Source of the DNA: Nocardioidaceae bacterium
Lineage (GTDB): Bacteria > Actinomycetota > Actinomycetes > Propionibacteriales > Nocardioidaceae
DNA: 64,000 nucleotides
Reading direction: 5' to 3'
Assembly (NCBI GenBank): GCA_017744365.1
Contig: JAGIBL010000001.1
Location: 1,113,416-1,177,415 of the forward strand
Under the pieces are notes generated by a model. It worked only from the letters and a program-made list of their open reading frames with translations. It made no database searches and was not told the DNA's origin. Shown in pieces: positions 1 through 64,000 of this stretch; position 1 is the first letter of the stretch; every line of letters starts with the position of its first letter. Position numbers and translations under genes: made by a program.

Positions 1-987
1 GCGCCAGGTGAAGGCGTCGTCGACGGCCACCCTCACCGCGGCGGCCTGCTCCTCGGGCACCAGCACGATCGCCGCGCCGCCGAACCCGCCGCCGGTCATC
101 CGGGCGCCCAGTGCGCCGTGCTCCAGCGCGACGTCGACGACGGTGTCCAGCTCGGGGCAGGAGACCTCGAAGTCGTCGCGCAGCGAGGCGTGCGAGGCGG
201 TCATCAGCGTGCCTGCGGACTTCCAGTCCCGGTCGCGGACCGCGTCGGCGAAGGCGTCCACCCGGGCCTGCTCGGAGACCACGTGGCGGGCCCGGCCGGC
301 CAGCTCGCCGGGAAGGCCGTCGAGGGACGTGGCGTGCGCGAGGTGCTCCACGCCGAGCAGCGCGGCGGCCCGCTCGCACTCCTCCCGCCGGTCCCGGTAC
401 CCGCCCTCGGCATGGTCGTGGGCGACGCGGGTGTCGACGACGAGCAGGGAGAGCCCGTCCTCCTCGGGGTGCCAGGGCACCCGGGTCAGCGAAGCGGTGG
501 CGAAGTCGAGCAGGAGCGCCTGGCCGGCCCGCGCGAACATCGCCGTGGTCTGGTCGAGACCGCCGGTCGGGGCGCCGACGTACGAGGTCTCCGCCCGGAC
601 GCAGGCCGCGGCCAGCTCCGCCGAGGAGCGCCCGAGCTCGAGCAGCGCGTCGACGGCGACCGCGGTGGCGCACTCCAGCGCGGCCGAGCTGGACAGGCCG
701 GCCCCGATCGGGACGTCCGAGGACACCTCGAGCGTCAGCGCCACGTCCACGTCCAGCGCCCACAGCACCCCCGCGACGTACGACGCCCAGCCCTCGGCGC
801 GCTCGACCGGGAGCCCGGACCAGGAAAGCCCGCCACTGGTGATGTTCAGCTGCCCGTCGTCCGAGGGCGCCACCGAGACCCGGGTCCGCTGGGTGAGCGC
901 GATCGGCAGGCACCGGCCGCCGTTGTAGTCCAGGTGCTCGCCGATGAGGTTCACCCGGCCCGGGGCGCTGCCGGTCAGGTTCGTCAC
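1..987 (-). CDS. galK: galactokinase, 3' end beyond the left edge
   Basis: Phosphorylates galactose to galactose-1-phosphate with ATP in the Leloir pathway (cytoplasmic). The first residues contain the galactokinase signature PGRVNLIGEHLDYNGG, the centre has the GHMP-kinase ATP loop IGAGLSSSAALE, and near the window edge is the C-terminal TGGGFGGAAI motif, so all three family motifs are present. 329 residues are visible and roughly 50 should lie outside. The start is taken as GTG at 987, because the nearest upstream ATG opens only three codons before a stop. The gene is divergent from guaB1 with 28 bases between them. A weak -10-like CAGGAT lies 6 bases before the GTG. Confidence 0.93.
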   Translation of the reverse strand, partial: MTNLTGSAPGRVNLIGEHLDYNGGRCLPIALTQRTRVSVAPSDDGQLNITSGGLSWSGLPVERAEGWASYVAGVLWALDVDVALTLEVSSDVPIGAGLSSSAALECATAVAVDALLELGRSSAELAAACVRAETSYVGAPTGGLDQTTAMFARAGQALLLDFATASLTRVPWHPEEDGLSLLVVDTRVAHDHAEGGYRDRREECERAAALLGVEHLAHATSLDGLPGELAGRARHVVSEQARVDAFADAVRDRDWKSAGTLMTASHASLRDDFEVSCPELDTVVDVALEHGALGARMTGGGFGGAAIVLVPEEQAAAVRVAVDDAFTWR

Positions 988-1003
988 GCGCCCATCCTGC
1001 CGG

Positions 1004-3021
<2,018 letters not shown>

Positions 3022-3038
3022 GACGGATTCGGATCGGG

Positions 3039-3065
3039 GTTTGGAACGAGGGCCGGGACGGGTAG
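3039..3065 (+). promoter_or_regulatory. possible SigB/SigF-type promoter of the sigma gene
   Basis: GTTT at 3039-3042 and GGGTAG at 3060-3065 resemble the GTTT and GGGTAT boxes recognised by actinobacterial SigF/SigB-type sigma factors. The 17-base spacer is a little longer than usual. If real it would let the downstream sigma factor activate itself. Confidence 0.3.
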
Positions 3066-3131
3066 ACCTGGACTGGGTCGTCGGTCACAAAGCAGGCCAC
3101 TCTGACCCCTTGGGCAAGGAGCACCGTTCCC

Positions 3132-3983
3132 ATGCTCGCCACGTCCAGCACTGCAGAACCCACCCATCCGCTCGTTCCGACCGAGTACGACGACAGCACC
3201 CGCAGCGCACTCACCCAGGAGCTCTTCGAGCGGCTCAAGACCTGTCGCGGCAAGCAGGCCCGCGCCGCGCTGGTCGAGGAGATCACCACCATCAACCTGC
3301 AGGTCGCCGATGCCCTCGCGCAGCGGTACGCGGCCCGCGGGCTCCCGCTCGACGACCTGGTCCAGGAGGCCAGGCTCGCCCTGGTGCGGGTGGTGGAGAG
3401 CTTCAAGCCCGACCTCGGGCACGACTTCCTGTCCTACGCGGTGCCGTCCATCCTCGGCTCGTTGCGCAAGCAGTTCCGCGACACCGGGTGGTCGGTGCGG
3501 CCGCCGCGCCGGGTCCAGGAGGCCCAGCAGGCGATCAACCGGGTCCGCCCGGACCTGCTCCAGGACCTCGGTCGCGAGCCCACGGTCGCCGAGCTCGCCG
3601 CGCGCACCGGTCTCGACGAGGAGACCACGGTGGAGGCGCTCTCCGCCGACGGCTGCTACGCCCCGACCTCGCTCGACGCGCCCGTGGTCGCGTCCGCCGA
3701 GGCCGGCGACCCCCGGGTCCGCTCGCTGGGCGCCACCCTGGGCTGCGACGACGCCGAGATGGCTCGCAGCGAGATCAGGGTCGCCCTGCGCCCGCTGCTG
3801 CGCCGGCTGCCCGCCCGCGACCGCGAGGTGCTCCGGCTGCGCTTCGTCGAGGGCCTCACCCAGCGTGAGGTCGGCGAGGCCATCGGGGTGACCCAGATGC
3901 AGGTCTCCCGGATCCTCGCGCGCATCTTCGCGACGCTGCGCACCGAGCTCGGCGACGTGCCGGCCCGGGAGCTCGCGGCATGA
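3132..3983 (+). CDS. SigB/SigF/SigG-family RNA polymerase sigma factor
   Basis: A 283-residue group 3 sigma factor that directs RNA polymerase to stress-type promoters. Region 2 is at about residues 45-115 (LDDLVQEARLAL, then FLSYAVPSILGSLRKQFRD, and the DNA-reading WSVRPPRR). Region 3 is at about 120-170. Region 4 ends in a helix-turn-helix, LTQREVGEAIGVTQMQVSRIL, at about 245-265. An AAGGAG ribosome site lies 10 bases before the ATG. No anti-sigma factor or anti-anti-sigma gene adjoins it, unlike many relatives, so its partner-switching control must be encoded elsewhere. Confidence 0.9.
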   Translation: MLATSSTAEPTHPLVPTEYDDSTRSALTQELFERLKTCRGKQARAALVEEITTINLQVADALAQRYAARGLPLDDLVQEARLALVRVVESFKPDLGHDFLSYAVPSILGSLRKQFRDTGWSVRPPRRVQEAQQAINRVRPDLLQDLGREPTVAELAARTGLDEETTVEALSADGCYAPTSLDAPVVASAEAGDPRVRSLGATLGCDDAEMARSEIRVALRPLLRRLPARDREVLRLRFVEGLTQREVGEAIGVTQMQVSRILARIFATLRTELGDVPARELAA

Positions 3984-3992
3984 GCACCTGCA

Positions 3993-4199
3993 TCAGAGGG
4001 CCACGAGCCGGTCCTCCACGTCCAGGCTGACCAGGCTCAGCGACCAGGCCACCGCCACCGCCTGCTCCACCCGTTCGCGCCCCCAGGACCCGTCCTGCAG
4101 CTCCACGCAGAGCTGCTGGACGGTCCGGGGGCCGCGTTCGCGCAGCAGATCGACGACGGACCGTACGTCCGAGGTGACGTCCTGGTCGAGCCCGTTCAT
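3993..4199 (-). CDS. small hypothetical protein, winged-helix-like
   Basis: A 68-residue protein I do not recognise. DVRSVVDLLRERGPRTVQQLC followed by a second helix pair looks like the recognition part of a winged helix, the sort that binds DNA or a partner protein; this is inference from helix pattern only. An upstream in-frame ATG at 4232 would give 79 residues. It is convergent with the sigma gene (9 bases apart) and divergent from the GAF-ANTAR gene. Confidence 0.5.
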   Translation of the reverse strand: MNGLDQDVTSDVRSVVDLLRERGPRTVQQLCVELQDGSWGRERVEQAVAVAWSLSLVSLDVEDRLVAL

Positions 4200-4252
4200 G
4201 ACCGGCCCGTACCCCTGTCGCGGCCCAGGCATGACGTCTCAGCACCAAGTAC

Positions 4253-4258
4253 TAGGCT
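4253..4258 (+). promoter_or_regulatory. -10 element upstream of the GAF-ANTAR gene
   Basis: TAGGCT matches the -10 pattern used before many genes in this window. Initiation near 4265 would give a leader of about 50 bases ahead of the GTG at 4317. Confidence 0.4.
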
Positions 4259-4316
4259 CAACCTGTGCGCCGAGCCCTCCTGGCACACGTCCCAACCCCG
4301 AGAACGAGGACACCAC

Positions 4317-5012
4317 GTGACGATCCCTGCCGAGTCGGCGGCGGAGGAGTTCGCCAAGCTCGCCATCGCCCTGCACGACGAGCCTTCGGTCGAGGAGACC
4401 GTCGACATGCTGCTCGAGTTCGCCCTCAAGGCGATCGGCGCGGACCATGCCGGCGTGATCCTGCTGCACGGCAAGCAGCGCCTGGAGACCGCCGCGGCCA
4501 CCGACCCCGTAGTCGCGAAGATCGACGCCATCCAGATGGAGGTCGGCGAGGGCCCGGACCTCTCGGTGATCGAGGACCGGCTCGCGCTGACGGTCTCCGA
4601 CACGCATGCCGACGAGCGGTGGCCGCTGTGGGCGGCCCAGGTCTCCGCGGCCGGGATCCGCAGCCTGCTCTCGGTGCGGATGTACACGACCGGCGAGACG
4701 GTCGGCACCCTCAACCTGTACTCGACCAAGCCGGATGCCTTCGACCTCGACGACCAGGCGGTGGCGCACGTGCTCGCCCGGCACGCGGCGGTGGCGCTCG
4801 CCTCGGCCCGCAAGGTCGAGAACCTGTGGCAGGCCGTGGACGCGCGCAAGCGGATCGGGCAGGCCCAGGGAATCCTCATGGAGCGGTTCGACCTGACCGC
4901 CGAGCAGGCCTTCGCGGTCCTGCTGCGCTACTCGCAGGACAACAACGTCAAGCTGCGCGCGGTCGCCGACCAGCTCGTCGAGACCCGGGACCTGCCCGTG
5001 CGCCAGCCCTAG
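4317..5012 (+). CDS. GAF and ANTAR domain transcription antiterminator
   Basis: A GAF sensor domain spans about residues 20-155 and an ANTAR RNA-binding domain about 162-220 (ARKRIGQAQGILMERFDLTAEQAF, then LLRYSQDNN). Proteins with this order bind paired hairpins in nascent RNA and stop premature termination. The GAF ligand is unknown. The GTG start follows a weak GAGGA site. The stop codon shares a CTAG with the stop of wrbA on the opposite strand, giving a 4-base tail-to-tail overlap. Confidence 0.88.
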   Translation: MTIPAESAAEEFAKLAIALHDEPSVEETVDMLLEFALKAIGADHAGVILLHGKQRLETAAATDPVVAKIDAIQMEVGEGPDLSVIEDRLALTVSDTHADERWPLWAAQVSAAGIRSLLSVRMYTTGETVGTLNLYSTKPDAFDLDDQAVAHVLARHAAVALASARKVENLWQAVDARKRIGQAQGILMERFDLTAEQAFAVLLRYSQDNNVKLRAVADQLVETRDLPVRQP

Positions 5013-5614
5013 GCGGCCCGGGAAAGCTTCCCGGCCACGCCCAGCACCCGCTCGGTGAGGTGGTCCAGGGCCTGCAGCTGCGGCTCGCCCAGCGGCTCGT
5101 CGCTGTCCGGGCCGGAGACGTGCGAGACGCCGTACGGGTTGCCCTCGGTGAACTTCACCTGGTCGGTGTAGCCCGGCGGCACCAGGATCCCGCCGAAGTG
5201 GCAGATCGTGTTGAACAGCGTCAGCAGGGTGGTCTCCTGCCCGCCGTGCGCGGTCGAGCTCGCGGTGAAGGCGCCGTAGGCCTTGTCGGCCAGCAGGCCC
5301 TGCTGCCACTGCGGTCCGAGCGAGTCCAGGAACGCCTTGAGCTGGCTGGCCACGTTGCCGTAGCGGGTGGGCGTGCCGACGAGCACCGCGTCGGCCCAGA
5401 CGATGTCGTCCGCGGTCGCGGTGGGTTCGCCGGCCACCTCCTCGACGTGCCGCTGCCAGCGCGGGTTGCTGGTCACGGGCTCCCGGGGCGCGTTCTCGAC
5501 CACGCGGCGCAGGCGTACCTCGGCGCCGGCCTTCTCGCCGGCCTGCGCGCAGCGTCGGGCCATCGCATCGAGGGTGCCGGTGGCGGAGTAGTAGATGACG
5601 GCCAGGTTGGTCAT
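5009..5614 (-). CDS. wrbA: NAD(P)H:quinone oxidoreductase, WrbA flavodoxin family
   Basis: A 201-residue flavodoxin-fold enzyme that reduces quinones by two electrons using FMN. The N-terminal YYSATGTLDAMA phosphate loop binds FMN, and GTPTRYGNVASQLKAFLDS and SSTAHGGQETT are the WrbA hallmark loops. An excellent GGAGGAG ribosome site precedes the ATG. It is divergent from the small DUF1059-like gene. It likely protects against quinone redox cycling. Confidence 0.92.
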   Translation of the reverse strand: MTNLAVIYYSATGTLDAMARRCAQAGEKAGAEVRLRRVVENAPREPVTSNPRWQRHVEEVAGEPTATADDIVWADAVLVGTPTRYGNVASQLKAFLDSLGPQWQQGLLADKAYGAFTASSTAHGGQETTLLTLFNTICHFGGILVPPGYTDQVKFTEGNPYGVSHVSGPDSDEPLGEPQLQALDHLTERVLGVAGKLSRAA

Positions 5615-5666
5615 GGCTCTCCTCCCGAGGGGGCTTGCTTTCCGCGTACGCCGGGGCCGTACCCGT

Positions 5667-5672
5667 TAGCCT
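5667..5672 (+). promoter_or_regulatory. -10 element of the DUF1059-like gene
   Basis: TAGCCT ends 7 bases before the ATG at 5680. The intervening GAGGGAC could also act as a ribosome site if a few extra bases are transcribed. Confidence 0.45.
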
Positions 5673-5679
5673 GAGGGAC

Positions 5680-5826
5680 ATGAAGACCCGTCTGAACTGC
5701 CCGTGCGGCGAGTACATCGTCGGGACCGACGAGGACGACCTGGTCGCGAAGGTCCAGGCTCACCTGGCCGCCGAGCACCCGGGCCGGGAGTACGACCGGG
5801 AGTCGATCCTGTTCATGGCCAGCTGA
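5680..5826 (+). CDS. small DUF1059-like protein
   Basis: A 48-residue protein with a Cys-Pro-Cys near the N-terminus (LNCPCGEYIVG), a helix with VQAHLAAEHPGRE, and a short tail. This matches the compact DUF1059 pattern of small proteins with a cysteine turn and an AEH...H helix. The function is unknown; the cysteines and histidine could bind a metal. The ATG lies 7 bases after a TAGCCT -10 box. It ends 6 bases before the end of the SDR gene on the other strand. Confidence 0.75.
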   Translation: MKTRLNCPCGEYIVGTDEDDLVAKVQAHLAAEHPGREYDRESILFMAS

Positions 5827-5832
5827 GGGCGC

Positions 5833-6714
5833 TCAGCCCTCCTCGTCGGGCACCGCGTTGCGCGCGCTCGTCGAGCGGCCGAGGCGGCGGACCTCCTCGT
5901 CCATGAGCGGCAGGATCCGCGGTACCTCCTTGAGGGTGGCCCGGTCCCCGGCGGGGGAGTTGAGCACCGCGCGGCTCTTCGCGATCGCGCCCACCCAGCC
6001 GGGCACGTAGATCCGGCGCTTGCGCTTCTCGATCCCGGTCACGAACGCGTCCACGCACTCCTGCACCGAGGTGGTCTTGCTGAGCGGGTAGGGCAGCGAG
6101 GCGAGCAGCTCGTTGAACGCCTTCAGGTCCGCCTTCGCGTCCTGGACCAGCGGGGTGTCGATCCAGGACATGTGCGCGGAGCCGACCGCGACCCCCTGGT
6201 GCGCGACCTCGAGGCGCAGCGCGTTCGCGAAGTGCTCGACGCCGGCCTTGCTCGCGTTGTAGGCCGCCAGCCCCGGCGCCGCCGCGAACGCCGCCAGCGA
6301 GGAGACGACCAGCGCGTAGCCCTTGCGCTCGATCAGCGCCGGCAGGGTGGCCCGCACGGTGTGGAAGACGCCGTTGACGTTGATGTCGATGAGCCGGTGG
6401 AAGGCGGCCGGGTCCACCTGCAGCACCGATCCGTACGTCGCGATCCCGGCGTTGGCCACGGTGACGTCGATGCCGCCGAAGGCCTCGATCCCCGCGGCGG
6501 CGGCCCGTTCCATCGAGTCCAGGTCGGTCACGTCGGCGACCTGGGCCAGCGCGGTGTCCGGCCCGAGGCGCCCGGCCAGCTCGTGCAGCGGTGCCTCGTC
6601 GACGTCGGTGAGCACCAGCTTGGCGCCCCTGGCCGCCAGGGCCTCGGCGGTGCCGGCGCCGATGCCGCGGGCCGCTCCGGTGATGAGCACGACCTTGTTC
6701 TCGACGCCGGCCAT
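5833..6714 (-). CDS. short-chain dehydrogenase/reductase
   Basis: A 293-residue classical SDR. The cofactor loop TGAARGIG is at 12-19, NAG at 88-90, the catalytic serine at 139 and YNASK with Tyr152/Lys156. Asp39 after the second strand suggests an NAD preference. The C-terminal 40 residues extend past the usual SDR core and are charged. The ATG is preceded by AGGAGG, and a TACTGT -10 box on the reverse strand (6744-6749) fits a leader of about 22 bases. The substrate is unknown. Confidence 0.88.
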   Translation of the reverse strand: MAGVENKVVLITGAARGIGAGTAEALAARGAKLVLTDVDEAPLHELAGRLGPDTALAQVADVTDLDSMERAAAAGIEAFGGIDVTVANAGIATYGSVLQVDPAAFHRLIDINVNGVFHTVRATLPALIERKGYALVVSSLAAFAAAPGLAAYNASKAGVEHFANALRLEVAHQGVAVGSAHMSWIDTPLVQDAKADLKAFNELLASLPYPLSKTTSVQECVDAFVTGIEKRKRRIYVPGWVGAIAKSRAVLNSPAGDRATLKEVPRILPLMDEEVRRLGRSTSARNAVPDEEG

Positions 6715-6927
6715 GACGACCTCCTGGGAGTGTGGCTGGCAGCACAGTAGCCCTGTGACGTCGCTCTCGGCCCAGGCGGAGAGGGCCGGTGAGCCGGTGA
6801 CGCCCGTCACGCCCGGATTTGTCCGGAGCCGCTCGGCATGGCCCACTGGAAGCCGAGTGCTTGCAAATGCAAGCGCCCGCTGCGTGTCCCGGCACCGGGC
6901 GCGCCGGGGCTCGGAGGGCCCTTGCTC

Positions 6928-7497
6928 ATGCTGCATCGAATCCGCTCGCTCGGTCCGGTCGCCGGCCGGACCCTGCTCACCGGCGTGCTGGCCACCGTGG
7001 TGGCGCTGCCCGGCTCGGCCGCCCCCGCCGCGGCGGCCGAGCCCGCGCCGCTCCCGTCGTACGACGTGGTGGCCGGTGTGCTGCTGCGCCCGCGCCCGCC
7101 GGTCGCCGTGCTGCCGGTCCGCGGCTACCACCTCACCGGCCGATTCGGCGACGTCAGCTACCACTGGAGCACCGTGCACACCGGCCTCGACTTCGCCGCT
7201 GCCAGCGGCACCCCGATCCGCGCGGTGATGGCCGGGGTCGTCGTGGCGACCGGGTACGACGGCCGGTACGGCAACAAGACCGTGCTGCGCCTGGACGACG
7301 GCACCGAGCTCTGGTTCTGCCACCAGTCCGGCGTCGAGGTGCACGCCGGCCAGCGGGTCCGCGCCGGCCGGCTCATCGGGTACGTCGGCAGCACCGGCAA
7401 CGTCACCGGGCCGCACCTGCACCTGGAGGTGCACCCGCACGGGGGAGAGGCGGTCGACCCGGCGCCGTGGCTGCGTGCGCACGGGGTGCGCCCGTGA
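6928..7497 (+). CDS. secreted M23 family metallopeptidase (LytM fold)
   Basis: A peptidoglycan endopeptidase acting outside the membrane. Residues 1-37 form a Sec signal peptide (RIRSLG, then a hydrophobic core ending AAPAAAA). The catalytic zinc ligands are His84 and Asp88 in HTGLD and His165 in HLH, with His132 and His163 assisting, so the active site is complete. I chose ATG 6928 because it begins the signal peptide and follows GGAGGG; an upstream GTG/ATG region at 6838 would add an arginine-rich non-signal extension. It ends 29 bases before the next gene. Confidence 0.88.
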   Translation: MLHRIRSLGPVAGRTLLTGVLATVVALPGSAAPAAAAEPAPLPSYDVVAGVLLRPRPPVAVLPVRGYHLTGRFGDVSYHWSTVHTGLDFAAASGTPIRAVMAGVVVATGYDGRYGNKTVLRLDDGTELWFCHQSGVEVHAGQRVRAGRLIGYVGSTGNVTGPHLHLEVHPHGGEAVDPAPWLRAHGVRP

Positions 7498-7514
7498 GCC
7501 GTCCGGGCCCGGGT

Positions 7515-7520
7515 TACCGT
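7515..7520 (+). promoter_or_regulatory. -10 element of the small membrane protein gene
   Basis: TACCGT ends 6 bases before the GTG at 7527 and no ribosome site is present, so a leaderless start is likely. Confidence 0.45.
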
Positions 7521-7526
7521 GTGCGG

Positions 7527-7847
7527 GTGAGCAACCAGTCCCCGATCACGAGCACCGACCGGAGCACCGACCGCCTCGACCTCGCCGTCGGCACCCTCGG
7601 CTCCCTGGTGGCCAACCTCGGCTACCTGCTGATCTTCCACGGCGACCAGCGGATGCTGCTGCTCCTGTTCGCCTCGGCCGTGGTGGGCATGGGCCTGCTG
7701 CTGCACGAGACCAAGGGCGGCATCGGCATGGGCATCCTGTTCGGTGCCGGCCTGGCCATCGCCGCGGCGCTCGCGATCCTCGCGATCGGGCCGGGGTCGA
7801 TCGTGCACGACCCGGACTCGGGGCACACCGCGAAGGTCGCGCACTAG
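7527..7847 (+). CDS. small integral membrane protein
   Basis: A 106-residue protein I cannot name. Hydrophobic segments at about 20-38, 43-60 and 68-92 predict three membrane helices with a short N-terminal Ser/Thr/Asp-rich tail and a histidine-containing C-terminus. GTG 7527 is used because of the -10 box directly upstream; a GTG at 7521 would add only two residues. The gene is followed at once by a strong hairpin terminator. Confidence 0.75.
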   Translation: MSNQSPITSTDRSTDRLDLAVGTLGSLVANLGYLLIFHGDQRMLLLLFASAVVGMGLLLHETKGGIGMGILFGAGLAIAAALAILAIGPGSIVHDPDSGHTAKVAH

Positions 7848-7861
7848 ACGTCGTACGAGAG

Positions 7862-7897
7862 CGAACGGGCCCGCACCGGATGGTGCGGGCCCGTTCG
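7862..7897. terminator. strong bidirectional hairpin terminator
   Basis: A perfect 16-base-pair stem (CGAACGGGCCCGCACC and its complement) closes on a GGAT loop. It lies between two convergent genes ending at 7847 and 7911 and could serve both. There is no long T run, as is common in actinobacteria. Confidence 0.85.
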
Positions 7898-7910
7898 TCT
7901 ACCGAGAGCC

Positions 7911-10900
7911 TCAGCAGACCCCGAAGATGCCACCCAGGAAGTCCGGGTCGGGCAGGTTGTTGATCGCGTAGACCAGGCTCGGGGTCGGGCTGTCGCCACA
8001 GGTGAAGGAGCCGCCGGTGGCGATGTCCGCGGTCGGCGGGATCGCGTCGTAGTGCAGGAAGAAGAACAGGTTGTGGAACGCCAGGAACCCACCCGGCGAC
8101 GGCATGTTCAGGTCGACCTTCGGGTCGGGGAAGATGTCGCCGTCCCCGTCGAAGTAGCGCACCCGCCCGGTCAGGTGGTCACCCTCGCTCGGTGAGCCCG
8201 GACCGTGCGTGTTCGCCGCCGCCCACACCCGGCCGCACGCGACGTCGCAGCCGTCGTCGTGCGAGCTGAACGCCGCCTCGACCGTCTTGAACGAGAGGTT
8301 GTCGATGGCGATGCGCACCCGGTTCTGGCCGAAGTCGGCGCAGTTGCCGGCATTGCTCGTCTCCGGGCAGACCAGCCCGTTGACCACCACCGGCGTGCTC
8401 GGCACGTTGCCCGCCAGGTTCCGCGGGAAGAAGTGCATCGCGAAGTCCGGGTCGAAGACGGTCCGGCCGGTCGCCGTGGCGGGCACGTACGACGGCTTGC
8501 AGATCGGCCCGATGGTGGTGGCCAGGCACACGTCCAGCGAGGCCGGGATGTGCTTGATCGAGGTGTCCAGGTAGGCGTTCCCGATCGACCCGGTCAGGGT
8601 GATCTCGTCGATCGAGCCGTCCCCGGTGGCCAGCCCCGGCGTCACCTGGTAGCTGGCCGTGACACCGCTCTGGCCCTCGGTCGCGACCTCCAGCGGGTTG
8701 ATGTCGATGGTGGCCGGCTGCGGGTCGGAGATCGTCCCGTGCAGGTCGATGTCACCGGTGACCACCTTGTAGTCCAGTGGCGCGTTCGAGATGTCGTAGG
8801 ACAGGTGGATGGGGTCGGCGCCGGTGCCGAACTCGGCGTTGCCGATGCCCAGCAGGTTCGCGACGACGTGCTGCCCGTCGACGAACTCCAGCCGCTGCCG
8901 GGTCGCGTCGACCGCGGCCTTGCTGCCACCCCAGGCCTGGGCGTAGACCCGGCCGATGTGGTCACCGTGCGCGTCGAAGGTCGCGTTGCCGGTGCCCTGC
9001 GGCAGGGTCAGCGTCAGGTGGCTGGGCAGGTGCTCGATCCGGGCCTCGAAGTTCGGCATCCCCGCCGGTGCGGTCAGGCCGCCGCCGCTGGCCTGGATCG
9101 TGGCGATCGCCTCGCCGTGGCTGTCGAAGTCGACCACCGTGCTGCCACCGGCTCCCGGCTTCAGCGAGAAGGTCAGGTGGGCCGGCAGCGAGTCGACGGT
9201 GCCGTCGAAGGTGACCCCGTTGGTGGCGCCCTTGACGGTCAGGAACTGCGCGCCGGCGGTGACCAGGTCGGCCACGACCGGGTCGCCCTGGAAGCTGACC
9301 GAGGTCAGCCCGCCGATGCGCAGGAAGGCGCGGTACAGCGAGGGCGTGTCCTCGTACGACGCCGCCGCACCCGAGATCGCCGGGGCGGCGCTGCCGTCGC
9401 TGGCCAGCAGGGTGATGTCGCCGAGCGGGTTGCTCGCACTCGCGGACATCGCGCCGTTCTGCTGCTTGACGTCGATGGTCTCCTCGGCGGGCAGGTGCTC
9501 GAGCGTCGCCTCCAGCCGCTTGACGCGGGTGAAGAACGGCGTCGGCCGGGTCGCCTTGAGGAAGATCTTGTCGATCCCGGTGCCATGCCCGTCGAAGGTC
9601 ACCTTGCCGTTGGTGATGTCGGCCGAGATGGTCGTCCTGGCCGGCAGGTTGGACAGGTAGCCCTCGACGTGGGTGGTGGAGGTGTCGTCGTCCGCGGTGA
9701 ACGGGAACAATCCCGGTGCGGTCGCGAACTGCAGGTCACCGCCGTACGGCTCGGAGGAGTTGAACGAGGCGGACTTGAAGTCGAGCACCTGCAGCGCCGC
9801 GGTGAACTTCGACGCTGTGGTGCGGTGGTAGCGCGCGAACGGCGTGGTCGCCGGGTCGAGCGCGTCGACGTCGGAGCCCTTGGCGAACCGCGCCTGGATC
9901 CGGTCGATCTTGCCGTCGCCGGCACCGACCGAGGTCTTGTCGCCGGCCTGCTCGAACTCCAGGTGCGTCGGGATGCCCCAGGCGTCCAGCGCGGCCGCGG
10001 TCGCGATGGCGCTGCCGACCTTGTCCTCGTACTTCCCGGTCAGCTTGGCGATCGGTGCCGAGGCGTCGTACGTGACCTTCTCCTGGCCACCGGCGCCGGT
10101 GGTGTGCACCACGTCGATCGAGGAGGGCAGCTGGTCGGCGGTCAGGTCGACCTTCTGCCGCCGGCCCGGCGTGACCACGCCGACCTCGGCGGTCAGCTTG
10201 GACGGCGTGCTCGTGGTGATGAACTCCTGGCGGCTCTGCGCCGCCTTGATCCGTGTGCTGAACGTGGCCGGCACCGGGCTGAAGTTGGCGGCGCCGCGGT
10301 AGATCGTGTCCGGAGCATCCGGGTTGGCGCCGGAGAACATCTCGCCGACCGTGGTCAGCGAGGACGGCGGCGTGTGCGTCTTCAGGTCCAGGCCGAGGTC
10401 GACGCCGGCCGAGGAGATGCCGAGCACGCTGAGCCGGGCCTGCCACTGCTTCGCGGTGCCGGCCGGGGTGCCGTCGGGGCCGAAGCCGACGTAGCTGTTC
10501 GGCGCGGCCGGGTTGATCGCGATCGCCTCGATGCTGACCTTGTTGGCGGCGGGGTAGAAGAGCCCGCGCTGGATCAGCAGCGTGATCCCGTTGAGGGTCA
10601 GGTTCGGCGAGAGCGTGCCGGTGAAGTCGGGGATGCCGTTGCCGTCCACGTCGATGAGGGTCGGCACGCCGGCGAGCGCCTTGGTGTAGCGGACCACCGG
10701 GGGACCGCTGGGCGGGACGTACGTCGTGCGGTAGACGTAGCCGAGGACGTTGATCGAGCACACCAGCGGCGGCAGCGCGTCCACCAGCGGGCCGACGCCC
10801 GGGATGTTCGTGGTGGTGTCGGCGACCGTGGTGACCACCGGGCAGAGGATCTTCTGCAGCAGGTTGGTCGCGGAGCCGCCGAAGGCCTGGCTCAGGCCAC

Positions 10901-11072
10901 CGGTCCCTCCGCCTCCGCCGCCGCCTCCGGTCCCGAGGTGCAGGTCGATGTTGACCGACGCGGAGATGTCGATGTCGAGCTGGTCGGCCTGGGCCGTCGG
11001 CAGCGACACCGCCGTCACTGCGGCAGTAGTGGCGACGGCCACCAGGGCACGTCGAAAGGTCTTCCCGAGCAT
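7911..11072 (-). CDS. large secreted repeat protein of unknown function
   Basis: A 1053-residue exported protein. Residues 1-30 are a signal peptide ending AQAD, followed by a glycine run at 49-58. DVDGNGIPD at 141-149 resembles a calcium-binding Asp loop as in dockerins and thrombospondin type 3 repeats. From about residue 330 onward at least seven diverged beta-rich units recur, each opening with a leucine-proline turn (DQLPSSIDV, SNLPARTTI, EHLPAEETI, DSLPAHLTF, EHLPSHLTL, KHIPASLDV). Three of them continue to an FDxHG turn and a short strand. The C-terminus carries a cluster of cysteines likely to form disulfides. I know no named family. The start at 11072 follows GGGGGTGAG. A surface or matrix role is inference. 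Confidence 0.8.
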   Translation of the reverse strand: MLGKTFRRALVAVATTAAVTAVSLPTAQADQLDIDISASVNIDLHLGTGGGGGGGGTGGLSQAFGGSATNLLQKILCPVVTTVADTTTNIPGVGPLVDALPPLVCSINVLGYVYRTTYVPPSGPPVVRYTKALAGVPTLIDVDGNGIPDFTGTLSPNLTLNGITLLIQRGLFYPAANKVSIEAIAINPAAPNSYVGFGPDGTPAGTAKQWQARLSVLGISSAGVDLGLDLKTHTPPSSLTTVGEMFSGANPDAPDTIYRGAANFSPVPATFSTRIKAAQSRQEFITTSTPSKLTAEVGVVTPGRRQKVDLTADQLPSSIDVVHTTGAGGQEKVTYDASAPIAKLTGKYEDKVGSAIATAAALDAWGIPTHLEFEQAGDKTSVGAGDGKIDRIQARFAKGSDVDALDPATTPFARYHRTTASKFTAALQVLDFKSASFNSSEPYGGDLQFATAPGLFPFTADDDTSTTHVEGYLSNLPARTTISADITNGKVTFDGHGTGIDKIFLKATRPTPFFTRVKRLEATLEHLPAEETIDVKQQNGAMSASASNPLGDITLLASDGSAAPAISGAAASYEDTPSLYRAFLRIGGLTSVSFQGDPVVADLVTAGAQFLTVKGATNGVTFDGTVDSLPAHLTFSLKPGAGGSTVVDFDSHGEAIATIQASGGGLTAPAGMPNFEARIEHLPSHLTLTLPQGTGNATFDAHGDHIGRVYAQAWGGSKAAVDATRQRLEFVDGQHVVANLLGIGNAEFGTGADPIHLSYDISNAPLDYKVVTGDIDLHGTISDPQPATIDINPLEVATEGQSGVTASYQVTPGLATGDGSIDEITLTGSIGNAYLDTSIKHIPASLDVCLATTIGPICKPSYVPATATGRTVFDPDFAMHFFPRNLAGNVPSTPVVVNGLVCPETSNAGNCADFGQNRVRIAIDNLSFKTVEAAFSSHDDGCDVACGRVWAAANTHGPGSPSEGDHLTGRVRYFDGDGDIFPDPKVDLNMPSPGGFLAFHNLFFFLHYDAIPPTADIATGGSFTCGDSPTPSLVYAINNLPDPDFLGGIFGVC

Positions 11073-11337
11073 GGCGCTCACCCCCCGGCTGGGTGCATCA
11101 GCCGTGTAGTTCCCGATGACACTCACTGAAGAGGACAGCCCGTCCCCATGTGATACGCACGTGATGCGCCCGAAAGCGCAGAAACCCCGTTCTCTTCGCA
11201 AGGTAGGCGGACTGTCAAGAGGATCTTCGTCTCGAAAATGACGAAAACGGGGCGAACGGGCGCAGAACTCGTCGGCCATATCCGAACCACCCGATCTTGC
11301 TAGAGACGGGGCCGGGGCCCGGCTCCACCATCGACCC
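11073..11337. other. divergent intergenic region, 265 bases
   Basis: Separates the start of the secreted repeat protein from that of the membrane protein on the other strand. It is lower in GC than its surroundings and contains a reverse-strand TTGACA (around 11215) without a convincing -10 partner. A broken inverted repeat (CCCCGTT and AACGGGG about 60 bases apart) is present. I see no gene or RNA in it. Confidence 0.5.
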
Positions 11338-12636
11338 ATGTTGTCCCGCTGTGTCTGCGCTCTCGGCCTCGTCCTCGCCGGTCTCTGCCTGGGAGCGGGC
11401 CCGGCGGACGCGGAGAGCACCGACGGCGGCCTCCTGGTCGTCGACGGGACCACGGTCAAGGCGAGCGAGGCCGACGACGGCGGCTACGAGGCCACGGTCA
11501 CCCTCATCAACACCGGCACGGCGCCGGTCACGATCGAGGGCGTGACCGTGCCCGGCTGCACCACTGACGTCAAGGACGGCACCGTGGCGGGACTGCAGTC
11601 GGCCGAGGTGAAGCTCGAGCTCGACGAGGCCTGCTTCAAGGACGCCGCCAAGGTCAAGGCCACGCTGGGCGAGGGGCTGCCGGCCGTGACCGTGACGAAG
11701 CCGGCGGGCGGCTCGGACTGGAAGCCGCTGTGGATCGGCGTGCTCGCCGGCCTCGCCCTCGGGGTCGCGGTGTGGTTCGCCGGCCAGCACATGGTGGGCA
11801 AGGTCGACAAGCTGCGGAAGCAGGCCCCCGAGGACGCCGCGGACCGCCAGGCCAAGTACGAGAAGCTCAAGAACCTCGTCAGCGTGCGGGTGGCCGCGCT
11901 GAACCCGAGCGACCCGCAGATCCTGCAGTGGAAGCCGACCCTGCCGCTGCCCACGGACGACTTCGGCATGGACTCGGAGATCAAGGGCCTGGAGGCGGGC
12001 TGGTCGTTCAAGGACTCCTGGGCCGCGAACCTCACCGTCGCCACCACGGCGCTGGTCGCCCTGGTCAACAGCGCCGACACGCTGAAGGCCGTGCTGGGGG
12101 AGGAGCCCAAGGCGGCCCTCGGGGTGATGACCGTCGCCGGCCTGCTCAGCGCCCTGGTGATCGCGGTGGCCAACACCGTCGCCAAGCTGGTCGGGGACAG
12201 CACGGCCCAGGTCACCGCGAAGGGCTTGGTCCTCTCGACGTCGATGGTGGTCTTCGCGGCCGGGCTCCAGACCGTGACGGTGGGTGGCTCGGCGCTGTCC
12301 CTGGTGGACGGGGTCGTCCTGGGCGGGGTCGTCGTCGTGATCGCCCTGGCGGTCGTGGTCGTCCTGCTCTGGTACGCCTTCCGCAGCCTGTGGGGCACGC
12401 TCGCCACGGGTGCCGACGACCCCGTGCCCGCCCTCCCGGCCGATGCCCTGACCGCGTGGGAAGCCGAGCAGCCGTGGCAGAAGGCGATCGTCCACGACCG
12501 CATCGTGACCCTGTACGCGCGGTGGCTGACCGACGTCCCGGCGACGGCAACGGCGGAGCCGGCCTACCCCTGGCCGCCGCGCACCTCGCCCGGGGACGAG
12601 CCGCTGTTCTTGCCGCGCAGGTCCTCCCTCATCTGA
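11338..12636 (+). CDS. membrane protein with exported N-terminal domain
   Basis: A 432-residue protein I do not recognise. A signal peptide (1-26) leads to an exported beta-sandwich-like region of about 95 residues with two cysteines (PGCTTDV and EACF). Then come a membrane helix at about 130-148, a cytoplasmic stretch rich in Lys/Glu, a second hydrophobic block of about four helices (about 230-345) and a Pro-rich cytoplasmic tail. This arrangement suggests a surface sensor or anchor. It is divergent from the large secreted repeat protein and may work with it; that is inference. Confidence 0.75.
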   Translation: MLSRCVCALGLVLAGLCLGAGPADAESTDGGLLVVDGTTVKASEADDGGYEATVTLINTGTAPVTIEGVTVPGCTTDVKDGTVAGLQSAEVKLELDEACFKDAAKVKATLGEGLPAVTVTKPAGGSDWKPLWIGVLAGLALGVAVWFAGQHMVGKVDKLRKQAPEDAADRQAKYEKLKNLVSVRVAALNPSDPQILQWKPTLPLPTDDFGMDSEIKGLEAGWSFKDSWAANLTVATTALVALVNSADTLKAVLGEEPKAALGVMTVAGLLSALVIAVANTVAKLVGDSTAQVTAKGLVLSTSMVVFAAGLQTVTVGGSALSLVDGVVLGGVVVVIALAVVVVLLWYAFRSLWGTLATGADDPVPALPADALTAWEAEQPWQKAIVHDRIVTLYARWLTDVPATATAEPAYPWPPRTSPGDEPLFLPRRSSLI

Positions 12637-12638
12637 GT

Positions 12639-12654
12639 CCCCGCACCTGCGGGG
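12639..12654 (+). terminator. weak hairpin after the membrane protein gene
   Basis: CCCCGCA and TGCGGGG face each other across two bases, effectively a 6-base-pair stem. It lies 3 bases past the stop codon and has no T run. Confidence 0.35.
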
Positions 12655-12750
12655 GTCCGCCCAGCTGGTCCTGGACAGGCCCGGGACGCCGGTCTACAAA
12701 CGGAACAGGGCCAGCGGGACTGCCAGCCCGGGCCCGGTACGGGGTTCCCC

Positions 12751-13695
12751 ATGTTCCGTCGTCTTCTCCTTCTCGGGCTCGTCCTCCTCGGTCTCGTCGC
12801 CGCGCCCGCCGCCGCGCCCGCCGCCGCGGCACCGTTCCCGAGCTCGGTCCCGCTCCCGGTCGACTTCCAGCCCGAGGGCATCGCCGTCGGGGCCGGCTCG
12901 ACGTTCTACGCCGGATCGCTGCGCAGCGGTGACATCTACCGCGGCGACCTGCGCACCGGCCAGGGCGCCGTCTTCGTGCACGCTCCCGCGGGCCGGGCCG
13001 CGGTCGGCCTCAAGGTCGACCAGGCGCACCAGCTGCTGTTCGTCGCCGGCGGCGGCACCGGCAAGGCCTTCGTGTACGACGCCCGCACCGGCGCCCCGGT
13101 GGCGTCCTACGACTTCGGCGGCTCGTTCCTCAACGACGTCGCGATCGCCGGCGACGGCGCCTACTTCACCGAGACCTTCGGGCCGGTGCTCTACAAGATC
13201 CCGATCTCGCCCAGCGGGGCCCTCGGGACGGGTTCGACGCTGGCGCTGACGGGGCCCGGAGCCACGACGGTGCCGAACGACTTCAACCTCAACGGCATCC
13301 AGGCGACCCCGGACGGCTCGACGCTCATCGTGGGCAACACCTCGCTCGGCAAGCTGTTCACCGTCGATCCGGCCACCGGCGCCACCGCGGAGATCCACGT
13401 GGACGGGATCATCCCCGGCACCCCGGACGGGCTGCTGCTCGCGGGACCGGACATGTGGGTGGTCGAGAACGGGGCCAACACCATCGTGCGGGTGCGGCTC
13501 GCCCCCGACCTGTCGAGCGGCACGATCACGAAGACGGTCACCGGCTCGCAGTTCCGGGTGCCGACCACGATGGCGAGGTTCGGTGACCGGCTGGCCGTGG
13601 TGAACGGCCGCTTCGACCTCGGCTTCCCGCCGCCGTTCGGACCCGGGGCACCTCCGGGGACGACCTTCGACGTGGCCGTGGTCCGGGCCGGCTGA
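12751..13695 (+). CDS. secreted SMP-30/NHL-like beta-propeller protein
   Basis: A 314-residue exported protein: signal peptide 1-27 (RRLLLLGLVLLGLVAAP), then repeated four-stranded blades with the turns FQPEGIAVGAG, NDVAIAGDG, NGIQATPDGSTLIVGN and GTPDGLLLAG. This is the blade pattern of SMP-30/gluconolactonase-type propellers. Asn and Asp in these turns resemble the metal site of that family, so a lactonase or binding role outside the cell is possible. The gene starts 114 bases after the previous gene and ends 10 bases from a convergent one. Confidence 0.8.
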   Translation: MFRRLLLLGLVLLGLVAAPAAAPAAAAPFPSSVPLPVDFQPEGIAVGAGSTFYAGSLRSGDIYRGDLRTGQGAVFVHAPAGRAAVGLKVDQAHQLLFVAGGGTGKAFVYDARTGAPVASYDFGGSFLNDVAIAGDGAYFTETFGPVLYKIPISPSGALGTGSTLALTGPGATTVPNDFNLNGIQATPDGSTLIVGNTSLGKLFTVDPATGATAEIHVDGIIPGTPDGLLLAGPDMWVVENGANTIVRVRLAPDLSSGTITKTVTGSQFRVPTTMARFGDRLAVVNGRFDLGFPPPFGPGAPPGTTFDVAVVRAG

Positions 13696-13705
13696 CGCCT
13701 GCGGG

Positions 13706-14902
13706 TCAGTCGGTCACGCGCTCCCAGGAGAACGGCCCGAAGCTGGTCGCGGTCGCCGGGCCGTGCTGGCCCGGCGTGACCGTGAGGCGCAGGTACTCCA
13801 GCGGCGTGGTGCTGCCGTGCACCACGACCCGGTGGAAGTTCGGCACGTCGTACGACGGGTGCGACGGCCACGCGTCGGCGGCGCAGACGCCCTGGTCGCC
13901 GGTGCAGTCCGATCCCTCGGCGAGCGGGTTGTCCGAGCGGTAGACGTGCGAGTCGCCGTTGAGCAGCAGCACGGGCTTGCCGAGGTCGCTCGTGCGGCCG
14001 GCGAGCTTCGCGACGAAGGGCTCGTAGCTGCTCAGGTGGGCGTTGGTGGCGGCGCCGTCCAGGTCCCACATGTCCGCCTGCGCGATCACGACCACGCCTT
14101 GGGCGTCCTGCGCGGCCGCGGTGTCGAAGGCGCGGTCCAGCCAGCGCAGGTCGGCGGCGGTGCGCTCGGCGGCCTCGGTCGTCTGCTCCGCGGTCACCGG
14201 GGCGCCGTACCAGGGGTCCGCGTCGTTGTTCGAACCGCCGGGCAGGTTGATCGTCACGAAGACAACGCCCTTGCGCTGCCACATCACGTTCTCGACGTAC
14301 TGACCGTCGGCCGGGTGCGCACCGTTGTCGACCTCGGCCTGGGAGAGCACGTCGAGGTCACCGCTGCCGAGGGTGCCGCCGGGGTGCGGGAAGAAGACCG
14401 ACCGGATCAGCGCGAGGTTCGCGACCGGGTTCCCCCGGGCGTAGCTCACCGGCTGGCCGTCGGCGCCGAGCACGTACTTGATGGTGCCCGTGCCGGCGTC
14501 GTACGCCCCGCCGCCCTCCTTCTTCTTGTGGCAGTCCGCCCACTCGTTGTCGCCCGGGGTGTAGACCATCGGGTCGGCGAAGGTGCTCCACAGCGCCGCG
14601 ATCTGGCGGTCGTAGGCCTCGGTGCAGTACTGGCTGCCCGAGTGGATGTCGCCGACGTGCACGATCCCGCTGACTGCCGGATCGGCGTTGACCTTCGCGA
14701 TGAAGCCGGGGGTGGCGTCCGTCTCGCTGGTGTCCGTCGGGGAGGTCCCGTACGGCGCATCGCCGTAGACGGCGTAGCTGAAGGACCGGTTCGAGCTTCC
14801 GGAGTCGGCCTGGGCGGCGAGCTGGGGGACCAGGGCGGCGACCAGCGCGGTCCCGGTCAGGGCGACGACGGCGAGGGCACGGGGGCGAGCAGACGAGGAC
14901 AT
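13706..14902 (-). CDS. secreted metallophosphoesterase
   Basis: A 398-residue exported phosphoesterase of the calcineurin-like fold. The signal peptide spans about 1-33. Metal-ligand motifs appear in order: YGDAPYG, VHVGDIHSG, TPGDNEW and, late, LNGDSHVYRSD, so a bimetal centre is probable. The usual N-terminal DxH is replaced by YGDAPY, as in some secreted relatives. Two to three cysteine pairs are likely disulfides. A stable hairpin lies just upstream of the start in the 5' leader. The substrate is unknown. Confidence 0.83.
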   Translation of the reverse strand: MSSSARPRALAVVALTGTALVAALVPQLAAQADSGSSNRSFSYAVYGDAPYGTSPTDTSETDATPGFIAKVNADPAVSGIVHVGDIHSGSQYCTEAYDRQIAALWSTFADPMVYTPGDNEWADCHKKKEGGGAYDAGTGTIKYVLGADGQPVSYARGNPVANLALIRSVFFPHPGGTLGSGDLDVLSQAEVDNGAHPADGQYVENVMWQRKGVVFVTINLPGGSNNDADPWYGAPVTAEQTTEAAERTAADLRWLDRAFDTAAAQDAQGVVVIAQADMWDLDGAATNAHLSSYEPFVAKLAGRTSDLGKPVLLLNGDSHVYRSDNPLAEGSDCTGDQGVCAADAWPSHPSYDVPNFHRVVVHGSTTPLEYLRLTVTPGQHGPATATSFGPFSWERVTD

Positions 14903-14915
14903 GGCGCCACCCTGG

Positions 14916-14935
14916 CGGGCGGGCATGCCCGCCCG
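14916..14935. other. GC-rich hairpin upstream of the phosphoesterase gene
   Basis: A 9-base-pair inverted repeat centred on CATG (CGGGCGGGC paired with GCCCGCCCG) sits 14-33 bases upstream of the ATG at 14902. It is flanked by CTGG and CCAG, which can also pair. It may fold in the 5' leader and limit translation. Confidence 0.5.
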
Positions 14936-14976
14936 GGCCAGCACGGACTGAATTGCTGGTGAACAGGCGCCGAGGG

Positions 14977-15005
14977 TTGACAGGGCCCGGAACCTGAATC
15001 AGGAT
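14977..15005 (+). promoter_or_regulatory. sigma-70 type promoter of the ABC/ligase operon
   Basis: A perfect -35 TTGACA (14977-14982) is followed after 17 bases by CAGGAT (15000-15005) as -10. Initiation near 15012 would place the first operator palindrome over the -10 and the second at about +6 to +25. Confidence 0.6.
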
Positions 15006-15009
15006 TCAG
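14994..15009. promoter_or_regulatory. operator palindrome 1
   Basis: CTGAATC-AG-GATTCAG, a perfect 7+2+7 inverted repeat covering the -10 region of the operon promoter. The size and symmetry suit a homodimeric repressor such as the TetR protein encoded at the end of the operon. Confidence 0.65.
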
Positions 15010-15016
15010 ATCAAGA

Positions 15017-15036
15017 TGAATCTGAGTTCAGATTCA
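15017..15036. promoter_or_regulatory. operator palindrome 2
   Basis: TGAATCTGA-GT-TCAGATTCA, a perfect 9+2+9 inverted repeat. It shares the TGAATC/GATTCA half-site with palindrome 1, and the two centres are about 25 bases apart. A protein bound here would block the start of transcription. Confidence 0.7.
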
Positions 15037-15066
15037 GATCGCAGGATCTCACCCGAGGAGCCCACC

Positions 15067-16128
15067 TTGTCCCGACGCCTTCGTTCCCGGTGGCTCGGCG
15101 CCACCGCCGTGGTGGCCGCGCTGGCCCTGACCCTGAGTGCCTGCGGGAGCTCGGACGACGAGAAGTCCGGGGCCACGGGCTCCGTGCCGAGCGGCGTCGA
15201 TCCGCATCCGCTCGCCAAGACGACCTCGCTCACGGTCGCGGTGCCGGCCTCGCTCGAGCTGTTCTCGCAGCCCTACCTGGCCAAGGAGTACGGCGAGTTC
15301 GAGAAGGAGAACCTCGACGTCACCGTGGTGAACCTGCTGCCCGCCGACGCGGTCACGCAGCTGGCCGCCGGGAAGATCGACGCCTGCATCTGCGCCTTCA
15401 ACCCGGGCGTCTTCAACGCCATCGACGCCGGCCTCCCGATCCGCGCGGTGGCCGGCACCTTCTCGGGCCTGCAGAAGGGCGTCGGCATCTACGTGAAGCC
15501 GTCGCTGGCGGCCGACCAGCCGCAGAGCCTGAAGGGCAAGAAGCTGGCGATCTCCAGCGGCTTCGCCAGTGCCGTGGTGACCGACCTGATGCGGTGGCTG
15601 GAGCCCGCCGGGATGGACCTGGGGGACATCACGCCGGTCAACGTCCCCGCGACCGACACCCTGACCGCGCTCGAGCACGGCGGGGCCGACGCCGCCTACC
15701 TGCTCGAGCCGTTCTCGGAGATGGCCACGAAGAACAAGACCGGTGTGTTCGTGCCGATCACCCAGCCGACCAGCCTGTCGACCGGGTTCTTCTTCGGCGA
15801 CCGCCTGCGCGAGTCCGACCCGGCTGCCGGCGCCGCCTTCCTGCGCGCGATCGTCCGCACCACCCGCGAGCACCTCCAGGGCGACTACCACGCGAACGCC
15901 GACACGGTCAGGACGATGGCCGCGGCGCTGGGCATGGACGCCAAGGCGCTCACCTCGACGCCGGGGGTGACGTTCGACCCCGACCTCACCACGTCGTCGT
16001 GGCCCGCGCAGATCGAGTCGGTGCAGAAGATCTGGGGAACGCTCGATGACGTGATCCAGTACCAGAAGCCGCTCGCGGTCGACCGCGTGCTCGACACCCA
16101 CCTCCTCGACACCGTCCTCGGCAAGTGA
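15067..16128 (+). CDS. ABC transporter substrate-binding lipoprotein (SsuA/NMT1-like)
   Basis: A 353-residue lipoprotein that captures the imported compound outside the membrane. The signal peptide ends in the lipobox LSAC, so the cysteine at about 22 is lipidated. The body has the NMT1/THI5-SsuA pattern: LTVAVPASLELF, QLAAGKIDACIC and KGKKLAISSG. I take TTG 15067 as start because GAGGAG lies 6 bases upstream and it begins the signal peptide; ATG 15016 lies inside an operator and would add 17 polar residues. Acidic and Thr/Ser residues in the cleft do not identify the ligand. Confidence 0.85.
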   Translation: MSRRLRSRWLGATAVVAALALTLSACGSSDDEKSGATGSVPSGVDPHPLAKTTSLTVAVPASLELFSQPYLAKEYGEFEKENLDVTVVNLLPADAVTQLAAGKIDACICAFNPGVFNAIDAGLPIRAVAGTFSGLQKGVGIYVKPSLAADQPQSLKGKKLAISSGFASAVVTDLMRWLEPAGMDLGDITPVNVPATDTLTALEHGGADAAYLLEPFSEMATKNKTGVFVPITQPTSLSTGFFFGDRLRESDPAAGAAFLRAIVRTTREHLQGDYHANADTVRTMAAALGMDAKALTSTPGVTFDPDLTTSSWPAQIESVQKIWGTLDDVIQYQKPLAVDRVLDTHLLDTVLGK

Positions 16129-16143
16129 CCCCAGGAGCCCGTC

Positions 16144-17409
16144 ATGACTGACCTCAAGAGCCTCTACTCCGACCTCGCCCAGGGCGGCCCCCCGCTGTTC
16201 TTCCCGGACCCGCCGGCGGAGGTGACGTTCAACTTCGACCAGGGCATCGCGGCCCAGGAGACCTTCCCGCTGGAGGACTTCAAGGAGATCGCCGTCGACG
16301 TCATCAACCGCGACGAGGGCCGTGCACTGGAGTACATCTCGTTCGGGTACGACGCCGGCGACGACCAGATCATCTACCTCTCGACGTACATCGAGCTGGT
16401 GCTGGGCTACACCGGGATGCGCGAGGAGATCGCCGCCTGGCTGCGGGCGGACCAGGGCATCGACTGGCTGCGGGCCGACAACCTGATCTGCACCTCGGGC
16501 TCGGTCCAGGCGATCGCCCTGGCCGTCAACGCGCTGGTCAACCCCGGCGAGGGCGTCCTGGTCGAGGCCGCGTCGTTCCCCTACGCGATGCGCTTCATGG
16601 AGATGCGCGGCGCCGACCTGCGCACCGTGGAGCTGGACGAGGACGGGCTGGTGATCGCCTCGCTGGAGCAGCGGCTGCAGGAGATGGCGGCCGACGGCGT
16701 CCGGCCCAAGATGCTCTACACGATCCCGACGTTCCAGCTGCCGACCGGCGCGGTCCTGCCGCTCGAGCGACGCCGGCGGCTGCTGGAGATCGCGGAGGAG
16801 TGGGACCTGGTCGTCCTCGAGGACGCCATCTACGCGAACCTCTGCTACGAGGGGGAGACCCCGCCCTCGCTGCTCAGCATGGACAGCACCGGCCTGGTCA
16901 TCCAGTCCAGTGGCCTGTCCAAGGTGCTGGCCCCGGGCCTTCGCAGCGGCTGGATCGCCGGCCGGACGGAGATGATCGAGGCGCTCGCCGCGGTGCGCCA
17001 GGACCTCGGCGTCAGCCAGTGGCTCTCCCGGCTGACCGCGGAGTACCTGCACCGCGGCCTGCTCGAGCCGCACATCGAGAAGGCCAACGCGGTCTACCGG
17101 CACAAGCGCGACGTCGCCGTCGAGGCGGTGCGCGAGCACTGCAGCGAGTTCGTCGACGTCACCGTGCCCCGCGGAGGCTTCTACCTCTGGCTCGCGCTGA
17201 AGGACAACTTCGACTGGGACAAGGCCGCCGAGGCCGCGGCGCTCGCGGGTGTCTTCTGCCGTCCGGGGGAGTCGTTCATGGGTGCCGAGCACGGCAGGGG
17301 CTACCTCCGGCTGGCGTTCAGCCACGCCCCCGAGCACGAGCTGCGCCGCGGGATCGCTGCCCTCGGCGAGGCGATGCGCTCCGCCGCCGGCGACCAGGTG
17401 GCCCGATGA
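16144..17409 (+). CDS. PLP-dependent class I/II aminotransferase
   Basis: A 421-residue fold-type I aminotransferase of the 2-aminoadipate/MocR-domain branch, without a DNA-binding domain. Lys260 in SSGLSKVLAPG forms the Schiff base, Asp227 and Tyr230 in EDAIY hold the cofactor, and the SGSVQAI loop (118-124) binds its phosphate. FSHAP near the C-terminus contributes the carboxylate-binding region. The AGGAG ribosome site is good. As the first enzyme after the importer protein, it probably removes the amino group from the imported compound or from an intermediate. Confidence 0.87.
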   Translation: MTDLKSLYSDLAQGGPPLFFPDPPAEVTFNFDQGIAAQETFPLEDFKEIAVDVINRDEGRALEYISFGYDAGDDQIIYLSTYIELVLGYTGMREEIAAWLRADQGIDWLRADNLICTSGSVQAIALAVNALVNPGEGVLVEAASFPYAMRFMEMRGADLRTVELDEDGLVIASLEQRLQEMAADGVRPKMLYTIPTFQLPTGAVLPLERRRRLLEIAEEWDLVVLEDAIYANLCYEGETPPSLLSMDSTGLVIQSSGLSKVLAPGLRSGWIAGRTEMIEALAAVRQDLGVSQWLSRLTAEYLHRGLLEPHIEKANAVYRHKRDVAVEAVREHCSEFVDVTVPRGGFYLWLALKDNFDWDKAAEAAALAGVFCRPGESFMGAEHGRGYLRLAFSHAPEHELRRGIAALGEAMRSAAGDQVAR

Positions 17410-17819
17410 GCCCGCTCGAGGCCGGTCAGGCGTCCCGTGGCCTCAACCCGCCGCACCTGCGGTTCCCCGGCATGTCCCAGGCGGTGCTGAGCAACGACAC
17501 CCTGCACGTCTCGGGCCAGGTCGGGCTCGGCCCGGACGGCGCCCTGGTCGGCGAGAACGACATGGGTGCCCAGACCACCCAGGCGCTGGCCAACCTCGGC
17601 TCGGCACTCGAGCTCGCCGGCCTCGGCCCGCGCGACGTGGTCAAGTACACCTGCTTCATCGTCGACAGCGGCGACTTCGAGGCCTTCGCCCGGGCCCGGG
17701 CCGCGTTCTTCGGCGACCACGAGCCCGCCGCCACCACGGTGGTCGTGGCCGGCCTCCTGGACCCGCGGATGCTCGTCGAGATCGAGGCGGTCGCCGTCCG
17801 CAACGGCGGCACGTCGTGA
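17406..17819 (+). CDS. RidA/YjgF-like protein
   Basis: A 137-residue Rid-family protein. Typical RidA hydrolyses 2-aminoacrylate and other imines released by PLP enzymes. The core (HVSGQVGLGPDG, QTTQALANLGSALELAGL, VEIEAVAV) is clear. The active-site arginine of RidA, just before the last core strand, appears to be Gly here (VVAGLLDP). The nearby Arg in DPRM is displaced by about five positions, so imine hydrolysis by the usual mechanism is uncertain. The start overlaps the aminotransferase stop by ATGA, tying its translation to that enzyme. Confidence 0.83.
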   Translation: MSPLEAGQASRGLNPPHLRFPGMSQAVLSNDTLHVSGQVGLGPDGALVGENDMGAQTTQALANLGSALELAGLGPRDVVKYTCFIVDSGDFEAFARARAAFFGDHEPAATTVVVAGLLDPRMLVEIEAVAVRNGGTS

Positions 17820-18658
17820 CCGCGATGACCAGCACCGAGCGACCCGGCACGGCTCTCGCGTCGCACCCACGCGCGGTGGCGGTGGCCACCGGCCTCGGGT
17901 GCACCTACGGCCTGGGCGGACGGCGGCCGGTGGAGGCGCTCGGCCCGCTGGACCTGAGCCTCGCTGCCGGGGAGTTCGTCTCGGTGGTGGGACCGTCGGG
18001 CTGCGGCAAGTCGACCTTCGTCAACGTGCTCGCCGGCCTGAGCGCACCGACTCGCGGCAGCCTGGAGATCCACCTGGACGGCAGCTCGCCGTCCCCGGTG
18101 GCGACGGTGTTCCAGGACTTCGGCATCTTTCCGTGGAAGACGGTGCAGGCGAACGTCGAGCTAGGCCTCCGGGCCCGCGGCGAGTCCCGTGCCCGAGCAC
18201 GCTCCGAGTCCCGCTCCTGGCTGACCCGCCTGGGGCTGCGCGACTTCGCCGACGCCTACCCCGCCGAGCTCTCCGGCGGGATGCGGCAGCGGGTCGCGAT
18301 CGCGCGGGCGCTGGTGCTCGAGCCGGAGATCCTGCTGATGGACGAGCCGTTCGCCTCGCTGGACGCCCAGCTGCGCGAGCTGATGCAGGCCGAGCTGCTC
18401 AAGATCTGCGAGGAGGACCGGCGCACGGTCGTCTTCGTCACCCACAGCCTGGACGAGGCCATCGTCCTCTCCGACCGGGTCCTGGTCATGACCGCCCGGC
18501 CCGGCCGGATCCTCGCGGACACCGCGGTCCCGTTCGCCCGGCCGCGCGACCCCGACGTGCGCGCGAGCGTCGAGTTCGCCGAGCTCCGCGAGCGGCTCTG
18601 GGAGCTGCTGCGCGACGAGGTCACCGCGCAGCTGGGCGAGACGGAGGCTCACCGATGA
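17816..18658 (+). CDS. ABC transporter ATP-binding protein (nitrate/sulfonate/taurine class)
   Basis: A 280-residue ATPase energising the importer. It has Walker A GPSGCGKST at about 59-67, a Q-loop in VFQDFGIFPWKT, which is typical of the SsuB/TauB class, signature LSGGMRQR, Walker B LLMDEP and switch THSLDEA. The GTG start at 17816 overlaps the previous stop (GTGA); ATG 17825 three codons later is an alternative. It overlaps the permease gene by ATGA. Confidence 0.9.
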   Translation: MTAMTSTERPGTALASHPRAVAVATGLGCTYGLGGRRPVEALGPLDLSLAAGEFVSVVGPSGCGKSTFVNVLAGLSAPTRGSLEIHLDGSSPSPVATVFQDFGIFPWKTVQANVELGLRARGESRARARSESRSWLTRLGLRDFADAYPAELSGGMRQRVAIARALVLEPEILLMDEPFASLDAQLRELMQAELLKICEEDRRTVVFVTHSLDEAIVLSDRVLVMTARPGRILADTAVPFARPRDPDVRASVEFAELRERLWELLRDEVTAQLGETEAHR

Positions 18659-19506
18659 CGAGCACCGTGACCACCGCCACCGAACAGGTGCTCCGCCGCG
18701 TCCCGGTCGGCACCCCGGAGTCGCTCGGTGCCCGGCGCCGGCGGCGGCGCCTGCTCGAGCTCGGTCTCGCGGCGGGCATCCCGGCCGCGCTGGTCGCGCT
18801 CTGGCAGGTGGCCAGCGACCAGGAGTGGATCAGCAGCCGGATCTACCCGCCGCCCAGCCGGGTGGTGAGCGCGGTCGGCGACCTGTGGTCCGCCGGACGG
18901 CTGCAGGACGCGATCCTGGACAGCCTGCAGGTGATCCTCGCCGGTTTCGTGATCGGAGCCCTGGCCGGGTTCGCGGTCGGTGTGCTGACGGGCGCCTCGG
19001 CGCTCGCCAAGGCGGCCCTGGAGCCGCTGCTGATGGGCCTCTACGTGGTGCCCAAGCTGGCGATGCTGCCGGTCTTCCTGACCGTGTTCGGATTCGGCAC
19101 CGCACCGAAGGTCGCGCTGGTCGTGGTCACGGTCTTCTTCTTCGTCTGGATCGACGTGATGGAGGCGATGTGGCGGATCCCGGAGGGCTACCTCGAGGCG
19201 GCGAGGTCGCTGCGGCTCAGCCGCTGGGGGACCTTCCAGCACGTGCGCCTGCCCGGCGTGCTGCCGAACCTCCTGGTCTCCCTGCGGATCTCGATCGGCG
19301 TCGCCGTGCTCGTGACCATCGCCGCCGAGTTCATCGTCGGCGGCACCGGGCTCGGCTACCTCATCTTCAGCTCCAACCAGTACTTCCTGCTGGACCGGGT
19401 CTACGCGGGGATCGTCACGGTCGCGCTCCTGGGCGTGCTGCTGTCCTGGCTGATCGCGTTCGCAGGACGCCGGCTGACCCCGTGGATCCGAGGACGTGCC
19501 CGATGA
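18655..19506 (+). CDS. ABC transporter permease (SsuC-like)
   Basis: A 283-residue inner-membrane permease. About six membrane helices follow an Arg-rich N-terminus, and the coupling helix EAARSLRLSRWGTFQHVRLPG is the EAA motif that docks onto the ATPase. AAEFIVGGTGLGYLIF is the usual SsuC/TauC C-terminal loop. Only one permease gene is present, so it should act as a homodimer. It overlaps both neighbours by four bases. Confidence 0.9.
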   Translation: MTSTVTTATEQVLRRVPVGTPESLGARRRRRRLLELGLAAGIPAALVALWQVASDQEWISSRIYPPPSRVVSAVGDLWSAGRLQDAILDSLQVILAGFVIGALAGFAVGVLTGASALAKAALEPLLMGLYVVPKLAMLPVFLTVFGFGTAPKVALVVVTVFFFVWIDVMEAMWRIPEGYLEAARSLRLSRWGTFQHVRLPGVLPNLLVSLRISIGVAVLVTIAAEFIVGGTGLGYLIFSSNQYFLLDRVYAGIVTVALLGVLLSWLIAFAGRRLTPWIRGRAR

Positions 19507-21041
19507 CCAGGACCGCCCACTCCTTCTCGCTGGCCGACCTCGTCCGGGAGCAGGCGCGCACCCTGCCCGGCCTGCCCGCGCTGGTCGACACGGCCGGCAC
19601 CCTGACCTACGGCGAGATCGACGAGCTCAGCGGCGTGCTCGCCGACCGCCTGCGCGCCGCCGGGCTCCCTCCGGGCGGGCGGGTGGTCTGGTTCGGCCCG
19701 GACGACCGCCGGTACGTCGTCGCGCTGTTCGCCGTCGCGCGCGCGGGCGGGTCGATGCTGCCGCTGAACTGGCGGTGCACCGCGGCCGAGCTCGCCGGAC
19801 ACCTGAGCCAGGCCCGTCCGGACGTCGTGCTGACCGCGCACCACGACCGGGCGGAGACCGCACTGCCGCCGACCTCCGCCCCGGTCATCGACCTGGACGC
19901 GGCCGGCGAGCCCGGCCCGGGCGAAACCCAGCCAGCCACCCGGCCAGCCACCGCGCCAGCTCCCGTCGAGCCGGTCGTCGACGACGAGGAGCCGGTGATC
20001 GAGTTCTTCACCGCGGCCTTCTCGGGCAGGTCCCGGATCGCCGGCGTCCCGCACCGCGCGATCGTGACGCAGAGCCTGGTCATGGGCGCGCTCGGCGAGG
20101 TCGACGCCCGCGAGGAGGTCTACCTGGCCTCGGGCCCGATGTTCCACATGGGCGTGCTGCTCAAGCTGCTGGCCAACTACCTGTTCGGCAATCCGGTGGT
20201 GATCGCCGGCACCGGTGACCCCGAGGAGCTGTGCCGGCTCGTCGAGGAGCACCGGGTGACCAGCGCGTACCTGTTCAAGCCGACGCTGCAGCGGATCGTG
20301 GAGCTCAACGCCGACAAGACCTTCGACCTGTCCTCGCTGCGGATGATCCCGGACGTTCCGCCCGACGCGGTCGCCGAGCAGTGGTACGCGATGACCTCGT
20401 GCCCGCGGCGCGACCCGTCCTGGGTGATGGGCTACGGCCAGACCGAGACCTGGGGCATGGTCGCCCTCACCGCGCGCGGCCCGGCCACCGAGGCCCGGTT
20501 CGGCCGGCCCTCCCCGGTGGCCGTCGTCCGGGTGCTCGACCGCGCCGGTGAGGAGGCCCGACCCGGAGAGCCGGGGGAGATCACGGTTCGCGGGCCCCAG
20601 CTGATGACCGGGTACGACGCCGGCTGGCTCGACGCCGAGGAGCACCGCACCGGGGACGTCGGCATCCGGCGTGCTGACGGCGGCCTGGACTTCCTCGGGC
20701 CGATGCGTGCCCTCATCAAGTCCGGGATGGAGAACGTCTACCCGGCCGAGGTCGAGGCCGTGCTGCTCGAGCACCCTGCCGTGACCGCGGCCTGCGTCGT
20801 CGGCGTGCCGGACCCGGTCTGGGGCGAGCGGGTCTGCGCTGCCCTGGTGACCGCTCCCGGTCACACCCTCGACGAGGCCGAGGCTGTTGCCCACGTGCGC
20901 GGCCGGATCGCGTCGTACAAGAAGCCCCGCGAGGTGCGCATCGTCGCGTCCTTGCCGATCGGAGCCGCCGGCGTCGACCGCGACGCCGTGCGCCGCTTGT
21001 TCGAGACCCACGAGGAGAACCCTGCCGATGCCCCGCGCTGA
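19503..21041 (+). CDS. AMP-binding (acyl-CoA synthetase-like) protein with degenerate motifs
   Basis: A 512-residue ANL-superfamily protein. YGQTETWG (A5), HRTGDVG (A7) and SGMENVYPAEVE (A8) are kept. The phosphate loop, normally TSGTTGxPK, reads FTAAFSGRSRIAGVPH (169-184), and the C-terminal catalytic lysine (usually GK) is replaced by Val491 in GAAGVDRDAVR. A Pro/Ala/Thr-rich linker at about 143-158 precedes the altered loop. These changes argue against ordinary adenylation; it may bind acyl-CoA or an acyl-adenylate, or depend on the intact ligase encoded next. It overlaps both neighbours. Confidence 0.8.
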   Translation: MTRTAHSFSLADLVREQARTLPGLPALVDTAGTLTYGEIDELSGVLADRLRAAGLPPGGRVVWFGPDDRRYVVALFAVARAGGSMLPLNWRCTAAELAGHLSQARPDVVLTAHHDRAETALPPTSAPVIDLDAAGEPGPGETQPATRPATAPAPVEPVVDDEEPVIEFFTAAFSGRSRIAGVPHRAIVTQSLVMGALGEVDAREEVYLASGPMFHMGVLLKLLANYLFGNPVVIAGTGDPEELCRLVEEHRVTSAYLFKPTLQRIVELNADKTFDLSSLRMIPDVPPDAVAEQWYAMTSCPRRDPSWVMGYGQTETWGMVALTARGPATEARFGRPSPVAVVRVLDRAGEEARPGEPGEITVRGPQLMTGYDAGWLDAEEHRTGDVGIRRADGGLDFLGPMRALIKSGMENVYPAEVEAVLLEHPAVTAACVVGVPDPVWGERVCAALVTAPGHTLDEAEAVAHVRGRIASYKKPREVRIVASLPIGAAGVDRDAVRRLFETHEENPADAPR

Positions 21042-22338
21042 GAACCTGGTCCGCGCCACCGACCTGTCCCGCACCGCGCCGTACTGGAACCCGGAGGCGG
21101 AGACCATGCCGGCCGAGCAGCTGCACGCCCACCAGCGGCGCGGCGTGGCCGAGGTGTGGGACCGGATCTGGTCCGAGCCGATCCCGTTCTACGCCGATCG
21201 CTACGCCGCCGCCGGGCTCTCGGCGGGCGAGGTGCCCGACCTGGACGCGGTGCCGCGGACCACCAAGGACGACCTGCGTGCCGACGAGGCCGCCCACCCG
21301 CCGTTCGGCACGCACCGCTCGGTCGGCCTGGACCAGGCGGTGCGGATCTCGAAGACCACCGGCACCTCCGGCCGGCCGGTCTTCACGCTGATGGGTCCGC
21401 GCGACCTCGAGGCCGCCATCGAGATGCAGGCCCGCACCACCTGGACGCTCGGCCTGCGACCCGGTGACCGGTTCACGCACCCGTGGCCCGGCGGCCTCTA
21501 CGTCTCGGCCGCGTTCACCAACTTCTTCTACACCCGCACCGGGGTGCTCGAGATCCCCGTCGGGCCGCCGGTCACCGCCGAGGACGCCCGCGAGCACGTG
21601 GAGCTCTGGCAGCTGCTCCGCCCGCACGGGTTCATGCTCACGATGAGCCAGCTGCAGATCTACCTCGACGCGGCGGCGTCGCTCGGAACCGACTTCACCG
21701 AGCTGACCGCCGGGACCACGGTCAGCCTCTACGACCTGTCGATGAACCTGCCCGGCCCCCGCTCGCGGATGGAGAAGTACCTCGGCTGCCGGATCCGCAC
21801 CCAGTCCGGCGCCGGCGACATCCCGGGCTTCGGCGCGGCCGAGTGCGAGTTCGGGACCGGGGTGCACGTGCCGCACGACTACCTGGTCGTCCAGGTCGTC
21901 GATCCTGCGACCGGCGCCAGCCTGCCCGAGGGCCGGATGGGACACCTGGTGGTGACGACGATCGGCCTGGACGCGAACCTGGTCCGCTTCGACCTCGAGG
22001 ACCTCGCCACCCTCGAGTCCGGTCCGTGCCCGTGCGGGCGCACCGGCCCGCGCCTGCGGGTCTGGGGCCGCGCGGCCGAGGCGCTCGTGCTCGACGGCGT
22101 CACCGTGCTCCCGGTGCACGTCCAGGGCGCGCTCGACGAGCACGGAGGCCCGGAGTTCCAGGTGCACCTGGAGGAGTCCCGCCAGGCCGGCCGGCTGGTG
22201 CTCAGCATCGAGAGCACCGGTACCGGCACCGCCGAGGAGGAGCTGCTGGCCGCCGCCCTCGGTGTGCCGGTGACGGTCCGGCCGATCGTCCCCGGGTCGC
22301 TGCCGCGCGCCGCCTTCAAGCCCCGCCGGACCGGCTGA
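21028..22338 (+). CDS. phenylacetate-CoA ligase-family (PaaK-like) enzyme
   Basis: A 436-residue adenylate-forming ligase. The phosphate loop SKTTGTSGRPVF is intact at about 109-120, GAAECEF is followed by a PaaK-like VVDPATG turn, LVRFDLEDLA supplies the ribose-binding Asp, and a zinc-knuckle-like GPCPCGRTGPR precedes the hinge. The C-terminal lysine in AFKPRRTG could be the catalytic one. It should activate a carboxylic acid to a CoA thioester; the acid is unknown. ATG 21028 lies 14 bases inside the previous gene. Confidence 0.83.
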   Translation: MPRAENLVRATDLSRTAPYWNPEAETMPAEQLHAHQRRGVAEVWDRIWSEPIPFYADRYAAAGLSAGEVPDLDAVPRTTKDDLRADEAAHPPFGTHRSVGLDQAVRISKTTGTSGRPVFTLMGPRDLEAAIEMQARTTWTLGLRPGDRFTHPWPGGLYVSAAFTNFFYTRTGVLEIPVGPPVTAEDAREHVELWQLLRPHGFMLTMSQLQIYLDAAASLGTDFTELTAGTTVSLYDLSMNLPGPRSRMEKYLGCRIRTQSGAGDIPGFGAAECEFGTGVHVPHDYLVVQVVDPATGASLPEGRMGHLVVTTIGLDANLVRFDLEDLATLESGPCPCGRTGPRLRVWGRAAEALVLDGVTVLPVHVQGALDEHGGPEFQVHLEESRQAGRLVLSIESTGTGTAEEELLAAALGVPVTVRPIVPGSLPRAAFKPRRTG

Positions 22339-22346
22339 GGAGGGCG

Positions 22347-22775
22347 ATGATCACCGAGAGCCTGCACGGCCCGCGGCGGGTCCGCCCGGCCACCACCGAC
22401 GACGCCTCGTTCTGGTGGGACGGGCTGGAGCGTCGCGAGCTGCGCATCCAGCGGTGCGGCGCCTGCGCCCGGCTCCGGCACCCGTTCCAGGTGCGCTGCC
22501 CCGGGTGCGGGGACCTGGGCTGGGACTGGCTCGTCGCCTCCGGCAGCGGCAGCCTGCACAGCTTCGTCGTCTACCACGAACCGATCCTCAGCGAGACCCT
22601 CTATCCCTACACGGTGGGACTCGTCGACCTGGCCGAGGGCACCCGGGTGATCGCGCCGATGCTGCCCAACGACGGGTCCGGCCTGGAGGTCGGGGCACCG
22701 GTGCGGCTGGTCTGGTACGACGACCACGACGGTCCGGTCTGGCCGGTCTTCGTGCCCACCGGAGGGGCCCGATGA
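22347..22775 (+). CDS. Zn-ribbon/OB-fold protein (DUF35)
   Basis: A 142-residue protein with a rubredoxin-like zinc ribbon (CGAC at about 37-40 and CPGC at about 50-53) followed by an OB fold (GSGSLHSFVVYHEP ... PYTVGLVDLAEGTRV). DUF35 proteins bind the CoA end of substrates and pair with thiolase-like enzymes. The next gene encodes exactly such a partner and overlaps it by four bases, so a two-protein complex is likely. AGGAGG lies just before the ATG. Confidence 0.88.
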   Translation: MITESLHGPRRVRPATTDDASFWWDGLERRELRIQRCGACARLRHPFQVRCPGCGDLGWDWLVASGSGSLHSFVVYHEPILSETLYPYTVGLVDLAEGTRVIAPMLPNDGSGLEVGAPVRLVWYDDHDGPVWPVFVPTGGAR

Positions 22776-23962
22776 CAAGAGCGGTGACCCGGGCCGTGAT
22801 CGCCGGCGTCGGCCAGACCGAGTTCTCCGCACGCTCCGGCCGCAGCGAGGCACGGCTCGCCGTGGAGGCGGTGCTGGACGCGCTCGCCGACGCCCGGCTC
22901 GATCCCGCGTCGGTCGACGGGCTGGTCACGTTCGCGCACGACAGCACCCACGAGATCACCGTGGCCCGCAACCTCGGCCTGGACGGGCTCAGCTACACCG
23001 GGCGTACGACGTACGGCGGGACCGACTACTGCACCACCGTGCTGCAGGCCCGGCTCGCGGTCGAGGCCGGCCTCGCCACCACGGTCGTCTGCTACCGCGC
23101 CTTCAACGAGCGCTCCGGGATGCGCTTCGGCCGCGGGTTCGGTGAGGGGTTCGGGGCGTTCAGCCCGGGTCTGTCCGACGAGACCGACCAGTGGAGCCTG
23201 TCGGTGCCGTTCGGACTGCGGACGGCGGCCGGCTGGATCGGCATGTACGCGCGCCGGATGATGCACGAGCACGGCCTCACCAGCGCCGACCTGGCCGAGG
23301 TGAGCGTCGCGGCGCGCGCCCACGCGGCCACCAACCCGGCCGCACGGTTCTACCGCCGGCCGATCACCACCGAGGACCACCAGGAGTCGCGCATGATCGT
23401 CGAGCCGCTGCGGCTGCTCGACTGCTGCCTGGAGACCGACGGGGGAGCGGCGGTCGTGGTGACCACCGAGGACCGGGCACGCGAGACCGGCCGTCCGTAC
23501 GCCGTGATCGCCGGCGTCGCGACGGCCGCGGGACCCGACCAGCACCTGATGGCGTCGTACTACCGGCCGGACATCCTCGACTTCGGCGAGCTGACCCGGG
23601 TGGCCGACCAGGTCTGGAACCGCGCCGGCCTCGGTCCCGCCGACATCGACGTGGCGGTCCTCTACGACCACTTCACACCGATGGTGCTGGCGCAGCTGGA
23701 GGCCTGGGGCTTCTGCGAGCGGGGCGAGGCCAAGGAGTTCGTCCGCGACGGCAACATCCGGGTGGGCGGCCGGCTGCCGGTCAACCCGCACGGCGGACAG
23801 CTGGGGGAGGCCTACCTGCACGGGATGAACGGCATCAACGAGGCCGTCCGGCAGCTGCGCGGCGAGGCGGCGAACCAGGTACCGGGTGCACGCCACGTGC
23901 TCGTGTCCGCCCCGCCGGGCACCCCGTCGAGCGGGATGATCCTTACGATGGGCGCGACGTGA
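22772..23962 (+). CDS. thiolase-like (lipid-transfer/SCP-x type) acyltransferase or aldolase
   Basis: A 396-residue protein of the thiolase superfamily. The N-terminus AVIAGVGQTEFS, the DYCTTV stretch that carries a cysteine at the nucleophile position, and NPHGGQLGEAYLHGMNG near the C-terminus are hallmarks of the SCP-x/Ltp branch. Relatives paired with DUF35 proteins cleave beta-hydroxyacyl- or beta-ketoacyl-CoA (for example the steroid side-chain aldolases). It probably performs the C-C bond cleavage or formation step of this operon with the DUF35 partner. Confidence 0.85.
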   Translation: MTRAVTRAVIAGVGQTEFSARSGRSEARLAVEAVLDALADARLDPASVDGLVTFAHDSTHEITVARNLGLDGLSYTGRTTYGGTDYCTTVLQARLAVEAGLATTVVCYRAFNERSGMRFGRGFGEGFGAFSPGLSDETDQWSLSVPFGLRTAAGWIGMYARRMMHEHGLTSADLAEVSVAARAHAATNPAARFYRRPITTEDHQESRMIVEPLRLLDCCLETDGGAAVVVTTEDRARETGRPYAVIAGVATAAGPDQHLMASYYRPDILDFGELTRVADQVWNRAGLGPADIDVAVLYDHFTPMVLAQLEAWGFCERGEAKEFVRDGNIRVGGRLPVNPHGGQLGEAYLHGMNGINEAVRQLRGEAANQVPGARHVLVSAPPGTPSSGMILTMGAT

Positions 23963-24005
23963 ACCGCCCACCACCCTCCTCCCGGGCCCGCGAAGAAGGT
24001 GCACC

Positions 24006-24680
24006 TTGACGAGCACGGACGAACCGACGGCCGGCAAGCCGCGCCGGGGCCCTGTATCGACACCTGTCCCGGCGCCCGCGGCGACCCTGACCGCGCGCGG
24101 CCAGCGGACCCGCCGGGCGCTGCTGGACGCCGGTCGCCGGATCTTCGAGCGCGACGGCTACCACGACGCACGGATCGTCGACGTGGCCACCGAGGCGGGC
24201 TGCGCGGTGGGCTCGTTCTACAACTACTTCGACTCCAAGGAAGAGCTCTTCAAGGTCCTCCTCATCGAGCTGGAGGGCGAGGTCTACCGCGAGCCGGCAC
24301 GGCTGCCTCCCGACGCCGCGCCGATCGACCGGCTGCGCGAGACCAACCGCCTCTACTTCGAGAGCTTCCGGCGCAACTCCGCGTTCTGGGCGGTGGTCGA
24401 GGAGGCCGGCCTGCAGAGCAAGGAGGCGCGCCAGCTGCTCAACGACCGCCACCACTACTACCGCACCCGCACCGAGCGGGCGCTGGCGCTGTGGCAGACC
24501 CAGGGGATGATCCCGCCCGAGGTGAACCTGCGCTTCGCCTCGACCGCGCTGGGCGCGATGACCGAGCGCTGCGCCTACCTGTGGTTCGTCCTCGGCGAGA
24601 CCGTCGACGTCGACGAGGCCGTCGAGGAGATCACCCGCCTGTGGGCGGATGCTCTCAAGCTCGACGACGGCCGGGCCTGA
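24006..24680 (+). CDS. TetR-family transcriptional regulator
   Basis: A 224-residue one-component regulator. After a Pro-rich N-terminal tail of about 28 residues, the helix-turn-helix runs RRALLDAGRRIFERDGYHDARIVDVATEAGCAVGSFYNYFDSKEELF in outline (positions about 35-80). The rest is an all-helical ligand domain rich in aromatic residues, fitting a hydrophobic or acyl-CoA ligand. The TTG start at 24006 follows GAAGAAGG. It is the last gene of the operon and the natural candidate to bind the two palindromes before the first gene. Confidence 0.87.
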   Translation: MTSTDEPTAGKPRRGPVSTPVPAPAATLTARGQRTRRALLDAGRRIFERDGYHDARIVDVATEAGCAVGSFYNYFDSKEELFKVLLIELEGEVYREPARLPPDAAPIDRLRETNRLYFESFRRNSAFWAVVEEAGLQSKEARQLLNDRHHYYRTRTERALALWQTQGMIPPEVNLRFASTALGAMTERCAYLWFVLGETVDVDEAVEEITRLWADALKLDDGRA

Positions 24681-24703
24681 GCCCTCGCGATCCGGAAAGC
24701 GAC

Positions 24704-24736
24704 GATCCCCGGGTTCCTGTCGGGAACCCGGGGATC
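24704..24736 (+). terminator. hairpin terminator of the ABC/ligase operon
   Basis: A perfect 14-base-pair stem (GATCCCCGGGTTCC and its complement) with the loop TGTCG lies 24 bases after the TetR stop codon. A few T residues follow. It also faces the end of the reverse-strand tRNA and could stop transcription from both sides. Confidence 0.85.
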
Positions 24737-24742
24737 TCGTCG

Positions 24743-24827
24743 TGTCCGAGGGGGGACTTGAACCCCCACCCCCTATACGGGGACTAGCACCTCAAGCTAG
24801 CGCGTCTGCCTATTCCGCCACCCGGAC
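24743..24827 (-). tRNA. tRNA-Leu (anticodon GAG)
   Basis: An 85-base class II tRNA. The acceptor stem GTCCGGG pairs with CTCGGAC with one G-T wobble and the discriminator is A, as leucine tRNAs require. The anticodon stem CTAGC/GCTAG encloses the loop TTGAGGT, so the anticodon is GAG, reading CUC and CUU. A long variable arm (CCCCGTATAGGGG) and the T arm GGGGGTTCAAGTCCCCC are evident. CCA is not encoded. Confidence 0.95.
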
Positions 24828-24837
24828 GAGCGCGGTA

Positions 24838-24843
24838 ACACTA
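24838..24843 (-). promoter_or_regulatory. -10 element of the tRNA-Leu gene
   Basis: Reverse-strand TAGTGT lies 10 bases before the first base of the tRNA, a normal position for a tRNA promoter -10 box. Confidence 0.4.
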
Positions 24844-24891
24844 GCAAAGCCGGGGCCCGGTTTCCGAATCGGGTGGGGCAGGATGGAACCC

Positions 24892-26193
24892 ATGAGCACC
24901 TACGACCCCGCCGCCGAGGTCGTCGGCATCTGCAGCGACCTGATCGCCATCGACACCAGCAACTACGGGCACGACCAGTCGGGGCCGGGCGAGCGCAAGG
25001 CTGCCGAGCACGTCGCCGCGCTGCTCGACGAGGTCGGCATCGAGATGCAGGTCGTCGAGTCAGAGCCGGGCCGCACCTCGCTGGTCGGCCGCTGGGGCGG
25101 CTCGGACGGGGAGCCCGTCCTGCTGCACGGGCACCTGGACGTCGTGCCCGCGGCCGCCGACGACTGGCAGGTCCCGCCGTTCGCGGGCGAGGTGCGGGAC
25201 AACATGGTGTGGGGGCGCGGCGCGGTCGACATGAAGGACTTCGACGCGATGCTCCTCTCGGTCATCCGCGCTCGCGCGCAGGCCGGCGCGGTGCCGAGCC
25301 GCCCGCTGGTGCTCTGCTTCACCGCCGACGAGGAGGCCGGGGGAGCCAAGGGCGCGGGCCATCTCGCGCAGCACCACCGCGACTGGTTCGCGGACTGCAC
25401 GGTGGCCGTCGGTGAGGTCGGCGGGTTCAGCACCACCGTCCGCGACCGCCGCCTCTACCTGGTCCAGGCGGCCGAGAAGGGGATGGCCTGGACCCGGCTG
25501 ACCGCCCGCGGCAACGCCGGGCACGGCTCGATGCGCCACCCCGACAACGCGGTCACCCGGCTCGCCGCCGCGGTGGCGAGGATCGGCCAGCACACCTGGC
25601 CGGTCCAGCTCACCGACACGATGAAGGTGCTGCTCGCCACCGTCGCCGACCTGGCCGGCTCCGAGGCCACCCCGGAGAACGCCGAGGCGCTGATCGAGGA
25701 GTTCGGCCCGGCCTCCCGGATGCTCGGCGCGGTCATCCGGAACACGGTCAACCCGACGATGCTGGACGCCGGCTACAAGGTGAACGTGGTCCCCGGGGAG
25801 GCGACCGCGCGGATCGACGGCCGGTTCCTGCCCGGCTACGAGGACGAGTTCTGGGACACCCTGGCCGCGCTGGCCGGGCCGGACGTCGAGATCACCCGCG
25901 AGGTGCACATGCCCGGCAACGAGACCACCTTCGATGGCCAGGTGGTCGACGCGATGACGGCCGCGCTGCTCGCCGAGGAGCCCGACGCCCTGGTGGCGCC
26001 GTACCTGATGAGCGGCGGGACCGACGCCAAGTACTGGACCGAGCTGGGCATGCGGGCCTTCGGCTTCGCGCCGCTGCGCCTGCCCGCCGACCTGGACTTC
26101 ACCGCGCTGTTCCACGGGGTCGACGAGCGGGTCCCGGTCGACGCCCTCGAGTTCGGCGCGCGGGTGCTGGACCGGTTCCTGGGCGAGATCTGA
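24892..26193 (+). CDS. M20/M25/M40 family metallopeptidase
   Basis: A 433-residue two-zinc hydrolase of dipeptides or N-acyl amino acids. HGHLDVVP contributes the first zinc His and the Asp, GRGAVDMKD the bridging Asp, ADEEAGG the catalytic Glu and zinc Glu, and SGGTDAKYW plus the late LFHGVDE the C-terminal ligands. The dimerisation domain (NAGHGSM) spans about 205-320. ATG 24892 is preferred; ATG 24883 adds three residues. A CAGGAT -10-like box lies 7 bases before 24892. Confidence 0.88.
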   Translation: MSTYDPAAEVVGICSDLIAIDTSNYGHDQSGPGERKAAEHVAALLDEVGIEMQVVESEPGRTSLVGRWGGSDGEPVLLHGHLDVVPAAADDWQVPPFAGEVRDNMVWGRGAVDMKDFDAMLLSVIRARAQAGAVPSRPLVLCFTADEEAGGAKGAGHLAQHHRDWFADCTVAVGEVGGFSTTVRDRRLYLVQAAEKGMAWTRLTARGNAGHGSMRHPDNAVTRLAAAVARIGQHTWPVQLTDTMKVLLATVADLAGSEATPENAEALIEEFGPASRMLGAVIRNTVNPTMLDAGYKVNVVPGEATARIDGRFLPGYEDEFWDTLAALAGPDVEITREVHMPGNETTFDGQVVDAMTAALLAEEPDALVAPYLMSGGTDAKYWTELGMRAFGFAPLRLPADLDFTALFHGVDERVPVDALEFGARVLDRFLGEI

Positions 26194-26197
26194 TCGA

Positions 26198-26455
26198 TCA
26201 GGAGGCGTACCAGAACAGCGGCTGCGGCTGCCGGATGATCTTCCGGCGCAGCACCACCCGTCGTACGCCGTCCGGGCCGATCCGCATCCGGTCCAGCTCC
26301 CAGCCGCCGGCCTCGGCGCGCTCCACCAGCAGCCGGGTCACGAAGCTCTTGGAGAGGTCGCGCGGCAGCGTGATCCGGTCGAACTCGTACTCGACCCCGG
26401 GCCGCAGCGCCCGTCGTACGGTGCTGTCCAGCCGACGCTGCTTCGCGGACGTCAT
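26198..26455 (-). CDS. DUF5703-like small protein
   Basis: An 85-residue basic protein. EYEFDRITLPRDLSKSFVTRLLVERAEAGGWELDRMRIGPDG is the recognisable core of an actinobacterial family whose function is not known, and LRRKIIRQP closes it. Its ATG overlaps the stop codon of the aldo/keto reductase (ATGA), so the two are co-translated. It ends 4 bases after the convergent peptidase gene. Confidence 0.8.
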   Translation of the reverse strand: MTSAKQRRLDSTVRRALRPGVEYEFDRITLPRDLSKSFVTRLLVERAEAGGWELDRMRIGPDGVRRVVLRRKIIRQPQPLFWYAS

Positions 26456-27423
26456 CCAGCCTCCCCAGGAGCCGACACCGGTGATGACACGTCGTCCAGG
26501 GCCGCCACGATCTCCGGCGGCAGCTCGCACTCCTCGACCAGCAGCACGGCCTTGAGCTGCTCGGCGGTGCGGGCGCCGACGATCGGCGCGGTCACCCCAG
26601 GACGGTCCCGTACCCAGGCCAGGGCCACCTCCAACGGGGTCCAGCCCAGGCCCTCGCCGGCGCGGACCAGCGCCTCCACGATCCGCTCGGAGCGCTCGTT
26701 GAGGTGCCGGCCGACGAAGCTGGAGAAGTGCGGCGACGCGGCGCGCGAGTCCGCGGGCGTGCCGGTGCGGTACTTGCCGGTGAGCACGCCGCGGCCCAGC
26801 GGCGACCACGGCAGGACGCCGAGACCCAGCGCCTGCGCGGCGGGCACGACCTCGGCCTCACAGCCGCGGGCGAGCAGCGAGTACTCGACCTGGTTGGAGG
26901 CGAGCACCGCCCGTCCCGGCACGGCCCGCTGCCAGGTGGCTGCCTGCGCGCTCTGCCAGCCGGAGTAGTTCGAGATGCCGACGTACGACGTGCGCCCGGT
27001 GCTCACCGCGTGGTCGAGGGCCGACAGGGTCTCCTCGAGCGGGGCGTCCTCGACCCAGGTGTGCACCTGCCACAGGTCCACGTGGTCGACGCCGAGCCGC
27101 TTGAGCGAGGCGTCCAGCGAGGAGAGCAGGTAGCCGCGCGACGCGTTGGTCTCGCGCTCGCCGCGCAGCCGGCCGATCCCGGCCTTGGTCGCCAGCACGA
27201 TCTCCTCACGCGGCACCACGTCGCCGAGGAGCGAGCCGATCACGCGCTCGGAGTCGCCGTTGGCGTACCCGGCGGCGGTGTCGAGCAGCGTGCCGCCCGC
27301 CTCGACGAACTTGACCAGCTGGTCACGGGCCTCGTGCTCGTCGGTGTCGCGGCCCCAGGTCATCGTCCCCAGGCCCAGCCGGGAGACCTTGAGGCCGGTG
27401 GAACCGAGGTACCGCTGCTGCAT
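26452..27423 (-). CDS. aldo/keto reductase
   Basis: A 323-residue NADPH-dependent carbonyl reductase with the (beta/alpha)8 barrel. The catalytic set is complete: the Asp in LLDTAAGY, the Tyr of that same motif, Lys in ATKAG and His in WQVHTW. WSPLGRGVLTGKY and the IVGARTAEQL region bind the cofactor. ATG 27423 is chosen over TTG 27429 because a TAGGGT -10 box ends 6 bases upstream of it. Confidence 0.9.
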   Translation of the reverse strand: MQQRYLGSTGLKVSRLGLGTMTWGRDTDEHEARDQLVKFVEAGGTLLDTAAGYANGDSERVIGSLLGDVVPREEIVLATKAGIGRLRGERETNASRGYLLSSLDASLKRLGVDHVDLWQVHTWVEDAPLEETLSALDHAVSTGRTSYVGISNYSGWQSAQAATWQRAVPGRAVLASNQVEYSLLARGCEAEVVPAAQALGLGVLPWSPLGRGVLTGKYRTGTPADSRAASPHFSSFVGRHLNERSERIVEALVRAGEGLGWTPLEVALAWVRDRPGVTAPIVGARTAEQLKAVLLVEECELPPEIVAALDDVSSPVSAPGEAG

Positions 27424-27429
27424 GCGCAA

Positions 27430-27435
27430 ACCCTA
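27430..27435 (-). promoter_or_regulatory. -10 element of the aldo/keto reductase gene
   Basis: Reverse-strand TAGGGT ends 6 bases before the ATG at 27423 and no ribosome site is visible, which suggests a leaderless message. Confidence 0.5.
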
Positions 27436-27503
27436 ACCAGCGGTTCCCAGACCTCGTGGTCGGCTCGCCGTAGGGGGTCAGCCGCCGTTCAGGTCGCGGC
27501 CCG

Positions 27504-27509
27504 TAGGCT
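27504..27509 (+). promoter_or_regulatory. -10 element of uppP
   Basis: TAGGCT ends 8 bases before the GTG at 27518; the start of transcription would be within one or two bases of the start codon. Confidence 0.45.
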
Positions 27510-27517
27510 CACGCCCC

Positions 27518-28348
27518 GTGAACTATCTGGACGCGGTCATCCTCGGTGTCGTCGAGGGCCTCACCGAGTTTCTCCCGGTCTCCAGCACCGGCCACCTGAC
27601 CATCGCCGAGAAGCTGCTCGGGCTGCAGGTGGACGCCAAGGAGGTGACCGCGTTCACCGCCGTCATCCAGGTCGGCGCCATCGCCGCGGTGCTGGTCTAC
27701 TTCGCCCAGGACATCGGCCGGATCGCGAAGGCGTGGCTGCTGGGCCTGGCCAAGCCGGAGTACCGCGGCACCTACGACCACCGGATGGGCTGGTACATCA
27801 TCGTCGGCTCGATCCCGATCGGGATCGTCGGCCTCGCGTTCAAGGACCTCATCACCGGCGACCTGCGCTCGCTGTGGGTGGTCGGAGCCGCGCTGATCCT
27901 GTGGAGCGGGGTGATGCTGTACGCCGAGAAGCAGGCCGCGCGCTCGCGCCGCGACCAGCGCGACGAGCAGCAGCTGACCATGCGGGACGCGATCGTGATG
28001 GGCCTGGTGCAGTGCATTGCCCTGGTCCCGGGCGTCTCCCGCTCCGGCGCCACCATTTCGGCCGGCCTGCTGCAGGGGCTGGACCGGGTCGCGGCCACCC
28101 GGATGGCGTTCTTCCTGGGCATCCCGTCGCTGACCGCGGCCGGGCTCTACGAGCTCAAGGACGTCTCCGGCATCGGGGTCGGCCCGACCGTGGTGGGCAC
28201 GCTCATCAGCTTCGTGGTCGCCTACGTCAGCGTGGCCTGGCTGCTGAAGTTCGTCGCGCACCACAGCATCGGCAAGTTCGTGCCGTACCGGGTGGCCCTG
28301 GGCGTCGTGGTCCTGGTCGCCCTCGCCTTCGGCGCCAGCGCCACCTAG
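27518..28348 (+). CDS. uppP: undecaprenyl-diphosphatase
   Basis: A 276-residue polytopic membrane phosphatase that recycles undecaprenyl diphosphate for cell-wall synthesis and can confer bacitracin resistance. The two family signatures are present: VVEGLTEFLPVSSTGH at about 10-25, with the catalytic glutamates, and PGVSRSGAT at about 171-179. Seven to eight hydrophobic segments are seen. The length is normal. Its stop shares CTAG with the stop of the convergent corA gene. Confidence 0.95.
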   Translation: MNYLDAVILGVVEGLTEFLPVSSTGHLTIAEKLLGLQVDAKEVTAFTAVIQVGAIAAVLVYFAQDIGRIAKAWLLGLAKPEYRGTYDHRMGWYIIVGSIPIGIVGLAFKDLITGDLRSLWVVGAALILWSGVMLYAEKQAARSRRDQRDEQQLTMRDAIVMGLVQCIALVPGVSRSGATISAGLLQGLDRVAATRMAFFLGIPSLTAAGLYELKDVSGIGVGPTVVGTLISFVVAYVSVAWLLKFVAHHSIGKFVPYRVALGVVVLVALAFGASAT

Positions 28349-29325
28349 AGCCAGCCGGAGCGGCGGGCGACGATCCAGATGGCCAGCGAGCTCAGCACCA
28401 TCAGCAGGATCGACATCGGGTAGCCGAGCATCCAGCCGAGCTCGGGCATGTGCACGAAGTTCATCCCGTAGATCCCGGCGATCAGCGTCGGCGCGGCCAC
28501 CAGCGCGACGCCCGCGGAGATCTTCCGCATGTCGTCGTTCTGCTGGATGGTGATCTGCGCCAGGTGCGCCTCGAAGGCCGCGCTGAGCAGCTCGTTGAGG
28601 TCCTCCATCGTCTCCGCGATCCGGAACAGGTGGTCGCCCACGTCGCGGAAGTACGGCGCCGCCTCCGGGTCGATGCCCCGTACGGCCCCGCTGGCGAACC
28701 GGTTGATCGGCTCCTTGAGCGGCAGCACCGCCCGGCGCATCTCGGCCAGCTCGCGCTTGAGCACGTAGATGCGCGCGGAGTCGTTGGTCCGCTCGGTCCC
28801 GAACACCGAGGCCTCCACCTCGTCGACGTCGATGACCAGCTGGCCGGCGACCTCCTCGTAGCGGTCGACGATGGTGTCGCAGACGGCGTACACCACCGCC
28901 GAGGGTCCGTGCGCGAGCACGCTCTCCATGCCCTCCAGGGCCAGCCGGGCGTCGTGCAGCCCGCCTCCCTTGCCGTGCCGGACGGTCACCACGAAGTCGT
29001 GCCCGACGAACATGTTGACCTCGCCGGTCTCCACGGCGTCGTCCGCGTCGACGTACCAGAGGGTCTTCAGGGTGAGGAACAGCGAGTCCTCGTACCGCTC
29101 CAGCTTGGGCCGCTGGTGCGCGGTCAGCGCGTCCTCGACGGCCAGCGGGTGCAGGTCGTAGAGGTCGGCGACCAGGTCGAGCTCGCGCTCGGTCGGCTCG
29201 TAGAGCCCGATCCAGACGAAGTCGCCCTCCTCGGTGGCCTTCGACCGGACGCCCGCGACGTCGGCGGTCTCGGTGCCGCAGTCGACCCGGATCCCGCGGC
29301 GGTAGAGCGCGTTGTCGACGATCAC
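28345..29325 (-). CDS. corA: CorA-family magnesium/cobalt transporter
   Basis: A 326-residue ion channel. A large acidic cytoplasmic domain with long helices is followed by two C-terminal membrane helices. The first ends in the selectivity motif YGMNF (Gly-Met-Asn), and the loop HMPEL with two acidic or polar positions comes after. GTG 29325 is used because a TAGCCT -10 box ends 6 bases upstream. It overlaps uppP tail to tail by 4 bases. Confidence 0.93.
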   Translation of the reverse strand: MIVDNALYRRGIRVDCGTETADVAGVRSKATEEGDFVWIGLYEPTERELDLVADLYDLHPLAVEDALTAHQRPKLERYEDSLFLTLKTLWYVDADDAVETGEVNMFVGHDFVVTVRHGKGGGLHDARLALEGMESVLAHGPSAVVYAVCDTIVDRYEEVAGQLVIDVDEVEASVFGTERTNDSARIYVLKRELAEMRRAVLPLKEPINRFASGAVRGIDPEAAPYFRDVGDHLFRIAETMEDLNELLSAAFEAHLAQITIQQNDDMRKISAGVALVAAPTLIAGIYGMNFVHMPELGWMLGYPMSILLMVLSSLAIWIVARRSGWL

Positions 29326-29331
29326 AGCGCA

Positions 29332-29337
29332 AGGCTA
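29332..29337 (-). promoter_or_regulatory. -10 element of corA
   Basis: Reverse-strand TAGCCT ends 6 bases before the GTG at 29325 with no ribosome site between. Confidence 0.5.
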
Positions 29338-29440
29338 AGCGCGCACGCGCCGGAGCGAACCGTAGGCTCGCCCCATGATCCTCGCTCCGCTCGTCAACGC
29401 TCTGTCGCCCACTCGGCCTCGAGCAAGCTCGGGCGCTCGA

Positions 29441-29446
29441 TAGGCT
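29441..29446 (+). promoter_or_regulatory. -10 element of the phosphomutase-like gene
   Basis: TAGGCT ends 6 bases before the GTG at 29453, consistent with a leaderless message. Confidence 0.5.
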
Positions 29447-29452
29447 CCGCGC

Positions 29453-30184
29453 GTGTCTACGGTGATCCTCGCGCGGCACGGCCGCACCCAGGCCAACGCG
29501 TCGGGCACGCTGGCGGGCCGCCTCCCCGGGATCCACCTCGACGACCGCGGCCGGGAGCAGGCCGCCGCCGCCGCGTCCCGGCTGGCCGGGCTGCCCCTCG
29601 CCGCCGCGGTCACCAGCCCGCTGGAGCGCTGCAAGGAGACGGCCGCGCTGCTGCTCGCCGGGACCGGCCTGCGGGCCCGCTCCGAGCGCGGTCTCAACGA
29701 GTGCGACTACGGCGCCTGGTCCGGCCGGCCCATCAAGGACCTGGTCAAGGAGGACCTCTGGAAGGTCGTCCAGGCCCACCCGGCCGGCGTCCGGTTCCCC
29801 GAGGGCGAGTCGATGGCGGAGATGTCCGCCCGGTCGGTGCGCAGCATCCGCGAGTGGGACGCCCGGATCGCCGCCGAGCACGGCGACGGCGCGGTCTGGC
29901 TGGCGGTCGCGCACGGTGACGTCATCAAGGCGATCCTGGCCGACGCGCTCGGCATGCACCTCGACGCGTTCCAGCGGATCGTGGTCGACCCGGCCAGCCT
30001 GTCGGTGATCCGCTACACCGCCCGGCGCTCCTACGTGCTGGCCATGAACACCTCCGAGGGCTCGCTGGCCCACCTCGCCAACCAGGCCGAGAAGCCCGAG
30101 GAGAAGCTCGGCGGAGGTGCCGGCCCGCGACACCGCAAGCCACGCAAGGCGGTCGCCCGGACCCCGGTTCGCCGTACGCCGTAG
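29453..30184 (+). CDS. MSMEG_4193-family histidine phosphatase/phosphomutase
   Basis: A 243-residue branch 1 histidine phosphatase. ILARHGRTQANASG carries the phospho-accepting His of the RHG motif, CDYGAWSG the acid Glu/Asp region and VAHGDVIKA the second His. The C-terminal 35 residues are basic and Pro-rich (RKPRKAVARTPVRRTP). The gene is conserved next to DUF3090 and SCO1664-family genes and often mshC in actinobacteria, as here. The substrate is unknown. Confidence 0.87.
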   Translation: MSTVILARHGRTQANASGTLAGRLPGIHLDDRGREQAAAAASRLAGLPLAAAVTSPLERCKETAALLLAGTGLRARSERGLNECDYGAWSGRPIKDLVKEDLWKVVQAHPAGVRFPEGESMAEMSARSVRSIREWDARIAAEHGDGAVWLAVAHGDVIKAILADALGMHLDAFQRIVVDPASLSVIRYTARRSYVLAMNTSEGSLAHLANQAEKPEEKLGGGAGPRHRKPRKAVARTPVRRTP

Positions 30185-30187
30185 GCT
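30182..30187 (+). promoter_or_regulatory. -10 element of the DUF3090 gene, overlapping a stop codon
   Basis: TAGGCT ends 7 bases before the ATG at 30195. Its first three bases are the TAG stop codon of the upstream gene. Confidence 0.45.
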
Positions 30188-30194
30188 CGTCGAC

Positions 30195-30782
30195 ATGCCC
30201 GTCGTCCATCGCTTCGACCCCCCGGACCGGTTCATCGCCGGCACCGTCGGGGAGCCCGGGCAGCGCACCTTCTTCCTCCAGGCCCGCTCCGGCCACCGGC
30301 TGACCAGCGTGGCCCTGGAGAAGCAGCAGGTGGAGATCCTCGGCGAGCGGGTCGACGAGCTCCTCGACGAGCTGTTGAGCGCCGGGGGAGTGGCCACGGT
30401 CATCCCCGCGATCACCCCGATGGACCAGGTCGACAACGGGCCGCTGGACCAGCCCATCGTCGAGGAGTTCCGGGCCGGCACCATCACGCTGTCCTGGGAC
30501 ACCGAGGACGAGCGGGTGGTCATCGAGGTCTTCCCGGTCGTCGAGGTCGCCGAGCCGATCGAGGCCGACGAGGACGACCTGGTCGACCTGCCCATCGACG
30601 AGCCGGAGCCGGAGGAGGTCTTCCTGGTCCGGCTGCCGCCGGTGCTGGCCCGGGTCTTCGCCACCCGCGCCTCCTCGGTGGTCCGCGCCGGACGCCCCGC
30701 CTGCCAGTTCTGCGGCGGCCCGATCGACCCCTCCGGTCACCTGTGCCCGCGGGCGAACGGCTACCGGCGCACGCTGTCGTGA
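30195..30782 (+). CDS. DUF3090 family protein
   Basis: A 195-residue protein of a conserved actinobacterial family of unknown function. The N-terminal half (RFDPPDRFIAGTVGEPGQRTFFLQA in part) is the conserved fold, an acidic stretch lies at about 115-140, and the C-terminus has a zinc-ribbon-like CQFCGGPIDPSGHLC. It sits between a phosphatase and a kinase-like protein, and its stop overlaps the next start by GTGA, so the three probably act together. Confidence 0.9.
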   Translation: MPVVHRFDPPDRFIAGTVGEPGQRTFFLQARSGHRLTSVALEKQQVEILGERVDELLDELLSAGGVATVIPAITPMDQVDNGPLDQPIVEEFRAGTITLSWDTEDERVVIEVFPVVEVAEPIEADEDDLVDLPIDEPEPEEVFLVRLPPVLARVFATRASSVVRAGRPACQFCGGPIDPSGHLCPRANGYRRTLS

Positions 30783-31570
30783 GCACGCCCACGGCTCCCG
30801 ACGGCCTCGACCTGCTCGCCTCGGCCGAGCTCGTGCTGGTCGGCCGGGTCATGCCCGCCTCCAACCACACCTGGCTGTGCACCCTCGGTGAGGGCGGCCC
30901 GCGGGCGATCTACAAGCCGGTCTCCGGCGAGCGGCCGCTGTGGGACTTCCCCGAGGGCACCCTGGCCGCCCGCGAGTACGCCGCCCGGGTCGTCTCCGAG
31001 GCGCTCGGCTGGAACGTGGTCCCGCCCACGCTGCTGCGCGAGGGACCGGCCGGCCCGGGGATGGTGCAGCTGTGGTGCGAGCCCGACCCGGGCCAGGACC
31101 CCGTCGACCTGCTGCCGGAGGGCCCGGTCCCGGCCGGGACGCTGCACGTGCTGGACGCGTACGACGAGCGCGACCGTCCGGTGATGCTGGTCCACGAGGA
31201 CTCGGCCGCGCTGCGCCGGATGGCCCTGTTCGACGTGGTCGTGAACAACACCGACCGCAAGGGCGGGCACGTGCTCGCGATGCCGGACGGGCACCGGTAC
31301 GGCGTCGACCACGGGGTCTGCTTCCACGTCGAGGACAAGCTGCGCACGGTGCTGTGGGGCTTCCACGGCGAGCCGCTCGCCGACGACGAGCGAGCCGGCC
31401 TGGAGGTGCTCGCCCAGGGGCTGGGCGACGGCGTCCTCGCCGAGCTCACCCCGCTGCTCACCCGCGCCGAGATCACCGCGACCTGCCGGCGGCTGGACCG
31501 GCTGCTCTCGGCGGGCCGGTTCCCGCAGCCGGGACCGGGCTGGCCGTCGCTGCCCTGGCCCGCTTTCTGA
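30779..31570 (+). CDS. SCO1664-family kinase-like protein
   Basis: A 263-residue protein with a phosphoinositide-kinase/HipA-like layout. AIYKPVSGE holds a lysine in the ATP-binding position, FDVVVNNTDRKGGHVL resembles the catalytic loop (Asp, Asn and Asp-Arg), and YGVDHGVCFH contains the metal-binding Asp. This suggests a phosphotransferase, although none is proved for the family. The GTG start overlaps the DUF3090 stop. A long hairpin follows. Confidence 0.85.
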   Translation: MSTPTAPDGLDLLASAELVLVGRVMPASNHTWLCTLGEGGPRAIYKPVSGERPLWDFPEGTLAAREYAARVVSEALGWNVVPPTLLREGPAGPGMVQLWCEPDPGQDPVDLLPEGPVPAGTLHVLDAYDERDRPVMLVHEDSAALRRMALFDVVVNNTDRKGGHVLAMPDGHRYGVDHGVCFHVEDKLRTVLWGFHGEPLADDERAGLEVLAQGLGDGVLAELTPLLTRAEITATCRRLDRLLSAGRFPQPGPGWPSLPWPAF

Positions 31571-31574
31571 CGTC

Positions 31575-31616
31575 GAGGCCCCGCGGTGAGGGCGGAGCCC
31601 CTCACCACGGCGCCTC
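31575..31616 (+). terminator. imperfect hairpin between the SCO1664-like gene and mshC
   Basis: GGTGAGGG (31585-31592) pairs with CCCTCACC (31599-31606), and GAGGC (31575-31579) with GCCTC (31612-31616), with mismatches between. It is placed to reduce read-through into mshC, which has its own -10 box just downstream. Confidence 0.55.
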
Positions 31617-31627
31617 CGGCGCCCGGT

Positions 31628-31633
31628 TAGTCT
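31628..31633 (+). promoter_or_regulatory. -10 element of mshC
   Basis: TAGTCT ends 6 bases before the ATG at 31640; no ribosome site is present. Confidence 0.5.
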
Positions 31634-31639
31634 CCTCGC

Positions 31640-32884
31640 ATGCGAGCCTGGCCTGCCCCCGACGTCCCCGCGCTGCCCGTCCGGGGCCCCGAGGTCCAGG
31701 TCTTCGACTCCGCGACCGGCGGGCTGGTCGAGCTGGTGCCCTCCGGCGGTACCGCTCGGATGTACGTCTGCGGCATCACGCCGTACGACGCCACCCATCT
31801 CGGCCACGCCTCGACGTACGTGGCCTTCGACCTGCTCAACCGCGCCTGGCGCAGCGCCGGTCACCAGGTCCGCTACGTGCAGAACGTGACCGACGTCGAC
31901 GACCCGCTGCTCGAGCGCGCCCACGCCACCGGCGAGGACTGGGTCGCGCTCGCCGAGCGCGAGACCGAGCTGTTCCGCACCGACATGGAAGCGCTGCGGG
32001 TGCTGCCGCCGGACCACTACGTCGGCGTGGTCGAGGCGCTGCCGCTGGTCGCCTCGATGGTCGAGACCCTGCGCGACAGCGGGTCGGCGTACACGGTGCC
32101 GAACGAGTCGGGTGACGGCGACCTGTACTTCTCGGTGACCGCGGACCCGACCTTCGGCAGCGTCTCGGGCTGGTCGCGCGAGCGGATGCTGGAGATCTTC
32201 GGCGAGCGCGGCGGCGACCCCGATCGCGCGGGCAAGAAGGACCCGCTGGACTGCCTGCTCTGGCTGGCCGAGAAACCCGGCGACCCGGCCTGGGACTCCA
32301 GCGTCGGCCGCGGCCGGCCGGGCTGGCACGTGGAGTGCTCGGCGATCGCCCGCGAGCACCTCGGCGCCGACTTCGACGTGCAGGGCGGCGGCAGCGACCT
32401 GGTCTTCCCGCACCACGAGATGAGCGCCTCGCAGGCCCAGGTGGCCGACCCGGAGCACCGGTTCGCGAAGGCCTACGTGCACGCCGGCATGGTGGCTCTG
32501 GACGGCGAGAAGATGTCGAAGTCCAAGGGCAACCTCGAGCTCGTCTCCCGGCTGCGGGCGGCGAACGCCGAGCCGGCCGCGATCCGGCTGGCGCTGCTCG
32601 GGCACCACTACCGCAGCGACTGGGAGTGGACCGCCGCGGACCTGGAGCAGGCCGAGGCGCTGCTGGCCCGGTTGCGCGCCGCCGTGCGCCGGCCCGCCGG
32701 GGCGCCGTCGGGACCGATCGTGGCCGCGGTGCTGGAGACGCTGGCGGCCGACCTGAACGCACCGCAGGCGGTCCGGGCGATCAGCGCGTGGGCGGACGCC
32801 ACCCTCGACGGGATCGATACCGAGCCGGGCGCGGGGGAGCAGATCGCGCTGGTGGCCGATGCCGCCCTCGGGCTAGCTCTCTGA
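31640..32884 (+). CDS. mshC: mycothiol synthesis cysteine ligase MshC
   Basis: Joins cysteine to glucosaminyl-inositol through cysteinyl-AMP, the penultimate step of mycothiol synthesis. It derives from cysteinyl-tRNA synthetase: VCGITPYD gives the zinc Cys, THLGHA is the HIGH-like motif, [10 protein letters not shown] and VFPHHEMS hold the other zinc ligands, and EKMSKSKGN is the adenylate loop. The 414-residue length equals the mycobacterial enzyme, and the tRNA anticodon domain is missing, as expected. Its stop codon lies within a 13-base tandem repeat. Confidence 0.95.
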
Positions 32885-32924
32885 CCCAGCTCTCCGACCC
32901 AGCTCTCCGACCTAGCTCTCCGGC
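32873..32924. repeat. four tandem copies of a 13-base unit spanning two stop codons
   Basis: Units at 32873, 32886, 32899 and 32912 follow the pattern CYAGCTCTCYGRC; the middle two are identical. The repeat covers the last codons and stop of mshC (unit 1) and the stop and last codons of the convergent PAC2 gene (unit 4). A 13-base period shifts frame at each copy. Confidence 0.9.
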
Positions 32925-33775
32925 TCCGTCCCCGGGTTCTCCCGGCGGCGCAGGAAGCGCTCGAACTCCCGCGCGATCGCCTCGCCGCTGGCCTCGGGCA
33001 GCTCGGCGGTGTCCTTGGACTCCTCCAGCGAGCGGACGTACTCGGCGACGTCCTCGTCCTCCTCGGCCAGCTCGGCCACGCCGCGCTCCCAGGCCCGGGT
33101 CTCCTCGGGCAGGTCGCCGAGCGGGATGGAGAGCTCGAGCAGGTCCTCGACCTGGGTGAGCAGCGCCAGGGTGCCCTTCGGGTTCGGCGCCTGCGGCAGG
33201 TAGTGCGGGATCGCCGCCCAGAACGAGACCGCCGGCAGGTCCAGTCGCTGGCAGGCGTCCTGGAGGACACCGACGATGCCGGTCGGCCCTTCGTACGTCG
33301 ACGGCTCCAGCTTGAGCCGGTCGTGCAGGTCGAGCTCGGTCGCGGTCCCGGTGACCGGGATCGGCCGGGTGTGCGGGGTCTCGGCGAGGAGAGCGCCCAG
33401 GGTCACCACCAGCTCGACCTCGAGGTCGTCGGCGGCGGCGAGCAGCTCGGCGCAGAACTGCCGCCAGCGCATGTTCGGCTCGATGCCGCGCAGCAGCACC
33501 ACGTCGCGGTGGGAGCCCGGGGGACGGGCCACGTAGAGCTGGGTGGAGGGCCAGGTGATCCGGCGCATCCCGTCCTCGTTGGTGCCGACCAGCGGGCGGT
33601 TGACCTGGAAGTCGTAGAAGTCCTCGGGGTCGATGGCGGCGACCAGCCGCGCGTCCCACACGTCGACCAGGTGGTCGAGCACCCCGGTCGCCGCCCCGGC
33701 CGCGTCGTTCCAGCCCTCGAACGCGCACAGCATCACCGGGCTGACCAGGGGGTCGACGTCCTCGATCTCGATCAC
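32912..33775 (-). CDS. PAC2 family protein (proteasome-assembly-chaperone-like)
   Basis: A 287-residue protein of the PAC2 family. FEGWNDAAGAATGVLDHL is the N-terminal signature and ALLAETPHTRPIPVTGTA, PTGIVGVLQ and VSFWAAIPHYLP follow in family order. The C-terminus is acidic and coiled. Bacterial members keep the fold of the eukaryotic proteasome-assembly chaperone, but a role in bacterial proteasome assembly is not established. The proteasome genes lie about 19 kb away. The GTG start at 33775 is supported by a -10 box 6 bases upstream. Confidence 0.88.
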   Translation of the reverse strand: MIEIEDVDPLVSPVMLCAFEGWNDAAGAATGVLDHLVDVWDARLVAAIDPEDFYDFQVNRPLVGTNEDGMRRITWPSTQLYVARPPGSHRDVVLLRGIEPNMRWRQFCAELLAAADDLEVELVVTLGALLAETPHTRPIPVTGTATELDLHDRLKLEPSTYEGPTGIVGVLQDACQRLDLPAVSFWAAIPHYLPQAPNPKGTLALLTQVEDLLELSIPLGDLPEETRAWERGVAELAEEDEDVAEYVRSLEESKDTAELPEASGEAIAREFERFLRRRENPGTEPES

Positions 33776-33781
33776 GCTGCC

Positions 33782-33787
33782 AGCCTA
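33782..33787 (-). promoter_or_regulatory. -10 element of the PAC2 gene
   Basis: Reverse-strand TAGGCT ends 6 bases before the GTG at 33775. Confidence 0.5.
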
Positions 33788-33856
33788 GTCACGGGTGCGG
33801 CGCGCTCACGGGTGTCTGGAGGGCGAAATACGGCCCGGCGTCGTACCCCCACCCCC

Positions 33857-33862
33857 TAGACT
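33857..33862 (+). promoter_or_regulatory. -10 element of the metH transcript
   Basis: TAGACT places the start of transcription at about 33868-33870, exactly at the first base pair of the riboswitch. The -35 region is poor. Confidence 0.5.
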
Positions 33863-33867
33863 TGGGG

Positions 33868-33948
33868 CGGCCGAGAGGCGTTGCAACGGGTCCGGAGACG
33901 ATCCGCCACGCTCGGCAGGACCCCAAGGACGCCTTCCGCAACGGAAGG
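33868..33948 (+). promoter_or_regulatory. S-adenosylhomocysteine riboswitch with ribosome-site switch
   Basis: P1 is GCCGAG (33870-33875) with CTCGGC (33911-33916). The conserved GCGTTGCAAC follows, P2 is CGGGTC with GATCCG, and the pseudoknot AGGCGT (33876-33881) pairs with ACGCCT (33929-33934). CCACGCTCGGC matches the family consensus around the ligand site. Downstream CCTTCCG (33932-33938) can pair with CGGAAGG (33942-33948), which is the metH ribosome site. That hairpin and the pseudoknot share the CCT at 33932-33934, so binding of the ligand should free the ribosome site and raise MetH synthesis. Confidence 0.87.
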
Positions 33949-33956
33949 AACGAGTC

Positions 33957-37679
<3,723 letters not shown>

Positions 37680-37706
37680 GGCCACCCGGTCGTCGTCCCC
37701 GCGGCC

Positions 37707-40700
37707 TCATCCGGCCAGGTGGCCCCAAGCGGCACCGATCTCGGACCACGGCCCGACGGCGACGACCCCGCCGTCGACGAGCACGACCACCCGGTCGGCC
37801 TGGGCGAGAGCAGCCCGCTTGGCGGTGGCGCCGATCACCGTCGTACGCCGCTCGCGCAGTGCTGCCCAGAGCTCGATCTCGGTGGCGGCGTCGAGGGCGC
37901 TGGAGACGTCGTCGGCCAGCAGCAGCTCGGCGTCGGTGGCGAGTGCGCGCGCGAGGGCGAGTCGCTGGACCTGCCCGCCGGAGAGCCGCACGCCGCGGTG
38001 CCCGACCAGGGCGTCCTTGCCGCCGGCCTCCTCGATGTCGCGGCCGAGCCGGGCGGCGGCGACGGGGGCGTCGAAGGCCCGCCGATGGCCCAGCAGCACG
38101 TTGTCGGAGAAGCTGCCGGACAGCACCCGCGGCACCTGGGCGACGTGCGCGACCTGCGCCGGCCGGAGGAAGTCCTGCGGGTCGGTGACGTCGCGGCCGT
38201 TCCAGCGCAGCTCGCCGGCGTGCTCGATCAGGCCGGCGAGCGCCGAGAGCAGGCTGGACTTGCCGGAGCCGACCTGCCCGACCAGCAGCACGAGCTCGCC
38301 GGCCTCGACGGCGAGGTCGATGCCGCTGACGCCGATGGTGCCGTCGTCGTGGATCGCGGAGAAGCCGGCGAGCTCCAGACGCTCCAGGGGCACGCGCCGG
38401 ACCGGCTGCGGCTCGGGGGCCTCGCCACTCACCAGGTCCACCCCGGGTGGCAGGTCCATCAGGTCGGTGCCGCCGGCGAACCGGCTGGTCTCCTTCTGCC
38501 ACGCGCGTGTGCCCGGCGCCTCGGTGACCACCATCCCGGCGACCCGGCCGAACCAGTCGAACCCGGCCACCGCGTTGGCCACGAGCAGGGCGATGGCCAG
38601 GCTCCAGCCGTCCCAGAAGTAGATCGCCCAGGAGGCGACGACACCGCCCTGCACCATCACCATCGGGACACCGTCCAGGAACGCCTGCACCCGGTGCTCC
38701 TTCACCGCGGCGGCGACCCGGCCCGAGTCCACGTGGCGCAGGTGAGCGTGCACCTCGGGGATGGCGGCCGCGAGCTTGACGGTGCGGGCGGAGTCCAGCG
38801 CCGAGACGAGGGCCCGGCCGAACCGAGCCCGGGCCGCGGACGATGCGGCCGCCGACCGGCCGGCGATCGGACGACCCAGCGTCGATGCCAGCGCGGAGGC
38901 GACCATCACGACGAGCAGCACCGCACCGGCCATCCAGGTGCCGGCGAGGATCGCGGTGATGCCGGCGATGATGAGGCCGTTGACGAAGTCGACCCAGCGG
39001 TCGGCGTAGCGGGCGAGCCGGTCGGCGTCCATCGACCGGGCGACGACCTCGCCGGGTGGGGTCCGGACGAGCCGGCGTTGGCTGGTCTGCCCGTGGAGCA
39101 CGGCCATCCGGGCGCGGAGCATCACCTCGACCCACCAGCGCGGGTACCGGTAGAACGCGTTGGCCAGCACCACCGGGGCCGCGAGCATGCTCACCACGAC
39201 CGCGGCGGTCAGCCACGTCGGGCTGCCGCCGTCCTCGAGCTCCTCGACGACGCGTCCCCAGAGCAGACCGGTGACGGCACCCTGGGCCCCGGTGACGGAC
39301 GCGAGCAGGAACATCGCGGCCCCGACCACGCCCCACCACGGACGCACGAACAGCGCGTGCGCGACACCGCGGGCCAGCGACGGGCCGGTGCCGACGTCGT
39401 CGAGCCGGGGCGGGGGACCGGTGCGCCGGCGCGCGCCGACGGCGCTGGGTCCGGTCAGGTCCTCGGCCGCATCCGCCACCAGCTCGGCCGCGACCACGCC
39501 CTGGGCGTCGAGGCCGTCGGTCGCCGCACCGTGCTCGGTGCGGCTCGCCTGGAGCAGGTCGCGGAACGCGCCGGGAGAGGCGGCCAGCTCGGCGCGGCTG
39601 CCCTGCTGGACGACCCGCCCGTGGTCGAGGACGGCGACCAGCGGCGCCCGCTCGATCGTGGACAGCCGGTGCGCGACGAGGATGCCGGTGCGGGCGGCGA
39701 GCAGCCGGTCGGCGGCGGCCACCACCCGGCGCTCGGTGAGTGGGTCCATCCGTGCGGTCGCCTCGTCCAGCACGACCACGCGGACCTCACGGACGAGCAG
39801 CCGGGCGAAGGCGACCAGCTGCTCCTCACCGGCCGACAGCGCGGTGCCGCCCGGTCCGAGGAGCGTGTCGAGGCCGTCCGGCAGCCCGGCGACCCAGTCG
39901 TCCAGGCCGAGCTCGACCACGGCGTCCTCGATGGTGGTGCGGGAGAGGTCGGCGAAGAGGGCGATGTTCTGCGCGAGGGTGCCGGCGAGGATCTCGGTGC
40001 GCTGGGTGACCACGCCGACCCGACGGCGCAGCCGCTGGAGGTCGAGGTCGCGCACGTCGACCCCGCCGAGGAGGACGGTGCCGCGGGGCGGCTCCATCGC
40101 CCGCGAGATCAGCGCCGCGAGCGTCGACTTGCCCGAACCGGTGCGACCGACCAGCGCCACGGTCTGGCCGGCCGGGACGCGCAGGTCGATGCCCCGCAGC
40201 GCGAACGTGCCCTCGGCATAGGCGAAGTCGAGGCCACGCAGCTCCAGGTCGAGCGGCCCGTCGGGGAGGTCGGCTCCGCCCTCGGGCTCCGGAGGCACGG
40301 CGAGCATCTGCCGCAGCCGGATCACGGCGCCGAGCCCGGCCTGCAGGTCGGGAAGGTGGTAGGCGACCATCGCGATCTGGCCGACGAAGGTCGAGGTGAC
40401 CAGGAACAGGGTCACCAGCTGCGCAACCGAGAGGTGGTCGTGCGAGGCCAGCAGGACACCGGCGACGGCGACACCCGCGAGGAGGGCGTGCAGGAGGACG
40501 CCGGCCCGCCGTACCAGTCGGCTCTCGATCGTGACGACGGCGCGGAACTTCGCGTGCACGTCGGCCGACAGCCGGGCCACGCGGCGGACGACGTGCGCCT
40601 GGCCGAGGCTGGTGCGCAGGTCGTCGCGGCCGGCGATGCCCTCCTCGAGGACGGCGGCGTGGTCGGTCCAGGCCATCTCCTCGACGACCTTGCGGCGCGA

Positions 40701-41273
40701 GATCTCGCCGAGAAGCGACCGGATCGAGAGCCAGGCGAGACTGGCGAGAACGGGGAAGAGCAAGAACGCCGGCCACCACGTGAAGCCGGCGACCAGCCAC
40801 ATCGGGACGGTGGCGAAGACCGCGCGCGCGATCATCCAGATCTGCCAGCGGACGAGGTTGCCGACCTCGTGGGTGTCGTCGTCGACCCGGTCGAGGATCT
40901 CGCCGACCGCCTGCTCGTTGAGCGCGGACAGCGGCTGACGCAGCGCCGCGTGCAGGAGGTCCTCGCGCAGCCGGCCCTCGGCGAGGTCGGAGCGCCCGAC
41001 CCAGGCGACCTTGCCGGCGGTGTCGGCGACGGCGCCGCCGATGACGCAGAGGGCGAGCAGCCAGACGAGGCCGCGTGTCGGGTCCTCGGCGAGCCGGCCC
41101 GCCACGACGGTGCCGAGTGTCAGTCCGATCGCGCCGACGGCCGAGGCGACCAGCGCGGCGGTGGTGACTCGGCTCCTCAGCCGGCGCAGGTCGACGCGGC
41201 GGGACGCATCGATCTCCGGCGGCGTCGCGGGCTGCTGGTCGGTGGTGTCGGCCCGAGTCGTGGTCACAGTCAT
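37707..41273 (-). CDS. fused two-module ABC exporter with one degenerate ATP site
   Basis: An 1188-residue exporter with two membrane-domain plus ATPase units in one chain. NBD1 has Walker A GRTGSGKST (376-384), a changed signature LSAGEEQ (479-485), Walker B with Glu504 and switch His535. NBD2 has Walker A GQVGSGKSS (999-1007), a perfect LSGGQ (1097-1101), Asp1122 in place of the catalytic Glu, and Thr1150 in place of the switch His. The intact Walker site therefore pairs with the intact signature and the poor one with the poor one. The cargo is unknown. A TAGCGT -10 box lies 9 bases before the ATG. Confidence 0.92.
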   Translation of the reverse strand: MTVTTTRADTTDQQPATPPEIDASRRVDLRRLRSRVTTAALVASAVGAIGLTLGTVVAGRLAEDPTRGLVWLLALCVIGGAVADTAGKVAWVGRSDLAEGRLREDLLHAALRQPLSALNEQAVGEILDRVDDDTHEVGNLVRWQIWMIARAVFATVPMWLVAGFTWWPAFLLFPVLASLAWLSIRSLLGEISRRKVVEEMAWTDHAAVLEEGIAGRDDLRTSLGQAHVVRRVARLSADVHAKFRAVVTIESRLVRRAGVLLHALLAGVAVAGVLLASHDHLSVAQLVTLFLVTSTFVGQIAMVAYHLPDLQAGLGAVIRLRQMLAVPPEPEGGADLPDGPLDLELRGLDFAYAEGTFALRGIDLRVPAGQTVALVGRTGSGKSTLAALISRAMEPPRGTVLLGGVDVRDLDLQRLRRRVGVVTQRTEILAGTLAQNIALFADLSRTTIEDAVVELGLDDWVAGLPDGLDTLLGPGGTALSAGEEQLVAFARLLVREVRVVVLDEATARMDPLTERRVVAAADRLLAARTGILVAHRLSTIERAPLVAVLDHGRVVQQGSRAELAASPGAFRDLLQASRTEHGAATDGLDAQGVVAAELVADAAEDLTGPSAVGARRRTGPPPRLDDVGTGPSLARGVAHALFVRPWWGVVGAAMFLLASVTGAQGAVTGLLWGRVVEELEDGGSPTWLTAAVVVSMLAAPVVLANAFYRYPRWWVEVMLRARMAVLHGQTSQRRLVRTPPGEVVARSMDADRLARYADRWVDFVNGLIIAGITAILAGTWMAGAVLLVVMVASALASTLGRPIAGRSAAASSAARARFGRALVSALDSARTVKLAAAIPEVHAHLRHVDSGRVAAAVKEHRVQAFLDGVPMVMVQGGVVASWAIYFWDGWSLAIALLVANAVAGFDWFGRVAGMVVTEAPGTRAWQKETSRFAGGTDLMDLPPGVDLVSGEAPEPQPVRRVPLERLELAGFSAIHDDGTIGVSGIDLAVEAGELVLLVGQVGSGKSSLLSALAGLIEHAGELRWNGRDVTDPQDFLRPAQVAHVAQVPRVLSGSFSDNVLLGHRRAFDAPVAAARLGRDIEEAGGKDALVGHRGVRLSGGQVQRLALARALATDAELLLADDVSSALDAATEIELWAALRERRTTVIGATAKRAALAQADRVVVLVDGGVVAVGPWSEIGAAWGHLAG

Positions 41274-41403
41274 GGCCTGACCACGCTAGGCGGGACGCCC
41301 ACGGATCTCTCCTGGTTTTTCCGGGCCGCACCAGGCGGAAGCGAGCTGGGCCCTAGGGTGGGTCGTCGCACGGCTCGTCGCACGCAGCGTTTCGGAGGTC
41401 ATC

Positions 41404-42117
41404 CTGAGCACCGCACCCACCCCAGAACCCGCAGGTCGCCTCCCGGGCGGGGGAGCGCGGCTGCCGGAGGCGGTGCTCTGGGACATGGACGGCACCCTGG
41501 TCGACACCGAGCCCTACTGGATCGAGACCGAGTTCGCCCTCGTCGCCGAGCACGGCGGCACCTGGTCGATGGAGCACGCCCTCAACCTGGTCGGCAACGA
41601 CCTGCTCGTCTCCGGGGCGTACATCCGCGAGCACGCCGGCATCGACCTCTCGGCGGAGGCCATCGTGGACCGGCTCCTCGACGGCGTGATCGAGCGCGTC
41701 GAGAAGGAGGTGCCCTGGCGCCCGGGCGCGCCGGAGCTGCTGGCCGCTCTCCGCGAGGCCGGGGTGCCGTGCGCCCTGGTCACGATGTCCTGGGCCCGGT
41801 TCGCGGCACCGGTCCTGGCCGCGCTGCCGGCGGACTCGTTCGAGACGGTCGTCACGGGTGACCGGGTCACAGTCGGCAAGCCGCACCCGGAGCCCTACCT
41901 GGCCGCCGCCGCGGCGCTCGGCGTCGACCCGGCCGCGTGCGTGGCCATCGAGGACTCCAACACCGGGGCGAAGTCAGCCGAGGCCGCCGGCTGCACCGTC
42001 CTGGTCGTCCCGAACCACGTCCCGGTCCTGGAGGGGGAGCGGCGGGTCTTCCGCGACACCCTCGCCGGCCTCGGCCCCGCCGATCTGGGCGCCATGCTCG
42101 GGCCTGACCTCGGGTAG
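41404..42117 (+). CDS. HAD-family hydrolase, probable CTG start
   Basis: A 237-residue phosphatase or beta-phosphoglucomutase-like enzyme. WDMDGTLVDTE holds the nucleophile Asp and acid Asp, VTMSWAR the motif II residue, GKPHPEPYL the motif III Lys and AIEDSNTGAKSAEAAG the motif IV acids; a helical cap lies at about 45-110. The only GTG in frame (41473) would remove the first beta strand. CTG at 41404 is preceded 5 bases away by a perfect GGAGG, so I take it as the start. The last 144 bases overlap the RecB-family gene on the other strand. Confidence 0.82.
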   Translation: MSTAPTPEPAGRLPGGGARLPEAVLWDMDGTLVDTEPYWIETEFALVAEHGGTWSMEHALNLVGNDLLVSGAYIREHAGIDLSAEAIVDRLLDGVIERVEKEVPWRPGAPELLAALREAGVPCALVTMSWARFAAPVLAALPADSFETVVTGDRVTVGKPHPEPYLAAAAALGVDPAACVAIEDSNTGAKSAEAAGCTVLVVPNHVPVLEGERRVFRDTLAGLGPADLGAMLGPDLG

Positions 42118-42933
42118 CGGCAGCACCGTCCCGCCGAACTCCGGGCAGTGCGCCTGGAACGAGCACCAGCCGCACACCGCCGAGCGCTGCGCCTGGAACT
42201 CGCCAGACTCGTGCGCCGCCCGGATGGCCTCCCAGAGCGCGCCGAGAAGGCGCTCGGTCGCGACCAGGTCCGCCTCGTCCGGGGCGTAGGAGAGCGTCTC
42301 GCCGTTGCCCAGGTAGAGCAGCTGCAGCAGCGAAGGCACCACGCCCCGCGAGCGCCACAGCACCAGCGCGTAGAACCGGAGCTGGAACAGCGCGCTGCCC
42401 TCGCGGCTCTCGCTGATGGACCTGCCGGTCTTGTAGTCCACGATCCGCACCGACCCGTCCGGGGCGACGTCGATGCGGTCCACGACGCCGCGCAGCAGCA
42501 GCTTGGAGTCGAGCAGCGTCTCGACGTACGCCTCCCGCTCGGCCGGCTCCAGGCGGCGCGGGTCCTCCAGGTCGAAGTAGCGTCCGAGCACGGTCCGGCA
42601 GCTCTCCAGCCAGCCCGTCAGGCCGTCCTCGTCGACGGCCGCCGAAGGCTCCTCGGCCAGCACCAGCCTGTAGGCGTCCTCGATCATCCCGGCGGCCCGG
42701 TCCGGCGTCCGGTCCGGCGCGGGCAGGTCGAAGAGCTGCTCGAGCACCTTGTGCACCACCGTGCCGCGCAGCGCGTCCCGCGACGGCGGCTCGGGCAGCT
42801 TGTCGACGGTCCGGTAGCGGTAGAGCAGGGGACAGGCCTTGAAGTCGCCGGCCCGGCTCGGGGAGAGCGCGCCCAGGACCTCGACCCCGTCGACGACGGT
42901 CGCCCCCGGCCGCTCGGTCACCTTCTCCGCCAC
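41974..42933 (-). CDS. RecB-family exonuclease, PD-(D/E)XK with Fe-S cysteines
   Basis: A 319-residue nuclease. LSPSRAGDFKACPLLYRYR gives the first cysteine, GTVVHKVLEQLF the family His, GVVDRIDVAPDG and RIVDYKTGRS the catalytic Asp and Asp-x-Lys, and CGWCSFQAHC the remaining three cysteines of a probable [4Fe-4S] cluster. The recognisable fold ends near residue 275; the last 45 or so residues are Glu/Gly/Asp-rich and are encoded antisense to the HAD gene. GTG 42933 is supported by TAGTGT 7 bases upstream. It likely acts in DNA repair. Confidence 0.87.
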   Translation of the reverse strand: MAEKVTERPGATVVDGVEVLGALSPSRAGDFKACPLLYRYRTVDKLPEPPSRDALRGTVVHKVLEQLFDLPAPDRTPDRAAGMIEDAYRLVLAEEPSAAVDEDGLTGWLESCRTVLGRYFDLEDPRRLEPAEREAYVETLLDSKLLLRGVVDRIDVAPDGSVRIVDYKTGRSISESREGSALFQLRFYALVLWRSRGVVPSLLQLLYLGNGETLSYAPDEADLVATERLLGALWEAIRAAHESGEFQAQRSAVCGWCSFQAHCPEFGGTVLPLPEVRPEHGAQIGGAEAGEGVAEDPPLPLQDRDVVRDDQDGAAGGLG

Positions 42934-42940
42934 GCCGAGG

Positions 42941-42946
42941 ACACTA
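42941..42946 (-). promoter_or_regulatory. -10 element of the RecB-family nuclease gene
   Basis: Reverse-strand TAGTGT ends 7 bases before the GTG at 42933. Confidence 0.5.
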
Positions 42947-42985
42947 CGGCGCCGCACCGACAGTCCCGGCACCCCCTCCGGGCGA

Positions 42986-42991
42986 TAGCGT
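42986..42991 (+). promoter_or_regulatory. -10 element of the site-2 protease gene
   Basis: TAGCGT ends 6 bases before the GTG at 42998. With the box at 42941-42946 it forms a compact divergent promoter pair. Confidence 0.5.
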
Positions 42992-42997
42992 TGGCCC

Positions 42998-45126
<2,129 letters not shown>

Positions 45127-45133
45127 ACCTGCT

Positions 45134-45148
45134 TGGTTCTGAGAACCA
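45134..45148. other. 15-base palindrome after trmI
   Basis: TGGTTCT-G-AGAACCA is a perfect inverted repeat 8 bases past the trmI stop and 111 bases before arc. It has no T run, so it could be a weak terminator or an operator for arc. A possible arc -10, TAGGGT, lies at 45219-45224. Confidence 0.45.
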
Positions 45149-45259
45149 GCGGAAGTAAGTTCGGCCAACCTTGACCAACACGTGACGAATCTCCCCGACA
45201 AGGAGTGATCGGCGCGGGTAGGGTCGAATGAAGAAACGCTCCCGTGGAGGTGAGGTCCG

Positions 45260-47002
45260 ATGACTGGCCCTGGTGCTGAAGGACAGGACACCGCGCAGCT
45301 GCTGAGCCAGGTCTCCTTCCTGGAGGCCGAGATCGCCGAGCTGCGGCGACGGCTCGCCGATGCCCCCGAAGGCTCCCAGCTCCTGGAGCAGCGACTGGTC
45401 GACACCCAGCGCTCCCTCGCGGCGGTCACGGCCCAGAACGAGCGGCTGGCCGGCACCCTGCGCGACGCCCGGGACCAGATCACCACCCTCAAGGAGGAGG
45501 TCGACCGGCTGGCGCAGCCGCCGACCGGCTTCGGCACCTTCCTGACCCGCAACGACGACGACACCGTCGACGTGTTCACCGGCGGCCGCAAGCTGCGCGT
45601 GACGGTCAGTCCGAACGTCGAGCTCGACACCCTGACCCGGGGTCAGGAGGTCATGCTCAACGAGGCGCTCAACGTGGTCGCGGCACTGGAGTTCGAGCAG
45701 GTCGGCGAGGTCGTCATGCTCAAGGAGCTCCTGGCCGACGGCGACCGGGTGCTGGTGATCGCGAACGCCGACGAGGAGCGCGTGGTCCGCCTCGCCGAGC
45801 CGCTGCGGCACGAGACCCTGCGCGCCGGCGACTCGCTGCTGCTGGACGCACGCGCCGGCTACGTCTACGAGAAGGTCCCGAAGTCCGAGGTCGAGGAGCT
45901 CGTCCTCGAAGAGGTCCCGGACATCGACTACACCCGCATCGGCGGCCTGGGGAACCAGATCGACCAGATCCGCGATGCGGTCGAGCTGCCCTACCTCTAC
46001 CCGGACCTGTTCAAGGAGCACCAGCTCAAGCCGCCCAAGGGCGTGCTGCTCTACGGCCCTCCCGGCTGCGGCAAGACGCTGATCGCCAAGGCGGTCGCGA
46101 ACTCGCTCGCCAAGAAGGTCGCGGAGAAGACGGGCCAGGAGGGGAAGTCCTACTTCCTCAACATCAAGGGACCCGAGCTGCTGAACAAGTACGTCGGCGA
46201 GACCGAGCGGCACATCCGGCTCGTCTTCCAGCGTGCGCGCGAGAAGGCCAGCATGGGCACCCCGGTCATCGTGTTCTTCGACGAGATGGACTCACTGTTC
46301 CGCACCCGCGGCTCCGGGGTCTCCTCCGACGTGGAGAACACCATCGTGCCGCAGCTGCTGAGCGAGATCGACGGTGTCGAGGCGCTGGAGAACGTGCTGG
46401 TGATCGGCGCCTCCAACCGCGAGGACATGATCGACCCGGCCATCCTGCGGCCCGGCCGGCTGGACGTGAAGATCAAGATCGAGCGGCCGGACGCCGAGTC
46501 GGCCCGTGACATCTTCTCCAAGTACCTGGTCGAGGAGCTGCCGCTGCACGCCGATGACCTGGCCGAGTTCGCCGGCGACCGCAAGGCCACCGTCGCCGGG
46601 ATGATCCAGGCCACCGTCGAGCGGATGTACACCGAGACCGACGAGAACAGGTTCCTCGAGGTCACCTACGCCAACGGCGACAAGGAGGTCCTGTACTTCA
46701 AGGACTTCAACTCGGGCGCGATGATCCAGAACATCGTCGACCGCGCCAAGAAGATGGCGATCAAGGACCTGCTCGACCACGACCAGAAGGGCCTGCGGGT
46801 CTCGCACCTGCTGCAGGCGTGCGTGGACGAGTTCAAGGAGAACGAGGACCTGCCGAACACCACCAACCCCGACGACTGGGCGCGGATCTCCGGCAAGAAG
46901 GGCGAGCGGATCGTCTTCATCCGCACGCTCATCACCGGCAAGCAGGGCACCGAGCCCGGCCGGTCGATCGACACCGTGGCGAACACGGGCCAATACCTCT
47001 GA
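45260..47002 (+). CDS. arc: proteasome-associated AAA+ ATPase (ARC/Mpa)
   Basis: A hexameric unfoldase that grips Pup and feeds pupylated proteins into the 20S proteasome. The N-terminal coiled coil (about 10-85) binds Pup, two OB folds follow, and the AAA domain has Walker A GPPGCGKT, Walker [11 protein letters not shown] and the arginine-finger region ILRPGRLD. The chain ends in Gly-Gln-Tyr-Leu, the tail that docks on the proteasome rings. The 580-residue length is normal. GGAGGTGAGG lies before the ATG. It is separated from dop by two reverse-strand genes. Confidence 0.96.
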
Positions 47003-47012
47003 GCGGCCTTAC

Positions 47013-48368
47013 TTAGTCCGCTTCGAGGTGCCGGTAGATGCCTTCACCGAGCTCGCTCGGCAGCTGGTTCGAGGGCTGCGCGGAGCGGCCGACCGGGTTG
47101 GTCACCACCGTCGGGTGCGGCTTGTGCACGTTCTTGCCGCGCCACACCTGCTCCCAGTCGCGGAAGTAGTTGTAGACGATCGGGGCGATCACCGTGCGCG
47201 CCGTCGAGTCGTCGGCCGCGAAGCCGAGGTCGGAGAAGTTCGTCGAGCCCGCCCAGACGATGGTCGCGTTGGTCTTGTCGCCCCACACGCCCGACAGCGC
47301 GACGTACTTGTCGTGCAGGTAGCGGTACGGCTCGGCCGAGACGGTCGGGACCGTGGCCTGCCGCATCGGGATCGGGCCGCGCCCGGAGCTCGAGCGGAGC
47401 AGCAGCCGCGCGCGGTCGCTCATGATCCCGTAGATGATCGCGACGTTGCAGCCCTGGCTCCACAGCGAGCGGACCCGCTTGGCCATCCAGTCGCCGCGGT
47501 GGCCGTACCAGGCGTACATCGCGATCCGGATCACGGTGCGTCCGCCGCGGCCGGTGTTGCCCGTCACGCCGGTGCAGCGCACCTTGCCCAGGTCCATGAA
47601 CATCGGGTCGGTGCGCGCGGTGACGCCGGTCTTCGGGAACACCATGTGCAGCCGGCTGCCCGAGGCCCACTGGACGTAGGGGAACGGCCGGTCGAGCTTG
47701 GCCTGGGCGAAGACCCGCAGGTAGCCGAGGTAGGTGTCCCGGTCCAGCGAGGTCTCCAGGTGGTTCCACTGGCGCTGGTTGGCCACCCAGGTCGGGTTCC
47801 AGGAGCCGAACATGGTCACGTACTTCGAGGTCTTCGCCTGGCTGAACAGGAACACCTTCAGGTGCACGTGGCCGCCGTAGCCGCGGCAGGACTTGTCGCA
47901 CATCCGGGCCCAGCTGATCCGCTCCGGGTTCTTGCCCGCGATCACACGCCGGGTGCCCAGGGCCTTCTCCAGGGCTCGCCACTCCGCCCAGGTCTCGCGG
48001 TTGTGGAAGTTGGCGAGCACCTGCACGCTGACGCCGCGCTTGCGGGCGGCGACCAGCGCGTTGAGGATGTCGCGGTCGCCGAAGGAGTAGATGATCCAGC
48101 GGATGGTGCCGCCGGGCGGCACGCTCTGCACGGTGCGCAGCACGTGCATCTTGTTGTAGTTGCGGGTGGCGTCGTTCCAGTGGTTGAACCGGACGCCCGG
48201 CTGGGGCGCGTACCGGCCGTAGACCGGGGGAGGCGTGACCGTCGCGGCACCCTGCCGCACCGGGACGGCCTGCGCCGTGGTCAGGGACACCTCGGCAAGG
48301 ACCGCGGCCAGGCTCAGGACGAAGACCAGCGCCGCGACGCCGCGACGGCGCCGTACGAACTGCAGCAT
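47013..48368 (-). CDS. secreted phospholipase D-like protein 1
   Basis: A 451-residue exported protein with two PLD domains. The signal peptide spans about 1-34 (RRRRGVAALVFVLSLAAVL). The active-site His-x-Lys motifs are HVHLKVFLFS, followed by GSWNPT, and YLHDKYVALSG, followed by GSTNFSD. The Asp that usually closes each HKD motif is Ser. CRGYGGH and KVRCTG cysteines may be disulfide-bonded. It is paralogous to the protein encoded 13 bases upstream (48382-50103) and probably co-transcribed. It ends 10 bases from arc, tail to tail. The substrate is unknown. Confidence 0.85.
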   Translation of the reverse strand: MLQFVRRRRGVAALVFVLSLAAVLAEVSLTTAQAVPVRQGAATVTPPPVYGRYAPQPGVRFNHWNDATRNYNKMHVLRTVQSVPPGGTIRWIIYSFGDRDILNALVAARKRGVSVQVLANFHNRETWAEWRALEKALGTRRVIAGKNPERISWARMCDKSCRGYGGHVHLKVFLFSQAKTSKYVTMFGSWNPTWVANQRQWNHLETSLDRDTYLGYLRVFAQAKLDRPFPYVQWASGSRLHMVFPKTGVTARTDPMFMDLGKVRCTGVTGNTGRGGRTVIRIAMYAWYGHRGDWMAKRVRSLWSQGCNVAIIYGIMSDRARLLLRSSSGRGPIPMRQATVPTVSAEPYRYLHDKYVALSGVWGDKTNATIVWAGSTNFSDLGFAADDSTARTVIAPIVYNYFRDWEQVWRGKNVHKPHPTVVTNPVGRSAQPSNQLPSELGEGIYRHLEAD

Positions 48369-48381
48369 GGGTGAAGGACTC

Positions 48382-50103
48382 CTAGTCCGTGCTCATGTAG
48401 GTGTAGGCACCCCGCCCCAGCGTGGGCGATCCGGTGGACCTGTCGACGTTCGTGATGACGCTGGTCGGCGACGGCGCCCGCGCCTGCGGCTCGGTCCACA
48501 GGATCCCGAAGTCGCGGATGTAGCCCCGGTAGAGGCCCAGGCCCCAGCGCTGCTCGAAGTTCTCGTCGGAGCGGAAGCCGAGGTCGGAGAAGTTGAACGA
48601 CCCCTGCAGCACCGTGGTCGCGTTGGCCTTGCCCCAGACGTTGCCGTAGATCGCCACCCACTTGTCGTGGATGTAGTAGATCGGCTCCTCCTCCTTGTTG
48701 GTCAGCAGGATCTGCCGCATCGGGATCCGGCCGCGCCCGGTCGGGGAGTAGAGCTGGTTCTTGATGCCGTTGCCCATGATCCCGTAGACGATCCGGATGT
48801 CACAGCCCTGGTTCCACAGGGTCCGGACGCGGTTGGCCAGCCAGCGGCCGCGGTTCTGGTACCAGGCGTACATCGCGATCCGGATCTGGGTGCGGCCGTT
48901 CGCGGTGGCAGCGCCGGTGCACTTGACGCCGCGCAGCTGGGTGACCAGGAAGTCGTTCTCCGGGACCGGTGCGCCGCGCGGGTAGAAGAGCAGCTTGCGG
49001 TCCGGGTACGTCTTCTCCACGTACTGCGGGCTCGCCGGCCGGTCCGCGCGCAGCTGGTAGAAGACGTTCAGCGTGTCGTTCCAGACGGCCTGGTTGCGGG
49101 TGACCACCGACATCTGGTTCCACTGCGAGGTCACCGCGAAGTCGGTCAGGTTCGCCGACCCGGTCATCACCACCCACGGCGTGGTCGCCGAGCGGCTGAA
49201 CATGAAGATCTTGGAGTGCATGGTGCCGGAGACACCGCGGCAGGAGTAGACGCACTTGTAGACCCAGCTGCCCTTGTCGCGGCTGATCACGTTGGTGGTG
49301 CCGAACATCCGGCGCAGCGCGTTCCAGTCGGAGACCGCGGGGGTGTTCCGGTTGGAGAGCACGATCTGGACGCTGACGCCGCGCTGCTTGGCCGCGAACA
49401 GCGCGGTGCGGTAGGCGTAGCTGGAGAACGACCAGCTCGCGATCCGGATCTGCCCGCCGTACGGGACGCTGTTGATCGTGCGCAGGATGACGTCGCGGAT
49501 CCGGTACTTGTAGGCCTTGCGGAACGGGTGCGAGAAGTAGGTGCCCTGGACCGGGTTGTAGGAGTCCTTCGGCGGGATCACGACGCGGACGGCGAGCCGG
49601 GCGTTGGCGCCGGTGCCCTTGCTGTCGCGGATGCCGTAGCCGACGTACCGGACGCCCGGCGTGGCGCTCGCCGGTACCCGCACGGTGACCACGCCCGTGC
49701 CTGGGGTGATCGTCGCTGTCCAGCCGGCCGGGACCGAGGTGAGCACGAACGCCGCGAGCGTGGCCCGCGGGCACGGCGTCTTGTTCTCACAGGTGTCGTT
49801 GCGGAGCACGTCGACGCTGACCGCCTTGCCGCGCGCGAGCTGGCCGTAGTCGTCGGCGGCGACGGTCTCCGGTCCGAGGCCGAGCCGGGCCTGACCCGAG
49901 GGCGTCGCCGTCGGGCTCGAGGTCGGTGAGGGCTCCGGTGAGGGCGTCTGTGACGACGTCGTGGCCGGCGTCCCGGACGGCGCCGGGGAAGGCGTGGGCG
50001 ACGGAGTGGGATCCGCGGCCCGGGCCGCGCCGAAGGCGCCCACGAGCAGGCTCGCCACGAGTGCGACGACGAGGCTCGCGAGGAGACGCGCATGCCGAGT
50101 CAT
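48382..50103 (-). CDS. secreted phospholipase D-like protein 2
   Basis: A 573-residue exported paralogue of protein 1. After a signal peptide (1-29) comes a Pro/Ser/Thr-rich linker (31-70), an extra beta-sandwich-like domain (about 75-185) absent from protein 1, and then the two PLD domains with TMHSKIFMFS/GSANLTD and YIHDKWVAIYG/GSFNFSD. Again the motif Asp is missing. The linker suggests attachment near the cell wall. ATG 50103 is used, but it lacks a ribosome site; ATG 50124 or TTG 50118, which is 7 bases after AGGGGG, are alternatives. Confidence 0.83.
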   Translation of the reverse strand: MTRHARLLASLVVALVASLLVGAFGAARAADPTPSPTPSPAPSGTPATTSSQTPSPEPSPTSSPTATPSGQARLGLGPETVAADDYGQLARGKAVSVDVLRNDTCENKTPCPRATLAAFVLTSVPAGWTATITPGTGVVTVRVPASATPGVRYVGYGIRDSKGTGANARLAVRVVIPPKDSYNPVQGTYFSHPFRKAYKYRIRDVILRTINSVPYGGQIRIASWSFSSYAYRTALFAAKQRGVSVQIVLSNRNTPAVSDWNALRRMFGTTNVISRDKGSWVYKCVYSCRGVSGTMHSKIFMFSRSATTPWVVMTGSANLTDFAVTSQWNQMSVVTRNQAVWNDTLNVFYQLRADRPASPQYVEKTYPDRKLLFYPRGAPVPENDFLVTQLRGVKCTGAATANGRTQIRIAMYAWYQNRGRWLANRVRTLWNQGCDIRIVYGIMGNGIKNQLYSPTGRGRIPMRQILLTNKEEEPIYYIHDKWVAIYGNVWGKANATTVLQGSFNFSDLGFRSDENFEQRWGLGLYRGYIRDFGILWTEPQARAPSPTSVITNVDRSTGSPTLGRGAYTYMSTD

Positions 50104-50238
50104 GGCGGTGCCGTGCAAGAACATTCCCCCTGGTAGACGGGCGGGTGACCTCCCGAAAGGTCCCGGCAAGATAACACGGTGTGCCCGCTGGAATCCGTGA
50201 TCCGGGCGACCCCGAACGGTCATTTCTTCGGGCCCGCG

Positions 50239-50244
50239 TAACCT
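50239..50244 (+). promoter_or_regulatory. -10 element of dop
   Basis: TAACCT ends 7 bases before the ATG at 50252 and no ribosome site is present. This gives dop-pup-prcB-prcA its own promoter, apart from arc. Confidence 0.5.
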
Positions 50245-50251
50245 TCGCTGC

Positions 50252-51757
50252 ATGACTGTGCGCCGGATCATGGGCACCGAGACCGAGTTCGGGATCTCGG
50301 TGGTGGGCCAGCCGCACGCCAACCCGATGGTGGCCAGCACCAGGCTGGTCAACGCCTACGCCAGCGCCGAGCTGCACGTGCGGCGGGCACGCTGGGACTT
50401 CGAGGAGGAGTCCCCGCTGCGTGATGCCCGCGGCTTCGACATGGCCCGCGAGGTCGCCGACCCGAGCCAGCTCACCGACGAGGACCTCGGGCTGGCCAAC
50501 GTCATCCTCACCAACGGCGCCCGCCTGTACGTCGACCACGCGCACCCGGAGTACTCCACCCCGGAGTGCACCAACCCGCTGGACGTGGTCCGCTGGGACA
50601 AGGCCGGCGAGCAGGTCGCCCTGGACGCCTGCCGGTTCGCCTCGCTGCCGGGCGAGCCGGACATCGTGCTCTACAAGAACAACACCGACAACAAGGGCGC
50701 GTCGTACGGCGCTCACGAGAACTACCTGATGGCCCGGTCCACCCCGTTCGGGGACATCGTGCGGCACCTGGTGCCGTTCTTCGTCTCCCGCCAGGTGGTC
50801 TGCGGAGCCGGCCGGGTCGGCATCGGGCAGGACGGCCGCGAGCACGGGTTCCAGATCTCCCAGCGCGCCGACTTCTTCGAGGTCGAGGTCGGCCTGGAGA
50901 CCACCCTGAAGCGGCCGATCATCAACACCCGCGACGAGCCTCACGCCGACCCGGAGAAGTACCGCCGGCTGCACGTGATCATCGGCGACGCGAACCTCTC
51001 CGAGATCTCCACCTACCTCAAGGTCGGCACCACCGCGCTGGTGCTGGAGATGATCGAGAACCGGTTCATCAAGGACGACCTCGCCGTCGCGCACCCGGTC
51101 GCCTCGCTGCGCGCGGTCTCGCACGACCCGTCGCTGAGCCACCTGCTGCTCCGCGACGACGGCTCCACCCTGACCGCGGTGCAGCTGCAGTGGGAGTACC
51201 TGCACCTGGCCGCGGCCTACCTGGAGCAGAGGTACGGCGCCGACGTGGACCCGGACACCAAGGACGTCATGGAGCGCTGGGCCTCGGTCCTGACCCGGCT
51301 CGAGCGGGACCCGCGCGAGTGCGCCCAGGAGCTGGACTGGGTGGCCAAGCTGAGCCTGCTGGAGTCCTACCGGGACCGCGACGGGCTGGGCTGGGACGAC
51401 GCCAAGCTGCACCTGATCGACCTGCAGTACCACGACCTGCGCCCGGAGAAGGGGCTCTACCACCGGCTGCTGCGGATGGGACGGATGCGGCGGCTGCTCG
51501 ACGACGAGAGCGTGACCACGGCGATGCACGACCCGCCGGACGACACCCGGGCCTACTTCCGCGGCCGCTGCCTGGACAAGTACCCGGACAGCATCGCGGC
51601 CGCGTCCTGGGACTCGGTGATCTTCGACCTGCCCGGCCACGACTCGCTCCAGCGGGTGCCGACCATCGACCCGCTGCGCGGCACCAAGACCCACGTCGGG
51701 GAGCTCATCGACTCCAGCGACACGGCGCTCGCCCTCTTCGCTGCGCTGACCAGGTAG
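50252..51757 (+). CDS. dop: deamidase/depupylase Dop
   Basis: Converts the C-terminal Gln of Pup to Glu and removes Pup from tagged proteins. It is a carboxylate-amine-ligase-like fold of 501 residues. MGTETEFGI supplies the ATP/Mg glutamate, [15 protein letters not shown] and [19 protein letters not shown] the core substrate loops and [23 protein letters not shown] the nucleotide-binding strand. It is paralogous to pafA at 53613. Pup in this genome ends in Gln, so Dop is needed before ligation. Confidence 0.96.
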
Positions 51758-51818
51758 CTGTGGATAGGGTCGGGTAGAGGCGCCGCGGGGGCGGCGTCCA
51801 CGGCGGAAGGAGAGGCTG

Positions 51819-52022
51819 ATGGCTCAGGAGCACAAGCAGCCGCGCAAGTCGACCGAGGCCGACGAGCAGGTCGACGAGACCACGGAGGCGTCGGCGGGCG
51901 TCGCCGAGCGCAAGGAGCAGCTCGACGAGGACATCGACGCGATCCTGGACGAGATCGACGACGTCCTGGAGACCAACGCCGAGGACTTCGTGAAGTCGTT
52001 CATCCAGAAGGGTGGCCAGTGA
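51819..52022 (+). CDS. pup: prokaryotic ubiquitin-like protein Pup
   Basis: A 67-residue largely disordered tag. The C-terminal half ([24 protein letters not shown] in part) forms the helix that binds the ARC coiled coil, and the chain ends FIQKGGQ. The final Gln must be deamidated by Dop before PafA links it to lysines. GGAAGGAGAGG precedes the ATG. Its stop overlaps the prcB start by GTGA. Confidence 0.97.
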
Positions 52023-52852
52023 CCAGCGACGCTCGACTTCCCGAAGCCTTCCTGACCCCAGGCTCCTCCTCGTTCGCGGACTTCGTCGGCGAGGTCGCCC
52101 CCGAGCTGCTGCCCTCGCGACGGGCGCTGCCGCAGGGCAGTGCCGCCGAGCTGGCCCCGCACGCGACCACGATCGTCGCGGCGACCTTCGCCGGCGGCGT
52201 GGTGATGGCCGGTGACCGGCGCGCCACGATGGGCAACGTGATCGCCCAGCGCGACATCGAGAAGGTCTTCCCGGCCGACGAGTTCTCCTGCGTCGGCATC
52301 GCCGGCACCGCGGGTCTCGCGGTCGAGATGGTCCGGCTCTTCCAGACCGAGCTCGAGCACTACGAGAAGATCGAGGGAACCACGCTCTCGATGGACGGCA
52401 AGGCCAACCGGCTCTCCGCGCTGATCCGCGGCAACCTCGCGATGGCGATGCAGGGCCTCGCCGTCGTGCCGCTGTTCGCCGGCTACGACCTGCGCACCGG
52501 CCAGGGCCGGATCTTCAGCTACGACGTGACCGGCGGGCGCTACGAGGAGACCGCGTTCCACTCGGTCGGCTCCGGCTCGGTGTTCGCCCGTGGCTCGCTC
52601 AAGAAGCTGTACCGCGACGACCTCTCGGCCACCGAGTGCGCCACCGCCGCGATCCAGGCCCTGTACGACGCCGCCGACGACGACTCGGCCACCGGCGGTC
52701 CCGACCTGGCCCGGCGGATCTTCCCGGTCGTGCACGTCATCACCGGCTCGGGCCAGGAGCGGCTCAGCGAGGCCGCCGTGGCCGAGATCGCCGACGCGGT
52801 CGTTGCCGGCCGGATGCTGCGTCCCGACGGCCCGGCCGCGGCCCTGAACTGA
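52019..52852 (+). CDS. prcB: 20S proteasome beta subunit
   Basis: The catalytic subunit of the proteasome. A propeptide of 49 residues ends in His-Ala, and the mature chain begins at Thr50 ([19 protein letters not shown]), the N-terminal nucleophile. The Asp in GDRR and the Lys at about 82 (DIEKVFPAD) complete the site. Most relatives have Gly just before the Thr, and here it is Ala. The GTG start overlaps pup. Confidence 0.95.
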
Positions 52853-52862
52853 GGTTTTGAGC

Positions 52863-53558
52863 ATGTCGATGCCGTTCTACGTCAGCCCTGAGCAGCTCAT
52901 GCGCGACCGGGCGGACTTCGCCCGCAAGGGCATCGCCCGGGGCCGCTCGGTCGCCGCGGTCCAGTACGCCGACGGCGTGCTGTTCGTCAGCGAGAACCCG
53001 TCCCAGGCGCTGCACAAGGTCTCCGAGATCTACGACCGGATCGCCTTCGCCGCGGTCGGGCGCTACAACGAGTTCGAGAACCTGCGCATCGCCGGCGTCC
53101 GGCTGGCCGACCTGCGCGGCTACTCCTACGACCGCCGCGACGTCACCGGCCGCGGGCTGGCCAACGCCTACGCCCAGACCCTCGGCACGATCTTCTCCTC
53201 GGGCGGCGAGAAGCCCTACGAGGTGGAGATCTTCGTGGCCGAGGTGGGCGACGCCGCCGCGGACGACCAGATCTTCCGGCTCACCTACGACGGCCAGGTC
53301 GCCGACGAGCACGACTACGCGGCGATGGGCGGGGAGGCCGAGGCGGTCTCCACGCACCTCAAGGAGCACTTCACCCCGGGCCTGTCCCTGGAGGACGCGG
53401 TCCGGCTCGCGGTCAAGGCCCTCGGGCACACCGAGACAGGTGACCGGACGATCCCAGCCGACGACCTCGAGGTGGCGGCGCTGGACCGGACCCGGACCCA
53501 GCCCCGGAAGTTCCGCCGGTTGCCGCTGGCCAAGCTCGAGGAGATCCTCGGCTCCTGA
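52863..53558 (+). CDS. prcA: 20S proteasome alpha subunit
   Basis: Forms the outer, gated rings of the proteasome and receives ARC. A 231-residue subunit with the typical N-terminus [25 protein letters not shown], whose first residues gate the pore. [19 protein letters not shown] and [12 protein letters not shown] follow the family. ATG 52863 lies 8 bases after GAGG; TTG 52857 would add two residues. It is 10 bases from prcB. Confidence 0.95.
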
Positions 53559-53599
53559 ATCACCGGGCCGATTGCGGTCCGTTTCGCCCGCCCACCACC

Positions 53600-53605
53600 T
53601 AGGCT
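53600..53605 (+). promoter_or_regulatory. -10 element of pafA
   Basis: TAGGCT ends 7 bases before the GTG at 53613, with no ribosome site, suggesting a separate leaderless transcript for pafA. Confidence 0.5.
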
Positions 53606-53612
53606 GGTTTTC

Positions 53613-54974
53613 GTGGACCGGCGGATCTTCGGGATCGAGAACGAGTACGGCGTCACCTGCACCTTCAAGGGGCAGCGGCGTCTGTCGCCGGACGAGGTCG
53701 CGCGCTACCTGTTCCGCAAGGTGGTCTCCTGGGGGCGCAGCAGCAACGTCTTCCTGCGCAACGGCGCCCGGCTCTATCTCGACGTGGGCAGCCACCCCGA
53801 GTACGCCACCCCCGAGTGCGACGACATCGTCGACCTCGTCACCCACGACAAGGCCGGCGAGCGGATCCTCGAGGGCCTGCTCGTCGACGCCGAGCGGCGG
53901 CTGCACGACGAGGGCATCTCCGGTGACGTGTACCTGTTCAAGAACAACACCGACTCGGCCGGCAACTCCTACGGCTGCCACGAGAACTACCTGGTCAGCC
54001 GCAGCGGTGAGTTCAGCAAGCTCGCCGACGTGCTGATCCCGTTCCTGGTCACCCGCCAGGTCATCTGCGGCGCCGGCAAGGTCACCCAGACACCGCGCGG
54101 GGCGTCGTACTCGCTGAGCCAGCGGGCCGAGCACATCTGGGAGGGCGTCTCCAGCGCGACCACCCGCTCGCGGCCGATCATCAACACCCGCGACGAGCCG
54201 CACGCCGACGCCGAGCGGTTCCGCCGGCTGCACGTCATCGTGGGCGACTCGAACATGAGCGAGACCACCACCATGCTCAAGGTGGCCACCTGCGACCTGG
54301 TGCTGCGGATGATCGAGGAGGGGGTCGTGATGCGCGACCTCACCCTGGAGAACCCGATCCGCGCGATCCGGGAGATCTCCCACGACATCACCGGCCGCCG
54401 CAAGGTGCTGCTCGCCAACGGCCGCGAGGCCAGCGTGCTCGACATCCAGGGGGAGTACCTGACCCGGGTCCGCGACTTCGTGGACCGCCGCGAGCTGCGC
54501 ACCCCGACCGTGCAGAAGGCGCTGGACCTGTGGGAGCGCGGTCTCAAGGCGGTCGAGTCCGGCGACCTGTCCCTGGTCGAGCGCGAGATCGACTGGGTCA
54601 TCAAGTGGCGGCTCATCGAGCGCTACCGGGCCCAGCACGACCTGCCGCTGGGACACCCGCGGATCGCGCAGCTCGACCTGGCCTACCACGACATCCACCG
54701 CGACCGCGGCCTGTTCTACCTGCTCGAGAAGCGCGGAGCGGTGGCGCGCGTGACCAACGACCTCAAGATCTTCCAGGCCAAGTCGGTGCCGCCGCAGAGC
54801 ACCCGGGCCAGGCTGCGCGGCAACTTCATCAAGCGCGCCCAGGAGCGCCGCCGCGACTTCACCGTCGACTGGGTGCACCTCAAGCTCAACGACCAGGCGC
54901 AGCGGACCGTGCTGTGCAAGGACCCGTTCCGCTCCCACGACGAGCGGGTCGAGCGCCTGATCGACGGCATGTAG
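53613..54974 (+). CDS. pafA: Pup-protein ligase PafA
   Basis: Joins the C-terminal Glu of Pup to lysines of target proteins using ATP. It has 453 residues and the same fold as Dop. [11 protein letters not shown] gives the Mg glutamate, [18 protein letters not shown] the catalytic Asp loop, [20 protein letters not shown] the core, and [23 protein letters not shown] the nucleotide site. The C-terminal small domain (about 400-453) should bind Pup. GTG 53613 is supported by the -10 box 7 bases upstream. Confidence 0.96.
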
Positions 54975-54977
54975 CCT
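54972..54977 (+). promoter_or_regulatory. -10 element of the FKBP gene, overlapping the pafA stop
   Basis: TAGCCT begins with the TAG stop codon of pafA and ends 8 bases before the GTG at 54986. Confidence 0.45.
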
Positions 54978-54985
54978 CGGCCCAC

Positions 54986-55927
54986 GTGACCCGACGCCTC
55001 CTCGCCGCGCTGCTCGCAGTGCTGCTGGTGACGGGCTGCAGCGGCTCGGTCGGCAAGGACGGGATCCGCTCCGCCGAGGGCTCGATCACCGGGCTGACGG
55101 TCGCCGGCGAGGTCGGGGTCGCGCCCGTCGTACGGATGGCGCCGCCGCTGAGGGTCGACGAGACCCGCAGCGAGACCGTCGTCGCCGGCACCGGCGCTCC
55201 CGTGGTCGTCGACCAGCTGTTCGTGCTGCAGCTGACCATGTACGACGCGCGCACCGGCGCCAAGGCGATCTCCACCTACGACCCGGGCCAGACCGCGATG
55301 GCGGTCAAGAACACCTCCGGGACGCTGTTCCCGGCGCTGGCCGACGCGCTGGTCGGGCAGCGGCAGGGCAGCCGCCTGGTGATGACGCTGACCAGCGAGG
55401 ACGGGTACGGCGACAGCGGCGCGCCGCAGTACGGCATCGAGGCCGGCGACGCCCTGGTCCTCGTCGCCGACGTCGTCTCGGTGCCGCCGACCGAGGTGCT
55501 GCCCTCGGTCACCGGCGCGACGAGGGCTCTGGCCGGCCTGCCGAGGGTCGTACTGGAGGCCGGGGTGCCGCGCGGGCTGGACTTCACCGGCGCGCGCCGG
55601 CCGGCGGGCCTCGTCGTGCGGACCCTGATCGCGGGGGACGGACCCCCGGTGCGCGACGACAGCCTGGTCACGCTGCGCTCGCTCGGACAGGTGTGGGGGA
55701 GTCGCGACCCGTTCGACGACACCTTCGCCAAGGAGCCGATCCTGGTGCCGGTCGGCGTCGGGCAGGTGGTGGCCGCGTGGGACCGCGCCCTGACCGGCGT
55801 ACGACGGGGCAGCCGGCTGCTGGTGGTGGCGCCGCCCCGGCTGGCCTTCGAGCACGCCGGGAGGCCGCCACTGATCCCGCCCGATGCGACGATCGGGTAC
55901 GTGATCGACGTTCTCGGCGTGAGCTGA
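54986..55927 (+). CDS. FKBP-type peptidyl-prolyl isomerase lipoprotein
   Basis: A 313-residue exported lipoprotein with a signal peptide ending in the lipobox VTGC (Cys18). Two diverged FKBP domains can be traced. The first is at about 45-165 (AGTGAPVVVDQLFVLQ, LVGQRQGSRLVMTL, EDGYGDSGAPQYGI) and the second at about 185-313 (IAGDGPPVRDDSLVTL, LTGVRRGSRLLVVAPP, PPDATIGYVIDVLGV). It probably assists folding of exported proteins. The gene sits between pafA and pafBC in many actinobacteria. Confidence 0.87.
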   Translation: MTRRLLAALLAVLLVTGCSGSVGKDGIRSAEGSITGLTVAGEVGVAPVVRMAPPLRVDETRSETVVAGTGAPVVVDQLFVLQLTMYDARTGAKAISTYDPGQTAMAVKNTSGTLFPALADALVGQRQGSRLVMTLTSEDGYGDSGAPQYGIEAGDALVLVADVVSVPPTEVLPSVTGATRALAGLPRVVLEAGVPRGLDFTGARRPAGLVVRTLIAGDGPPVRDDSLVTLRSLGQVWGSRDPFDDTFAKEPILVPVGVGQVVAAWDRALTGVRRGSRLLVVAPPRLAFEHAGRPPLIPPDATIGYVIDVLGVS

Positions 55928-55984
55928 GCTCGTCGTTCGTCCCGGGATGGTAGGAAGGCACGCGCGAGCAGGAAGGAGCACGGC

Positions 55985-56983
55985 ATGACCGCGTCGAAGT
56001 CCGAGCGGCTGATGAACCTGGTCATCATGCTGCTCGTCTCGCGCACCTACGTGACCAAGGAGCGCATCCGCGAGGTCATCGAGGGCTACCGGGACGCCTC
56101 CGACGAGGCCTTCGAGAAGATGTTCGAGCGCGACAAGGCGGAGCTGCGCGCGCTGGGCATCCCGATCGAGCTCGGCTACGTCGACAAGTTCTTCGAGGAC
56201 GAGCAGGGCTACCGGGTGGCCCGCGACGCCTTCGAGCTGCCCGAGCTCAACCTGGAGCCCGACGAGGTCGCCGTCCTCGGGCTGGCCGCCCGGGTCTGGC
56301 AGCACGCCGGCCTGGCCTCGGCCACCTCCAACGCCCTGGTCAAGCTCCGCGCCGCCGGGTACGACGTCGACCGCGACGCCCTGGACGCGCTGCAGCCCCG
56401 GGTCGAGGTCGACGAGCCCGCGTTCGACGCGATGTGGGGCTTCACGATCAGCAGGACGCCGGTGCGGTTCGGCTACCGGCGCCCCGGTGACAACGAGACC
56501 CGGGAGCGGCACCTGCAGCCCTGGGGCGTGGTCACCTCGCGGGAGCGCTGGTACGTGCTGGGCTTCGACACCGACCGTGACGGCGTCCGGATGTTCCGGC
56601 TCAGCCGCATCGAGGGGGACGTCGTCGCCGACGGCCGGCCGGGATCGTTCGAGGTGCCACCCGGCACGGACGTCCGGGCGCTGGCCTCCAGCCTGGCGCC
56701 GCGGCGGCCGGGCAGCGAGGCCGTGGTACTCGCTCGCAAGGGCAGTGCCGAGATGCTGCGCCGGCGGGCCCGCGAGGTCACCGGCCCGGTGACCGGACCT
56801 GACGGTGTCGAGGGCTGGGACCGGCTGACCGTGACGATGTACTCCGCCGACCAGCTCGCCGAGGACGTGGTCTCCCACCTGGGCGACGTGGTCGCGGTCG
56901 AGCCGCCGGCGCTGGTCGAGGGCGTGGTCCGGCGTCTCACCCAGGTCGCCGAGGCCTCCGAGAGCGACGGGAGCGCCGCATGA
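55985..56983 (+). CDS. pafB: WYL-domain regulator PafB
   Basis: Half of the PafBC heterodimer, an activator of the main mycobacterial DNA-damage response. An N-terminal winged helix (about 5-80, [25 protein letters not shown]) is followed by a WYL domain (about 140-235), where the normal Trp-Tyr-Leu reads RWYVLGFD, and a WCX domain. GCAGGAAGGAG lies 7 bases before the ATG. It overlaps pafC by ATGA, as expected for partners made together. Confidence 0.93.
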
Positions 56984-57996
56984 GCGGGGCCTCCACCAAG
57001 GACCAGCTGACCCGGCTGCTCGCGCTGGCGCCGTACCTGCAGAAGCGCGGCGAGGTGCCCCTCCACGAGGTCGCCGCCGACTTCGGGGTCACCCCGGAGC
57101 AGATGCTCAAGGACCTGCGGGTGCTGTACATGTGCGGGCTGCCCGGGTTCGGTCCGGCCGAGCTGATCGACATCAACGTGGAGTCGCTGCTCGACGACCC
57201 GGACGGCATCGTCCGGATCGACAACGCCGACTTCCTGGCCCGGCCGCTGCGGCTGGGCTCCAACGAGGCATCCGCGCTGATCGTGGCGCTACGGGCGCTG
57301 CTCGACGCCAGTCCGGAGGCCTCCCGCGAGGTCGTCGAGCGCACCCTGGCCAAGCTCGAGGCCGCCACCGAAGCCGGCTCGACGCCGCTGGTCGAGGTGC
57401 AGCTGACCGAGTCGCGCCCCGCCGTCCGGGCCGCCCGCGCGCAGCTGGACCGGGCTCTGGAGGGCGACCGGCAGGTGCGTCTGGAGTACTACGTGCCGAC
57501 CCGCGACGAGACCACCGAGCGGGTGGTCGACCCGATCGCGGTGCTGCGCCGCGACGGCCGCACCTACCTGGACGCCTGGTGCCATCTCGCCGACGACCGG
57601 CGGCTCTTCCGGGTGGACCGGATCACCGCCGCCGAGGTGCTCGACAGCCCGCGCGAGACCGGCGACCTGGAGCCGCGGGACCTCTCCGAGGGGCTCTTCG
57701 AGGCCGGGCCCGACGACGTCGAGGTGCGGTTGCGGCTGGCGCCGTGGATGCGCTGGTTCGCCGAGTACTACCCGGTGCTGGAGACCACCGAGACCGGCGA
57801 CGGCGGGCTCGAGGTCCGGCTCGCGGTGGCCGACGAGCGGTGGCTGCTCCGGCTCGCGCTCCGCTTCGGCGACGGGCTGCGTGTGGTGACCCCGGAAGGC
57901 CTCGCGGCCCGGGTCGGAGACGTTGCCCGAGATGCCCTCCGCTTGCAGGAGGCCACGGCGTACGATGGCGGCGACAGCAGCACCCGGACGGAATGA
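56980..57996 (+). CDS. pafC: WYL-domain regulator PafC
   Basis: The second subunit of PafBC. A 338-residue protein: winged helix at about 5-80 ([29 protein letters not shown] in outline), WYL domain at about 150-225 with [24 protein letters not shown], and a C-terminal WCX domain ([14 protein letters not shown]). The binding of single-stranded DNA by WYL domains is known for the family. The last bases overlap the possible early start of tatA. Confidence 0.93.
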
Positions 57997-58004
57997 GGCA
58001 AGCT

Positions 58005-58250
58005 GTGTTCAGAGGCGGGATCGGAGCACCCGAGATCATCTTGATCCTCGCGGTGGTCGTGCTGCTCTTCGGGGCGAAGAAGCTCCCCGAGCTCGCGCGC
58101 GGGTCGGGACGTGCGCTGCGCATCTTCAAGGCCGAGACCAAGGGCCTGATCGACGACGAGGATGAGGCCACGCCGAAGCCGATCCAGGCCCGCGAGGCCG
58201 AGCAGGAGAGCCCGGCCGAGGCAGAGCGCCGGGCCGACACGGCCGACTGA
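58005..58250 (+). CDS. tatA: Sec-independent translocase subunit TatA
   Basis: An 81-residue subunit that forms the protein-conducting patch for folded proteins. One membrane helix ([15 protein letters not shown]) and the hinge [21 protein letters not shown] lead into an amphipathic helix and an acidic tail. GTG 58005 lies 7 bases after GAGG. ATG 57993, overlapping the pafC stop by ATGA, would add four residues and is a fair alternative. Confidence 0.92.
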
Positions 58251-58270
58251 CCCACACCGGCACGGCGTCC

Positions 58271-59122
58271 ATGTCGTCCCTCGGGGCTGTCGTCAGCCTG
58301 TTCCGGATCAAGCCCCACCAGCCTGTCGGCGAGGGCGGCCGGATGGCCCTGGCCGACCACTTCCGTGAGCTGCGCGCGCGGCTGCTGCGCTCGCTGGCTG
58401 TCTTCGTCGTCCTGACGATTGCGGCGTTCTTCGTCTATGACCAGCTGCTCGACATCATCACGCAGCCCTACTTCGACGCTGTCGACATGCTCGGCGGCCG
58501 GGCGAAGGCGAACACTGAGATCTACATCTCGGGCATCGCCGGCGGCCTGATGCTGCAGCTCAAGCTGTGCACCTTGGCCGGTGTCGTGGCGAGCAGCCCG
58601 TTCTGGCTGTACCAGGTATGGGCGTTCGTGCTGCCCGGACTGCACCGCAGCGAGCGGCGCTGGACCCGCATCTTCGTGGCGGTCGCCGGACCGCTCTTCT
58701 TCCTGGGCGTGGCCGTCGGCTACTACGTGCTCCCCAAGGGCATGCAGGTCCTGATCTCGTTCAACCCGGACGGCTTCCAGAACCTCAACGACTTCAACGA
58801 CTTCTTCTCGTTCACCGTGCGGATGCTGCTGGTGTTCGGCATCTCCTTCGAGATCCCGTTCTTCGTGGTCCTGCTGAACCTGGCCGGTGTCGTCTCAGGC
58901 GCCTCGCTGGCGAAGCACCGCTCCTGGATCGTCCTGGGCACGTTCATCTTCGCCGCGGTGGCGACGCCGTCGACCGACCCCTGGTCGATGCTCCTGCTCG
59001 CCCTGCCGATGACCGTGCTGTTCCTCATCTCCGAGGTGATCGCCCGGTTCGTCGACCGCCGCCGCCGGAAGGCGAACGCCGCGCAGGACGCCTGGGACGA
59101 CGACGCCGCCTCCCCCCTCTAA
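58271..59122 (+). CDS. tatC: Sec-independent translocase subunit TatC
   Basis: A 283-residue receptor for twin-arginine signal peptides with six membrane helices. DHFRELRARLLRS carries the conserved signal-binding Glu and WLYQVWAFVLPGL the second conserved loop. The tail is charged (RRRRKANAAQ). It lies 20 bases after tatA; no tatB is seen here, so TatA may serve both functions or tatB lies elsewhere. Its stop TAA is part of the next gene's -10 box. Confidence 0.95.
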   Translation: MSSLGAVVSLFRIKPHQPVGEGGRMALADHFRELRARLLRSLAVFVVLTIAAFFVYDQLLDIITQPYFDAVDMLGGRAKANTEIYISGIAGGLMLQLKLCTLAGVVASSPFWLYQVWAFVLPGLHRSERRWTRIFVAVAGPLFFLGVAVGYYVLPKGMQVLISFNPDGFQNLNDFNDFFSFTVRMLLVFGISFEIPFFVVLLNLAGVVSGASLAKHRSWIVLGTFIFAAVATPSTDPWSMLLLALPMTVLFLISEVIARFVDRRRRKANAAQDAWDDDAASPL

Positions 59123-59125
59123 GGT
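59120..59125 (+). promoter_or_regulatory. -10 element of the diacylglycerol-kinase-family gene, overlapping the tatC stop
   Basis: TAAGGT starts with the TAA stop codon of tatC and ends 6 bases before the GTG at 59132. Confidence 0.45.
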
Positions 59126-59131
59126 GTGCTG

Positions 59132-60007
59132 GTGCCTACCGAGATCGCTGTCCTGACCAACCCGACGTCCGGCAAGGGCAGGGGCGGCCGGGTCGGCGAG
59201 GTGGTGCTCCCGCGGCTGGCCGACGCCGGGTACGACGTACGGAGCCTGCAGGGACGCGACGCCGACGAAGCTCTCGACCTGGCCCGCCAGGCGGTGGCCG
59301 ACGGCGTCGAGACCCTGGTCGTGATCGGGGGCGACGGCATGGTGCACCTCGCCGTCCAGGCCCTCGCGGGGTCCGGAACCCGGCTCGGCGTCGTACCGGC
59401 GGGCACCGGCAACGACGTCGCCCGCGCGCTCGACCTGCCCCGCAAGGACGCCGCCGCGGCCACCGACGTGGTCATCGCCGGCAAGGAACGGGTGATCGAC
59501 CTGGCCCGGATCGGGCACAAGCTCTACGTGACCGTGCTGGCCGCCGGATTCGACGCGATCGTCAACGAGCGCGCGAACCAGATGACCTGGCCCAAGGGGC
59601 AGATGCGCTACAACCTGGCCACCCTGGCCGAGCTGCGCACGTTCTCGCCGATCCCGTACGTGCTCGAGGTCGACGGCGAGCAGCACCGGTTCGAGGCGAT
59701 GATGGTCGCGGTCGGCAACAGCTCCTCCTTCGGCGGCGGCATGCGGATCGCCGAGGGCGCTTCGTTGGACGACGGCCTGCTCGACGTGATCGCGATCGCC
59801 CCGATGACCAAGGTCGAGCTGCTGCGCACCTTCCCCAAGCTGTTCAGCGGCTCGCACATCGGGAACCCGAAGGTCACCCGGTACGTCGGCAAGTCCGTCA
59901 CCGTGGCCGCGCCGGGCATCACCGCGTACGCCGACGGGGAACGGATGGCCGCGCTGCCGCTCACCGTCGAAGTGGTCCCGCAGGCCCTGCGCGTGCTGGT
60001 GCCATGA
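59132..60007 (+). CDS. diacylglycerol kinase-family lipid kinase
   Basis: A 291-residue kinase of the YegS/Rv2252 group that phosphorylates diacylglycerol or a related lipid at the membrane surface. NPTSGKGRGG binds phosphate, VVIGGDGMVHLAV is the GGDG signature, and PAGTGNDVARAL the second nucleotide loop. The C-terminal beta domain contains VGNSSSFGGGM and LDDGLLDV. GTG 59132 agrees with the -10 position; GTG 59126 is an alternative. It overlaps helY by ATGA. Confidence 0.9.
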   Translation: MPTEIAVLTNPTSGKGRGGRVGEVVLPRLADAGYDVRSLQGRDADEALDLARQAVADGVETLVVIGGDGMVHLAVQALAGSGTRLGVVPAGTGNDVARALDLPRKDAAAATDVVIAGKERVIDLARIGHKLYVTVLAAGFDAIVNERANQMTWPKGQMRYNLATLAELRTFSPIPYVLEVDGEQHRFEAMMVAVGNSSSFGGGMRIAEGASLDDGLLDVIAIAPMTKVELLRTFPKLFSGSHIGNPKVTRYVGKSVTVAAPGITAYADGERMAALPLTVEVVPQALRVLVP

Positions 60008-62778
60008 CCGTCCAGGACCCGACCCCGGCGGAGCGGTACGCGCAGTACCGCCGCGACCGCGACCACCCACAGCTGGCCGACTTCGCCGCGCACTACCCGT
60101 TCGGACTCGACGACTTCCAGGTGCGCGCCTGCAAGGTGCTCGAGGAGGGCCACTCGGTGCTGGTCGCCGCACCCACGGGCTCGGGCAAGACCCTGGTCGG
60201 CGAGTTCGCGGTGCACCTGGCGCTGGCGACCGGCCGGAAGGCCTTCTACACCACGCCGATCAAGGCGCTGTCGAACCAGAAGTTCAACGACCTGGTGGAC
60301 CGGTACGGACCCGAGAACGTCGGCCTGCTCACCGGCGACAACACCATCAACGGCGAGGCACCGGTGGTGGTGATGACCACCGAGGTGCTGCGCAACATGC
60401 TGTACGCCGGCAGCCGCACGCTCAGCGGCCTCGGCTACGTCGTCATGGACGAGGTCCACTACCTCGCCGACCGCAGCCGCGGCGCCGTCTGGGAGGAGGT
60501 CATCATCCACCTGCCCGAGTCGGTGGCGCTGGTCTCGCTCTCGGCCACGGTCAGCAACGCCGAGGAGTTCGGCGAGTGGCTGGGCACCGTGCGCGGCGAG
60601 ACCGTGACCATCGTCGAGGAGAAGCGGCCGGTGCCGCTGTTCCAGCACGTGCTGGTGGGCCGGCGGATGTACGACCTGTTCGACTCGGCCTCGGACGCCG
60701 AGCACGAGCGGGTCAACCCGCAGCTGCTCCGGGTGGCCCGCGACGACTTCGTCTCCGGGCGGATGCGTGACCGGCGCTCGCCGCGTGATCGCAACGCCCG
60801 CTCGACCTCGAAGTACCGCCAGTCCGGCAACGGCCGGCGGGTCTGGGTGCCCAGCCGCGCCGACGTCGTCACCCAGCTCGACAGGGCCGGGCTGCTGCCG
60901 GCGATCGTGTTCATCTTCAGCCGGGTCGGCTGCGACGCCGCGGTCCAGCAGTGCCTGAACGCGAACCTGCGGCTGACCACGCCGGCCGAGCGCGACGAGA
61001 TCCGCGCCTTCGTCGAGGAGCGCTGCGCCGACCTGCCCGAGGAGGATCTGCACGTCCTCGGCTACCACGAGTTCCTGGACGGGCTGACCCGCGGGATCGC
61101 CGCCCACCACGCCGGGATGCTGCCGACGTTCAAGGAGTGCGTCGAGGAGCTGTTCCTGCGCGGGCTCTGCCGGGTGGTCTTCGCCACCGAGACGCTGGCG
61201 CTGGGCATCAACATGCCGGCCCGGTCGGTGGTCATCGAGAAGCTGACCAAGTGGAACGGCGAGACCCACGCCGACATCACGCCGGGGGAGTACACCCAGC
61301 TGACCGGGCGCGCCGGCCGCCGCGGCATCGACGTCGAGGGCCACGGCGTGGTGCTGTTCCAGCCGGGCCTCGATCCCAAGCAGGTCGCCGGCCTGGCCTC
61401 GACGCGGACCTACCCGCTCAAGTCGTCGTTCCGCCCGTCGTACAACATGGCGGTCAACCTGGTGCACCAGTTCGGCCGCGAGCGGGCACGCGAGCTGCTG
61501 GAGTCCTCGTTCGCGCAGTTCCAGGCCGACAAGGCCGTGGTCGGACTGGCCCGGCAGCTGCGCAAGAGCGAGGACGCGCTCGCCGGGTACGCCGAGGCGG
61601 CCACCTGCGACCGCGGCGACTTCATGGCGTACGCCCGGCTGCGGCACCGGCTCTCCGAGACCGAGGCCGGGCTCGCCAAGGCCCGGCGCGCGGATCGTCG
61701 TACGGCGGTGATCGACTCGCTCGAGGCCCTGCGGCCCGGTGACGTGATCGAGGTGCCCAGCGGCCGGTACGCCGGCATCGCGCTGGTGCTGGACCCCGGT
61801 GGGCAGGCCGACCGGGACGGGCCGCGGCCCTACGTGCTGACCGCCGACCGGCACGCGCGCCGGCTCAGCCTGGTCGACTTCCCCGAGCCGGTGCAGCCGT
61901 TCACCCGGATGCGGATCCCGAAGTCGTTCAACGGGCGCAACCCCCAGTCGCGTCGGGACCTGGCCTCGGCGCTGCGCGACAAGACGCACGGACTGACCCC
62001 GCCGCCGCGGGACGGGAGCAAGGGCCCGCGCCGCGCGCCCGACGGGGACGGCCGGATCGACGAGCTGCGCCGGGCGCTGCGCGCGCACCCCTGCCACCAG
62101 TGCCCGGACCGCGAGGACCACGCCCGCTGGGCCGAGCGCTGGTTCAAGCTGGACCGGGACGCGCGCACGCTGCGGCGCCGGATCGAGCAGCGCACGAACA
62201 CGATCGCCCGGCAGTTCGACCGGGTGACCGAGGTGCTCACCGAGCTGGCGTACCTCGACGGCGACACAGTGACCCCGCGCGGGCAGAAGCTGATGCGGAT
62301 CTACAACGAGATGGACCTGGTGACCGCGGAGGCGCTGCGGGCCGGGATGTGGGACGACCTGACCCCGAGCCAGCTCGCCTCGGTGCTCTCCGCGCTGGTC
62401 TTCGAGTCGCGCAAGGCTGACGACGCCGCCTCGCCACGCATCCCGGGCGGTCCGGTCCGCGACGTGCTCAAGGAGATGACCTCGCTCTGGGCCGACCTGG
62501 ATGCCCTGGAGAAGGAGCACAAGCTCGACCAGCTGCGCGAGCCGGACTTCGGGTTCTGCTGGGCGGCCTACCGGTGGGCCGAGGGCGACGACCTGGACGA
62601 GGTGCTCGAGGCGACCGACCTGGTCGCCGGGGACTTCGTACGGTGGATGAAGCAGCTGCTCGACCTGGCCGGCCAGATCGCCGACGCCGCGGGGGAGGGC
62701 CCGGTCCGCGAGAACGCCCGCGAGGCCGTCAAGCTGCTGCGCCGCGGGGTGGTCGCGTACTCGTCGGTGACGGACTGA
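60004..62778 (+). CDS. helY: DEVH-box helicase of the Ski2/Mtr4 type
   Basis: A 924-residue superfamily 2 helicase, close in length to mycobacterial HelY (906). Motifs: Walker A APTGSGKT (about 57-64), the Ia motif TTPIKALSNQKF, the box MDEVHYL, motif III LSATVSN, motif IV IVFIFSRVGCD and motif VI QLTGRAGRRGID. The C-terminal half has the helical arch and ratchet of RNA-exosome helicases, with a CHQC pair at about 699-702. It probably unwinds RNA. It starts in the previous gene's stop and ends directly next to the convergent AsnC gene. Confidence 0.93.
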   Translation: MTVQDPTPAERYAQYRRDRDHPQLADFAAHYPFGLDDFQVRACKVLEEGHSVLVAAPTGSGKTLVGEFAVHLALATGRKAFYTTPIKALSNQKFNDLVDRYGPENVGLLTGDNTINGEAPVVVMTTEVLRNMLYAGSRTLSGLGYVVMDEVHYLADRSRGAVWEEVIIHLPESVALVSLSATVSNAEEFGEWLGTVRGETVTIVEEKRPVPLFQHVLVGRRMYDLFDSASDAEHERVNPQLLRVARDDFVSGRMRDRRSPRDRNARSTSKYRQSGNGRRVWVPSRADVVTQLDRAGLLPAIVFIFSRVGCDAAVQQCLNANLRLTTPAERDEIRAFVEERCADLPEEDLHVLGYHEFLDGLTRGIAAHHAGMLPTFKECVEELFLRGLCRVVFATETLALGINMPARSVVIEKLTKWNGETHADITPGEYTQLTGRAGRRGIDVEGHGVVLFQPGLDPKQVAGLASTRTYPLKSSFRPSYNMAVNLVHQFGRERARELLESSFAQFQADKAVVGLARQLRKSEDALAGYAEAATCDRGDFMAYARLRHRLSETEAGLAKARRADRRTAVIDSLEALRPGDVIEVPSGRYAGIALVLDPGGQADRDGPRPYVLTADRHARRLSLVDFPEPVQPFTRMRIPKSFNGRNPQSRRDLASALRDKTHGLTPPPRDGSKGPRRAPDGDGRIDELRRALRAHPCHQCPDREDHARWAERWFKLDRDARTLRRRIEQRTNTIARQFDRVTEVLTELAYLDGDTVTPRGQKLMRIYNEMDLVTAEALRAGMWDDLTPSQLASVLSALVFESRKADDAASPRIPGGPVRDVLKEMTSLWADLDALEKEHKLDQLREPDFGFCWAAYRWAEGDDLDEVLEATDLVAGDFVRWMKQLLDLAGQIADAAGEGPVRENAREAVKLLRRGVVAYSSVTD

Positions 62779-63216
62779 CTAGCTGATCGGGCGGTTCTCG
62801 TACGGCGTGCTGAGCACGATGGTGGTCCGGGTGGAGACGTTGGCCGCCGTGCGGATCCGGGCCAGCAGCTCCTCGAGATCGGCCGGGGTGGCGACCCGGA
62901 TCTTGAGGATGTACGACTCGTCGCCGGCCACCGACCAGCAGCTCTCGATCTCCTCGATCTCCGAGAGCCGCTCGGGGTAGTCGTCGGGGGAGGCCGGGTC
63001 GAACGGCGTGATCGAGATGAACGCCGTCAGCGGCCGCCCCGCCTTCGCGTGGTCGATCGAGGCGCCGTACCCGGTGATGAGCCCGCGCTCCTCCAGCCGC
63101 TTCACGCGCTGGTGCACCGCCGAGGTCGACAGCCCGGTCGCCTTCCCGAGATCGGTGTAGGACATCCGGCCGTCCTCGGTCAGCAGCCGCAGGATCTGGC
63201 GGTCGATCTTCTCCAC
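62779..63216 (-). CDS. Lrp/AsnC-family transcriptional regulator
   Basis: A 145-residue feast/famine regulator. The N-terminal helix-turn-helix (DRQILRLLTEDGRMSYTDLG then LSTSAVHQRVKRLEERGLI) binds DNA, and the C-terminal RAM domain (ISITPFDPA, WSVAGDESYILKIRV) binds an amino acid. GTG 63216 is chosen because TACGCT lies 7 bases upstream and the family core begins there; a longer frame to 63366 adds 50 residues unlike the family. No base separates its end from that of helY. Confidence 0.9.
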   Translation of the reverse strand: MEKIDRQILRLLTEDGRMSYTDLGKATGLSTSAVHQRVKRLEERGLITGYGASIDHAKAGRPLTAFISITPFDPASPDDYPERLSEIEEIESCWSVAGDESYILKIRVATPADLEELLARIRTAANVSTRTTIVLSTPYENRPIS

Positions 63217-63223
63217 GGCGCTG

Positions 63224-63229
63224 AGCGTA
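63224..63229 (-). promoter_or_regulatory. -10 element of the AsnC-family gene
   Basis: Reverse-strand TACGCT ends 7 bases before the GTG at 63216. Confidence 0.45.
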
Positions 63230-63385
63230 CTGTCTGGACCGGTCCCGGGTCGCCGGTGAATCTCGCGAAACTTCGCGCGAACCGAGCCGGCAGACGATTT
63301 CGGACAATGACCCCGCTTGTAACTTTCCTTGCCAGTAACAAGGTGGCTGTGGTGAACTCCGCGCACGGGGTGTCATGGGAAGCAG

Positions 63386-63625
63386 GTGCGGGATGTCGTC
63401 TCATCGCGGTGTTCGTGCGCGTTTGGGCGGGGTCTTGGCTCTGTGTCTGCGGACGGGCTCCCACTCAAGCGTGTCGATGTGGTGGGTCGGGCGCATGGAG
63501 GCGTCGAAACACCTCACGTTGTTGAATACGAGCAGCACGTTAACCCGGCCACGGGTGAGGCCTTCGTGCGGCCCGGATCGAATGTTAGACCCGCAACCCC
63601 GGAGGAGCTGAGGGGCCTTGAGTGA
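63386..63625 (+). CDS. orphan polymorphic-toxin-like C-terminal fragment
   Basis: A 79-residue frame. The C-terminal 45 residues (HGGVETPHVVEYEQHVNP, TGEAFVRPGSNVRPATPEE) look like the very end of a contact-dependent or RHS-type toxin of the polymorphic type 24 group; I recall this from family pattern and cannot search it. The N-terminal 30 residues do not resemble a delivery domain, and the frame is closed upstream by a TGA at 63353, so the rest of a toxin gene is missing. Codon use is less GC-rich than in the neighbours. It is probably a detached cassette or remnant. Confidence 0.5.
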   Translation: MRDVVSSRCSCAFGRGLGSVSADGLPLKRVDVVGRAHGGVETPHVVEYEQHVNPATGEAFVRPGSNVRPATPEELRGLE

Positions 63626-64000
63626 CTTCGACTCGGCGGAACTTCCATCGCTACGTTCCTGGGCTGCACGATATGTTCCACAACCAGATGCTTCGGCCTA
63701 TCTCGCCCACCACCTATCGGTGACGAACGCGACGTTGTTCGCCGAATTGCTTGCTCCAGATCTAGTTCTTGTTCGTGGATGTGTTCTTCTAAGGTCGCGC
63801 TACGTTCCCGAGAACTTCGACACATGGTGGTCGCATTGCGAGGGAGTTGCGGCCTCAATCGAGGCATCGATCAACCGTTTGCACCTCTGGGACCTGTTCG
63901 AGCCCTCTGATGATGTGGAGAGGCGTGCTCTCGACGCCATTGCGAATCGCCTGGCTCGGTCCTGGCTTGCCCACGCCAACCTTGCCTTCCCTGATCGCAA
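63618..64000 (+). CDS. probable immunity-type protein, truncated by the right edge
   Basis: An open frame of 127 codons from TTG 63618 runs to the window edge without a stop. It reads as a globular protein with several Trp residues (LRSWAARY, LFAELLAPDLVLVRGCVLL, ENFDTWWSHCEG, LHLWDLFEPSDDVERRAL). The start overlaps the toxin-like fragment by 8 bases and follows GGAGGAGCTGAGGGG. Position and style suit an immunity protein for the toxin cassette; no family is recognised. A-T-rich codons (CTT, GTT, GAT) contrast with the rest of the window. Confidence 0.55.
   Translation, partial: MSDFDSAELPSLRSWAARYVPQPDASAYLAHHLSVTNATLFAELLAPDLVLVRGCVLLRSRYVPENFDTWWSHCEGVAASIEASINRLHLWDLFEPSDDVERRALDAIANRLARSWLAHANLAFPDR

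Follow-up and report, generated by a model that had tools for sequence, protein, structure and literature searches.

A family of probably exported beta-repeat proteins in actinobacteria with a predicted zig-zag fold and one oily side

The gene at positions 7911 to 11072 (minus strand) of the 64,000-nucleotide stretch of Nocardioidaceae DNA analysed here, referred to as the window, encodes a 1053-residue all-beta repeat protein that is probably exported. Our preferred but tentative reading is that of an extracellular rod of beta structure, released from the cell, whose one hydrophobic side may serve as a trough for a hydrophobic ligand. The protein would be exported by the Sec pathway and then released without an anchor. 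Its fold would be one long antiparallel beta meander, running from an N-module with a cysteine pair and a cation-type loop, through three linker-free super-repeats of about 155 residues, to a cysteine-rich C-terminal cap. With alternate residues hydrophobic in nearly every strand, such a meander would make a rod with an oily side, and this side may act as an extracellular trough for a hydrophobic ligand or surface (a lipid, the tail of a lipoglycan or similar). It is from these features that we infer the function of the protein, including the shape of the trough, the ligand it would bind and the benefit it would bring to the cell. A plain surface rod or adhesin comes close behind and is nearly as likely.

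The reading frame comprises 1053 codons and a stop, begins with ATG and has six G a few bases 5' of this start codon. Residues 1-30 (10983 to 11072; all features of this gene lie on the minus strand) resemble a Sec-type signal peptide, with AQA preceding the proposed cut. A preliminary description of this DNA had called the protein secreted. A signal peptide can be read by eye, and export is rated as probable. The same description had pointed to a polyglycine run and a DVDGNGIPD loop, and both are there: the run of eight glycines at residues 49-56 (10905 to 10928), which is missing from aligned orthologues, and the cation-type loop at residues 141-149 (10626 to 10652). The loop lies within the N-module (about residues 75-205; 10458 to 10850), which has a cysteine pair (residues 77 and 105), a VPTxxDVD motif and an FG.D motif, and whose first part also occurs in a paralogue that bears a beta-propeller. 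The C-terminal cap (about residues 842-1053; 7914 to 8549) holds eight of the ten cysteines and ends in one (...GIFGVC). All ten cysteines are found in the N and C caps, where they may form disulphides. No lipobox or LPxTG motif was found in the protein, and the check for a wall or membrane anchor gave no C-terminal hydrophobic segment above threshold. A 19-residue hydropathy scan (mean over 1.8) returned no segment and is a coarse, weak test for an anchor, since it also missed the protein's own signal peptide. Taken together, these sequence features suggest export via Sec and release without an anchor.

The middle of the protein is repetitive at two levels. The [LIV]P[AS] turn occurs nine times after residue 30, against a mean of 2.8 in shuffled sequences, and nine were reached in only 3 of 2000 shuffles. 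FDxHG occurs three times (residues 493, 649 and 699), with a shuffled mean of 0.011 and a maximum of 1 in 5000 shuffles. Comparison of the profile with itself gave offsets of 51-53, 102, 153-157, 206, 314 and 366 residues, and the best score (39.5) exceeded the maximum of 25.3 among 20 column shuffles. An iterated HMM resolved this pattern into a super-repeat of about 155 residues with two LP turns each, whose consensus begins LPASLDLGLDPDAGKLTYDASAPIAKITADATD and whose second LP turn follows about 51 residues further on. Three copies were found: residues 315-455 (9708 to 10130), 476-611 (9240 to 9647) and 629-769 (8766 to 9188), the latter two also being covered by the structural model described below. 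The preliminary description had counted at least seven units that begin with an LP turn, with an FDxHG turn in three of them. The turns are indeed above chance, but the supposed units are parts of the longer super-repeat. The count of three FDxHG turns was exact and lies far above that in shuffled sequences.

The structure of two super-repeats (residues 476-785) was predicted with AlphaFold2 from an alignment, A4, of 60 repeat-pair rows. An alignment of 48 repeat triples, A3, had slipped in register, and the A4 pairs were folded in its stead. In A4 the second row from the window protein (units 1-2) is 100% identical to the query, being aligned by the shared unit 2 rather than unit for unit, and the matching rows of the orthologues L014 and L015 (65%) look aligned likewise. 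The model has a pLDDT of 92.6 and a pTM of 0.84. It contains 26 strands in 310 residues; these are short and mostly in tight hairpins, 19 of the 25 loops between them are five residues or shorter, and the border between the repeats has neither a low-confidence linker nor a break. Structure prediction, as the preliminary description had proposed, thus returned an all-beta meander with no clear solved match, and its idea of a diverged, beta-rich repeat was borne out by the self-comparison and by the AlphaFold2 models. A model of the full-length protein, built from seven rows, reached a pLDDT of 54.9 and was used only for its all-beta character.

The predicted strands alternate in hydrophobicity. 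The difference between the two faces was 3.04, against a mean of 1.58 and a maximum of 2.31 in 2000 shuffles; in real and shuffled strands alike, the oily face was picked strand by strand from the average. Alternation is missing from two strands of the 26 (94-101 and 251-256). With faces chosen by average, charged residues (D, E, K and R) account for 7% of the inner face and for 33% of the outer one. Conservation among orthologues was 0.72 at inner positions and 0.66 at outer ones. The super-repeat is predicted with confidence to be a zig-zag beta fold with one oily side. The same alternation would be expected of a beta roll or sandwich that closes around a hydrophobic core of its own.

How far does this predicted fold resemble known ones? 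A Foldseek search of the two-repeat model against the PDB gave a mixed list with a best E of 0.14, and a search against viral models gave nothing at or under 0.001. In VIA-align, all matches of this model had a Z of 5.3 or lower. Most rows were membrane barrels (TOM40, VDAC, porins, TonB receptors and ushers, classed by their PDB titles), and these ranked above the lipid proteins. The other rows included LPD-3 (BLTP1), ApoB100, TamB, Vps13, teneurins, the TCP10 domain, doublet-microtubule proteins and an Rhs protein, and the structure lists for the two-repeat model also hold pores, lectins, antibodies and phosphorylases. The longest VIA alignments were to LPD-3 (Z 4.8, 194 residues aligned, rmsd 8.0) and ApoB100 (Z 3.8, 188 residues, rmsd 7.7), while Vps13 (Z 3.1, 156 residues, rmsd 8.9) and the beta-taco of TamB (Z 3.4, 114 of 131 residues, rmsd 6.2) were also listed. 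At this level of Z, the matches may reflect a shared arrangement only. Because no structural match was strong (Z at most 5.3, E 0.14), the trough reading draws on a weak analogy together with the alternation. For the full-length model, LRP2 (Foldseek E 9.8e-5 and 1.7e-4) was discounted for its TM-scores of 0.09 or less and the poor model, and ApoB100 and LPD-3 lay above 0.001 and were given no weight. Beta-solenoid, propeller and tandem-Ig readings were set aside, as a confident 310-residue model had no clear match to such common folds. This is an argument and not proof, and the right family may be one that is missing from the lists.

The proteins of the TamB/AsmA/VPS13-BLTP type (RBG, repeating beta-groove) likewise have a very long antiparallel meander free of linkers, in which hydrophobic residues alternate, and weak structural alignments link them to the protein studied here. 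They form a long amphipathic groove; the model shares the meander and the alternation, with a Z of 3.1-4.8. The protein differs from them in its signal peptide, its cysteine-bearing caps, its 155-residue period and the apparent lack of an anchor, and it has no sequence or profile match to them. The host differs as well, in that the envelope of Nocardioides has one membrane and is free of mycolates. A true bridge-like lipid conduit, that is, an extracellular counterpart of TamB, AsmA or VPS13 in a one-membrane bacterium, would fit the continuous amphipathic meander without linkers and the weak alignments to LPD-3, Vps13 and TamB. It is nevertheless unlikely, as no TamB or AsmA match was found in the genome, the protein or five relatives, no membrane anchor was found and there is no second membrane to deliver to. 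The genome-wide searches for TamB (PF04357) and AsmA (PF05170) returned none in the window's genome, with 6 and 2 of 14 control genomes positive, respectively, and hhalign against E. coli TamB gave a profile probability of 0.1% (a single TamB sequence, and hence of low power).

Two further systems offer partial likenesses. The beta belt of ApoB-100 and vitellogenin resembles the predicted fold in being an extracellular amphipathic beta structure, and vitellogenin was listed for the C-terminal part of the full-length model (Z 3.4; pLDDT of that model 54.9). The protein differs by its repeat organisation, and the PDB searches found no sequence similarity to either. OspA also has a repetitive single sheet of hairpins, and variants of it were listed for the low-confidence full model. 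However, OspA is a lipoprotein whose central sheet is largely polar, whereas the present protein has one hydrophobic face and no lipobox was found in it. A bolder and doubtful reading is that one-membrane actinobacteria secrete a modular beta-groove carrier of lipids or other hydrophobic molecules, with a length set by 2 to 13 repeats. Just as doubtfully, this carrier would be an independently evolved extracellular analogue of the bridge-like lipid-transfer proteins or of apolipoprotein B. An open trough on the hydrophobic side would give cells with a single membrane a new way of handling lipids on their outside; with a closed side, the protein would still be a long beta rod of a new kind.

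The preliminary description had recognised no named family, and the searches agree with it. No Pfam match to the protein was found at E<=1. Neither the protein nor its scanned relatives had a real match in sequence searches of Pfam, NCBIfam, PHROG and the PDB, and five relatives gave only three unrelated Pfam matches, all below the cut-off. Profile searches yielded no clear match to a known adhesin or enzyme family. In Pfam, no Ig, cadherin, invasin or Chorein match was found in the protein, its five relatives likewise matched no Ig or cadherin family, and no catalytic family was matched by the protein in Pfam or NCBIfam. The IMG/VR viral contigs held no relative of it. Several names came up below the cut-off or by chance and were set aside: TetR_C_36 in the divergent neighbour, ZirU_fam in paralogue B, NMT1_3, HMA, FB_lectin, colicin_Z_Cterm, SpheroidMoxCrtARhod, PRK01060.1-2 and designed PDB proteins (E 0.18-0.53). 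Among the open-licence papers listed, judged by their titles and abstract openings, none deals with this beta-repeat family. One paper treats bacterial Chorein-N and TULIP domains (PMC6791001).

The family ranges from about 800 to 2800 residues, has several members in some genomes and is absent from the family libraries searched. Twenty-one reading frames pass the core profile. One of them (L082) is truncated where its contig stops, and a second frame of L076 (L076:10839-13028) runs off its contig, and four N-module paralogues (L020-L023) and L049 were matched in genome searches yet fall below the core profile. Super-repeats and a C-terminal cap are common to the rest of the 21. In all 20 members that reach a stop, the last cysteine lies at most six residues from the end. 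A cysteine pair precedes VPTxx[DN]VD in most members and is absent from L046 and L047. The number of super-repeats among relatives varies from 2 to 13, with partial matches left out.

Units 1-3 of the window protein share 59-71% identity with the corresponding units of L014 and L015, and about 23% with their sister units. The identity to counterparts exceeds that to sister units, and the three distinct units are therefore old. Position by position, the units of L017 are 58 and 47% identical to those of the window protein and the units of L018 are 66, 51 and 22% identical; L018 has one extra unit, and position-wise agreement is absent from L019. The number of units is thus not quite constant. 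Within the arrays of L045, L046, L076 and L080, the highest identities reach 60-72%, which is a sign of later duplication.

These arrays bear on the rival view of the protein as an adhesin, a spacer or a rod at the surface. In that view the repeats would form a stiff stalk by packing their hydrophobic faces together, the N-module or the C-terminal cap would bind and the number of repeats would set the reach. Such a role suits the variation from 2 to 13 repeats with its 60-72% identities, the six loci in one genome (G914), the patchy distribution of the family and the Ig/cadherin-like, RCC1 or RTX genes near L046, L047, L019 and L028. On the other hand, no wall or membrane anchor and no Pfam match to Ig, cadherin or invasin families was found in the window protein, and units that resemble their counterparts (59-71%) far more than their sisters (about 23%) suit a tuned structure better than a slipping spacer. 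The extra unit in L018, from the same genus, counters this last point. Tandem surface proteins with Ig/cadherin-like domains (Big_9, Cadherin_4) are also large, secreted and rich in beta repeats, and genes with these domains occur near three relatives (L046, L047 and L019). The window protein differs from them in having no Pfam match, and its two-repeat model has no linkers between units.

The preliminary description had called the cation-type loop of the N-module calcium-like. DVDGNGIPD has acidic or asparagine ligands at loop positions 1, 3, 5 and 9, as in EF-hand-type or FG-GAP-like loops, and has no match to a curated domain model in Pfam or NCBIfam. By an eye count, 13 of the 20 family members that bear the N-module, among them the window protein, have the strict pattern [DN]x[DN]x[DN]xxx[DE], as do four of four N-module paralogues of type B. 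L080 has the strict pattern, and L046 passes only if serine is allowed at position 5. Of the five close orthologues (L014-L018), three have lost the strict loop, namely L014, L017 and L018; it is also gone from L019, L046, L047 and L048. The calcium-like pattern thus holds for much of the family but not for most close orthologues, and the loop may be an ancestral, dispensable cation site. A cation-dependent protein that binds or degrades carbohydrates, with an active N-terminal module and accessory repeats, would account for a loop that is common in the family. Residues of about 99-282 in the full model also align weakly with parts of polysaccharide lyases (Z 3.6-3.9, 92-101 residues aligned). 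This explanation is improbable, given the low pLDDT in that part of the model, the lack of any match to a catalytic family and the loss of the loop in three of five close orthologues.

Across a gap of 265 bases, correctly given in the preliminary description, the gene faces a divergent reading frame (11338 to 12636, plus strand). Its product is a 432-residue membrane protein with a signal peptide, an exported domain and four further hydrophobic segments, and it has no family match. The suggestion that this neighbour holds or works with the repeat protein, as an anchor or partner, was prompted by an adjacent, divergent gene for an exported domain. It did not survive comparison across genomes and is now very improbable. 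In 149 Nocardioidaceae genomes, the facing protein was found only in the window's own genome (G000), in G096 (45% identity) and, weakly and with an internal stop, in G063, and neither G096 nor G063 is among the matches of the repeat protein. The five other full-length carriers gave no match to it; G053, G101 and G107 were seen not to match, G119 and G126 are counted so on the assumption that the same 149 genomes were used both times, and G350 lies outside this draw. On this ground a partner role was rejected.

The flanks of the close orthologues are likewise not conserved, except in the near-identical pair L015/L016, and no lipid-metabolism neighbour was seen conserved beside orthologues. Eight neighbours of relatives at six loci, picked by eye, were scanned. 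Five of them have Ig/cadherin-like, RCC1 or RTX repeats (one each at L046 and L047, two at L019 and one near L028), and the others were a periplasmic-type binding protein (L017), a penicillin amidase (L080) and a protein without a match (L028). A ninth neighbour, beside L014, had no match. Neighbours of the Ig/cadherin-like, RCC1 and RTX kinds fit a surface role as well. Close to the gene within the window are a gene for an M23 peptidase and two proteins without a match that are predicted to be exported. The gene context does not decide between a trough and a rod.

Among Nocardioides/Marmoricola-type genomes a minority contains relatives, and across the Actinomycetota these are thinly spread. 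A protein search of the 149 Nocardioidaceae genomes gave matches in eight, the window's own included. Six of these carry the full-length protein (G000, the window genome; G053, Nocardioides marmorisolisilvae KIS18-7; G101 and G107, Marmoricola MAGs; G119, a Propionibacteriales MAG; and G126), and G075 and G081 match by an N-module paralogue only. A draw of 293 genomes of the order added G350 (Nocardioides sp. Root682). The five orthologues align with the window protein at 43-60% identity. Another relative lies in a Solirubrobacterales MAG (L028; frame of 2291 residues), and the others come from scattered Actinomycetota, where the largest frame has 2827 residues. Profile A1 matched 7 of 396 genomes of the phylum (own included). 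Profile A2 matched 10 of 24 genomes of the genus and 4 of 394 of the class (own included in both), as well as 4 of 199 genomes of the class of G489 (G489 included). These counts are lower bounds because just a part of the candidates in each genome was scored, and they include matches by the N-module only (for example G967, G992, G075 and G081, and with A1 also G749). The match in G605 is short and falls within a 154-residue frame. In G914, six family loci are found in one genome.

An N-module tree of 19 rows grouped the six close orthologues at 100/100. L019, from Nocardioides sp. Root682, was placed on a long branch among proteins of the class of G489 (90/92), which gives a hint only of transfer. 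The window's genome also holds two other relatives. Paralogue B is a 1742-residue frame that has only the N-module in common with the window gene (A) and carries further repeats of its own, with a beta-propeller match (Rax2, E 1.4e-9; DUF5122 below the cut-off). Relative C is a 1760-residue reading frame on contig C3 (L102:5450-10729) that has no match in Pfam or NCBIfam; it shows weaker repeat matches and has counterparts in G053, G066, G087 and G110.

The N-terminal module of the window protein is found in more than one architecture, since a 1742-residue paralogue encoded in the same genome (contig C8, L020:5562-10790) joins it to repeats that look Ig-like by eye and to a match to the Rax2/DUF5122 beta-propeller. 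In Nocardioides sp. Root682, the relative at L019:9034-12135 was placed by the N-module tree with proteins of another class (90/92, long branch). This tree position hints at a possible lateral transfer of the Root682 relative.

The family repeat and its genes vary in number among relatives. The orthologue from a Propionibacteriales MAG (L018:7918-11568) carries an additional repeat stretch and totals 1216 residues. In G914, a genome from another actinobacterial class, six family loci were found (L075-L077 and L080-L082), one of which (L076) holds two family genes in tandem.

Family repeats are also present in a 1760-residue ORF frame of the window's own genome (contig C3, L102:5450-10729), where they are preceded by a Cys-containing N-terminal stretch that is apparently helical. 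Counterparts of this frame are present in four genus members, and the L049 protein of a distant actinobacterium has an N-terminal stretch that resembles, by eye, the one in this frame. At relatives' locus L103, no gene resembling fumarate hydratase was seen near the repeat frame. Such a gene, whose start we take to resemble class I fumarate hydratase, adjoins the repeat frame or lies one ORF off at L102, L104, L105, and L106.

Near the window gene, two more exported proteins are predicted (window 13706-14944 and 12751-13695); neither had a Pfam match at E 0.001. Antisense to the window gene lies a 974-residue open frame (window 8205-11129, + strand). No sign of coding was seen in this frame, and its openness is expected because the G+C content is high.
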